37,320 nucleotides of DNA from a virus. The notes beneath the pieces are model-generated. The model was given only the letters and a program-made list of their open reading frames with translations, did not search any database and had not been told where the DNA came from. The translations under genes and the position numbers were made by a program. The DNA is taken from IMG/VR virus record IMGVR_UViG_3300011116_000371, positions 1 through 37,320 of that record; one strand, written 5' to 3'. Positions 1-37,320 of the stretch are shown piece by piece (within the stretch, counting starts at the first letter, position 1; each line of letters opens with the position of its first letter).

Positions 1-86
1 CATTGGAACTTGCCACTCATCTCATTGACTCGGTCAAAGAAAGCCCATTGAACTTCTGCTTGAATTTTTACTGGTTTCATTTCCAT
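1..86 (-). CDS. 5' part of the ssDNA-binding protein gene (duplicate of 37194-37279)
   Basis: This is the first 28 codons of the ssDNA-binding protein gene, which is complete at 36863-37279. It appears here a second time only because of the terminal overlap. The ATG at 84-86 has an AAGGAGAG ribosome site just upstream. It should not be counted as a second gene. Confidence 0.9.
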   Translation of the reverse strand, partial: MEMKPVKIQAEVQWAFFDRVNEMSGKFQ

Positions 87-127
87 AATACTCTCCTTAT
101 CTACAACTGGTTTTAGAAATACTGCAA
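1..127. repeat. Terminal overlap, left copy (identical to 37194-37320)
   Basis: These 127 bases are identical to the last 127 bases of the window. The length equals a common maximum assembler k-mer, and the repeat sits inside a coding gene. It is therefore best read as the overlap of a circular contig, not as a biological terminal repeat. The genome is then a 37,193-base circle in assembly terms. Confidence 0.93.
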
Positions 128-132
128 CTACT

Positions 133-138
133 ATTATA
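133..138 (-). promoter_or_regulatory. Possible leftward -10 element before the ssDNA-binding protein gene
   Basis: Read on the minus strand this is TATAAT, about 50 bases upstream of the ssDNA-binding protein ATG, in an AT-rich 91-base gap (87-177). I see no good -35 hexamer at 16-18 bases, so a promoter is only possible. It could allow extra expression of the replication genes beyond read-through. Confidence 0.3.
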
Positions 139-177
139 CAACAACTTACAACTACTCTATTCCATAATATGAAATAG

Positions 178-363
178 TTACTGCAATGTCTGTGTTGAGT
201 AATCAATACTAGCCTCTAGTGTGCCATCCTCAATATCAAGTAAAGCATCCTTTAATAATTCGTAGGTCTCTTCAAGGTCAAAAGAGGATTCTAAACTGTA
301 AGTACCATTTTTGTAAGCGGTAACAACAGTCATCCCTACTATGTCTTCTTTATTTTTATCCAT
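178..363 (-). CDS. Small acidic protein of unknown function (61 aa)
   Basis: I do not recognise this 61-residue protein. It is acidic, with a central stretch of Glu, Asp and Leu around residues 28-48 (DLEETYELL, LLDIEDG) that is probably helical, and no Cys or membrane segment. Its ATG overlaps the stop of the DNA polymerase gene as TAATG, so it is probably translated by coupling with the polymerase. Its position between polymerase and ssDNA-binding protein suggests a replication accessory role, but this is inference from context only. Confidence 0.7.
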   Translation of the reverse strand: MDKNKEDIVGMTVVTAYKNGTYSLESSFDLEETYELLKDALLDIEDGTLEASIDYSTQTLQ

Positions 364-2012
364 TAATGGGTCTCTTTCCAGTTATTACCTACACGATATT
401 CGCCACTTAATGGACAGCGCATATTTAATATCACACCAGCATCGGTAATCGACTGTACGCCTAGTTTACCGACTTCGTCTGCACGCTTCTCTTCCACTTC
501 AACCTGCCACTCATCGTGGACATTGGCTACGAACTTATAATCAATCTGTGACTGGCGCAAACGCTTATTGAATATCACCAGTGCCTGTTTCATTGCTATC
601 GCACCTGCGCCTTGCAATAGCGTGTTGAGCGCTGAATGCTCCGAGCGAACGAGTAACTTGCGTCCGTCAAGACCCGGTAGCCACGCTTTCTGAGAGTAGA
701 TACGAGATACTTTTTCCCGCAATGCTTTGAGCCTCGGCGTGTTGCGTAGAAAACTAGTAATGAGTGCTTGTCCTTCTTTCGATGAACCTCCAACAATTGA
801 CCCAATCTTGGCACTTCCCGCACCATAGAGGAATGCATAGATAAAAGTCTTAGCTTGATTCCTTGTTTCAAGCCCTGCTGCTTTTTGGTTCGCTGTGTGT
901 ATGTCGCCTGATACAACTTCAGTAGTATACGCATCGTCTTTCATATAATGAGCCAACATCCGCAATTCTAAACCGCTTGCATCAATGCCAACTAATTTAT
1001 ATCCTTTCTTAACTGTCCAAAGTTCTCTGCAATCAGGACCGTAGGGACTACCACTATTGGGAACCTGCGCCATGTTAGGACTGTGGTGTGTCATACGACC
1101 AGTGACTGCGCCGTTAGTGATGACCTGTCCATGCACACGACCATCAGTTTGAATAGCATCAATCCAACTTTCAACCTGTGCTATCCGCTTTTGTAACATC
1201 AGGTATTCAGCGATGGCTTTCGCTTCTGGGATGTCGATGCCTTCGAGCGTAGTTTCGTCGACGATGATGTTGCCTTTCGGGGTACGCTTTTTCGGCTTCC
1301 AGCCTTTTTCAATGAGCCTTTCGGCGATTTGCTGGCGACTTCCGGGATTGAAGTCTTCCACGATGTCGGGAAGGGGTCTACCTGTGGTTTTGTGGGTGCG
1401 ACCAGATGTGACTTTGGCAGGAAAGATGCTCTGCATTTCAACGCAAATAGCGTCCAACTTAGTTTTAAGAACAGATAGTAATTGTAGAGCTTTAGCTTCA
1501 TCGAATCTGAATCCACTTCGCTCTTGCTCTGCGATGATGAACGCAACTTCGTGTTCGAGTTTGATACTTTCTTTTGAATAATCATTTGACATCTCCTTGG
1601 TTAAATGTTCATACAGTTTCTGTGTTACTAATGTATCTTGAATGCAATAGTCAAGCATCTCTTGGGTAAGACCGCCATTAAAAGATTCAAAACTACTCTT
1701 AAAGAATCCGATACGCTTACCCCATTCAGACAGACTGTGACCGCCGTCTAATTGTGGATTATATAGGCGAGACATCACTAAAGTGTCAACAATCTTTTCT
1801 TCCGCAATCGTTATTTTCCATAAGTTCTTTAGAACAGGAACATCAAAGAAGATTCCATTGTGAGCGATAATCTGCTCTGCCCTGTCTAGAAACTTCTGCA
1901 GCCCAACAAAGTTCTGCCAAATATGCACTTGGTTTGTATCAATGTCACGAGCAACGACACACCAAATCTTGTCGGGAAATAAATTGGTTTCAATATCAAG
2001 AACGATTCTCAT
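363..2012 (-). CDS. T7-like family A DNA polymerase with 3'-5' exonuclease
   Basis: This replicates the phage genome. Of 549 residues, the N-terminal part is a DnaQ-type proofreading exonuclease: Asp6/Glu8 in LDIETN, Asp57 in AHNGIFFD, and Tyr122/Asp126 in YCIQD. The C-terminal part is a pol I palm and fingers: motif A with Asp344 (VGIDASGLEL), motif B RNQAKTFIYAFLYGAG with Lys388 and Tyr392, and motif C VHDE at 498-501. Tyr392 aligns with T7 Tyr526 (E. coli Phe762), a state linked to virulent phages. It is shorter than T7 gp5 (704 aa), and I see no clear thioredoxin-binding insertion. The start overlaps the upstream stop as ATGA. Confidence 0.97.
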   Translation of the reverse strand: MRIVLDIETNLFPDKIWCVVARDIDTNQVHIWQNFVGLQKFLDRAEQIIAHNGIFFDVPVLKNLWKITIAEEKIVDTLVMSRLYNPQLDGGHSLSEWGKRIGFFKSSFESFNGGLTQEMLDYCIQDTLVTQKLYEHLTKEMSNDYSKESIKLEHEVAFIIAEQERSGFRFDEAKALQLLSVLKTKLDAICVEMQSIFPAKVTSGRTHKTTGRPLPDIVEDFNPGSRQQIAERLIEKGWKPKKRTPKGNIIVDETTLEGIDIPEAKAIAEYLMLQKRIAQVESWIDAIQTDGRVHGQVITNGAVTGRMTHHSPNMAQVPNSGSPYGPDCRELWTVKKGYKLVGIDASGLELRMLAHYMKDDAYTTEVVSGDIHTANQKAAGLETRNQAKTFIYAFLYGAGSAKIGSIVGGSSKEGQALITSFLRNTPRLKALREKVSRIYSQKAWLPGLDGRKLLVRSEHSALNTLLQGAGAIAMKQALVIFNKRLRQSQIDYKFVANVHDEWQVEVEEKRADEVGKLGVQSITDAGVILNMRCPLSGEYRVGNNWKETH

Positions 2013-2383
2013 TCGATTATTGTAACCAAGTCTGCAAGATTAATCAAGTATAGTTTAGAAGTATTATCATCGCCACCACGCACTACTCTTGGCTTATTCT
2101 GTTTTATATATCGCTTTAGCACCGCTACAGGAAATACTAGCGTCATGATTAGTTCACCTTTTAATGCTAGATTGTGAAACCAGAAGTCTGATTGTGTTAC
2201 AGCAATGCCACTAGGATGTCCACGACTCTCAAATTCAATCACAATGTTACCGGTAGAATTCCACTTATCTCGCTCGGTCTTAACTTCAATCTTACTGCTC
2301 TGAAATATATCAGCAATCTTTTGTTCAAAGATTTGTCCGTATTCCAAATCAATATCAAAACGATTATCGTTATTGAGTTTCAT
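2009..2383 (-). CDS. PD-(D/E)XK nuclease-like protein (124 aa)
   Basis: The N-terminal half reads like a small restriction-endonuclease-fold protein: Glu in a helix (YGQIFEQKIADIF, about residues 15-27), a strand ending in EVKTERD (about 33-39), then GNIVIEFE and GIAVTQSDFW. The E-x-K strand after an acidic helix is typical of PD-(D/E)XK enzymes. Similar small proteins lie beside phage polymerases, so a role in recombination or in trimming replication intermediates is likely. I cannot assign a precise activity. ATGA overlaps tie it to the polymerase downstream and to the 49-residue membrane peptide upstream. Confidence 0.7.
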   Translation of the reverse strand: MKLNNDNRFDIDLEYGQIFEQKIADIFQSSKIEVKTERDKWNSTGNIVIEFESRGHPSGIAVTQSDFWFHNLALKGELIMTLVFPVAVLKRYIKQNKPRVVRGGDDNTSKLYLINLADLVTIIE

Positions 2384-2529
2384 TTAAGATTAATCCATAG
2401 TCCAATTTGCGCTGCAGCATATCCTATCCAAATCAATGCGTTAGACATACTGCCTTTGCTCAGTTGTAAAACACCAACAACTAAGTAACCAATGCCAGTG
2501 GCTCCGACAATGTAATGTTCGAGAGTCAT
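2380..2529 (-). CDS. Small membrane protein, two predicted segments (49 aa)
   Basis: This short gene encodes 49 residues. One hydrophobic stretch covers about 6-22 (YIVGATGIGYLVVGVLQL) and a second about 31-47 (ALIWIGYAAAQIGLWI), with SKGSMSN between them as a turn. Support comes from the junctions: its ATG overlaps the previous stop as ATGA, and its TGA overlaps the next ATG in the same way. It is probably a two-helix inner-membrane peptide expressed with the replication genes. Its function is unknown, and membrane anchoring of replication or an antiholin-like role would be guesses. Confidence 0.72.
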   Translation of the reverse strand: MTLEHYIVGATGIGYLVVGVLQLSKGSMSNALIWIGYAAAQIGLWINLK

Positions 2530-2732
2530 TTCTTCTTAACTGCTTTCTTGGCAACGACTGGTGTAGTTGATACTGGTCTCGGTGTCTCAAACATCACTGC
2601 CAATAGTTCCTGTATCTCAGGTTCAGTAGCGACCCAACGATGCCCGTTGTTAAACACAATCTCCCTATCAATAATGTAAGTAACAGAATCGGGATTGATT
2701 AAACGACCATTAATATTAACTAGTTTATTCAT
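2526..2732 (-). CDS. Small protein with basic tail, unknown function (68 aa)
   Basis: I chose the ATG at 2732 because it overlaps the upstream stop as ATGAATAA; an in-frame ATG at 2753 would add seven residues. The first part looks like a small beta protein (MNKLVNINGRLINPDSVTYI), and the end is Pro/Thr/Val-rich with a lysine tail (AKKAVKKK). The pattern 'NINGRLINPDSVTYI' resembles small cytoplasmic beta-strand proteins in other phages, but I cannot name a family. The basic tail could contact nucleic acid. It sits in a chain of coupled small genes between primase and polymerase. Confidence 0.7.
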   Translation of the reverse strand: MNKLVNINGRLINPDSVTYIIDREIVFNNGHRWVATEPEIQELLAVMFETPRPVSTTPVVAKKAVKKK

Positions 2733-2994
2733 CGCCCATGCGCTCCAGTTCATGTTCTGCCAACGCCGTAGCAGCTTTTAGACTCTTGATTAGTTGTTCT
2801 ACATCACTACGATGGTCCGGACAGATAACACCACGAACAAAATATGCATCCAGTGTTTGACGCATTACTTCCTTGAGTGTGCTTTTAAATGTAATCGGGT
2901 CATCGCTATCGCCGATATAAAAACCATACTCAAGACTACCATTCTCGGCAATCCAAATAAAGCTATCTAGTTTAACTGTCTTCGTAGTCATCAT
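2725..2994 (-). CDS. Hypothetical protein (89 aa)
   Basis: I do not recognise this 89-residue protein. It has an N-terminal beta-rich part (VKLDSFIWIAENGSLEYGFYIG) and a C-terminal helical part rich in Ala, Leu and Glu (about 62-86). There are no metal-binding Cys clusters and no membrane segment. The ATG shares a base with the upstream stop (TAATG), and a second ATG follows at once; either could serve. The gene lies between the primase-helicase and polymerase, so it is probably expressed with replication. Confidence 0.72.
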   Translation of the reverse strand: MMTTKTVKLDSFIWIAENGSLEYGFYIGDSDDPITFKSTLKEVMRQTLDAYFVRGVICPDHRSDVEQLIKSLKAATALAEHELERMGDE

Positions 2995-3317
2995 TACTCC
3001 TTATCTAAATATTTGTCAATCGCTTCATCAATCTCTTTACCGAGCATCCATTGCCATTTAGTCATGTCGCCATTGCACAGGATGACTGACGGCGCTGCAA
3101 TCTCAGGATTGACATCCCATGATGCACTGCGTAGCCAGTTGTATCGCTCTGCATTCTTAAACACTTCCTGATTGTCTTGAATGCGACTGAACACATTCTT
3201 GTTGAGTTCTTTCAATCGGTCAATCTCGTTACACAAATCAGTGATGATTTTACGAGTGACATGGTAATCATCGGTCTGTGCATAGCGTTTTGCTTTTTCA
3301 ATTAAATCATTATTCAT
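2994..3317 (-). CDS. Hypothetical phage protein with RYNWLR motif (107 aa)
   Basis: This 107-residue protein is mostly helical: an N-terminal helix with YAQTDDYHVTRKIITDLCNEIDRLKEL, then AERYNWLRSASWD at about 56-68, then an acidic end (EIDEAIDKYLDKE). The 'RYxWLR' segment is common in small uncharacterised phage early proteins. I cannot give a function. The ATG overlaps the primase-helicase stop as ATGA, so its expression is likely coupled to that gene. Confidence 0.75.
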   Translation of the reverse strand: MNNDLIEKAKRYAQTDDYHVTRKIITDLCNEIDRLKELNKNVFSRIQDNQEVFKNAERYNWLRSASWDVNPEIAAPSVILCNGDMTKWQWMLGKEIDEAIDKYLDKE

Positions 3318-4933
3318 AGCGTATCCTTTATCTCTAACATTCTTCCGGTTTGTCCATTATACAGCAAAGAGCCAGCATTGCCAGTATAGCCACTAAATCG
3401 ATTCTTTAGCACCCTGACACTAGTGGTATTGCGTTCAATCATATCTTCAGCCTGTCCATTACGCTCTAGCCCAATCACGATGTCAGAGAGCTGTGCGATA
3501 GCGCCTGAGCCACGCAACTGTGCCAAGGATGTAACAGCGCCTTCCTCGTGTCCACGACCTTCGTTACGCTTTAGATGTGAGACACAAATCAAACTGATTC
3601 CGGTCTCTTGTACAATCATGCGTAGCTTAGTCATAATAGCATCAAGAGCTTTCCGTTCATCACCAACATCACCGCCACTAACGATAATGCTAATATGGTC
3701 AAGAAAGACATAACCACAACCAAGACCTTTAGCCATATATCGTACTCGGTTGACAATGTTTTCCAAAGAAGTGCTGCCAAAATGGTCAAACAAATACAGG
3801 CGGTCAGTTCCCAAAGTTCTATCAAAAGCATCTTTTAACTCCTCAGAAGTAACTTCAACATCAGGTAAGTGAATGGGTTTGTTCACCGCCAAAGACATAA
3901 GCGACCTAGCAGTCTTGCGGACTCCCTCTTCAAGAAACATAAGTCCGACATTGTCACTAGTCTTGTTAAGGATATGCCAAACGATTTCTCGTAAGAACTG
4001 AGATTTGCCAAGACCAGAGCCTGCTGTGACCATGACAAGTTCCCCTTTACGAATGCCGTATGTGAGTTTATTAACGCCGTCATACGGATAGTCACAATCA
4101 GCTTTCTCAATAGGAGACGATACCAATTCCCAGAGGGTGTTACCTTGAATAATTCCATCAGGTATGTAAGATTCAGCAGCCCACCAAGTATCAACAAATT
4201 CCTTACTAGCATCATTTTCAAGATAATCAGAGGCATCTTTGTATCCTGTCTTATGTTTCATGATTTTAACTTTGCCACCAAACAACTCGGCGACAGCCTG
4301 TGCTGCTTTCTGTCCGGGTTCATCCGCATCAAACGATAAGATAATATTCTCAAAAGAATCAATCCATTCGTATTCTGCTTTACAGTCCTTCAGAGCGCCA
4401 CTAGCGCCACTGCGGATACTAACGCAAGGATATTTACTACCTTGCATCTGATAAGCAGCCAGAGCGTCTAGTTCACCTTCACAGATAGTCAAGTAGCGAC
4501 CTGATTTAGTAAATAGATTCTGTCCAAAGAGTGTAGCTTCTTTGAAGTCACCGGCAATGCTAAATGATTTGGTTTCTACCAACCTAGTTTTGATAGCAAC
4601 CATCTTGCCATCAATGTCATAATAGGGATAGTAGTGTTTGCCATCATCCTGTTTAACGCCGTAAGCTACGCAAGTAGCCGAAGTAATACCACGATTAACG
4701 ATACTACGAGAAGAAGCATTGTCATAAAAGTTTAGTTCCTTATTCATTGGTTTTTTGTAGTCTTTCGTAATTTCACCTGTCCTAGCCTTGTATGTGTGGC
4801 ATACATGGCAGTAAGTGTGTCCATCGCTGTGCATAGCGTTACCATCGCTTGAACCGCACTCGTCGCAAGCCATGTGATATAAAAATTTACTCTCGGTCAA
4901 TGTCTTGAACCCTCCGCCGTAATGAGTTGACAT
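3314..4933 (-). CDS. T7 gp4-like primase-helicase
   Basis: This makes RNA primers and unwinds DNA at the fork. From the N-terminus it has a primase zinc site (CDECGSSDGN, then CHVC, a C-x2-C...C-x2-C set), a TOPRIM domain (ICEGELDALAAY; ILSFDADEPGQ) and a RecA-like DnaB-type helicase with Walker A AGSGLGKS and FLDHIS. I prefer the ATG at 4933: it gives 539 aa and places the first zinc Cys at 23, close to T7 gp4A (Cys17). An in-frame ATG at 5035 has a better ribosome site (GAGGA) but would add a low-complexity Ser/Thr/Gly/Asn leader that overlaps a coiled-coil gene. Confidence 0.95.
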   Translation of the reverse strand: MSTHYGGGFKTLTESKFLYHMACDECGSSDGNAMHSDGHTYCHVCHTYKARTGEITKDYKKPMNKELNFYDNASSRSIVNRGITSATCVAYGVKQDDGKHYYPYYDIDGKMVAIKTRLVETKSFSIAGDFKEATLFGQNLFTKSGRYLTICEGELDALAAYQMQGSKYPCVSIRSGASGALKDCKAEYEWIDSFENIILSFDADEPGQKAAQAVAELFGGKVKIMKHKTGYKDASDYLENDASKEFVDTWWAAESYIPDGIIQGNTLWELVSSPIEKADCDYPYDGVNKLTYGIRKGELVMVTAGSGLGKSQFLREIVWHILNKTSDNVGLMFLEEGVRKTARSLMSLAVNKPIHLPDVEVTSEELKDAFDRTLGTDRLYLFDHFGSTSLENIVNRVRYMAKGLGCGYVFLDHISIIVSGGDVGDERKALDAIMTKLRMIVQETGISLICVSHLKRNEGRGHEEGAVTSLAQLRGSGAIAQLSDIVIGLERNGQAEDMIERNTTSVRVLKNRFSGYTGNAGSLLYNGQTGRMLEIKDTL

Positions 4934-5067
4934 CGAAGTGCCTGCACCTCGGCTAGTGCCATAACTAGTTCGGTTTGTGTTTTGACTAGTTCGTCCTGTA
5001 ATGCCTTGATTTGTTTCATCAAATCGTGTTCGCATAATTCTCTATCCTCGCTGGTAAAAGTTGTCAT
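4897..5067 (-). CDS. Small coiled-coil protein overlapping the primase start (56 aa)
   Basis: Starting at the ATG at 5067, behind a GGAG ribosome site, this gives 56 residues. Residues about 17-48 form a clear heptad-like helix (MKQIKALQDELVKTQTELVM...), so a coiled coil is likely. Its 3' end overlaps the primase gene by 37 bases if the primase starts at 4933, or by 139 bases if it starts at 5035. The heptad pattern argues that this frame is the coding one between 4934 and 5067. Function is unknown. Confidence 0.6.
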   Translation of the reverse strand: MTTFTSEDRELCEHDLMKQIKALQDELVKTQTELVMALAEVQALRCQLITAEGSRH

Positions 5068-5089
5068 TGGTTTTCTCCATTTCCAAAAG

Positions 5090-5263
5090 TTATTCCAATT
5101 CACTAGGTTTAGTGGTGGACACTTCCACACCATCTTCAGTCCCTTCAAACAATTTTAACTCTTTTGCACAGTGAATGCAAAGGAAAACATAACCATCCGG
5201 TATGATTCCTCTGCGCAATTCATCGTTCTCAGCCTCAAGCATTGCTCTGGTTTTCTTAGTCAT
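5090..5263 (-). CDS. Small protein with CxxC motif (57 aa)
   Basis: The ATG at 5263 follows an AGGA ribosome site. The 57-residue product has an N-terminal helix (MTKKTRAMLEAENDELRRG), the stretch GYVFLCIHCAKELKLFEG with a single C-x2-C at about 29-32, and an acidic, Thr/Ser-rich end. One CxxC pair could bind zinc as a dimer or with other ligands. I do not recognise the family. It lies just before the coiled-coil gene and primase, spaced by 22 bases. Confidence 0.62.
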   Translation of the reverse strand: MTKKTRAMLEAENDELRRGIIPDGYVFLCIHCAKELKLFEGTEDGVEVSTTKPSELE

Positions 5264-5314
5264 AACATTCCTAATGTATCGTATTATTTACAAAAACACT
5301 GATTTATGTTTACA

Positions 5315-5536
5315 TTACTTAACATCAATAACGCCCTGCATCTTAACACGATGCGGATAATCTTTCTCAATCCAAAAGCAACGATAAGTCCCATCTTTAA
5401 CACTTAGCCAAGCCTCATAGCGTTGATATTTGCCGGAGTAATCATCACAACCAGCGTGGTCAAAATCAACCTGATTAGCAACCCAGCCACATACAACACC
5501 GAGCGCAAACACTCCAACAAAAATAATCTCTTTCAT
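5315..5536 (-). CDS. Membrane-anchored or exported small protein (73 aa)
   Basis: The chosen ATG at 5536 overlaps the upstream stop as ATGA. The product begins with a Lys/Glu pair and a hydrophobic segment (IIFVGVFALGVVCGWVA, about 4-20), which is a membrane anchor or signal peptide. The rest is a small polar domain with two Cys (GCDDYSGKY; YRCFWIEKDYPHR). The two Cys may form a disulfide if the domain is periplasmic. The function is unknown; superinfection exclusion proteins often have this form, but nothing here proves that role. Confidence 0.68.
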   Translation of the reverse strand: MKEIIFVGVFALGVVCGWVANQVDFDHAGCDDYSGKYQRYEAWLSVKDGTYRCFWIEKDYPHRVKMQGVIDVK

Positions 5537-5715
5537 GAGTTCCTTGCAATCATCCAATCTAACGCATCATGCAAAATACTAAATTTAGGTGATTGTTCGG
5601 TTTTGTTCTTCCATTGGAATACCATCTTGTCAGCAACATCCCAAGTATTTTCTTCATGGTTCCACTTTGCCGAACGCTCATGGTCTGTAATCAACTCCAT
5701 ACCCATTTTATTCAT
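5533..5715 (-). CDS. Hypothetical protein (60 aa)
   Basis: The ATG at 5715 overlaps the stop of the upstream gene as ATGAATAA. The 60-residue product is polar, with two Trp-rich stretches (AKWNHEENTWDVADKMVFQW) and a short helical end (FSILHDALDWMIARN). No motif is recognised. It is one of a run of short coupled genes expressed leftward from the promoter near 5937. Confidence 0.66.
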   Translation of the reverse strand: MNKMGMELITDHERSAKWNHEENTWDVADKMVFQWKNKTEQSPKFSILHDALDWMIARNS

Positions 5716-5878
5716 CAATCTCTTCCGCTACTGCTCTTCCAACAAGTCTATTAACCTTATCAGCAATCGCAGTAGATAAATCGTCCATGACCTTGTCATA
5801 GCCATAATCACCAATTAAATCAACAAAATCCATCATAATAAAGTGATACCGAGCTTCTTCGTTGTGGCTTTGATTCAT
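5708..5878 (-). CDS. Hypothetical helical protein (56 aa)
   Basis: This is the first gene downstream of the leftward promoter at 5909-5937. Its 56 residues are mostly helical and acidic (NEEARYHFIMMDFVDLIGDYGYDKVMDDL, then ADKVNRLVGRAVAEEIDE). No family is recognised. The ribosome site is poor (GGGGTATTT before ATG). The stop overlaps the next ATG by 8 bases, and this supports both starts. Confidence 0.65.
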   Translation of the reverse strand: MNQSHNEEARYHFIMMDFVDLIGDYGYDKVMDDLSTAIADKVNRLVGRAVAEEIDE

Positions 5879-5908
5879 AAATACCCCGTTAGTTAAAAGA
5901 CACTACCA

Positions 5909-5937
5909 ATTAAAAGACATAACCACCCAAAAGTCAA
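5909..5937 (-). promoter_or_regulatory. Leftward sigma-70 promoter
   Basis: On the minus strand this reads TTGACT (5937-5932), 17 bases, then TTTAAT (5914-5909): five of six matches at each box with ideal spacing. It would start transcription about 25 bases before the ATG at 5878 and drive the primase-polymerase block. It lies back to back with the rightward promoter at 5961-5989. Confidence 0.65.
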
Positions 5938-5960
5938 TACCTAAGACAAAAATAAACTAC

Positions 5961-5989
5961 TTGACAACAATTCAAAAGTGCAGTATAAT
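5961..5989 (+). promoter_or_regulatory. Rightward perfect-consensus sigma-70 promoter, antisense to the early genes
   Basis: TTGACA (5961-5966), exactly 17 bases, then TATAAT (5984-5989) is a full consensus sigma-70 promoter. It points right, while every gene from 6121 to 9342 is on the other strand, so its transcript would run antisense into them. ATAGACTAT repeats lie just downstream (6009 and 6071), as operators might. No rightward gene and no convincing terminator follows before 6120. Confidence 0.7.
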
Positions 5990-6008
5990 AACTATATAGG
6001 TAAACAAC

Positions 6009-6079
6009 ATAGACTATCGTTGATTGTTTCTTTATGTTAATTGTTAGTAGTCTATATTCACAGTTACGACATAGACTAT
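6009..6079. repeat. ATAGACTAT repeats downstream of the antisense promoter
   Basis: ATAGACTAT, an odd-length dyad (ATAG-A-CTAT), occurs at 6009-6017 and 6071-6079, with an 8/9 inverted match at 6047-6055. A further exact copy is at 9684-9692 in the divergent region. The first copy is embedded in ACAACATAGACTAT (6004-6017). The 242-base gap 5879-6120 holds the two promoters and these repeats, and no gene that I can support. Confidence 0.5.
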
Positions 6080-6120
6080 ATTAACTATAACGATACCTAT
6101 ATTACCCGCAAGCGAGTGCA

Positions 6121-6381
6121 TTATCGATTGTCCCAATCAGTCCAATAGTCTTCAGGGTCTTCCGCATCTAAACCACCATCAATATACCCGTTATCATCAA
6201 CTAACGACTCTGATAGCGCAGTATCCGACTCAGCCATAAGGTCTTGTCTTACCTGTATTGGTATATGCGCCTCAATCGTCTTTAGACAATCGCTACATAT
6301 CTCTAAATACTTTCGAGTGATAGCGTGTTTAATCGTTGCCTCATAGTCTGTCAACATGGTATTACAACATTGGCATCGCAT
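6121..6381 (-). CDS. Small zinc-finger protein with acidic C-terminus (86 aa)
   Basis: Starting at ATG 6381 (GGAG ten bases upstream; the track-length extension would begin inside the previous gene), the product opens MRCQCCN, then LTDYEATIKHAITRKYLEICSDCLK. Two C-x2-C pairs (about residues 3-6 and 29-32) should bind one zinc. Proteins that open with MRCQxCN and a following 'TDxEAT' are widespread in T7-like and other lytic phages, with no known function. Here the tail (about 50-86) is very acidic (DAEDPEDYWTDWDN). This may be a regulator or a host-protein inhibitor; that is inference. Confidence 0.75.
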   Translation of the reverse strand: MRCQCCNTMLTDYEATIKHAITRKYLEICSDCLKTIEAHIPIQVRQDLMAESDTALSESLVDDNGYIDGGLDAEDPEDYWTDWDNR

Positions 6382-6382
6382 C

Positions 6383-6640
6383 TTAAAAATCTCCTTCAGC
6401 AATATTCTGAGCAATATCTAACCAATAAGCCTTAACCTTGTCTATAACCTCAGCAGGTGCGCTATCGGGTTCATAATCCTCGCTTAACTCCAATTGGCTT
6501 AGTGCCTCAGCCCAATTATCAGAATCAGCCCAATAGCACTGCCCATCACTAGCCAATAAACAATCCACCGATTCGTTAAAAGCATCTTCGTCAAAATCCC
6601 CGTCTTCTGGTTCGTAATATCGATTATTGTTGTAATTCAT
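6383..6640 (-). CDS. Very acidic small protein (85 aa)
   Basis: About 23 of 85 residues are Asp or Glu and only three are Arg or Lys, so the net charge is near -20. Trp and Tyr are also common. Such composition is seen in DNA-mimic proteins that block restriction or host DNA-binding proteins (Ocr-like), but sequence alone cannot prove mimicry. The ATG follows a GAGAGG ribosome site. The stop is one base before the ATG of the zinc-finger gene. Its place early in the leftward arm, near ardC, fits a take-over or anti-defence role. Confidence 0.7.
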   Translation of the reverse strand: MNYNNNRYYEPEDGDFDEDAFNESVDCLLASDGQCYWADSDNWAEALSQLELSEDYEPDSAPAEVIDKVKAYWLDIAQNIAEGDF

Positions 6641-6731
6641 AAAAAGCCTCTCTATTCAATAAAAACATAGTAGCATAGGGCTACCCCTTACCTCACCTAA
6701 GAAAACCCCGTATACGCCGTTTTAGAGCGTT

Positions 6732-6833
6732 TTAGAGGTATTCCCAAGTATAACATAAAGCCACTCCAATAAGGTGATAGACAACATAGGCTAAAATTAG
6801 GTAAAAACATAACCACCAATATAGTGTTTTCAT
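6732..6833 (-). CDS. Single-span membrane peptide (33 aa)
   Basis: This 33-residue peptide is almost wholly hydrophobic: MKTLYWWLCFYLILAYVVY, then HLIGVALCYTWEYL. Its ATG overlaps the stop of the upstream gene as ATGA, which supports real translation by coupling. A single inner-membrane helix is likely, with the Lys at position 2 inside. Function is unknown; tiny early membrane peptides of phages can inhibit host membrane proteins or block superinfection. Confidence 0.6.
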   Translation of the reverse strand: MKTLYWWLCFYLILAYVVYHLIGVALCYTWEYL

Positions 6834-7000
6834 TGTTTATATGCCTCTCTAGCATTGTGAATATTCATCCATAACTTAAATAGCTCATCATCAGATAAGC
6901 GCCAAAGGTGCTGAAAATATTGCTCTTTTGACCTATTGACGGGTTTATCTAAGTAACCTAAGTCAGTCCATATTTGGTATTGCATTTCATAGCGTGTCAT
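6830..7000 (-). CDS. Hypothetical small protein (56 aa)
   Basis: I chose ATG 7000, six bases after a GAGG ribosome site; an in-frame ATG at 7012 is also possible. The 56 residues are aromatic and polar (TRYEMQYQIWTDLGYLDKP; SKEQYFQHLWRLSDDELFKLW), probably two helices. The 'LSDDELFKLW' helix with preceding Trp resembles small host-takeover proteins only in general style. The start overlaps the upstream gene by 14 bases, and the stop overlaps the 33-residue membrane peptide gene. Confidence 0.65.
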   Translation of the reverse strand: MTRYEMQYQIWTDLGYLDKPVNRSKEQYFQHLWRLSDDELFKLWMNIHNAREAYKQ

Positions 7001-7235
7001 ATTTAGCCTCATAAAGTGTATTAAACCATTGTTTAGCCGTTTTATCATCTACTAACCAAACAACATCATGCCCATGTAATCGTGCGTTGTGTCGTGCCTC
7101 GTATTCGGTTTTATATTCACCAATAAGCCATAATTCCCCTTTAACATCAACGCAATACCACTTATTAGCGGGTAAACCTCGATTAAATTCACAATCAGCT
7201 AAACCGTATTTTCCAATCTCTTGTAATAAACTCAT
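6987..7235 (-). CDS. Hypothetical protein (82 aa)
   Basis: The ATG follows a GAGGG ribosome site (7242-7246). The 82-residue product has a beta-rich centre (KWYCVDVKGELWLIGEYKTEYEARHNARLHGHDVVWLVDD), with the order strand-turn-strand-helix-strand, then a helical end. This could be a small SH3- or dsRBD-like fold, but I do not recognise it. No membrane or metal motif is seen. It lies among short early genes and is followed by an overlapping coupled gene. Confidence 0.68.
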   Translation of the reverse strand: MSLLQEIGKYGLADCEFNRGLPANKWYCVDVKGELWLIGEYKTEYEARHNARLHGHDVVWLVDDKTAKQWFNTLYEAKYDTL

Positions 7236-7247
7236 AATTAAACCCTC

Positions 7248-7328
7248 CTATAAATAGAATACAATAGAGATTACAGCAGCAATGCAAGTATATAAGCATA
7301 CACCGGTTAATAGCAATGATTTAATCAT
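7248..7328 (-). CDS. Possible 26-residue membrane peptide
   Basis: The ATG at 7328 overlaps the upstream stop as ATGATTAA. The 26-residue product is a single hydrophobic helix (MIKSLLLTGVCLYTCIAAVI, then SIVFYL). The peptide is very short, so the call depends on the overlap, on similar coupling at 6732-6833 and 2380-2529, and on the lack of another gene in 7236-7320. A random open frame cannot be excluded. Confidence 0.42.
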   Translation of the reverse strand: MIKSLLLTGVCLYTCIAAVISIVFYL

Positions 7329-7542
7329 GGTTTAAACCTTCCGCAATATCATAACCGGATATACTCTTAATCCAGCCGTACCCCAGCCACTGAGCGCCGT
7401 TATATGACCGCTCAATATCTATCCGGTTTTCTCCCCAGCTAATTAAAATCATACTAGCATTCTGTTTAATACCTTCGCTTACTTGTTTTTTAACTTGTAC
7501 AATGCTCGGTTTTCTACCGGTAAAATCATATTCATATAACAT
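7321..7542 (-). CDS. Hypothetical protein (73 aa)
   Basis: The start is set by a very strong AGGAGG ribosome site eight bases before ATG 7542; a longer reading from 7578 would run through that site. The 73-residue product has a strand-helix-strand-strand order (YEYDFTG; SIVQVKKQVSEGIKQNASMILISWGENRIDIE) and ends in GWIKSISGYDIAEGLNHD. It is soluble, with no recognised motif. The strong ribosome site suggests high early expression. Confidence 0.72.
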   Translation of the reverse strand: MLYEYDFTGRKPSIVQVKKQVSEGIKQNASMILISWGENRIDIERSYNGAQWLGYGWIKSISGYDIAEGLNHD

Positions 7543-7569
7543 GGCAATACCTCCTAGTAATAGGTTAAC

Positions 7570-7613
7570 GATTAGCAAAATACTAATCCCATAAGCGCCT
7601 AAGATAAGCGCCT
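7570..7613. repeat. Small inverted and direct repeats in a leader region
   Basis: In the gap between two leftward genes, GATTAG (7570-7575) and CTAATC (7583-7588) form a six-base stem with a seven-base loop. ATAAGCGCCT then occurs twice in direct orientation (7591-7600 and 7604-7613). They could be an RNA hairpin or an operator just downstream of the GP88-like gene. There is no T-run, so I do not call a terminator. Confidence 0.35.
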
Positions 7614-7625
7614 ATAGGTTAATAC

Positions 7626-8387
7626 TTAAACCGGTTTAATGTCAATAACGAAGCCGCTGTAATCCTTCTTAGCTTTACCCTTAGCATACAATGCGACAAT
7701 GGAGCGCTTAGGGTCTAAATGCCGGATATCTGTATTGTCACCGTCAACACAAGGCAAACCCAAATAATGCGACGGGATTTTATCCTGTAACCGGAAAACT
7801 ACAGCTAATCTCATTCCCGAATCAATAGCTTGTTTTGCGTATTTTTGATAAGCAGATACGCCACTATAGCTAAATGTTAAATCGTAATTCTTAGGTAATT
7901 CTTTTCTATTTGGTATTTTCGTATAATCGTAAAATTGTACTTCGGGGAATAAATCGAAAATTGTAATCGTGCGGATTTTGCCATACATAAATTCATAATC
8001 AAAAGTAACATTTTCCCATTTAATATCACTTGTACCATTTAAGCGCACTAAGGGAATAAACCCGTCCCGCTTAGCTTGCTTAATTAGTTTATTAATATCC
8101 TTAACTAATTCAAGCATAAAGTGCTGGCGCTCAGTGTAGAATTGCTTAGTCTTACGAATTCTAGCTTGCTGTATTGGATTAGTACTTTCACCGGTTTTAA
8201 TAATCCCTGCCCGTCCCGCTGTATTTAAGCAAGCATGAGCGCATTGTGCTATATCAGCCATGGCGCAAGTATTAAACCCGCTTAATTTATATGGCGCTAA
8301 GTATAGGACGCCGGTAAGAAAACCCTCTTTTTGACCTTTAACGGTTTTCGCATTGCTATCAACATTTAATAATTTATAGTTACTCAT
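7626..8387 (-). CDS. GP88-like protein (mycobacteriophage L5 gp88 type), function unknown
   Basis: This is a 253-residue protein that starts at ATG 8387 behind a GGAGGG ribosome site. It has a Cys-rich part near the N-terminus (TCAMADIAQCAHACLNTAGRAG, about 41-62), then TNPIQQARIRKTKQFYTERQHFM, and a central RLNGTSDIKWE. The LNTAGR and QQARIRKT stretches are the hallmark of the GP88-like family of phages and plasmids, to my recollection, whose activity is unknown. Conserved Cys and polar residues suggest a metal or catalytic site. It is the second gene of the leftward arm, behind ardC, which points to an early role, perhaps against host defence. Confidence 0.75.
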   Translation of the reverse strand: MSNYKLLNVDSNAKTVKGQKEGFLTGVLYLAPYKLSGFNTCAMADIAQCAHACLNTAGRAGIIKTGESTNPIQQARIRKTKQFYTERQHFMLELVKDINKLIKQAKRDGFIPLVRLNGTSDIKWENVTFDYEFMYGKIRTITIFDLFPEVQFYDYTKIPNRKELPKNYDLTFSYSGVSAYQKYAKQAIDSGMRLAVVFRLQDKIPSHYLGLPCVDGDNTDIRHLDPKRSIVALYAKGKAKKDYSGFVIDIKPV

Positions 8388-8426
8388 TTTTAAACCCTCC
8401 AATTTTAGGATACTGAAAATAGGATA

Positions 8427-8457
8427 ATCCTAGTACCCAATACAGCGATACTAGGAT
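8427..8457. repeat. Perfect 9-bp inverted repeat between ardC and the GP88-like gene
   Basis: ATCCTAGTA (8427-8435) and TACTAGGAT (8449-8457) are exact reverse complements around a 13-base loop. AGGATA also recurs at 8407 and 8421. The repeat is the main content of the 79 bases between the two genes. It may be an mRNA hairpin that changes the dose of the downstream gene, or a repressor site. No T-run follows on the minus strand. Confidence 0.5.
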
Positions 8458-8466
8458 AAACCCTTA

Positions 8467-9342
8467 TTATGCCGCTTCTAGCTCTTCTGATACTTCGGTG
8501 ACTACTTCACCGGCAAACCCAGCCAAATAATCAGCGGCTTTTTGTGCTAATGCCGCCGCTTTAAATATTGCTTTATTATCGTTTTTAAGTACCCGTAACC
8601 ATGAAGCAATATAGCTAGAATGACGCAATTCACCGGCGATACTAAACCTAGCGCATAAAAATGCGGCGCTTAACTCGGCTATTAGCTCTTCTGCGGCGTA
8701 TGCTTCATTACCAAATCTACCGCTCAAATCTCTATCGAGGCGGGATTTGTGACCGCTCCAGTGCGCTAGCTCATGCAATAGCGTTGCATAATAGCTTGCT
8801 TCACTATTAAATTGTAACTTATGCGGCATAGCAACATAATCTTGTGACGGTGAATAGTACGCTCTATCGCCGCCAAATTGTAATTGTACGCCGCTCTTAA
8901 CCGTAAGCGCTTCAATGCTGGCAACATCATTAAAAACCTTTGGCGCTGGCATTGTTGGCGCTTCAAACCCGGTAACCTGCTCGGCATTGTAAACCCTAAA
9001 ATATCTCATTACTTTATATACTTGCTGCTTTTCGTCGCTATCCTGCTCTTTTTTCGCCGCTTTTACCGGTGAATAGAAAACAATGCATTGATACTTATTA
9101 AATTGGTCCTTATTGATTGTGGCTCCAATACTTAGCCATTGCTTATAAGTACCCCAATACGGTGATTTGAACCCGCTCATGCCGAGAATGATTGTATTAA
9201 TGCCGCTATAGGTTTTCTTAGTAATAACATTGCAATCGGCGCCGGCTTCGCCGCTCCAATTCTTAACCCAGCTGGGTAACTTGCCACTTTCTAGCTCGGC
9301 AATGATTTTATCGGTGACCTGCTGATATATTAATGCGCTCAT
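8467..9342 (-). CDS. ardC: ArdC-type antirestriction protein (ssDNA-binding plus zincin domain)
   Basis: This 291-residue protein has the ArdC N-terminal ssDNA-binding domain (YQQVTDKIIAELESGKLPSW; SGINTIILGM; PYWGTYKQWLSIGA; VFYSPV) and a C-terminal zinc metallopeptidase-like domain with HELAHWSGH (His190, Glu191, His194) and a downstream AAEELIAELSAAF that should give the third ligand. ArdC proteins protect incoming DNA of plasmids and phages from host restriction. AGGAG lies eight bases before the ATG. It is the first gene after the leftward promoter at 9386-9414, fitting a protein needed at once after DNA entry. Family identity is firm; the activity here is inferred. Confidence 0.93.
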   Translation of the reverse strand: MSALIYQQVTDKIIAELESGKLPSWVKNWSGEAGADCNVITKKTYSGINTIILGMSGFKSPYWGTYKQWLSIGATINKDQFNKYQCIVFYSPVKAAKKEQDSDEKQQVYKVMRYFRVYNAEQVTGFEAPTMPAPKVFNDVASIEALTVKSGVQLQFGGDRAYYSPSQDYVAMPHKLQFNSEASYYATLLHELAHWSGHKSRLDRDLSGRFGNEAYAAEELIAELSAAFLCARFSIAGELRHSSYIASWLRVLKNDNKAIFKAAALAQKAADYLAGFAGEVVTEVSEELEAA

Positions 9343-9385
9343 AATTTTAGCTCCTGATTAGTGATTAATTAAATACTACAGTATC

Positions 9386-9414
9386 AATTATGTATTATTA
9401 GCACTATTGTCAAA
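9386..9414 (-). promoter_or_regulatory. Leftward promoter for ardC and the early arm
   Basis: On the minus strand TTGACA (9414-9409) is followed after 16 bases by CATAAT (9392-9387), and after 17 by ATAATT. A start about 35-45 bases before the ardC ATG would give a short leader. A second TTGACA at 9467-9462 has TACAAT at a poor 19-base spacing (9442-9437). This is the best candidate for the first early promoter. Confidence 0.62.
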
Positions 9415-9501
9415 TAGGGATAAACCCTAGGTTTTGATTGTATTTATCTATTGAGTATCGTTGTCAATAGCTTGTGTCCATGGTCTATGTTGGTGCAAGG
9501 T

Positions 9502-9621
9502 TGCACTAAATAGGTGCATCATCGCCCCATATACATTCTCTATCGCCTACACAGGTCAATAGTTTTTCTCTATCGCTATGAAGTGAGCGCTTACTTACAG
9601 CACTGCACTATATTGGTGCAT
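9502..9621. repeat. Two copies of an 18-base dyad, TGCACTAWATWGGTGCAT
   Basis: TGCACTAAATAGGTGCAT (9502-9519) and TGCACTATATTGGTGCAT (9604-9621) differ at only two positions, and each has TGCAC/GGTGCA half sites. They lie 102 bases apart. Two copies of a long dyad in a divergent control region may be binding sites of an initiator or repressor. Confidence 0.7.
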
Positions 9622-9643
9622 AGCCGTGTAAGTGAGTGCTTAC
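9581..9643. repeat. Two copies of palindrome AAGTGAGYGCTTAC
   Basis: AAGTGAGCGCTTAC (9581-9594) and AAGTGAGTGCTTAC (9630-9643) are 49 bases apart, interleaved with the 18-base dyads. A third copy lies at 14010-14023, over the start point of another promoter. The second copy extends to GTAAG...CTTAC arms. The shape is like a dimeric repressor operator; the binding protein is unknown, and none of the phage genes looks like one. Confidence 0.7.
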
Positions 9644-9665
9644 TTCGCTAAAGTGTTGTATAAAA

Positions 9666-9697
9666 ACAACATAGGGGGGAGGGATAGACTATGTTGT
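9666..9697. repeat. Perfect hairpin ACAACATAG...CTATGTTGT with G-rich loop
   Basis: ACAACATAG (9666-9674) pairs exactly with CTATGTTGT (9689-9697) around a 14-base, G-rich loop. The same 9-mer also occurs at 6004-6012 and 6781-6789, and inverted at 9935-9943. The hairpin contains one ATAGACTAT copy (9684-9692). It may be a DNA cruciform, an operator or an RNA hairpin. Confidence 0.6.
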
Positions 9698-9763
9698 GTA
9701 ATGTTGGCGGAGCCACCATAGCATACAAAAAAGTAAAATAGGACTATGGTAATTGCTAAAAAA

Positions 9764-9831
9764 GGGACATAGTCAATGATGTTGTATGTCATTGATTAAT
9801 AAAGAAGAATAAAATAGGGACAGAGTCAGTG
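9764..9831. repeat. Imperfect 15-base direct repeat and a 7-base inverted repeat
   Basis: GGGACATAGTCAATG (9764-9778) recurs as GGGACAGAGTCAGTG (9817-9831), 13 of 15 identical and 53 bases apart. Between them TCAATGA (9773-9779) and TCATTGA (9789-9795) form an inverted repeat with a nine-base loop. Confidence 0.5.
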
Positions 9832-9971
9832 GAAATGCTCACTCCGTAGGAGGTCAATGTTGTCCCCAGCGGAGACCTATATCGCCAGTGCAGACCCGCT
9901 GAATCTGCTCAGCCGTAGGTGATAATGCAGGTATCTATGTTGTTGTTTTATAAGAGGTGTAAAAATAATGC

Positions 9972-10000
9972 TTGACAAAATAACAAAAATGTGCTAAAAT
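9972..10000 (+). promoter_or_regulatory. Rightward extended -10 promoter for the virion arm
   Basis: TTGACA (9972-9977), 17 bases, then TAAAAT (9995-10000), preceded by TGC as an extended -10. It matches the promoters at 13967 and 18054 closely, including a shared ATGTGC before the -10. The transcript would have a leader of about 215 bases before the small terminase ATG at 10221. Confidence 0.8.
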
Positions 10001-10220
10001 CGCCTTACAAGTTCAAGCAACACACTATAAAGAATCGTGTAAGCCCTGCAAGCAGTGAATTATTATAGCACACTAAACCACCTCTAAACCACTTGGTGAA
10101 AAACAATTACCAAGAAACCCCCTGATAGCGAACTACAGCCTAACGGCAGCGCACTATAGTACTAATAGGGCTTTGAGTTTTTTCTTTTCTTTGTCTTTCC
10201 TTAAAGGATAAAAAGGCGTT

Positions 10221-10703
10221 ATGTTAGAAGTTGAAAAACAATTATCTACCGAAGATGCACAGTCGCTAGACGATGGTTCTGTCTTAAAGAAGAAGCGACC
10301 AAAGTTGGTTAGACGCAAAGTAGTCGATGGTAAACCTGTTCGTGGTCGTCCCTCCAACAAGGCTCTCGCCAAGAAGAAGAATCCCGGCGTGGTGGGCAGA
10401 CCGCCCGGCGACGCAGCAAGAATTGCAGAGTTTAGAGCAAGGCTGTTGGCAACGCATGGCGATAGTGTGATTGAGAAGATTATCACAACTGCGCTACAAG
10501 ATGGACACCCAGCACAGGGAGCGATGCTAAAGTTCTGTGGAGAACGATTGTTACCACTCTCAGGCTTTGAAGGTAAGAACGGTGGCGGTACTCCGCAGAT
10601 TAGTATTAACATTAGTGGACTGACTAGTCCAACGATAGAAGCAGAAGAAGTGATTGATAACGATGTCACCGATGTAACAATTAAGGACATTGATGAATCT
10701 TGA
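10221..10703 (+). CDS. Putative terminase small subunit
   Basis: The 160-residue product lies directly before the large terminase and is probably the DNA-recognition subunit of the packaging motor. Residues about 24-64 are very basic with two GRP motifs like AT-hooks (RGRPSNKALAKKKN; GRPPGDAAR), followed by a helical part (FRARLLATHGDSVIEKIITTALQDGHPAQGAMLKFCGERLLP) and an acidic tail (IDNDVTDVTIKDIDES). The basic segment fits DNA binding. The ATG follows AAAGGAT. The stop overlaps the terL start by 11 bases. The call depends mainly on context and this composition. Confidence 0.78.
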   Translation: MLEVEKQLSTEDAQSLDDGSVLKKKRPKLVRRKVVDGKPVRGRPSNKALAKKKNPGVVGRPPGDAARIAEFRARLLATHGDSVIEKIITTALQDGHPAQGAMLKFCGERLLPLSGFEGKNGGGTPQISINISGLTSPTIEAEEVIDNDVTDVTIKDIDES

Positions 10704-11949
10704 CTTTAAACTGCTCAAGTGGCAACAAACAGTATTTAAGGACCAGACTCGATTCAAAGTGATTGCTGCTGGTCGTCGCTGTGGAAAGTCTAGGTTATCT
10801 GCAGTAACCCTATTGATTGAAGGGTTAAACTGTCCTGAAGGTTCTAGTGTGATGTATGTTGCACCAACCCTCGGACAAGCAAGAACGATTATGTGGGACT
10901 TGTTGATGGACTTAGGTAAGCCTGTCATCAAATCTGCTCACATCAACAACCTTGAGATTAGTTTGGTGAACGGCAGAAAAATCCTCATTCGAGGCGCTGA
11001 CAACCAAGACTCATTGCGTGGTGTGTCTTTGTCGTACTTGGTAATGGACGAAGTTGCCTTTATCAAGTCAGAGATTTGGGAGCGAGTACTTCGTGCTGCT
11101 CTATCGGATAAAAAAGGTAGAGCCATGTTTATCTCTACTCCTTCTGGTCGTAACCACTTTTATGAGTGGTTTCAATTAGGACAGAGTGGTGTAGATGAGG
11201 ATTGGAAGTCGTGGCACTTTACCACCGCTGACAATGAAACGATTGACCCCAAAGAGATTGAGGCTGCAAAGCGAACACTAAGCTCCTTTGCATTCGGACA
11301 AGAATACCTGTCTTCCTTCAATAATGCTGGTGCAGGATTATTTAAAGAAGAGTGGATTAAGTTTGGTGAAGAACCTGATATTGGGTCTTGGTATATCGCA
11401 GTAGACTTAGCTGGCTTTGAAGATGTTGCTAAAAGCGCTAACGCTACCAAGAAAAGACTAGACCAATCCGCTATCGCCGTGGTAAAAGTCACCGACGATG
11501 GTACATGGTTTGTAGAGAAGATTGAAGCTGGTCGTTGGGACATCCAGACTACCGCACTCAATATCTTAAAGAATATTAGAGAGTATGAACCTCTAGCAGT
11601 TGGCATCGAGCGAGGGGCGCTAAAGAATGCAGTATTGCCTTACCTCAGTGATTTGATGCGAAAGAACAACTGTTACGCTCATATCTTAGATTTGACGCAT
11701 GGCAACAAGAAAAAAGTAGATAGGATTGTTTGGGCTTTGCAAGGTCGCTTTGAGCATGGACGAGTGGTACTGAATGCCGATGAAGACTTTGAAGAGTTTG
11801 TTGACCAGTTGCTCATGTTCCCTACCCCACAGGTACATGACGACTTACCCGATGCTCTAAGCTATATCGACCAACTAGCGGTAACAAGTTACAGTATTGA
11901 CAACGAAGAAGACGATTGGCAAGCATTAGATGTGGTTTCAGGATACTAA
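10693..11949 (+). CDS. terL: Terminase large subunit (packaging ATPase and nuclease)
   Basis: This motor pumps DNA into the prohead and cuts it. The product has 418 residues from ATG 10693 (a TTG codon stands just before). The ATPase domain has Walker A GRRCGKS (27-33) and Walker B YLVMDE (115-120), then a coupling ISTPSGR motif. The nuclease domain has Asp238 in IAVDLAG, Glu in VGIERGAL and Asp residues in HDDLPDALSY near 390. It is shorter than T7 gp19 (586 aa), more like compact terminases. The start is inside the small terminase gene, as expected for coupled subunits. Confidence 0.96.
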   Translation: MNLDFKLLKWQQTVFKDQTRFKVIAAGRRCGKSRLSAVTLLIEGLNCPEGSSVMYVAPTLGQARTIMWDLLMDLGKPVIKSAHINNLEISLVNGRKILIRGADNQDSLRGVSLSYLVMDEVAFIKSEIWERVLRAALSDKKGRAMFISTPSGRNHFYEWFQLGQSGVDEDWKSWHFTTADNETIDPKEIEAAKRTLSSFAFGQEYLSSFNNAGAGLFKEEWIKFGEEPDIGSWYIAVDLAGFEDVAKSANATKKRLDQSAIAVVKVTDDGTWFVEKIEAGRWDIQTTALNILKNIREYEPLAVGIERGALKNAVLPYLSDLMRKNNCYAHILDLTHGNKKKVDRIVWALQGRFEHGRVVLNADEDFEEFVDQLLMFPTPQVHDDLPDALSYIDQLAVTSYSIDNEEDDWQALDVVSGY

Positions 11950-11958
11950 AGGAAAACT

Positions 11959-13959
11959 ATGGCTGAAAATATGGACATGAACGAAGGCACTCAATGGGAA
12001 GAACCATCTGAGGCGGATAAAGAACTTACCGCATTCGTCATACAACATTGTGACCGCTGGAGAGATTCTCGTGATGAGAACTACCTAGAATACTGGAAAG
12101 AATACGAAAGAATCTTCCGTGGAATCTGGGCAGACGAAGACAAGACACGAGAGTCTGAGCGTAGCCGCTTAATCAGCCCAGCTACACAGCAAGCTGTTGA
12201 AACACGACACGCTGAGATTATGGAAGCAATCTTTGGTAACGGAGAGTTCTTCGACATCAAGGACGATGTACGAGATTACAACAACAATCCAATGGATGTT
12301 GAAGCAATCAAGGTGCAACTCAAAGAAGACCTTGAGCGACATAAGATTCGTAAGGCTGTTGACCAAGTAGAATTGATGGCAGAGATTTATGGTACTGGTA
12401 TCGGCGAGATTATCGTTAAGCAAGAGAAAGAGTTTGTTCCTGCAACGATGCCTATGCCCGGCAGTACCCAAGCAGCCTATGGCGTACAGGAGAAAGAATA
12501 CTTCTGCGTTAAGGTTGTTCCTGTTAATCCTAAGAACTTCCTCATTGACCCCAACGCTACCTCGATTGAGGATGCAATGGGCTGTGCAGTTGAGAAGTTT
12601 GTGTCTATTCACAAAGTAGTTGAAGGCATGGAGAAGGGTATCTATCGCAAGGTAGACATCGGACCTGCTGGCAATGACGATGACTTAGAAGTTACTCAAG
12701 AAGTAGTTCAATATCAAGACGACAAAGTTAAACTCTTAACCTACTACGGTTTAGTACCTAGAGAGTACCTAGAACAACTTGAGAACGAAGGCGAAGAAGT
12801 AGTTGACCTCTTCCCTGAAGATAGCACCGCTGACAGTTATAGCGACCTTGTAGAGGCTATTGTCGTGATTGCTAACGACGGATTGCTCCTGAAGGCTGAG
12901 AAGAATCCCTACATGATGCAAGACCGACCTGTTATCGCCTACCAAGACGATACAGTTCCTAATCGTTTCTGGGGTCGTGGTACAGTAGAGAAAGCCTATA
13001 ATATGCAAAAGGCTATTGATGCACAGCTACGCAGTCACCTAGACAGTTTAGCATTGACAACCGCACCAATGATTGCTATTGATGCGACTCGTCTACCCCG
13101 TGGCTCACGCTTTGAAGTCAAGCCCGGTAAAGCACTCTTGACCAATGGCAATCCTGCTGAGATTATGATGCCATTCAAGTTCGGTCAGACTAGCCCTGAG
13201 AACTTCGCTACCTCGAAAGAGTTCGAGCGTATGCTCCTCATGGCAACTGGAACCCTAGATAGCCAAGGAGTTGTGTCACAGGCTTCCAGAGACGCTTCTG
13301 GAGCCGGTATGTCTATGGCAATGGCTGGCATCATCAAGAAGTACAAACGCACCTTAACGAACTTTCAAGAAGACTTCATGGTTCCGTTAATCAAGAAAGC
13401 AGCCTTCCGATATATGCAGTTTGACCCTGAGCGTTATCCATCGGTAGATATGAAGTTCATTCCTACTGCGACCTTGGGTATTATGGCTCGTGAATACGAA
13501 CAACAGCAGCTAATTGGCTTGTTACAGACCCTTGGACCAAATACTCCAGTACTGCCAATCATCCTCAAAGGTATTATTGGTAACTCTAGCCTATCCAATC
13601 GGGCTGAATTAGAGCAAGCATTGACCCAAATGAGTCAACCAGACCCACAACAGGCTCAAATGGCTCAGATGACACAGCAATTGCAGATGGAGCAGGCTCA
13701 GGCAACCACCCAGTCGCTACAGGCTAGGGCGCAAAGAGACTCTGCAGAGGCGGCTAAGACTGTTGTAGAGACCCAATTGATGCCTGAAGAGCTTCGTGCT
13801 AAGGTCATTAGCTCACTTTCTACCAACATTGATGGTAAAAACCAAGAATCTGAGTTTGCAAAGAGAGCCAAGATAGCAGAACTGATGCTCAAAGAAGCCG
13901 ATATTAAGAATAAAGGCAAGATTGTAGAGCTACAGATGCAAAAACAACGAACACAATAA
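11959..13959 (+). CDS. Portal protein
   Basis: This large protein (666 aa) should form the twelve-subunit ring through which DNA enters and leaves the head. Signs are the position right after terL, an early helical part with Trp and Arg (DRWRDSRDENYLEYWKEYERIFRGIW), SPATQQAVETRHAEI, GTGIGEIIVKQE, RFWGRGTVEKAYNMQKAIDAQLRSHLD, and a Gln/Ala-rich C-terminus from about 550 (QMAQMTQQLQMEQAQ) as in podovirus portals. It begins nine bases after terL with a GGAAA ribosome site. I cannot say whether T7-like or P22-like portals are closer, but the role is well supported. Confidence 0.92.
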   Translation: MAENMDMNEGTQWEEPSEADKELTAFVIQHCDRWRDSRDENYLEYWKEYERIFRGIWADEDKTRESERSRLISPATQQAVETRHAEIMEAIFGNGEFFDIKDDVRDYNNNPMDVEAIKVQLKEDLERHKIRKAVDQVELMAEIYGTGIGEIIVKQEKEFVPATMPMPGSTQAAYGVQEKEYFCVKVVPVNPKNFLIDPNATSIEDAMGCAVEKFVSIHKVVEGMEKGIYRKVDIGPAGNDDDLEVTQEVVQYQDDKVKLLTYYGLVPREYLEQLENEGEEVVDLFPEDSTADSYSDLVEAIVVIANDGLLLKAEKNPYMMQDRPVIAYQDDTVPNRFWGRGTVEKAYNMQKAIDAQLRSHLDSLALTTAPMIAIDATRLPRGSRFEVKPGKALLTNGNPAEIMMPFKFGQTSPENFATSKEFERMLLMATGTLDSQGVVSQASRDASGAGMSMAMAGIIKKYKRTLTNFQEDFMVPLIKKAAFRYMQFDPERYPSVDMKFIPTATLGIMAREYEQQQLIGLLQTLGPNTPVLPIILKGIIGNSSLSNRAELEQALTQMSQPDPQQAQMAQMTQQLQMEQAQATTQSLQARAQRDSAEAAKTVVETQLMPEELRAKVISSLSTNIDGKNQESEFAKRAKIAELMLKEADIKNKGKIVELQMQKQRTQ

Positions 13960-13966
13960 AAAACAC

Positions 13967-13995
13967 TTGACTTTTTAGCAAAGTTGTGGTAAAAT
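13967..13995 (+). promoter_or_regulatory. Rightward extended -10 promoter after the portal gene
   Basis: TTGACT (13967-13972), 17 bases, TAAAAT (13990-13995) with TGG before it as an extended -10. The start would be near 14002, right at the palindrome 14007-14024. It should boost expression of the scaffold and capsid genes. Confidence 0.78.
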
Positions 13996-14006
13996 ACCGC
14001 TATAAA

Positions 14007-14024
14007 TGTAAGTGAGTGCTTACA
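14007..14024. promoter_or_regulatory. Operator-like palindrome TGTAAG-N6-CTTACA over a promoter start
   Basis: The arms TGTAAG and CTTACA surround TGAGTG. The core AAGTGAGTGCTTAC (14010-14023) is identical to 9630-9643 and one base off 9581-9594. The position at about +5 to +23 of the promoter at 13967 is suitable for a repressor, or for a hairpin at the mRNA 5' end. Confidence 0.6.
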
Positions 14025-14047
14025 TACATTCTCCACAAGGATAAAGA

Positions 14048-14299
14048 ATGATAGATAAAAAACTACAAGAATACTATGAGAACCGCTTTTCAATGACGGC
14101 TACTCAAGGTTGGCAAGACTTAATGGAAGATGCACAGACAATGTTCAATTCCTTAAACAATGTCTTACCAATCCAAACTGAAGCAGATTTGCATCTAAAG
14201 CGAGGACAGTTGGACATACTCCAATGGCTTCTCAGTCTTAAAGATGTATCCGAGCAGTCCTACGAACAGCTCTTGTCGGGAGACACGGCGAATGAGTAG
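14048..14299 (+). CDS. Hypothetical virion-module protein (83 aa)
   Basis: This 83-residue helical protein is the first gene after the promoter at 13967 and has an AAGGAT ribosome site. It contains NRFSMTATQGWQDLMEDAQTMFNSLNNV and ends in a helix with LHLKRGQLDILQWLLSLKDVSEQSYEQLL. Small proteins with this 'GQLDILQWLL' look lie between portal and scaffold genes in related podoviruses, function unknown. The stop region overlaps the next ATG by eight bases. Confidence 0.75.
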   Translation: MIDKKLQEYYENRFSMTATQGWQDLMEDAQTMFNSLNNVLPIQTEADLHLKRGQLDILQWLLSLKDVSEQSYEQLLSGDTANE

Positions 14300-14522
14300 G
14301 AAGTTATATGACTTTAAATGCTCCGAAGGACATATCACAGAGAGTTTTGTTGGAGATGAAACAACAACGATTCACTGTGAATGCGGGTTAGATGCTAACC
14401 GAATTATTTCTCCTATAAGAATTAGTTTGGATGGTACTGACCCAGTCTTCGTCTCCGCCTATGATAGATGGGCGAAAAGGCACGAAGACAAACAGAAGCA
14501 AGAAGCAAAGCAAAACGCCTGA
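14292..14522 (+). CDS. Zinc-ribbon protein (76 aa)
   Basis: The ATG at 14292 overlaps the upstream stop (ATGAGTAG). The product starts YDFKCSEGHITESFV, then TTTIHCECGLDANRII. Cys, His, Cys and Cys in this order (about residues 8, 12, 28, 30) form an FmdB-like zinc ribbon. The rest is charged, with a Lys/Gln-rich end. Small zinc-ribbon proteins at this place are frequent in lytic podoviruses. A role in assembly or in late gene control is possible, but not shown. Confidence 0.75.
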   Translation: MSRKLYDFKCSEGHITESFVGDETTTIHCECGLDANRIISPIRISLDGTDPVFVSAYDRWAKRHEDKQKQEAKQNA

Positions 14523-14550
14523 GATACCTTTACCGCAGGTAAAGCCTCAG
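14519..14550 (+). other. Strong hairpin at the end of the zinc-ribbon gene
   Basis: CTTTACC (14528-14534) pairs exactly with GGTAAAG (14538-14544) around GCA, and CTGAG (14519-14523) pairs with CTCAG (14546-14550) outside it. The hairpin covers the TGA stop. It has no T-run, so a full terminator is unlikely; it could be an RNA processing or stability element before the scaffold gene. Confidence 0.6.
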
Positions 14551-14595
14551 ATTATTAATCCTAAAATCACTTGATTCGGTGACAGGAGACTTTAA

Positions 14596-15414
14596 ATGGC
14601 AGCAAACTTTATTCAAGAAGACGAACTGTTTGAAAGCAATGAGCAAGAAGTAGTACAAGATGTTACAACTCCAGAGGCGCCGACAACCGACGCACAACCT
14701 GAAGTTAAACAAGAACCAGTTGAAGAGTTACCAGAGAAGTATAGAGGTAAGTCCGCCATAGAAATTGCAAAGATGCACCAAGAAGCTGAAAAGCTCATTG
14801 GTCGTCAAGCAAACGAGGTTCACGAGGTACGAAGTCTTGCAGACCAGCTTTTAAAACAACAACTCGAAGCTCGAACAAAAGAAACAGCGCCTATTGAAGA
14901 ATCGCTTGAAGAAGACTTTTTTGTAGACCCTAAACAGGCTGTCAACAGACAAGTAGAGAAGCACCCTGCTGTAATTGAAGCTAGACAAGCAGCATTAGAA
15001 ATGAAGAAGATGAAGACGGCACAACAACTGTCGGCTAAACATCCCGATTTCACCACTATCGCACAAGATACTGGATTCCAAGATTGGGTTAAATCTTCTA
15101 AGATTCGACTGAACTTGTTTGCTAAAGCTGATGCAGAATTTGACTTTGATGCCGCCGATGAGTTGCTTAGTACTTACAAAGAACTAAAGCAAATCAAACA
15201 GCAAACTCAAACGACTCAAACTGCAGCAGTAGAAAGCAAAGCTCAAGAACAAGCAATGAAGGCTGCCTCTGTTGATGTTGGTGGTGCTGGAGAGACGAGC
15301 AGGAAAGTATATCGTCGAGCAGACCTAATTAAATTGAAACTGACCGACCCTAGTCGTTATGAAGCACTTCAGGATGAAATCTTGATGGCTTATAGCGAAG
15401 GGAGAGTTAAGTAA
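14596..15414 (+). CDS. Putative capsid scaffolding protein
   Basis: The 272-residue product lies between portal and major capsid genes, the normal place for a scaffold. It is highly charged and helical, with an acidic, Pro/Glu-rich start (EDELFESNEQEVVQDV...), a long coiled-coil-like centre (about 60-165) with many Glu, Lys and Gln, and a basic C-terminus (RKVYRRADLIKLKLTDPSRYEALQDEILMAYSEGRVK). C-terminal basic helices of scaffolds bind the capsid protein. A GGAG ribosome site precedes the ATG. Order and composition support this; primary sequence is not diagnostic. Confidence 0.83.
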   Translation: MAANFIQEDELFESNEQEVVQDVTTPEAPTTDAQPEVKQEPVEELPEKYRGKSAIEIAKMHQEAEKLIGRQANEVHEVRSLADQLLKQQLEARTKETAPIEESLEEDFFVDPKQAVNRQVEKHPAVIEARQAALEMKKMKTAQQLSAKHPDFTTIAQDTGFQDWVKSSKIRLNLFAKADAEFDFDAADELLSTYKELKQIKQQTQTTQTAAVESKAQEQAMKAASVDVGGAGETSRKVYRRADLIKLKLTDPSRYEALQDEILMAYSEGRVK

Positions 15415-15448
15415 TTTTAGACTTAATAATTTATAAAGGAAATTAATC

Positions 15449-16405
15449 ATGGCAGCAGTAACATACCCCGGCGGTAGTACATCTATCGTTAACAAAACCG
15501 CAGCAGACAAGTTCATTCCAGAAATCTGGTCTGATGAAGTCATCGCTGCATACAAAGCAAACTTAGTTCTTGCAAACCTCGTCCGTAAGATGTCTTTCAA
15601 AGGCAAAAAAGGCGACACATTGCATATTCCTAAGCCAACTCGTGGCGTAGCAGCGGCTAAAGCAGCTAACACTGCAGTAACCATTCAAGCTAACACCGAG
15701 AGCGAAGTACAAGTTCTCATCGACCAACACTTCGAGTATAGCCGTTTCATTGAAGACATCGTCGAGACTCAAGCATTGTCTTCTTTGCGTTCGTTCTACA
15801 CTGAAGATGCTGGTTACGCTTTGGCTAAGAAAGTTGACGACACACTCATCGCTTTAGGTAAGTCCTTCGGTGATGGTGACGGCTCTGACTGGACACATAG
15901 CACTTCATATTACATCGATGCAACTACTGGTTTAACTCTGTACGCAGAAGACACCGTTATTACTTCCGATGTATTCACCGATGCTGGTTTCCGTAAGCTC
16001 ATCCAGTTGATGGACGATGCTGATGTACCAATGGATGGTCGTAAGTTTGCAATTCCTCCATCACTCCGCAATGCAATCATGGGCGTTGACCGTTACAACA
16101 GCTCTGACTTCGTTGATGGTCGTGGTGTACAGAATGGTCAAATCGGCAAGCTATATGGTATCGATATTTATGTATCGAGCAATATGCCTGTTATTGAGAC
16201 CGCTGCAGCTAACTCTGTTGGTGACGCAGTTAAAGCTGCTCTCTTGTTCCATACTGATACTATGGTATTCGCAGAGCAACTTGGTGTTCGTTCACAGACT
16301 CAGTACAAGCAAGAATACTTGTCGACTCTCTACACTGCTGACACATTGTTTGGCGTGAAGACAGTTCGCCCAGAAGCTGGCTTCGTACTCGCAGTAAACG
16401 CCTAA
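15449..16405 (+). CDS. Major capsid protein (HK97 fold expected)
   Basis: This 318-residue protein should build the head. Typical features are the N-terminal NKTAADKFIPEIWSDEVIAAYKANLVLANLV, VLIDQHFEYSRFIEDI, the helix GYALAKKVDDTLI, FRKLIQLMDDADVPMDGRKFAIPPSLR, and the near-end GVKTVRPEAGFVLAVNA with 'RPEA', common in T7-like capsid proteins. The ATG follows AAGGAAAT. It is preceded by the scaffold gene and followed by a strong hairpin terminator, which would give a short, abundant message. Confidence 0.95.
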   Translation: MAAVTYPGGSTSIVNKTAADKFIPEIWSDEVIAAYKANLVLANLVRKMSFKGKKGDTLHIPKPTRGVAAAKAANTAVTIQANTESEVQVLIDQHFEYSRFIEDIVETQALSSLRSFYTEDAGYALAKKVDDTLIALGKSFGDGDGSDWTHSTSYYIDATTGLTLYAEDTVITSDVFTDAGFRKLIQLMDDADVPMDGRKFAIPPSLRNAIMGVDRYNSSDFVDGRGVQNGQIGKLYGIDIYVSSNMPVIETAAANSVGDAVKAALLFHTDTMVFAEQLGVRSQTQYKQEYLSTLYTADTLFGVKTVRPEAGFVLAVNA

Positions 16406-16417
16406 TATAGGCTACTC

Positions 16418-16449
16418 AAGCTCCTTAGCTTCGGCTAGGGAGTTTGTTT
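16418..16449 (+). terminator. UUCG-tetraloop terminator after the major capsid gene
   Basis: CTCCTTAGC (16421-16429) pairs with GCTAGGGAG (16434-16442) with one G-U pair, around a TTCG loop. TTTGTTT follows at 16443-16449, and an A/T extension widens the stem. It is a good intrinsic terminator. Genes of the tail lie downstream with no promoter seen between 16450 and 16493, so some read-through is likely. Confidence 0.87.
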
Positions 16450-16493
16450 AAGTGCATTCCATGAGTGTATTTAGACAAACATAGGAGATTACT

Positions 16494-18047
16494 TTGAGCC
16501 TATATCGGGGACCCGGTGGTGCAGGAGATGCTACAAATGATGCTTCTAGTCAAGCAGTTTTAGCTACTGCCGCAGCCAATGCAGCAGAAGTATCAAAGAA
16601 TCAAGCACAAGCATCTGCATCAACAGCGTCAACCGCAGCAACGAATGCCTCAAATAGTGCAACTGCAGCAGCATCGTCAGCATCATCCGCAGCCGCTTCA
16701 GTAGCCAGTATTGGCTCTGCAGTTAGCGATGCAGCGAATTCAGCATCAGCAGCAAGCACTTCAGCAACCAATGCAGCATCGTCAGCATCGTCGGCATCAA
16801 CATCTGCAACAAACGCTAGTAACAGTGCATCATCAGCATCCACAAGTGCAAGCAATGCTAGTACTTCAGCAACTAACGCAGCTAGTTCAGCATCATCTGC
16901 ATCGTCCTCTGCGTCAACTGCTACGAGTGCAGCAACTAATGCAGGCACAAGCGAGACAAACGCAGCAGCATCGGCTTCTACAGCATCAACAGCAGCCACT
17001 AATGCAAGCAACAGCGCCTCGTCAGCATCAACATCAGCAAGCAATGCAAGTGCATCCGCATCATCAGCAACATCGTCTGCGTCCACGGCAACAACACAAG
17101 CCAGTAATGCTAGTACTTCAGCAACTAATGCAGCATCGTCAGCATCAGCAGCGTCTACATCGGCAACCAACGCTAGTAACAGCGCATCAACTGCATCAAC
17201 AGCAGCAACTAACGCATCTGCAGCACAAACAGCCGCAGAAACAGCTAGAGACCAGACATTAACTGCTTACGATAACTTTGATGATAGATACTTAGGCTCT
17301 AAGACTTCTAATCCTACATTAGATAACGATGGTAATGCCTTAGTTGCTGGTGCCTTATATTTTAATAGTACTGACGGAGCAATGCGTGTCTATACCGGCT
17401 CTGTCTGGGTAGATGCCTATGCTGCTGGAACCAGTTTCTTAGCAAAAGCTAGTAATTTAAGCGATTTACCATCAACATCAACTGCTAGAACTAACTTAGG
17501 TTTAGGTTCTATTGCTACTCAGGCATCTAGTTCAGTATCTATTACTGGTGGTTCTATAACTGGTATTACTGATTTAGCAGTAGCCGATGGTGGTACAGGA
17601 GCATCTACAGCATCAGCAGCTAGAACTAATTTAGGTGCAACAACAGTTGGTGGTAATTTATTTACTTTAACCAACCCAAGTGCTATTACATTTCCAAGAT
17701 TTAATGCTGATAATAGTGTTTCATCTTTAGACGCATCGACATTTAGAACTGCTATTGGCGCTGGAACAGGTTCAGGAACAGTTACTAGTGTTGGCGGAAC
17801 AGGAACAGTTAATGGTCTTACTTTAACTGGAACAGTTACTTCTACTGGTAATTTAACACTTGGGGGAACCCTTTCTGGGGTAAGTCTTGCCACTCAGGTT
17901 AGTGGTACTTTACCTGTTGCCAATGGCGGTAGTGGAGCAACTACTTTAACTGGGTATTTAAAAGGAAATGGAACTAGTGCTTTTACAGCAAGTTCTACAG
18001 TTGCTGGTGCTGATATTGACGGTACGATTGATGGTGGAAGTTTCTAA
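16494..18047 (+). CDS. Tail fibre protein with long Ala/Ser/Thr repeat shaft
   Basis: The start is a TTG behind AGGAG: the N-terminus (S)LYRGPGGAGDATND is typical of podovirus tail fibres, so the unusual codon is real. Residues about 22-245 repeat a pattern of small residues (SATNASNSASSASTSA...) with Ala/Ser/Thr/Asn, which should form a long thin trimeric coil. After that come KTSNPTLDNDGNALVAGALYFNSTDGAMRVYTGSVWVDAY and Gly/Thr/Ser-rich beta repeats (TSVGGTGTVNGLTLTGTV; LPVANGGSGATTL). It ends with GTIDGGSF. It binds the tail and the host surface. Confidence 0.92.
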   Translation: MSLYRGPGGAGDATNDASSQAVLATAAANAAEVSKNQAQASASTASTAATNASNSATAAASSASSAAASVASIGSAVSDAANSASAASTSATNAASSASSASTSATNASNSASSASTSASNASTSATNAASSASSASSSASTATSAATNAGTSETNAAASASTASTAATNASNSASSASTSASNASASASSATSSASTATTQASNASTSATNAASSASAASTSATNASNSASTASTAATNASAAQTAAETARDQTLTAYDNFDDRYLGSKTSNPTLDNDGNALVAGALYFNSTDGAMRVYTGSVWVDAYAAGTSFLAKASNLSDLPSTSTARTNLGLGSIATQASSSVSITGGSITGITDLAVADGGTGASTASAARTNLGATTVGGNLFTLTNPSAITFPRFNADNSVSSLDASTFRTAIGAGTGSGTVTSVGGTGTVNGLTLTGTVTSTGNLTLGGTLSGVSLATQVSGTLPVANGGSGATTLTGYLKGNGTSAFTASSTVAGADIDGTIDGGSF

Positions 18048-18053
18048 AAACAC

Positions 18054-18082
18054 TTGACAAAACTTTAAAAATGTGCTACACT
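18054..18082 (+). promoter_or_regulatory. Rightward extended -10 promoter before the S74 fibre gene
   Basis: TTGACA (18054-18059), 17 bases, then TACACT (18077-18082) with TGC before it. AAAATGTGCTA is shared with the promoter at 9972. The -10 is only 15 bases upstream of the ATG at 18097, so the transcript would have a very short or no leader. It gives this second fibre its own expression. Confidence 0.65.
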
Positions 18083-18096
18083 TAGGAAGATAAATT

Positions 18097-19983
18097 ATGC
18101 CTACAACCTTAAAACTTAAAAACAGCGTAACTGCCGCAGCCGCACCAAGTACTCTGGTACAGGGCGAAGCTGCAGTCAATGTCACCGACAAAAAAGTCTG
18201 GGTCGGTAACGCTGCTTCGTCTCCTGTGCAAATTCTTGGTGCTGGCGCTACTATTGCTGGTACAACTGCAACTCTGTCTAGCCTAACTAGCGGCAGAGTA
18301 ACCTACGCAAGTACAGGTGGATTATTAGCTGATTCCGCAAACCTAACCTTTAACGGAACAACGCTAACGACAGCTAATGATGCTTCTATTAGCGGATTAA
18401 CTGTTGGTAAGGGTGGTGGTGCTGTATCGACCAATACTGCGGTAGGTGCTAGTGCTTTATCTGGTTCTAATAGTGGTTCAGGACAAAATACAGCTATTGG
18501 TGGAAATTCTTTAGCATCAAATACAACAGGGGTAAACAATGTTGGTGTTGGATATTTAGCTGGTCAAGCAAATACAACTGGTCAAGCTAATATTATGATT
18601 GGTTCTGCTACTGGATATAACAATACCGCATCTTGGAATACTGCTATTGGTGGTGGTAATACTTTCTATGCTAATACTTCAGGAACAAACAATACAGCAG
18701 TAGGTGGTGGGGATGGAACAAATGACCCAACTATGCGTAGAAATACGACAGGTTCTAACAATACCGCTTTAGGTGTATGTGCTTTAGCATCCAACACCAC
18801 CGCATCTAACAACACAGCAGTAGGTTATCAGGCTGGGTATAGTAATACTACTGGTTCACCTGTAGATTCTTTTGGCTATCAAGCTGGTTATTCAAATACA
18901 ACAGGTGTATATAACGCTTCTTTTGGTTACCAAGCTGGTAAAACAAATACTACTGGTTTATTTAACTGTGCTTTTGGTGCAAATGCTTTGTTAACAAATA
19001 GTGGCACTACTGCTAACAATGCGTTTGGTGTATCAGCATTGGAAAAAAACACAACTGGTAACTATAACTGTGCTTTTGGTAAAGATGCTTTGTATTCAAA
19101 CACCACCGCATCTAACAACACAGCAGTAGGTTATCAAGCTGGATATAGTAATACTACTGGAAATTCAAACGCTTTCTTTGGTTATCAAGCTGGTTATGCT
19201 TCTACTGATAATAATCAAACTGCTATTGGCTATCGTGCTTTATACGCATCAACAGGCGCTTATTATCAAAATACCGCAGTAGGAAGCAATGCTGGTTTAG
19301 CTTTAACAACAGGATATAACTGCACATTCATTGGTCAAAATGCTGGTTCAGCAATTACTACTGGTGCGAACAACACAATATTAGGTCGTTATACAGGCAA
19401 CCAAGGTGGCTTAGACATCCGCACAGCATCTAACTACATTGTGCTGAGTGATGGAGATGGGAATCCTAGATTTTTCTTTAATAGTGCAGATGCTTATTTA
19501 AATACTGTTACACAAAGAAATAGTGGTCAGTTATCTTTAGATTACAATGGAACTGCTAGAGGGGGCATTGGTATCAATGACACAGCTTCTGCAAATGCTT
19601 CCGCTTTTATTGGTTTTTTAACTGGTGGCACATTTAGAGGTTCTATATCTAACAATAACAATACTGCTGTTGCTTACAACACAACATCGGACTATCGATT
19701 AAAAGAAAACATTGCACCAATGACAGGTGCTTTATCCAAAGTCGCACAATTAAAACCATGCACTTATACATGGAAAGAAACAGGCGAACAAAGTCAAGGT
19801 TTCATTGCTCATGAACTAGCAGAAGTTTGCCCTGATGCTGTTACTGGTGAAAAAGATGCTGTGGATTCAGAAGGCAATCCAAAATATCAAGGTGTTGATA
19901 CATCATTCTTAGTTGCTACACTAACAGCCGCCATACAGGAGTTAAAGGCTGAGTTTGATGTTTATAAGGCTAGTCATCCATGA
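18097..19983 (+). CDS. Tail fibre or appendage with YadA-like repeats and S74 self-cleaving chaperone
   Basis: In this 628-residue protein, residues about 115-440 carry many NNTAVG/NTTG-type repeats (SNNTAVGYQAGYSNTTG) like head repeats of trimeric adhesins. The end from Ser531 (SDYRLKENI) is a peptidase S74 domain, with QGFIAHELAEVCPDAV and a C-terminal helix (ATLTAAIQELKAEFDVY). S74 domains help the trimer fold and then cut themselves off just before this Ser. A 62-base segment occurs twice at 18793 and 19099. The ATG is close behind its own promoter, with AGGAAG as ribosome site. Confidence 0.93.
   Translation: MPTTLKLKNSVTAAAAPSTLVQGEAAVNVTDKKVWVGNAASSPVQILGAGATIAGTTATLSSLTSGRVTYASTGGLLADSANLTFNGTTLTTANDASISGLTVGKGGGAVSTNTAVGASALSGSNSGSGQNTAIGGNSLASNTTGVNNVGVGYLAGQANTTGQANIMIGSATGYNNTASWNTAIGGGNTFYANTSGTNNTAVGGGDGTNDPTMRRNTTGSNNTALGVCALASNTTASNNTAVGYQAGYSNTTGSPVDSFGYQAGYSNTTGVYNASFGYQAGKTNTTGLFNCAFGANALLTNSGTTANNAFGVSALEKNTTGNYNCAFGKDALYSNTTASNNTAVGYQAGYSNTTGNSNAFFGYQAGYASTDNNQTAIGYRALYASTGAYYQNTAVGSNAGLALTTGYNCTFIGQNAGSAITTGANNTILGRYTGNQGGLDIRTASNYIVLSDGDGNPRFFFNSADAYLNTVTQRNSGQLSLDYNGTARGGIGINDTASANASAFIGFLTGGTFRGSISNNNNTAVAYNTTSDYRLKENIAPMTGALSKVAQLKPCTYTWKETGEQSQGFIAHELAEVCPDAVTGEKDAVDSEGNPKYQGVDTSFLVATLTAAIQELKAEFDVYKASHP
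18793..19160 (+). repeat. Near-identical 62-base repeat inside the fibre gene
   Basis: 18793-18854 and 19099-19160 differ at two positions and are 306 bases apart (102 codons, in frame). They encode the same TTASNNTAVGYQAGYSNTTG block. Unequal recombination between them would delete or add 102 residues and keep the frame, so it could change fibre length. Confidence 0.85.
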
Positions 19984-20462
19984 TTACTCAAGAATATGCC
20001 AAACAGCTATTTGACTGCGTAGGCGGTCATTTAGTCTGGAAAGTCAGCAAAGCCAAAAGAATCAAAATTGGCGATAAAGCTGGCACTATTGGCAAAGATG
20101 GCTATATTCGGGTATTTGTAGATGGCAAATCTTATTTAGCTCATAACTTGGTTTATTTGATTGAACATGGGTTTATGCCAAAAGAAATAGACCATGTAAA
20201 CCGAGTAAAAACCGACAATAGTATTGACAACCTAAAGCAGACAACAAGGTCAGAAAATTCTATTAACAGAGGTATTTTTAGTAACAATAAAACTGGCATT
20301 AAAAATGTTCACAAGCATAGTTGCGGAAAATATGAAGTATCTTTTAGGCGCAACAATAAAAGCATTTATGTTGGACTGTTTGATGACTTAGAATTGGCTG
20401 AACTTGTAGCTCTTGAAGCAGTCCACAAAGTAGATAGCCTTAAAGCACAACTTAATAAATAA
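19980..20462 (+). CDS. HNH homing endonuclease with AP2 domain
   Basis: This 160-residue protein has an HNH nuclease core (YLAHNLVYLIEHGFMPKEIDHVNRVKTDNSIDNLKQTTRSENSINR, about 58-103) with HN, DH and N residues, and then an AP2-type DNA-binding part (NKTGIKNVHKHSCGKYEVSFRR; YVGLFDDLELAELVALEA). This pair is common in phage-borne homing endonucleases, which cut DNA to spread their gene. The ATG overlaps the fibre stop as ATGA, and no intron is seen. The gene is probably a selfish insertion in the tail module. Confidence 0.92.
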   Translation: MITQEYAKQLFDCVGGHLVWKVSKAKRIKIGDKAGTIGKDGYIRVFVDGKSYLAHNLVYLIEHGFMPKEIDHVNRVKTDNSIDNLKQTTRSENSINRGIFSNNKTGIKNVHKHSCGKYEVSFRRNNKSIYVGLFDDLELAELVALEAVHKVDSLKAQLNK

Positions 20463-20472
20463 GGAGAAGTAA

Positions 20473-20700
20473 ATGACTGATGTAATTGACAACAAACCAA
20501 CACCCGAAGAAGTAGCAAGGCATTATTCTGCCGCACTTGATAGCGTGGCATTGATTAACGCTGGGCAACCTGATGACATGACCGATGAAGATTGGGCAGA
20601 CTGCTTAAAGCGGAATAAAGACCACTTGCTCATCCAATTAGCCAAAGCTGATATGTATGAGGGATATGACCTTGCACCGCTAGAAGCCGCCAGCCAATAG
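20473..20700 (+). CDS. Hypothetical phage protein (75 aa)
   Basis: The ATG follows AGGAG. The 75 acidic residues contain DDMTDEDWADCLKRNKDHLLIQLAKADMYEGYDLAPLEAA, a helical pattern frequent in short proteins after tail fibre genes of phages of proteobacteria; the end 'DLAPLEAA' is typical. No membrane segment or catalytic motif is seen. It may help with fibre assembly, but that comes only from location. Confidence 0.78.
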   Translation: MTDVIDNKPTPEEVARHYSAALDSVALINAGQPDDMTDEDWADCLKRNKDHLLIQLAKADMYEGYDLAPLEAASQ

Positions 20701-20725
20701 TTTTTTAACCACAAAGGAGAATGAT

Positions 20726-20944
20726 ATGGGCGAGAAAAAAACAACCCCAGTTTTCATTAACAATGTAGAGTATGACCACGATAGTCTAACTGATGAGCAA
20801 AAAGCATTATTTTCTCATTGTGTAGACCTCGACAGAAAGATAGCATCTGCTGCGTTTAACTTAGACCAGCTAAAAGTCGGTAAAGATGCTTTTATTAAGA
20901 TGCTAGAGCAATCTCTAGTGCAACCAGAGACAGTAACGGAATAA
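20726..20944 (+). CDS. DUF6447-like small protein (72 aa)
   Basis: The ATG follows AAAGGAGA. The pattern FINNVEYDHDSLTDEQKALFSHCVDLDRKIASAAFNLDQLKVGKDAF is like the DUF6447 type (a short strand 'xINxxxYxxDSL' followed by two helices), as far as I can recall. The function of this family is unknown. It is acidic at the start and ends VQPETVTE. It stands between the fibre and holin-like genes. Confidence 0.72.
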   Translation: MGEKKTTPVFINNVEYDHDSLTDEQKALFSHCVDLDRKIASAAFNLDQLKVGKDAFIKMLEQSLVQPETVTE

Positions 20945-20948
20945 AACA

Positions 20949-21155
20949 ATGGCAAACATTGACCCGATAGAATATGGAAAGTTAGTTCACGCAGTAGAGA
21001 ACTTAGAATCCAAAGTAAACACAATGGAAGCCGACATCAAGAAATTGGTGGCTATGGCTGAACGCTCTAAAGGGTCTTTGTGGGCAATTATGGGTGCTGC
21101 TTCCGTATTCGGTGGTTTTGTAACTTGGATAGTTGATTTGGTATTTCGTAAATGA
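20949..21155 (+). CDS. Small coiled-coil membrane protein, XhlA/holin-like (68 aa)
   Basis: Residues about 8-38 form a helix of heptad type (KLVHAVENLESKVNTMEADIKKLVAM), then a single membrane segment (LWAIMGAASVFGGFVTWIVDLVF, about 44-66) and RK at the end. This layout is that of XhlA-type proteins, which act with holins or anchor to the membrane. A second candidate holin gene is at 30614. The stop overlaps the next ATG as ATGA. Confidence 0.72.
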   Translation: MANIDPIEYGKLVHAVENLESKVNTMEADIKKLVAMAERSKGSLWAIMGAASVFGGFVTWIVDLVFRK

Positions 21156-21499
21156 GAGAAATCTCTGTCGGTAAAAACCTTACCGCTAACACGCTAACAA
21201 CGCTGTACACTGTACCGAAGCAGCACACGGCTAGGTTTTATAATCTGTATGCTCACAATAGCGGTGGGTCTACAAAGCATTTCAGTGCTTGGTGGTACGA
21301 TAAGAGTGCTAATACAGAAGTTATTATATTACTAGAATATAACCTTAGCACTAAGACATACTTACAATTAAATGGTTCGTCATATGTCTTCTTTGAAGAA
21401 GGCGATGAACTCAGAGTAAAGTCAGAAACAGGTTCTACCGTAAGTGTTATTGTTACATTTGAGCAAGAATATAAATCAACAGCACAGCATAGCTTTTAA
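21152..21499 (+). CDS. Beta-rich virion-associated protein (115 aa)
   Basis: The 115-residue protein is mostly strands: LYTVPKQHTARFYNLYAHNSGGSTKHFSAWWYDKSANTEVIILLEYNLSTKTYLQL, then FFEEGDELRVKSETGSTVSVIVTFEQEY. Small proteins with a 'YTVP...' start and '...EGDxLxVxS' pattern are found in many lytic phages near the tail genes and are probably capsid or tail decorations. No membrane segment is visible. The start overlaps the upstream stop by 4 bases. Confidence 0.75.
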   Translation: MREISVGKNLTANTLTTLYTVPKQHTARFYNLYAHNSGGSTKHFSAWWYDKSANTEVIILLEYNLSTKTYLQLNGSSYVFFEEGDELRVKSETGSTVSVIVTFEQEYKSTAQHSF

Positions 21500-21509
21500 G
21501 GAGATATAG

Positions 21510-21650
21510 ATGCCACTCGCTAAAGGTAAATCACAAAAGACAATCAGTAAGAATATCTCTAAGATGGTCAAAGAAGGTCGTCCACAGAAGCAGGCTGTAG
21601 CAATAGCTTTGCAGACTGCTAAAGTTAAACCAATGAAGAAAGGTAAGTAA
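21510..21650 (+). CDS. Lysine-rich small protein, DUF6496-like (46 aa)
   Basis: The 46 residues open [20 protein letters not shown], then [19 protein letters not shown], typical of the DUF6496 type: '[12 protein letters not shown]' is its hallmark. AAGGAG precedes the ATG. It is the first of four adjacent tiny basic proteins. It might bind DNA inside the virion or prohead; there is no direct evidence here. Confidence 0.82.
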
Positions 21651-21651
21651 T

Positions 21652-21798
21652 ATGCCAATGGTCAATGATAAGAAGTTTCCCTATACAACTAAGGGTAAGA
21701 AGCAAGCTAAGACATACGCTAAGAAGACTGGCGCTAAAGTCAGCACTGCTCCAAAGGCAAAGCCAATGAAGAAGATGGGTGCAATGCGTGGCTACTAA
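21652..21798 (+). CDS. Lysine-rich small protein (48 aa)
   Basis: It begins one base after the previous stop. The 48 residues have MPMVNDKKFPYTTKGKKQAK, then TYAKKTGAKVSTAPKAKPM, and end in KKMGAMRGY; about one in three is Lys. 'KKFPYTTKGKKQAK' is common in small phage proteins found beside DUF6496 genes. It is probably coupled to its neighbours by TAATATG and a shared message. Confidence 0.75.
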   Translation: MPMVNDKKFPYTTKGKKQAKTYAKKTGAKVSTAPKAKPMKKMGAMRGY

Positions 21799-21943
21799 AC
21801 AGGGTCTCTATGCCAACATCGCTGCCAAGCGCCGTCGTATCAAGGCTGGCTCTGGCGAGAAGATGCGTAAGGTAGGCAGCAAAGGCGCACCTTCGGCGCA
21901 GGACTTTAAAGATGCTGCTAAAACAGCTAAGAAGAAGAAATAA
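21788..21943 (+). CDS. Basic small protein with GTG start (51 aa)
   Basis: A GTG start at 21788 overlaps the previous gene by 11 bases. The product reads ATKQGLYANIAAKRRRIKAG, then SGEKMRKVGSKGAPSAQDFK, and ends in DAAKTAKKKK. 'GLYANIxAKRxRIxxGSGEKMRxxGSKGAP' is a well-conserved small phage protein, so the frame is right although GTG is unusual. Function is unknown; basic charge suggests contact with nucleic acid. Confidence 0.83.
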   Translation: MATKQGLYANIAAKRRRIKAGSGEKMRKVGSKGAPSAQDFKDAAKTAKKKK

Positions 21944-22188
21944 TGGTTAAGAAGGTCTACCAGAACCCTAAAGGTGGTTTAAACGCCAAAGGAAGGGCTT
22001 ATTTCAAGCGAACTGAAGGTTCTAACCTCAAACCCCCAGTTTCGGCTAAAGCTGCTGCAAAGTCCCCTAAAGCGGCTGGAAGGCGTAAGTCATTCTGTGC
22101 AAGGATGGGCGGAGTCAAAGGTCCAATGCAGGATGAAAAAGGTAGACCAACACGCAAAGCATTAGCTTTGAAGAAATGGAATTGTTAA
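21943..22188 (+). CDS. Basic conserved small protein (81 aa)
   Basis: The ATG shares a base with the preceding stop (TAATG). The 81 residues contain GGLNAKGRAYFKRTEGSNLKPP, then RRKSFCARMGGVKGPMQDEKGRPTRKALALKKWNC, a well-conserved pattern among phages (DUF6321-like to my memory). The two Cys (SFCARM and the last residue) are conserved in style. It is positively charged, like its three upstream neighbours. Confidence 0.83.
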   Translation: MVKKVYQNPKGGLNAKGRAYFKRTEGSNLKPPVSAKAAAKSPKAAGRRKSFCARMGGVKGPMQDEKGRPTRKALALKKWNC

Positions 22189-22191
22189 ACA

Positions 22192-22848
22192 ATGGCAACT
22201 ACAACATATTTACAAGCAGTTAATAGCGTACTTCGTCGCCTACGGGAGAATGAAGTATTTACTGTTAATGAGACAGCCTATAGCAAGATGATTGGCGAGT
22301 TAGTCAATGATGCTAAGTCGTCTGTAGAAGCCGCTTATGGCTGGAATGCTTTATCCGAGACTCTGACAGCAACAACCACTACCGATATATTTAGTTATGT
22401 CTTAACAGGCTCTGGTGTGCGGTTTCGTGTCTTAAATGTCATTAACGACACTTCTGACACATTCTTACGCCTTGCACCAGTGTCTTATATGACACAGCAG
22501 TTCTTACCTACGAATCCTCAAAAGGGCGCACCACAGTATTATAACTTCAATGGACAAGACGCTAATGGCGATACTTTAGTCGATGTCTTTCCTATTCCAG
22601 ACACAGCATATACCTTACGATTCAATGTTATATTACCGCAAGCAATCCTGACTTCTGATAATACAATTATCAAAGTACCAGCCGATATTGTTATTCTAAA
22701 CGCCTACGCTAGAGCAGTAGTTGAGCGTGGTGAAGATGGCGGTCTTGCCTCATCCGAAGCCTATGCTTTAGCTCGTAACTTAATGGCTGACTATATTTCA
22801 TTAGAGTCGAATCGTTATGTAGAAGACACTAATTGGGTTCCAAGTTGA
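22192..22848 (+). CDS. T7 gp11-like tail tubular protein A / head-tail adaptor
   Basis: This 218-residue protein is a likely adaptor that connects the portal with the tail nozzle. It opens TTYLQAVNSVLRRLRENEV, then SKMIGELVNDAKSSVEAAYGWNAL, has beta strands in the middle (FRVLNVINDTSDTFLRLAPVSYM; PQYYNFNGQDANGDTLVDVFPIPD) and ends in a helical part (ILNAYARAVVERGEDGG; SSEAYALARNLMADYISLE). This order matches gp11 of T7-type phages. It begins three bases after the upstream stop and is followed with a 4-base overlap by the next tail gene. Confidence 0.92.
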   Translation: MATTTYLQAVNSVLRRLRENEVFTVNETAYSKMIGELVNDAKSSVEAAYGWNALSETLTATTTTDIFSYVLTGSGVRFRVLNVINDTSDTFLRLAPVSYMTQQFLPTNPQKGAPQYYNFNGQDANGDTLVDVFPIPDTAYTLRFNVILPQAILTSDNTIIKVPADIVILNAYARAVVERGEDGGLASSEAYALARNLMADYISLESNRYVEDTNWVPS

Positions 22849-24446
22849 GCAAACAGATTGTTACATCTTCAATATCAGCGCCGGGCTTTGCAGGACTAAA
22901 TCTTCAAGATGCTCCTACTTCGCTAGAGGCAGGCTTTGCTCTTGAGGCAAACAACTGCATTATTGACAAGTTTGGTCGTATCGGTGCTAGAAAAGGATGG
23001 ACTACATACCTTCCTACCAATGCCGACTTAGGCACAGCAACCGTTAAAACCATTGCTGAGATGCTGTCACCCACAGCAAACAATAATCAATTATTCGCTG
23101 CTGGTAACAACAAGTTATTCTTGTCTACTGGCTCTGCCTTAGCACAGAAGTTAGTTCGCAATAGTGGCGACACCGCTAATGCAACCTATACTATTAATAA
23201 TAGTCATTGGCAAGTAGCATCGTTACCCGATGTTACCAATGTTCGGGCTAGGGCTGTGATTACTCAGGCAGACCACAAAGCACTATACTTTAGTTATTCT
23301 GCTGTTACAAGTTCGTATGTGTTTAAGATACTTGCGGATGTGGCAACACTACCAGTAACACCAATAGCACATACCAGTAGTACATTTACTCCAAACACCT
23401 GTCTATCCGCTTATGGACGCATTTGGACTGCAGATATTGCTGGTGATAGACAAACAGTCTACTTTAGTGACTTATTAGACCCGTTAAACTTTCAGACAGG
23501 CACTTCAGGTTCTCTGAACATTGCTGAAGTAGTTGGCGATGGCGACCCTATCGTAGCGTTAGCGTCACACAATGGCTTCTTGATTATATTCTGTGAGAAC
23601 CACATTGTAGTCTATGCCAATGCTCAAGACCCCTCCATCCTAGCATTAGCCGATACTGTTAATGGAATCGGTTGTATCGCAAGAGATTCTGTGCAGAACA
23701 CAGGAACAGATGTTGTATTCTTGTCTGCTACCGGAGTGCGTAGTTTTACTAGAACCATTCAAGAAAAGTCCATGCCAATGCGGGATATTTCTAAGAATGT
23801 TCGAGATGAGTTATTAGAATCGTTAACAAACACCTCAGATTTAAAGACTATTAAGTCGGGGTATTCCAGCATTGAAGCAGCATATATTCTGTCCTTTTCA
23901 GAAGATGATATTGCTTATTGTTTTGATATGAGAGGAGCGTTACAAGATGGGTCTGCTAGAACAACAACTTGGACTAGTATCACACCTACAGCGTTTTGCA
24001 CAACTGCAAGCAGACAATTTCTTATCGGGAAAGCGGGATATGTTGGGCTGTATAACGGATACAACGATAATGGCAGTACTTACCGCATGGTTTACTATTC
24101 CAGCTATTTTGACTTCCAGCAACCAACCGTATCCAAAATCCTAAAGAAAGTAGAAATGCTTGTCTTGGGCGCACAGAACCAAGATATTACTCTGAAATGG
24201 GACTTTGATTTTAAGAAGGCTTATCAGTCTTCTACGATTACTGTAGACCCAACAACGATTGCAGAGTATGGCATTGGAGAGTATAATATTGGCAACTATT
24301 CTGGTAGCATCATTATATTTAACTTAAACTTAAATGCTGGTGGCACAGGTAAAGTATTACAGTTCGGATTTGAAACAGATATTGATGATAATGCAGTATC
24401 TATCCAAAAGGTAGATGTCTTTGTTAAAGGCGGGAAAACACTATGA
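22845..24446 (+). CDS. Tail nozzle protein, T7 gp12 / P22 gp10-like beta-propeller type
   Basis: I take the TTG at 22845 as start because it overlaps the upstream TGA as TTGA (another TTG is at 22833). The roughly 533-residue product opens SISAPGFAGLNLQDAPTSLE, then FALEANNCIIDKFGRIGARKGW, a conserved opening of podovirus tail proteins that close the tube. Repeated strands with LFAAGNNKLF, LSAYGRIWTAD, LASHNGFLIIFCENHIVVYA and AAYILSF suggest a propeller. The end is beta-rich (VEMLVLGAQNQDITLKWDFD). The function is tail stabilisation and DNA passage. Confidence 0.88.
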   Translation: MSKQIVTSSISAPGFAGLNLQDAPTSLEAGFALEANNCIIDKFGRIGARKGWTTYLPTNADLGTATVKTIAEMLSPTANNNQLFAAGNNKLFLSTGSALAQKLVRNSGDTANATYTINNSHWQVASLPDVTNVRARAVITQADHKALYFSYSAVTSSYVFKILADVATLPVTPIAHTSSTFTPNTCLSAYGRIWTADIAGDRQTVYFSDLLDPLNFQTGTSGSLNIAEVVGDGDPIVALASHNGFLIIFCENHIVVYANAQDPSILALADTVNGIGCIARDSVQNTGTDVVFLSATGVRSFTRTIQEKSMPMRDISKNVRDELLESLTNTSDLKTIKSGYSSIEAAYILSFSEDDIAYCFDMRGALQDGSARTTTWTSITPTAFCTTASRQFLIGKAGYVGLYNGYNDNGSTYRMVYYSSYFDFQQPTVSKILKKVEMLVLGAQNQDITLKWDFDFKKAYQSSTITVDPTTIAEYGIGEYNIGNYSGSIIIFNLNLNAGGTGKVLQFGFETDIDDNAVSIQKVDVFVKGGKTL

Positions 24447-24712
24447 GTAACTACACAAAAGCAACAGACTTTGCATCCAAAGATGCACTAGCGTCTGGTA
24501 ATCCATTAAAACTAGTTCGTGGAACAGAGATTAATACTGAGTTTGCAGCGATTCAAACTGCAGTAAACAGTAAGGCTGATTTAGCCTCTCCCACCTTTAC
24601 AGGTACTCTTACGGCTGTGACAGTTGCTGTTACAGGTAATCAGACCATTGCAGGTACATTAAATGTTACAGGCGCATTAACTGCTGCTTCAGTGGATGGC
24701 GGTACATTCTAA
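24443..24712 (+). CDS. Short fibre-like protein (89 aa)
   Basis: The ATG overlaps the upstream stop as ATGA. The first half (NYTKATDFASKDALASGNPLKLVRGTEINTEFAAIQTAVNSKADLASPTFTGT) is the style of the head-binding part of tail fibres: 'KATDFA.KD.L..GNPLK.V.GTEI..EF..I..A'. The second half has strand repeats (LTAVTVAVTGNQTIAGTLNVTGALTAASVDGGTF). It ends like the large fibre at 16494 (DGGSF). It may be a short tail fibre or the remaining N-terminal part of a larger one. Confidence 0.78.
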   Translation: MSNYTKATDFASKDALASGNPLKLVRGTEINTEFAAIQTAVNSKADLASPTFTGTLTAVTVAVTGNQTIAGTLNVTGALTAASVDGGTF

Positions 24713-24713
24713 T

Positions 24714-25112
24714 ATGGCAGAGATTATCGACAAACAGATGTCTGCTACGGAGATTATCCGTAAAGACCTAGAGCGTGGTGGCTTTACTAAACAAGAAGAC
24801 AAGTTCTTAAAAGGTTTAGCCCTATTGATTAAACAAGAAAAAGCAGTAGTTGTTAGACACAACAACACTGTGTTTGTCGGTATTCGTAAAGAACCCGGCG
24901 TATTAGAAGTGCATATGTATACACTAGATACTCCTAATATGCTGTTAGGCGCAATGAAGGTCGGTATTGATGCGGTAAAGAAAGCTGGTATCAAGAAGCT
25001 AGTATCTGAGACAGATAATTATAAATTAATAACCATGATGCAAAAGATGAACTTACCTGTAGAAGTAAAGAAGAAGGGTAAGTCGTTTGCATGGTCACTG
25101 GAGTTTAAATAA
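24714..25112 (+). CDS. GNAT-like protein, possible T7 gp13-like internal protein (132 aa)
   Basis: The chosen ATG at 24714 lies right behind the previous stop. The 132 residues have a strand-helix order like an N-acetyltransferase: AVVVRHNNTVFVGIRKEPGVLEVHMYTLDTPNMLLGAMKVGIDAVKKAGIKKLVSETDNYKLITMMQKMNLPVEVKKKGKSFAWSLEF. Position between the tail nozzle and ejection proteins matches T7 gp13 and GNAT-like genes of marine podoviruses. The classic acetyl-CoA loop (Q/RxxGxG/A) is not clear, so it may be structural and not an enzyme. Confidence 0.72.
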   Translation: MAEIIDKQMSATEIIRKDLERGGFTKQEDKFLKGLALLIKQEKAVVVRHNNTVFVGIRKEPGVLEVHMYTLDTPNMLLGAMKVGIDAVKKAGIKKLVSETDNYKLITMMQKMNLPVEVKKKGKSFAWSLEFK

Positions 25113-26869
25113 TGGGTGGCGGAGGCGGATTTGTATCGGCAATAACAGACCCAATCTCTGATGTACTTGGTACTTCAGGTGGCGGTGGTGGTCTCTTAGG
25201 CGCTGTAGAAGATGTTGGTGGCTTTATCGGTGATGCTGGTGCAATCATTGACAATGCAGTCATTCAACCAGTTATTGATGACCCTGTTAACACAGCCATC
25301 AAATTAGGGGCTTACTATGTTGGCGGTCCGTTAGGGTCTGCTGTTGCTAGTGCTGGTATTTCTGCAGCACAAGGCAAAGATATTGAAGACATCGCTAGAG
25401 ATGCTGCAGTATCATACGCTGCTGGTCAAGTAGGCGGTCAAGTCGGTGGTGCGGTTGCAGGAGAGACAGGCTCACAGTTAGTTGGTAACTTAGCACAAGG
25501 CGGAACTAGCGGTGCAACCAGTGCATTATTGTCTGGAAGAGACCCAGTAACAGGTTTAATCTCAGGTGTTACTGGTGCTGGTATTAGTTCGGGTGTCAAC
25601 GCAGCCGTAGACGCAGGAGCAGGATTATTCAATCAAACAAATACAGGAAGTACAGGTATGGATGAACTATTTGGACCAACTTATCAAGAACTAGGGATTG
25701 GCAATATAAATGATTTTGCAACTGGTGGCGGAATGTTAAATCCGTTTACTGGTGAATTTAATCCAAATGTTGGCACTGGCGAAGACTTCAATATGGGTGG
25801 AAACCCTAACATTATCCCCGGTGAACTAGGCGATATTATTCAAGACGCTCAAGGTAACATTGTCTTGTCTTCTGGTGCTGACATCCAAGCTGCACAGTCT
25901 CTTGGCTTTGATACTAAAACATTAACTGATTATGCTAAACAGTTTGGTACACAAGCATTGAGAGCATTGTTAGGTTCCAGAGGCGGTAGCGCTGGTGGCG
26001 CTGGCGGAGCTGGTACACAGGGTGGTTTACTCGGTGCTGGTGCTAACTATTTCTTGTCTGATGCGGCTCGTCGAGCGATATTATCTGCGTCGCAGCAATC
26101 TGCGGAACAGCAACGAGCTGCAACGCAAAGAGCAGAACAGTTTGCAACATTTAAACCAATTGGTGTCACCACTGCATTCGGTCAATCACAGTTCCAATTT
26201 GACCCCACAACAGGACAGTTAACCTCTGCTGGCTACACAGCTACTCCTGAAGTTGCTGCACAGCGTCAGCGTTTGTTTGGTCTAGGTGCTGAAGCACTAC
26301 CAACTACTGCAGATACAGCAGCATTACAACAGCAATATATTGCACAGCAACAAGGATTACTAGCACCAAGTCGTGAGCAACAACTAGCACAGTTGCGTAA
26401 TCGTCAGTTCCAGCGTGGCACTACTGGTCTTGCTACTGGCGGAACTGTAGCTGGTTATGCTCCCGACGCTGCTGGATTGATGGCTACAAATCCTGAGATG
26501 GCGGCATACTACAATGCACTCGCAAGAGAAGATGCTACATTAGCTGCTAATGCACCTACCTATGCTCAGAATCTATTAAATCAACGCATCGCTACTGGTA
26601 CAAATCTGTTTACTCAGGCTGGTGGACTAGAGACGATGGCACAGCAACCATTAACCCTAGGTGCTGGTTTAGGTACTCAAGCATCCACTGCAGGAGCCAG
26701 AGCAGGTCTATATGGCTTAACAGGCGCTCAAGGTGCTGCTCAGACACAACTATATGGTAATGTTGCTGGTGCGTCTGGTCAGTTGGGACAAGCTCAAGGA
26801 TTGCTTACAGGAGTGAGTCCGTACCTACAACAAGCTGGTAACTATGTACTAAACAATTGGTTAGCATAA
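25112..26869 (+). CDS. Gly/Ala-rich internal virion (ejection) protein
   Basis: The 585-residue product begins with Gly-rich, hydrophobic stretches (GGGGGFVSAITDPISDVLGT; about 60-170 alternating Ala/Gly helices such as YYVGGPLGSAVASAGISAA) that could enter membranes, and ends with Gln/Ala-rich helices (RQRLFGLGAEALPTTADTAALQQQYIAQQQ; YNALAREDATLAANAPTYAQNLLNQRI). Such composition fits proteins that leave the head and make a channel in the host envelope (T7 gp14 or P22 gp7/16/20 role). It shares TAATG with the upstream gene. Confidence 0.78.
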   Translation: MGGGGGFVSAITDPISDVLGTSGGGGGLLGAVEDVGGFIGDAGAIIDNAVIQPVIDDPVNTAIKLGAYYVGGPLGSAVASAGISAAQGKDIEDIARDAAVSYAAGQVGGQVGGAVAGETGSQLVGNLAQGGTSGATSALLSGRDPVTGLISGVTGAGISSGVNAAVDAGAGLFNQTNTGSTGMDELFGPTYQELGIGNINDFATGGGMLNPFTGEFNPNVGTGEDFNMGGNPNIIPGELGDIIQDAQGNIVLSSGADIQAAQSLGFDTKTLTDYAKQFGTQALRALLGSRGGSAGGAGGAGTQGGLLGAGANYFLSDAARRAILSASQQSAEQQRAATQRAEQFATFKPIGVTTAFGQSQFQFDPTTGQLTSAGYTATPEVAAQRQRLFGLGAEALPTTADTAALQQQYIAQQQGLLAPSREQQLAQLRNRQFQRGTTGLATGGTVAGYAPDAAGLMATNPEMAAYYNALAREDATLAANAPTYAQNLLNQRIATGTNLFTQAGGLETMAQQPLTLGAGLGTQASTAGARAGLYGLTGAQGAAQTQLYGNVAGASGQLGQAQGLLTGVSPYLQQAGNYVLNNWLA

Positions 26870-26878
26870 GGAATAATC

Positions 26879-28027
26879 ATGGCAGATATGTTTGATAAAG
26901 AAGAACTAAGTATTGTTAGTGGTTTATTTCCTAATACCTTAGCCATTGCTGAAGCAGAAAAGCTAGGACAGCAAGAAGCTGCTTATAAGCGTTTTAGTGG
27001 CGCTGCTGGCACACAGAATCCTTTTGGTGGTCTTGCTGGTTTGTCTGGAATGTTTGGCACTGCAGCAGGTCAAGAACTGCGTGGTTTAGCTGGAGTACAA
27101 TCCCCAACAATGCAATTAGTGTCTTTGCGTGACCGAGCGGCTAAACAGTTTGATACTAGCACTCCTGAAGGGTTGGTACAAATGGCTCAGTTCCTGAATC
27201 AACAAGGAGACGCTGCTGGTGCAAGACAGGCTATTATGGTGGCTCAGGGTCAAGCACAACGGGGCGCTGCATTAGGAAAGACACAAGAAGAAGTTCGCTT
27301 GATGGGTCGTGAGATTAAAGAAATTGGCGTTCCCGGAAGTACTGAACTAGTTCAAAAAGCTGTTGTTGATAAAGATGGTAATGTTCTTAGAATGCTAGGT
27401 TCTCCTTACAGTCGATTTACAACAAAACAAAACATTAGTGTTGACGCTAAAGGCGAAACTAAGTTTGTTGAACAACTCGGTAAGAATGATGCAGAAACAG
27501 TAACCGAAGCGATGAAGACAAGAGCGACTGCTTTGTCTACTATTGGTTCATTGCAAAAATTAAACTCATTAAACAATCAAGAATTAATTAGTGGTACACT
27601 AGCAACTGGTCGTGTTGGCGCAGCTAATTTACTAGCTACTCTTGGATTAGCATCTCCTTCCGATGTTAACAGAATTGCAACTTCACAACAATATGACAAA
27701 GTTGCTAAAGATGTTATATTTCAAACACTGGGCGGTAAACTTGGTGCTGGCTTTTCTAACGAAGACCGCAGATTTATTGAAGCACTTATCCCACAGCTTG
27801 AAACTAGCCCTGAAGCCCGTAGACAACTTATTAGTTACATGATAGATAAAAACAAACTTATTGTTGATGAGACAACAAGATTGGAAAACTATGGTCGGGC
27901 TAATAAAGGTCTTGGTGGTTTTGATTATAAGATACCAAGAGAAACTCTTGCTCCTCCAGCGTCTAAACCACAGTTTACTCGTGAAGAACTACAAGCTGAA
28001 TTAGAAAAAAGACAAGGTAAGAAATAA
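26879..28027 (+). CDS. Putative internal virion protein (382 aa)
   Basis: This 382-residue protein is mostly helical and lies between two probable ejection proteins. It has a Gly-rich patch (GAAGTQNPFGGLAGLSGMFGTAAGQEL, about 42-68), Gln-rich helices (VQMAQFLNQQGDAAGARQAIMVAQGQAQRGAAL) and a C-terminal part with NYGRANKGLGGFDYKIPRETLAPP. No enzyme motif is seen. AAGGAAT precedes the ATG; the stop shares one base with the next gene. The role is inferred from place and composition. Confidence 0.75.
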   Translation: MADMFDKEELSIVSGLFPNTLAIAEAEKLGQQEAAYKRFSGAAGTQNPFGGLAGLSGMFGTAAGQELRGLAGVQSPTMQLVSLRDRAAKQFDTSTPEGLVQMAQFLNQQGDAAGARQAIMVAQGQAQRGAALGKTQEEVRLMGREIKEIGVPGSTELVQKAVVDKDGNVLRMLGSPYSRFTTKQNISVDAKGETKFVEQLGKNDAETVTEAMKTRATALSTIGSLQKLNSLNNQELISGTLATGRVGAANLLATLGLASPSDVNRIATSQQYDKVAKDVIFQTLGGKLGAGFSNEDRRFIEALIPQLETSPEARRQLISYMIDKNKLIVDETTRLENYGRANKGLGGFDYKIPRETLAPPASKPQFTREELQAELEKRQGKK

Positions 28028-30150
28028 TGGCTAATATTTCTGATTTATCTGTTGATGAAATTAAACGCAAGTTAGCAAATAATGAATATATTGGCTACGC
28101 TGAAAAGTCAGTATTAGACACTAGTCCAACTTCGTTTACAGATATTGCAAAAAACACTCTTGAGTCTGTTGCAAAGGGTTCCGCTAAGGGAATTGTTGAT
28201 TTAATTGGTGGTTATGAAAGTCTTTATAATTACTTAAAGGCTGATAAAAATCCAGCAGCTTTTGAACCAAGTACAATTTTAAAAGGTATTAAAGATTTAA
28301 CTGGTATAAATTTACAGTCTGCTCCTTATACAACGCCATACAATATTGCCGCTGCTGGCGCACCTGCTGCTGCGTTAACAGCCGTTGGTGTTCCCGGTTT
28401 GTTTGGCGGTGGTCGTGTCGCTGCTCCTGCAAAAGAGTTTGCTGTTGCTGGTACTCTAGGCGCTGCTGCACCATTAATAACAGAATCTCCTTTTGGTCAA
28501 GCAGCAATTCAAATAAGTCCTTATGCTGCTAAAGGCGGATTTACTAGTATTCAAAGTGCAGCAATGCGTCCGCAAGGAGCGTTCCCGCCTGTGTCTGAAA
28601 CACAAGCATTATTAAATGTTGGTCCAATGACACCCGGACAGCTTACTTTAAGCAGACAGCAATTAGCAACAGAAGCTCGTGTCGCTGCTTCTCCAAAAGC
28701 TGCCGAAGCTCCGGGATTCTTTCGCCAACAAGCAGAATCTGTACAGACTTATTTAGATGATTTATTTACTCGGTCTACTCAAAAGACATTAAATCCTGAA
28801 GATTTAACAAAGTCTGTATTGACATCTTTTCAGAACTATGGAAAAGCGTTGTCTACAAGATTGCGTTCAGATGCAAGCAAAGACTTTAATGCTGCTAAAA
28901 GAGCTGGTGGACAGATTGATACACAACCTGTATTGGATGTGGTACAGACTCGTCTACAAGGCATTCCACCAGAAACACCCGGATTTGATGGCTTACGCAG
29001 TGCATTAGGCAGAATTGCTGATGAATTTACTATTCCAGAAGTCCCTGCTTCAGTAACACCTAGCGCTATTATGGGCCCAACAGGACAGCCTTTAGATGTT
29101 AAGATTGTTCCCGGCACACCTGCTCAAGCTCAGAAAATCAGTATTGATAGATTACAAAAGAACTTAGCAGCGTGGGGTGAAGCTGCTTACAGCGGCAAAG
29201 CAGATTTTGGTAAAGGCAACATATTTGAAGGAGTTGCTCCCGGACAAGCTAAAGCAATTTCCCTTGATGTCTTGCGTGGGTACAGACAAGCACTCGATGA
29301 TGCAATTCAAAGCGGAGTTCCCGGCGCAGACAAACTCGTACAGGCTCGTGATAACTTTGCAGGTAATATTCAAAGAATTGAAGAGTTTGCTAATCGTCCA
29401 TTAGTAAAAGCATTTGATGTTGAAAGAGCTACTGATTTAGTACCAGAACAAGTTATTACTAAATTAAAAACAGCTCCTGAATCACAACGAGCAATTTTAA
29501 TTGATGTCTTACAAAACAATCCAGAAGCATCTGCAATTCTAGACACAATTAGACGCTCAACATTTGATGATATTTTAAACAAGTCAAAAGCAACTGGAGC
29601 TGCTGCAACTGCGCCTGAGTTTAATATTGATGTTGCATTAAAAGAACTGAATAAGAAAGAGAATGATTTTAATTTCTTATTTAAAACTAAACAAGAATTA
29701 AACGATGCAAGATTAGTATTGAATTATATGCGTCGTGCTGTTCAAAGCGAAACTGGTGGCGCAGCAACAGGAATGGCTGGCAGCACTGCTTATGCAACCA
29801 CAAAAGCACTTGGTGGTAATACACAGTTAGCTAACGCAACTAAAGAATTAACAGATGTGATTAGAGATAAAATAACTAATTCTGCAGACTTCTCTGCTCT
29901 CCTGTTTAATCCTGATTCAAAAGATGCTTTGTTAAAATTAGCTAAAGGTAGAACAACTTTAGGCGCTATTACAGATGCAACTAAAGTAATTGGTAAAGCT
30001 GTTGGAATTGCAGCAGTTCGTGGAGGTCCAATGCTGTCTGTTGAGCAGGCTCCAAAAGAAGCTGTAAACGCACAGCCACAAACTGGCACAGTTTCAATTG
30101 AGTCTTTATCTGACGATGAACTTAAACGATTGTTACAAGAACAACAATAA
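28027..30150 (+). CDS. Large internal virion protein (707 aa)
   Basis: The product starts with a short DELxxxL-type motif (ISDLSVDEIKRKLANNEY), Ala/Gly-rich hydrophobic parts (about 110-165, GAPAAALTAVGVPGLFGGGR), and long helical repeats with PEDLTKSVLTSFQNYGKALSTRLRSDASKDFNAAKRAGG, and ends with ESLSDDELKRLLQEQQ, similar in type to its start. It is probably the largest ejection protein. I see no lytic transglycosylase motif, so murein cutting during entry must come from elsewhere if needed. Confidence 0.78.
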   Translation: MANISDLSVDEIKRKLANNEYIGYAEKSVLDTSPTSFTDIAKNTLESVAKGSAKGIVDLIGGYESLYNYLKADKNPAAFEPSTILKGIKDLTGINLQSAPYTTPYNIAAAGAPAAALTAVGVPGLFGGGRVAAPAKEFAVAGTLGAAAPLITESPFGQAAIQISPYAAKGGFTSIQSAAMRPQGAFPPVSETQALLNVGPMTPGQLTLSRQQLATEARVAASPKAAEAPGFFRQQAESVQTYLDDLFTRSTQKTLNPEDLTKSVLTSFQNYGKALSTRLRSDASKDFNAAKRAGGQIDTQPVLDVVQTRLQGIPPETPGFDGLRSALGRIADEFTIPEVPASVTPSAIMGPTGQPLDVKIVPGTPAQAQKISIDRLQKNLAAWGEAAYSGKADFGKGNIFEGVAPGQAKAISLDVLRGYRQALDDAIQSGVPGADKLVQARDNFAGNIQRIEEFANRPLVKAFDVERATDLVPEQVITKLKTAPESQRAILIDVLQNNPEASAILDTIRRSTFDDILNKSKATGAAATAPEFNIDVALKELNKKENDFNFLFKTKQELNDARLVLNYMRRAVQSETGGAATGMAGSTAYATTKALGGNTQLANATKELTDVIRDKITNSADFSALLFNPDSKDALLKLAKGRTTLGAITDATKVIGKAVGIAAVRGGPMLSVEQAPKEAVNAQPQTGTVSIESLSDDELKRLLQEQQ

Positions 30151-30161
30151 GAACATGAGCC

Positions 30162-30614
30162 ATGTCCGACCAATTTGGTTTTATCGAAGGAGCAAAATCC
30201 GTAACTAGTAGTATGGATGCTAGTCGTGAGGCTAGTAAGTCCATTACCAAGAGCATTACCGATGTACAGAAAGACGCAGCAGCAGTAGCACAGCAGAAAG
30301 ACTTAGAGCGTAGACGGCAGATAAAAGAAACACAGGTCTTTAAAGAGCAGTACTTCAAGAGAGCAATGATGGAATGGCAACGCCAAGAAACCATCCGTAT
30401 TGAGGAAGCTAAAGTCAAAGCTGATTTCATTAAGAAGCACGGCGCTAAACGCTGGAGTGAAATCGAATCCATTAAACAAAAGATAGAGAAACAAGATAAT
30501 GAACTTACTAAAGAGTTTCAACATGATTTGGCAAAGGTTCGTAGAGCAATGTTCATGTGCTATGCGGTGGCTGCGGTCATTGCTTGGTATTTAACTTGGG
30601 GGTATAAACAATAA
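30162..30614 (+). CDS. Helical protein with C-terminal membrane segment (150 aa)
   Basis: Residues about 10-130 form charged helices of coiled-coil type (SREASKSITKSITDVQKDAAAVAQQKDLERRRQIKETQVFKEQY), ending in one membrane segment (FMCYAVAAVIAWYLTWGY, about 129-147) and KQ. It lies just before the holin gene with a one-base overlap, so a lysis or envelope function is possible. The membrane segment is at the C-terminus, unlike Rz-type spanins (N-terminal). It could also be an internal virion protein. Confidence 0.72.
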   Translation: MSDQFGFIEGAKSVTSSMDASREASKSITKSITDVQKDAAAVAQQKDLERRRQIKETQVFKEQYFKRAMMEWQRQETIRIEEAKVKADFIKKHGAKRWSEIESIKQKIEKQDNELTKEFQHDLAKVRRAMFMCYAVAAVIAWYLTWGYKQ

Positions 30615-31027
30615 TGTTACCATTAATGGCGCTATTTGATGTAGGTATGAAGGTCTTGGATAAGTTCATTCCTGACCCTGAAGCAAAGGCTAAAGCTCAG
30701 AAAGAGCTACTGCAGATGCAACAAGAAGGCAAACTAGCTGAGTTACAGGCTGATAATATTGAAGCACAAGAACTTACTAAACGACACGAAGCAGATATGG
30801 CTTCGGACTCTTGGCTGTCTAAGAACATACGACCCATGACTCTAGTGTTTATTCTGTTTGTCTATTCAGCATTCGCTACGATGTCAGCATGGGACATAGA
30901 AGTCAACAACAACTATGTTGAACTTTTAGGTCAATGGGGGATGTTGATTATGTCTTTCTACTTCGGTGGTCGTACGCTGGAGAAGATAATGGATATGAAG
31001 AAAGGCAAAGATGAACCTAAGCCCTAA
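30614..31027 (+). CDS. Holin of the 3TM (GTA/PF11351-like) type
   Basis: The 137-residue product has an N-terminal amphipathic helix with FIPDPEAKAKAQKELLQMQQEG, a helical linker, then SWLSKNIRPMTLVFILFVYSAFATMSAWDI and LLGQWGMLIMSFYFGGRTLEKIM. 'SWLxxNIRPMTL' followed by membrane segments is the signature of the 3TM holin family. It should make holes in the inner membrane and let the endolysin reach the wall. The gene overlaps the endolysin by 17 bases, so both are in one lysis unit. Confidence 0.9.
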   Translation: MLPLMALFDVGMKVLDKFIPDPEAKAKAQKELLQMQQEGKLAELQADNIEAQELTKRHEADMASDSWLSKNIRPMTLVFILFVYSAFATMSAWDIEVNNNYVELLGQWGMLIMSFYFGGRTLEKIMDMKKGKDEPKP

Positions 31028-31445
31028 TTTCACCCTAGAAGAACTAACCCACTCAGAAGTAGCAGAGCGTAAGAACCTAGATAATACTCCTAACGCTACC
31101 GAGATTGCTAATCTGACTCGCTTAGCAGCTTTGCTAGAGCAAGTTAGAAGTCTTCTAAACAAGCCTATCATGATTAATTCAGGCTTTAGGTCTAAACCCG
31201 TCAATGACTCTGTCGGTAGCAAGGACACTAGCCAACATAGGATAGGTTGTGCTGCTGATTTAAGAGTCCCCGGAATGACCCCTAAACAGGTCGTAGAGGC
31301 GTGTTTGGCATCGGACATACCCTTTGACCAAATCATCGAAGAATTCGGCTCTTGGACTCATATAAGCGTTCCTAACACTACTTCTGATAAGCCCCGTAGA
31401 CAAGCCCTAATTATTGACAAGAATGGCACTAGGAATTTTGTGTAA
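31011..31445 (+). CDS. M15-type peptidase endolysin
   Basis: This 144-residue protein is a D-Ala-D-Ala carboxypeptidase-like zinc enzyme that cuts peptidoglycan peptides. The metal site is visible: His76 and Asp83 in QHRIGCAADLRV and His117 in WTHISV. SGFRSKPVNDSVGS (57-70) is typical of M15A. No signal peptide is present, so export needs the holin. The gene starts inside the holin gene. No spanin pair is found after it: only 87 bases separate its stop from the convergent gene. Confidence 0.95.
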   Translation: MNLSPNFTLEELTHSEVAERKNLDNTPNATEIANLTRLAALLEQVRSLLNKPIMINSGFRSKPVNDSVGSKDTSQHRIGCAADLRVPGMTPKQVVEACLASDIPFDQIIEEFGSWTHISVPNTTSDKPRRQALIIDKNGTRNFV

Positions 31446-31485
31446 TATACGATACATTTTGTCGGTATTTATTGATACTTTATAA

Positions 31486-31512
31486 CAAAAAGAACCCCGC
31501 CGAAGCGGGGCT
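31486..31512 (-). terminator. Terminator of the leftward arm
   Basis: On the minus strand the stem GCCCCGC/GCGGGGT with TTCG loop is followed by TCTTTTTGTT, a strong intrinsic terminator for the leftward genes. On the plus strand the same stem has no T-run after it (CTATAAAG), so it would stop rightward transcription less well. It lies in the convergent 31446-31532 gap. Confidence 0.93.
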
Positions 31513-31532
31513 ATAAAGATACTACCTAGGGG

Positions 31533-31763
31533 TTAAATCTCACTTAACTTTATCGGTTCTAATCTCATAAAAGCATCAGAAAAGATTTGAGTTTGTACTT
31601 TGTCTATTGTTACCGAAAGGTGAAAAGGATATTTAATTGAATATTCTTCAAATAACTCAGAAAAACCTTTTAAAAAGTAGATGGGTTCAAGAATGTACTC
31701 ATCACAAGTTAAATGTTCTGCTGACCTAAATGTAACTTTATAGTTTAAAGTTCTTGTTGTCAT
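31533..31763 (-). CDS. Hypothetical protein (76 aa)
   Basis: This is the last gene of the leftward arm. Its 76 residues are beta-rich at the N-terminus (RTLNYKVTFRSAEHLTCDEYILEP) and end MRLEPIKLSEI. No motif is recognised. The ATG overlaps the preceding stop as ATGA. The gene ends 20 bases before the terminator stem. Confidence 0.68.
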   Translation of the reverse strand: MTTRTLNYKVTFRSAEHLTCDEYILEPIYFLKGFSELFEEYSIKYPFHLSVTIDKVQTQIFSDAFMRLEPIKLSEI

Positions 31764-32248
31764 ATCTCACAGCCTCTAGTGTTAATAATATCAATATCAT
31801 TTTCATCTAGACAATACCATTCTCCGGCATGGTGTTTGTCTTTAAAGTGTTGATGCCAGTATTCTTCCATCTCGCCTTTACCTAGTCCGTAGTACACCAC
31901 TTCTAGTTCAAACGGATTTCCTGCCTTAATAGTACGGACTCGTTCTACTATGTTCTTTGTTGTTCCTATTTTGTAATAGGTTTGACAGCGAATCACATAT
32001 AAATCAGAACCTTCATTCTGTGCGTAAATACCTCGTCTACCGTTCTGTTTACCTGAGCAGTTTTTACACTGCTTAGAACCACCAGTTCGGAGATTGCTTG
32101 CAGAGACAGAGGAGACTGTACCACACTCGCATTTACACGAATAGAACCAATTTCCTGATTTACTTTTATGAGAGAACGACAGGACAAGCCACTTATTAAA
32201 TGACTTGCCTATCATGTCCTCGACTTTATACTTAGTCGTGTCGCCCAT
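31760..32248 (-). CDS. Putative homing endonuclease: zinc domain plus GIY-YIG/T5orf172-like domain
   Basis: Residues about 12-70 form a Cys-rich DNA-binding-like domain (GKSFNKWLVL; CKCECG with Cys38/40/42; QCKNC with Cys61/64). Residues 80-155 resemble a GIY-YIG-type T5orf172/MUG113 domain (DLYVIRCQTYYKIGTTKNIVERVRTIKAGNPFELEVVYYGLGKGEMEEYWHQHFKDKHHAGEWYCLDENDI), with KIG in place of YIG. Such genes behave as free-standing homing endonucleases. It sits one base after nrdJ, a common target for homing genes. Activity is inferred. Confidence 0.82.
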   Translation of the reverse strand: MGDTTKYKVEDMIGKSFNKWLVLSFSHKSKSGNWFYSCKCECGTVSSVSASNLRTGGSKQCKNCSGKQNGRRGIYAQNEGSDLYVIRCQTYYKIGTTKNIVERVRTIKAGNPFELEVVYYGLGKGEMEEYWHQHFKDKHHAGEWYCLDENDIDIINTRGCEI

Positions 32249-32249
32249 A

Positions 32250-34160
32250 TTAAATACTACAGCCTTCCGCAGCAGTGCAACTTAACATCTGAGCGCCTTC
32301 CACATTATCGTCATACTCTTTGAAGTTCTCCCAGTCTACGGCATTGGGAACTAAGGCTTTTAACTTGTTATAAGTCTCCTCGTCACACTCCTCGTAAGGT
32401 GCTTGTTTGTAAGTGCCACCATCCATCGGTAGGAAAGACACTCCAGTTACTTCATCGAAGTGGCGATACACCCACGCCCCAACATCCATCCACTCATCCT
32501 CACGCACTGAGATGGTGACAGATGGTTTATGTTCACAGTAGTGCCGTTGGAAGAGCAACCATAATCGTAAGTGCTGAATAGCAGTTAAGTCTTCACGCAA
32601 TAGCCCACCATCGTCTACCTTTACAGGAAAGCTAAAGACAGTAGTAGAGTCTGGTTTGAGATAGCAAGGCTCACCAACAAAGCCAGAGGAGAGCATAAAC
32701 TGTGTTAGTGGGTCTTTGTTATCAGCCCGAACACGGCGTATGTAATACTTGCTATGTTGAGGATGAATCCCAGAAGCAGTACTGCAAAGCTGAGAAACTG
32801 TTCCCTCTGGTTTGATAGCAGTAACCGCCACAGACTGATTAATACCAATAGCTGCAGCAAATTCAATGTTAGTAGTGATAGCAACATCTCTTAGTCTCTC
32901 CAATCGAGCAGGCAAGTCTTCATCATCGGGGTTGTTCAATAGCTCATTGTCGCAGATGCCAGTCATTGAGACACCCAATAGCGCCTCTTCCTTGGTGTTC
33001 TTTTCCCAAATCTTACGCAGGTAAGGAAAGTCTGTTAGCGATGCTTGGAATGTACCCAAAATCGTTGCCAAGCGGATTTTATTCTCCAAGGTAGATACAG
33101 TATCGTAGCTACGCACAATACAACTGGAAAGATTACAAAACTGATAAGGACGAAGAATAATTTCGCTACAAGGATTAGTGCCAAAAGCATAGGTTTCGTC
33201 TCTGCGACCATTCTTTGCTGCCTGTTTCTGAGATGCTTCACGATTAAAGATTCCTCTCTCACCTGAATGTGATTCATAAATGCTTGACCATTCACGCATA
33301 AACTGACCGATACTAGGTGTTTCGGCATAGGTGGCAGAGTTATTGGCTAAGGCTCGTTGTCCTTGACCATCCCACCAGTTACCTGCTTTAGCGTGTGCCA
33401 TCTTGTCGTCTGACAAATCAGACAAGGAAATCATTGCACTCCGTCTGACTCCACCCACAACAACAACTTCCCCGATTTTGCACAGAATATCATGGCACTC
33501 AATGGACGACAAACGACGACCAACTGCCCCTCTAAACTTGGCAATAGTGAACTTAAAAAGTTCTTCCAAAGGTCCGGGTCCAGAAGCACGACCTCCGAAT
33601 ACTTTGAGTCTAGCTCCGGCAGGTCTAACTTTGGATAAGTCGTACCTTGGAACTTCACCAGAATACAATAAAGCAATGAGCTGTCTAAGTGATTTAGCCC
33701 ATCCTTCTTTAGAATCCGACACAACAATAGTAGTCTGACTAGAAAACAACTGCTCTGGGACTTCAGGTAGTTTAGAAACATATTGTTGCTCCACAGAAAA
33801 GCCGACACCAGTGCCACACAGAAGAATGTACATTGCTTCGTCAAAGGCTTTGGGGTCATCGATTGGTAAATACGAACAGTTAAATGCTGCGACATTCTGA
33901 CGCTCTAGCGCTGGTCCTGCTGTCATCACAGCTCTCATGGATGGTACTACTTCTAGATTAACAACAGCAGTTTCTAATTCTTTGCGTAACTCAGGCGATA
34001 GTGTGTAGTTCTGTTTGGTCTTGAGATGCTGTGTCATAAAGTCAAAGTATCGTGCTACTGTTTCACTCCAGTGTTCTCTGCGACCTTTATCGTCAAGATA
34101 GCGACTGTATCGTGATTTAGCAATAAAGGTATTGTAGGGACTCATCTTATATTCTGTCAT
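32250..34160 (-). CDS. nrdJ: Adenosylcobalamin-dependent class II ribonucleotide reductase
   Basis: This makes deoxynucleotides for phage DNA from ribonucleotides. The 636 residues resemble the monomeric RTPR of Lactobacillus leichmannii. Cys95 (AFNCSYLP), the thiyl Cys331 in NPCSE with Asn329 and Glu333, and Cys342 (11 residues later) match C119, C408 with N406/E410, and C419. The C-terminal Cys628 and Cys634 (CTAAEGC) would be the shuttle pair for thioredoxin. The GGRASGPGPLEELF and VGGVRRSAM motifs fit. It needs B12 from the host and no oxygen or second subunit. The ATG has GGAAG ten bases before it. Confidence 0.96.
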   Translation of the reverse strand: MTEYKMSPYNTFIAKSRYSRYLDDKGRREHWSETVARYFDFMTQHLKTKQNYTLSPELRKELETAVVNLEVVPSMRAVMTAGPALERQNVAAFNCSYLPIDDPKAFDEAMYILLCGTGVGFSVEQQYVSKLPEVPEQLFSSQTTIVVSDSKEGWAKSLRQLIALLYSGEVPRYDLSKVRPAGARLKVFGGRASGPGPLEELFKFTIAKFRGAVGRRLSSIECHDILCKIGEVVVVGGVRRSAMISLSDLSDDKMAHAKAGNWWDGQGQRALANNSATYAETPSIGQFMREWSSIYESHSGERGIFNREASQKQAAKNGRRDETYAFGTNPCSEIILRPYQFCNLSSCIVRSYDTVSTLENKIRLATILGTFQASLTDFPYLRKIWEKNTKEEALLGVSMTGICDNELLNNPDDEDLPARLERLRDVAITTNIEFAAAIGINQSVAVTAIKPEGTVSQLCSTASGIHPQHSKYYIRRVRADNKDPLTQFMLSSGFVGEPCYLKPDSTTVFSFPVKVDDGGLLREDLTAIQHLRLWLLFQRHYCEHKPSVTISVREDEWMDVGAWVYRHFDEVTGVSFLPMDGGTYKQAPYEECDEETYNKLKALVPNAVDWENFKEYDDNVEGAQMLSCTAAEGCSI

Positions 34161-34162
34161 TA

Positions 34163-34318
34163 TTATTTAACTTCCTGTTCTAGTTTATCGGCGTATTCTT
34201 CAATTCTATCAGAAAACATTTGGACGATTTCTTCACTACTAATATCTAACAACTCTAGCAGTGTGATTTCGTCCAAGTCTTTAAGACGCTCTTTAATTTC
34301 GTGCAGCAGTAATGGCAT
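34163..34318 (-). CDS. Small acidic helical phage protein (51 aa)
   Basis: This short gene fills the space between nrdJ and the DUF3310 gene. The 51 residues read PLLLHEIKERLKDLDEITLL, then ELLDISSEEIVQMFSDRIEE, and end in YADKLEQEVK. The LDEITLLELLDISSEEI pattern is one that I know from small early proteins of several podoviruses. It overlaps the DUF3310 gene by 26 bases and ends two bases before the nrdJ ATG. Function is unknown; the place suggests a link with nucleotide metabolism. Confidence 0.72.
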   Translation of the reverse strand: MPLLLHEIKERLKDLDEITLLELLDISSEEIVQMFSDRIEEYADKLEQEVK

Positions 34319-34619
34319 CTTTCTCTTTCTGAATAAGGTAGTCTAAGTAGTGTCGGGCTTTTTCTAGGTCTTCAACTCCATTCTTAAATTTATAGCGAAG
34401 GACATATTTTACCACATTTCCTGCCCAGTAGTCAAGTCCCCATTCTTCAATGATTTCCCAAGGCTGGTGAGCTTTTTTGTAATGGTTTCCACCAACCTGC
34501 CTAGCCAAAACATCACCGGAGTCTTCCATACCTACTTGATATTTATCAATTAATTCTTTAAGTGTCTGTTCTTTAACAAATCCATAAGGGTGTGGCATTG
34601 CGATTGGGTTATCATCCAT
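34293..34619 (-). CDS. DUF3310 protein (T7 gp1.7-related)
   Basis: The C-terminal part RQVGGNHYKKAHQPWEIIEEWGLDYWAGNVVKYVLRYKFKNGVEDLEKARHYLDYLI is a DUF3310 domain. In T7 gp1.7 it belongs to a nucleotide kinase that makes dGTP and dTTP precursors. Here it is 108 residues, so shorter than gp1.7 (196 aa), and kinase activity is only possible. Its ATG overlaps the exonuclease stop (ATGGATGA). It is grouped with nrdJ, and this fits nucleotide supply. Confidence 0.87.
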   Translation of the reverse strand: MDDNPIAMPHPYGFVKEQTLKELIDKYQVGMEDSGDVLARQVGGNHYKKAHQPWEIIEEWGLDYWAGNVVKYVLRYKFKNGVEDLEKARHYLDYLIQKEKDAITAARN

Positions 34620-35355
34620 AGTATTTTACCTCTGCTGACTTTTTCATTGATTTCGTTCCTTGTGACCAAGTTCCACAATCTCGGCATTGATAGCGTTGAT
34701 ACGCTCCTGTAGTAGATATAGCAGTGCCTCGTTTTTGCAGATTCGTCGAAGCACAGTTAGGGCAATGGTGTCCATCCAAGAAGAGATTGTGATTAGGATG
34801 AGACTTAATCCAAGGAAGAAGAGTGCCGTACAACGACTCAAGTAAAACGACATCTTGTATATTGTACTTCTCCATACGCTTCCAAGCATCTTTATCTCCG
34901 TTCATGCACTTGACCCACAACTCATGTCCTTCGTGTTCGTGTTTCTTACCGAGTCCTAAACGCTGTGCTACATAGTCCAGCTTGTTACTAGGAAACCTAA
35001 AGTTGCTACGAACAACACGCAGTAGGTCAATTTGTTTATAAGGCGATGGTGGATTAAAACGATGTAGTAAGAATTCCTTGTTAAGAGTAGGAATATCAAA
35101 CTTAGTACCATTGTAGTGAACCACAGCATCTGCATCGTTGAGAAGCCCATGAATTCCTTTCAGCATTGTCTTGGGTCGTGATTGGTGTACAGAATCAAAC
35201 AGTACATCCTTTTGTCCCAGCCACTTAGCTGCATAGCATAAGACATAAGAAGACTCCATCAACTGATTGATGCTGACATTCTGTTGCCAAAGACCCCACA
35301 CATGAGCTGTGTTCGGGCTTGACTCAATATCAAGCAGGAGGATTTTCAAGACCAT
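34612..35355 (-). CDS. DnaQ-like 3'-5' exonuclease with C-terminal zinc ribbon
   Basis: The 247-residue protein has the three exonuclease motifs: LLLDIESSP (Asp9, Glu11), VVHYNGTKFDIPTL, and MEKYNIQDVVLLESLY with Tyr and Asp. These are of the B-family polymerase exonuclease/YprB type. At the C-terminus CPNC and CRDCG form a zinc ribbon (about 199-228). DNA or RNA trimming beside the main polymerase is likely; the polymerase has its own proofreading domain, so this one is a separate enzyme. Two zinc pairs may bind the nucleic acid. Overlaps couple it on both sides. Confidence 0.9.
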   Translation of the reverse strand: MVLKILLLDIESSPNTAHVWGLWQQNVSINQLMESSYVLCYAAKWLGQKDVLFDSVHQSRPKTMLKGIHGLLNDADAVVHYNGTKFDIPTLNKEFLLHRFNPPSPYKQIDLLRVVRSNFRFPSNKLDYVAQRLGLGKKHEHEGHELWVKCMNGDKDAWKRMEKYNIQDVVLLESLYGTLLPWIKSHPNHNLFLDGHHCPNCASTNLQKRGTAISTTGAYQRYQCRDCGTWSQGTKSMKKSAEVKYYG

Positions 35356-35639
35356 TCCTCGTCATCAAACTTAAACTCTGATTGTGATGGGTCAATGTTG
35401 TACTCTTGCGCTCGTACTGAACCACCACCATAATCTACAAATCTCAGTTTGTTCTTGACATCATAGCCATAAATACTGCTAAGGAAGTCTGCAAAGTCAA
35501 GCATGACCGAAGTCCACTCTGCCGTCTCGTCATGAGACACACTAACCTCAACTGTGCGCTGCTTAGGATAGCCGTAGCCATCGTCTCTGTTGTCATATCC
35601 TGACTCAAAACTAAAACGATAAGTATTGTCGTCCATCAT
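35346..35639 (-). CDS. Hypothetical acidic protein (97 aa)
   Basis: This is a 97-residue acidic protein with many aromatic residues (MMDDNTYRFSFESGYDNRDDGYGYPKQRTVEVSVSHDETAEW; then a helix SVMLDFADFLSSIYG; end SEFKFDDEEWS). Two tandem ATGs follow an AAGGAAAT site. No family is recognised. It overlaps the exonuclease gene by ten bases. The form could be a small soluble partner of the nuclease. Confidence 0.72.
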   Translation of the reverse strand: MMDDNTYRFSFESGYDNRDDGYGYPKQRTVEVSVSHDETAEWTSVMLDFADFLSSIYGYDVKNKLRFVDYGGGSVRAQEYNIDPSQSEFKFDDEEWS

Positions 35640-35648
35640 ATTTCCTTT

Positions 35649-35984
35649 CTAAGGTCTTGCCATTAAATTAAATAATACTTCTGCATCGATTACTGCTAAA
35701 GGTTTACTGCCGTTCTGCTTGACGATTACAATTGGTTCATAATTGCCATGCGATTTTGCCTGTTCATAATACTTGTACACTGCAACCTTGGCTAATGATT
35801 TACATTCAATTGAGGCTGGTATTTCGTCCTTCGCCAACTGAGACATCACTATATCTTCCCCATGACTGCCCATCGGACAACTGCGTAAGTCGAGTTCGCT
35901 TAGTTGCGGATACCTTTTTAGCAACTCGCTTACTACCCACTTTTGCAGGTTTCGTCCCTTTGCTTTCGCTGACTGTGGCTTCAT
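35649..35984 (-). CDS. PD-(D/E)XK resolvase-like endonuclease (111 aa)
   Basis: The N-terminus is basic (MKPQSAKAKGRNLQKWVVSELLKRYPQL), and the core reads DLRSCPMGSHGEDIVMS and then ASIECKSLAKVAVYKYYEQAKSHGNYEPIVIVKQNGSKPLAVID. GED, E-x-K (ECK) and the following strands fit a small PD-(D/E)XK nuclease, probably the Holliday junction or branched-DNA resolvase of this phage (role of T7 gp3, not necessarily homologous). AAGGT lies six bases before the ATG. Its 5' half is overlapped by the 3' end of the preceding gene in another frame over 179 bases. Confidence 0.83.
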   Translation of the reverse strand: MKPQSAKAKGRNLQKWVVSELLKRYPQLSELDLRSCPMGSHGEDIVMSQLAKDEIPASIECKSLAKVAVYKYYEQAKSHGNYEPIVIVKQNGSKPLAVIDAEVLFNLMARP

Positions 35985-36207
35985 TCAATACCTTTCTATC
36001 TTTAATCCATGCTTTGGGAATGTGCATCCGAGCATTGGTTTCGGTGTCTGACCAAGTCGATGCAATGCAGATGGCTTCATCTGTTTCGTGAACAAGAAAG
36101 CCAACAGTAATGCACTGGTGAATCTCTGCTTTTACTTTCTCTTCCCATCCGGAATCAGCGACGGCATCAATCCATGAGATTTGAATTATATCTGGGGTAG
36201 TTGCCAC
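35806..36207 (-). CDS. Hypothetical phage protein overlapping the nuclease gene (133 aa)
   Basis: I chose GTG 36207 behind AAAGGA; a GTG at 36234 would add nine residues. The first part (about 1-75) looks real and compact: IQISWIDAVADSGWEEKV, then CITVGFLVHETDEAICIASTWSDTETNARMHIPKAWIKDRKVL. This pattern, 'W.DA..D.GW....VGxLVxETDE.I.IA...S', is common in small phage and bacterial proteins. The last 59 residues are Lys/Thr/Ser-rich and are read out of frame with the nuclease gene. The overlap may be real dual coding, or the stop may be lost by a sequence error near 35984. Confidence 0.75.
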   Translation of the reverse strand: MATTPDIIQISWIDAVADSGWEEKVKAEIHQCITVGFLVHETDEAICIASTWSDTETNARMHIPKAWIKDRKVLNEATVSESKGTKPAKVGSKRVAKKVSATKRTRLTQLSDGQSWGRYSDVSVGEGRNTSLN

Positions 36208-36866
36208 AGTTCGTGTTCCTTTCGTTGTAACCACAGTAGTTGTCCATTTTCTAATACACGCTTTTCATCGCCGTCATACGCCTTGAGAACGGCTTTATAC
36301 AATTCTGTTTCATTGGTATAGTCTGCTAATATCTTCTTTGCCTTAACAGGACCAATGCCTTTTAATCCAATGATATTATCAATCCTATCGCCAGTAAGTA
36401 TCTGTGTGTAGAAAGCTACCAAGCCTTCAAACTCTGAGACATAATACTTTTGTTTCTTACGATAGTTGTAATGCCAGCCTCGTAACTGATTTAAATCCTT
36501 ATCAATATGCACCATGATGGTTTCGTCTTCAGGCACTGCATAAGCAGCAATGCCAACGGCATCGTCGGCTTCAATTCCTTTAACGACAGTAAAGCCCCAT
36601 GATGTGACTAAATGACATCTAAGTGCTTGAAAATGCACAGGTTTCTCTGAAGTGCGTTGTCCTTTGTAGGGCGCAGTAACGGCTAATTCATCTCGAAAGT
36701 TACCTTTACCGGTCAGGAATCCTTTATAGTCTTCACAATCTAAATCCATACACAACTCAACCATTGTCTGCTCAAGTCGTGAAACTGCAATAGACTCCTC
36801 TACATCATTGCTAGAGAAGCCTACTGCATAGATTAACGAATCAGCGTCAATCAGCGCTGTTATCAC
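36186..36866 (-). CDS. 5'-3' exonuclease (T7 gp6-like, FEN/PIN type)
   Basis: The GTG at 36866 overlaps the upstream stop as GTGA. The 226 residues hold the flap-nuclease pattern: LIDADSLIY with Asp7/Asp9, GIEADDAVGIAA, MVHIDKDLNQL, and the helix-hairpin-helix TGDRIDNIIGLKGIGPVKAKKIL. This enzyme removes RNA primers and degrades host DNA in T7. Length is a little less than T7 gp6 (300 aa). It is placed right after ssDNA-binding protein in the replication module. Confidence 0.93.
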   Translation of the reverse strand: MITALIDADSLIYAVGFSSNDVEESIAVSRLEQTMVELCMDLDCEDYKGFLTGKGNFRDELAVTAPYKGQRTSEKPVHFQALRCHLVTSWGFTVVKGIEADDAVGIAAYAVPEDETIMVHIDKDLNQLRGWHYNYRKKQKYYVSEFEGLVAFYTQILTGDRIDNIIGLKGIGPVKAKKILADYTNETELYKAVLKAYDGDEKRVLENGQLLWLQRKEHELWQLPQI

Positions 36867-37279
36867 AGGATGTCATCATCCATGTTTTCGTCAGCATCAA
36901 CGCCCTCGGCGCTGTACTTGACTAAATCAGTAATAACAATCTTTGCTAATGAAGCCGAGACACCATTCTTGTTCTTCCACTTCCACTCGTAAGGCTTAAT
37001 GAGTGCAATTGCTTTAGAACCATTGCCAACAGTATCTTTGATTTCATTGCCAGACTTATCGTACGGCTGGATAGCGTAGTTTGACTTCACAGTCAAGAAC
37101 CAACCCTTCTCAGGTTTGTCCTCACGCTTGCGTGGTGCAAGACCGATAGCCTCCAACGCCTGAACAGCGTTGTCTGAAAGATTGGCTAAGTCGCATTGGA
37201 ACTTGCCACTCATCTCATTGACTCGGTCAAAGAAAGCCCATTGAACTTCTGCTTGAATTTTTACTGGTTTCATTTCCAT
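36863..37279 (-). CDS. ssDNA-binding protein, T7 gp2.5-like
   Basis: The 138-residue product starts at ATG 37279 behind AAGGAGAG. The core reads KGWFLTVKSNYAIQPYDKSGNEIKDTVGNGSKAIALIKPYEWKWKNKNGVSASLAKIVITDLVKYSAEGVDADENMDDDIL. 'GNGSxAIxxIKPYEWxxKNKxGVSxSLxKxVITDLVxY' and an acidic end (DENMDDDIL) are the pattern of gp2.5-type OB-fold proteins, whose tail contacts polymerase and helicase. It is shorter than T7 gp2.5 (232 aa). The junction of the circle lies in this gene; a second partial copy is at 1-86. Confidence 0.88.
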   Translation of the reverse strand: MEMKPVKIQAEVQWAFFDRVNEMSGKFQCDLANLSDNAVQALEAIGLAPRKREDKPEKGWFLTVKSNYAIQPYDKSGNEIKDTVGNGSKAIALIKPYEWKWKNKNGVSASLAKIVITDLVKYSAEGVDADENMDDDIL

Positions 37280-37320
37280 AATACTCTCCTTATCTACAAC
37301 TGGTTTTAGAAATACTGCAA
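37194..37320. repeat. Terminal overlap, right copy (identical to 1-127)
   Basis: This is the second copy of the 127-base overlap that closes the contig into a circle. It contains the first 28 codons of the ssDNA-binding protein gene and its upstream ribosome site. Confidence 0.93.

Follow-up and report, generated by a model that had tools for sequence, protein, structure and literature searches.

The OOP RNA of phage lambda and the sar RNA of phage P22 are antisense RNAs: short, untranslated and made against a neighbouring operon. In the layout of phage T7, a promoter adjoins AT-rich DNA near the replication genes. The primary origin of T7 is transcription-initiated according to work cited in PMC5997990, and T7 helicase and T7 polymerase can displace a stalled Escherichia coli RNA polymerase and extend its transcript as a primer (PMC5997990). 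The T4 origins oriF and oriG, of about 100 bp, consist of a promoter and, downstream of it, an AT-rich unwinding element; leading-strand synthesis is primed by the transcript (PMC3016281). In phi29, the early/late switch governed by p4 involves related sites at an early and a late promoter (PMC3100819).

The locus described here was found in a 37,320-nt stretch of viral DNA, analysed as a whole and referred to below as the window. It comprises the following features, with coordinates counted from the first nucleotide of the window.

5879 to 6120, no strand: noncoding gap of 242 bp containing the whole unit, from the start of the leftward gene 5708-5878 to the stop of the convergent gene 6121-6381.
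5909 to 5937, minus strand: back-to-back leftward promoter, TTGACT-N17-TTTAAT, 10/12 consensus positions, facing the replication operon.
5938 to 5960, no strand: AT-rich stretch separating the two -35 hexamers, with GACAAAAATAAA conserved in most relatives.
5961 to 5989, plus strand: orphan rightward promoter, perfect sigma70-type, with a predicted transcription start at about 5996, some 7 nt past the -10 hexamer; kept in 56/62 distinct relatives.
5984 to 6083, no strand: weakest 100-bp duplex in the window by nearest-neighbour energy, a candidate unwinding element.
6004 to 6039, plus strand: conserved element near the predicted 5' end of the transcript, ACAACATAGACTATCGTTGATTGTTTCTTTATGTTA; reverse-complement copies of it occur in the late control region.
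6066 to 6079, plus strand: second copy in direct orientation, ACGACATAGACTAT; most relatives have a comparable CATAGACTATATAGG motif.
6121 to 6381, minus strand: first convergent gene, encoding a small protein with CxCC/CxxC cysteines and an acidic C-terminus; it would be antisense to any extended rightward RNA.

The promoter sequence, TTGACAACAATTCAAAAGTGCAGTATAAT, reads TTGACA-ACAATTCAAAAGTGCAG-TATAAT, that is, the sigma70 -35 and -10 hexamers without a mismatch and with a spacer of 17 nt, within the 16- to 18-nt range of sigma70 promoters. It is the sole 12/12 match to TTGACA-N17-TATAAT in the 37,320 nt, and dinucleotide shuffles gave an expectation of 0.010 perfect 17-spaced matches per window (0.027 for spacers of 16 to 18 nt). 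Sites with two or fewer mismatches were no more common than chance over the whole window (7 seen, 6.4 expected), and 5961-5989 alone therefore stands out. The preliminary description of this DNA had called the site the strongest promoter by sequence and had noted that it reads rightward where the genes up to 9342 run leftward; both statements were borne out, and the same opposition was seen in every relative examined.

Relatives were gathered through the helicase protein, and the promoter was not used as a criterion. The count covered 62 distinct loci in which the sequence upstream of the helicase extends for 1.7 kb or more; a few contigs may have been entered twice under different trims. In 56 of the 62, the same gap holds an 11/12 or 12/12 promoter that points away from the helicase (48 of them perfect), against 3 on the opposite strand and 5 in shuffled sequence of the same stretch, counts that are not fully independent because some loci are near relatives of one another. 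The six listed misses include L132, which is the contig of L037, a locus that does carry the promoter. In L033 the downstream element is retained and the -35 hexamer is lost. The spacer occurs in close relatives in two quite different versions (e.g., ACAATTCAAAAGTGCAG and ACATTTACAAAATTGAG) between unchanged hexamers. A chance match at 5961-5989 was ruled out by the retention of the site, which is almost certainly a functional, conserved promoter. A DNA-level search of a phage collection for cultured relatives gave no match; in the nearest isolates, the helicase is only about 50% identical and the genes around it are unidirectional. Helicase relatives were also searched for in genome contigs for host identification, and none were found.

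The noncoding gap has the same layout in the relatives. To its left, a T7-type primase-helicase and a family A DNA polymerase are encoded among the leftward genes; what had been described as a primase-polymerase block is not one primase-polymerase. The first gene of this leftward block, 5708-5878, begins 82 bp left of the -35 hexamer of the rightward promoter. The leftward promoter at 5909-5937 was confirmed as a 10/12 site back to back with the rightward one; in most relatives its -35 hexamer (TTGACT or TTGACA) is kept, and its -10 hexamer is weak and variable. The intervening stretch, 5938-5960, is a possible shared UP element. To the right of the gap, the genes up to 9342 are all leftward, and among them the GP88-like and ardC genes previously suggested for this arm were both confirmed by Pfam. 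The protein encoded by 6121-6381 gave a weak match only, to PHROG 10364 (unknown function).

Downstream of the promoter there is little to express. In the window and 18 relatives, 19 genomes in all, leftward open reading frames fill the 3.6 kb on the right, with few or no rightward ones, and the nearest leftward gene ends about 120 to 170 nt from the -35 hexamer. Scanning 1.5 kb for intrinsic terminators yielded none in 17 of the 19 genomes, the window included, and one each in L017 and L045, about 500 to 850 nt downstream of the promoter. With only leftward genes downstream and no consistent terminator, the site is an orphan promoter, predicted to give an untranslated RNA. A hidden rightward gene was rejected: no rightward frame of at least 70 amino acids occurs within 3.6 kb in the window, and few occur in relatives. 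The small ATG frame at 6034-6084 was likewise rejected as the product, being absent from other lineages. Since no rightward gene is available, a short noncoding or antisense RNA, as first proposed, would be the expected product. The promoter thus probably starts an RNA that helps to initiate DNA copying or times gene expression, and does not serve to make a protein.

The first ~35 nt of this predicted RNA, (A)ACAACATAGACTATCnTTnGATTGTTnnTTnATGT, are conserved across most of the group, with distant members keeping parts only. The conservation is of sequence and not of structure. Folding z scores in the window were -1.7 to -1.9, and RNAalifold returned 0 kcal/mol without a consensus fold, so that a structured RNA was rejected; covariation in an ACAT/ATGT stem was not clearly above slid controls, and the conserved fold and compensatory changes of a structured small RNA family were not found. 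A known RNA family was also rejected, the single Rfam match (E 3.1) being far under the gathering score and taken as chance.

Sequences related to this initial element recur in a late control region some 3.7 kb away, where three features were annotated.

9666 to 9697, no strand: dyad ACAACATAG-N14-CTATGTTGT in the late control region, containing the same 9-mer as the predicted orphan RNA.
9935 to 9943, minus strand: copy of ACAACATAG just upstream of the putative late promoter.
9972 to 10000, plus strand: putative late promoter, TTGACA-N17-TAAAAT, preceding the terminase and portal genes; the term late is taken from this gene content.

Five copies of the 9-mer ACAACATAG are present in the window, where 0.44 would be expected. 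Four lie at 6004 and within 9666-9943; the copy at 6781 falls within a putative short coding frame and was left out as a regulatory site. A 45-nt query from the start region was compared with the 930 bp surrounding the putative late promoter. In 15 of 22 genomes its reverse-complement match there was better than in every control window taken from the same genome, which held much less often for the same-orientation match. In the window's lineage, the matching copies lie upstream of the late promoter, and predicted pairing with the late leader did not exceed that of shuffled sequence (z about -1.5 to +1.3). Lineages B1 and B2 have the match within the late 5' leader itself, at +148 to +168 counted from the first position of the late -35 hexamer, and up to 13 contiguous pairs plus 5 can form; predicted duplex z scores were -4.0 to -5.1 in L042, L062 and L064 and about -3.2 in L024, L031 and L036. 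Complementarity to the putative target RNA was above chance in B1 and B2 but not in the window's lineage. UUGUUUC/GAAACAA and UUGUUGUU/AACAAC versions change together in the B1 and B2 lineages, and a cognate-pair permutation test, in which relatedness was ignored, gave p = 0.00075. The shared sites are read as real, and would represent either DNA sites for one protein or RNA-RNA pairing.

Several further elements were observed in and beyond this region. Between the dyad arms ACAACATAG and CTATGTTGT at 9666-9697 lies a G-rich run, ACATAGGGGGGAGGGA, whose ACATAGGGGGG part is kept in nearly all aligned relatives, whereas the arms are found mainly in the window's lineage. A conserved noncoding element upstream of the late promoter, at approximately 9836-9905, shows compensatory changes in relatives (CTCC/GGAG, CTGC/GCAG and CCTCT/AGAGG, and GCGG/CCGC to GCAG/CTGC), with both-side changes in 3 of 8 predicted pairs and no Rfam match; it looks like an undescribed structured RNA. 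The late leader is long (10005-10200, ~200 nt) and contains hairpins, and some relatives have different hairpins there. The rightward promoter-like sites at 9972-10000, 13967-13995 and 18054-18082 have spacers ending in TGTGC or TGTGG before the -10 hexamer, as if they formed one class of later promoters. A 20-nt inverted repeat, GAAGTGAGCGCTTACTTACA (9580-9599 and 9627-9646, 85% complementary), lies in the divergent noncoding region and is a candidate for another origin or an operator.

For the orphan promoter, we tentatively propose a transcription-primed origin, made up of an early host-sigma70 promoter and an AT-rich unwinding element, with the shared sites tying in the late genes. The promoter is directly followed by an AT-rich, easily unwound segment: AT content is 71% in 5990-6110 against 58% in the window, and the promoter segment was among the three weakest duplexes in 39 of 41 loci of at least 8 kb. 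The phage encodes a T7-type helicase-primase, a family A polymerase and a Gp2.5-like single-stranded DNA-binding protein, which may be able to extend an RNA primer, and a search of the record for a phage RNA polymerase found none, although control genomes likewise gave no match; a T7-type replisome for which no T7-type RNA polymerase was found makes a host-promoter origin plausible. Host sigma70 RNA polymerase would initiate early in infection at about 5996, at the head of the replication operon, producing a rightward RNA that is not translated and melting the AT-rich DNA at 5984-6083, and the RNA or its R-loop would prime leading-strand synthesis by the T7-type helicase and family A polymerase. 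Because the first ~35 nt hold the late-region sites, a phage factor probably couples the orphan promoter to the late genes; any interference with the early genes that converge on it would arise as a by-product or serve as a second role. Several observations weigh against this proposal. Easy melting is to be expected of an AT-rich promoter between genes, origin or not, and priming from an R-loop needs no conserved RNA sequence. GC skew has no inflection at 6.0 kb; it changes at about 9.4 kb, together with gene direction. The noncoding region at 9.3 to 10.2 kb is another candidate origin, and no iterons were recognised. That replication initiation is the main role of 5961-5989 is accordingly put forward as a possibility that falls somewhat short of probable.

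The orientation of the promoter raises the alternative, favoured in the preliminary description, of convergent or antisense control, in which the RNA would read into 6121-9342, cut early expression through collision or pairing, and keep leftward read-through out of the replication operon. The opposed orientation and the lack of a rightward gene hold in 19 of the 19 genomes inspected, the convergent gene ends close to the -35 hexamer, and a long antisense RNA is possible because most of these genomes lack a terminator within the 1.5 kb scanned. Pure interference, however, does not need the conserved first ~35 nt, and it leaves the late-region matches and the downstream duplex minimum unexplained; we consider it rather unlikely as the principal function. 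The late-region matches would be accounted for by a trans-acting small RNA that times the late genes by pairing, through its 5' end, with complementary sites in rightward RNA from the late control region or the late leader. The reverse-complement matches that beat all control windows, the strong predicted duplexes in the late 5' leader of two lineages and the paired sequence versions that change together there all point in this direction. Against it, the window's own lineage pairs no better than shuffled sequence and has its copies upstream of the late promoter, where a rightward RNA is not assured; L035 and L037 fail to match, a conserved RNA fold is absent, and the same data are accounted for by a DNA-binding protein that has a site at each place. 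Such pairing is unlikely to be the function of the RNA, and it is equally doubtful that the locus specifies a new phage small RNA, conserved in an uncultured group, that links the start of replication to late expression.

The protein-binding explanation can stand by itself if, in the manner of phi29 p4, one phage regulator serves both promoters, repressing the orphan one and acting at the late one, with the RNA being functionless. In most relatives the motif coincides with the predicted start site, and it is found again close to the late promoter in one orientation or the other; the excess of ACAACATAG copies fits an operator. This explanation gives no reason for keeping a perfect promoter that serves no gene, no regulator gene was identified, and the distance to the late promoter varies by lineage; a role as operator only is very unlikely. 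The origin, antisense, trans-acting RNA and operator roles are compatible and not mutually exclusive.

A promoter that is perfect in dozens of phages and has nothing to express points to a function missed by protein-based annotation. If the locus is an origin, it would be a host-driven primary origin for phages that have a T7-type replisome and apparently lack a T7-type RNA polymerase, and the element, being short and defined, would lend itself to testing. Should it instead specify a regulatory RNA, that RNA would represent a conserved, unnamed phage family invisible to gene annotation.

Among the described systems, lambda OOP and P22 sar resemble the locus in that its predicted untranslated RNA opposes a neighbouring operon; unlike them, it has no nearby intrinsic terminator in the window and no Rfam match, and its RNA matches the late control region and not the overlapped gene alone. 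As with phi29 p4, related sites lie at a putative early and a putative late promoter, but here ~3.7 kb separates them, a p4-like gene was not identified, and the early promoter serves no gene. T4 oriF and oriG are like the locus in their size of about 100 bp, in the order of promoter and AT-rich unwinding segment and in the transcript as the proposed primer (PMC3016281); the differences are the full sigma70 -35 and -10 hexamers, which need no MotA box, the T7-type replisome, the conserved transcript start, and an origin role that is putative here. The T7 primary origin is similar in its promoter beside AT-rich DNA and in the T7-type helicase-primase and family A polymerase that would act there, but T7 uses its own RNA polymerase, whereas the promoter described here is a host consensus.
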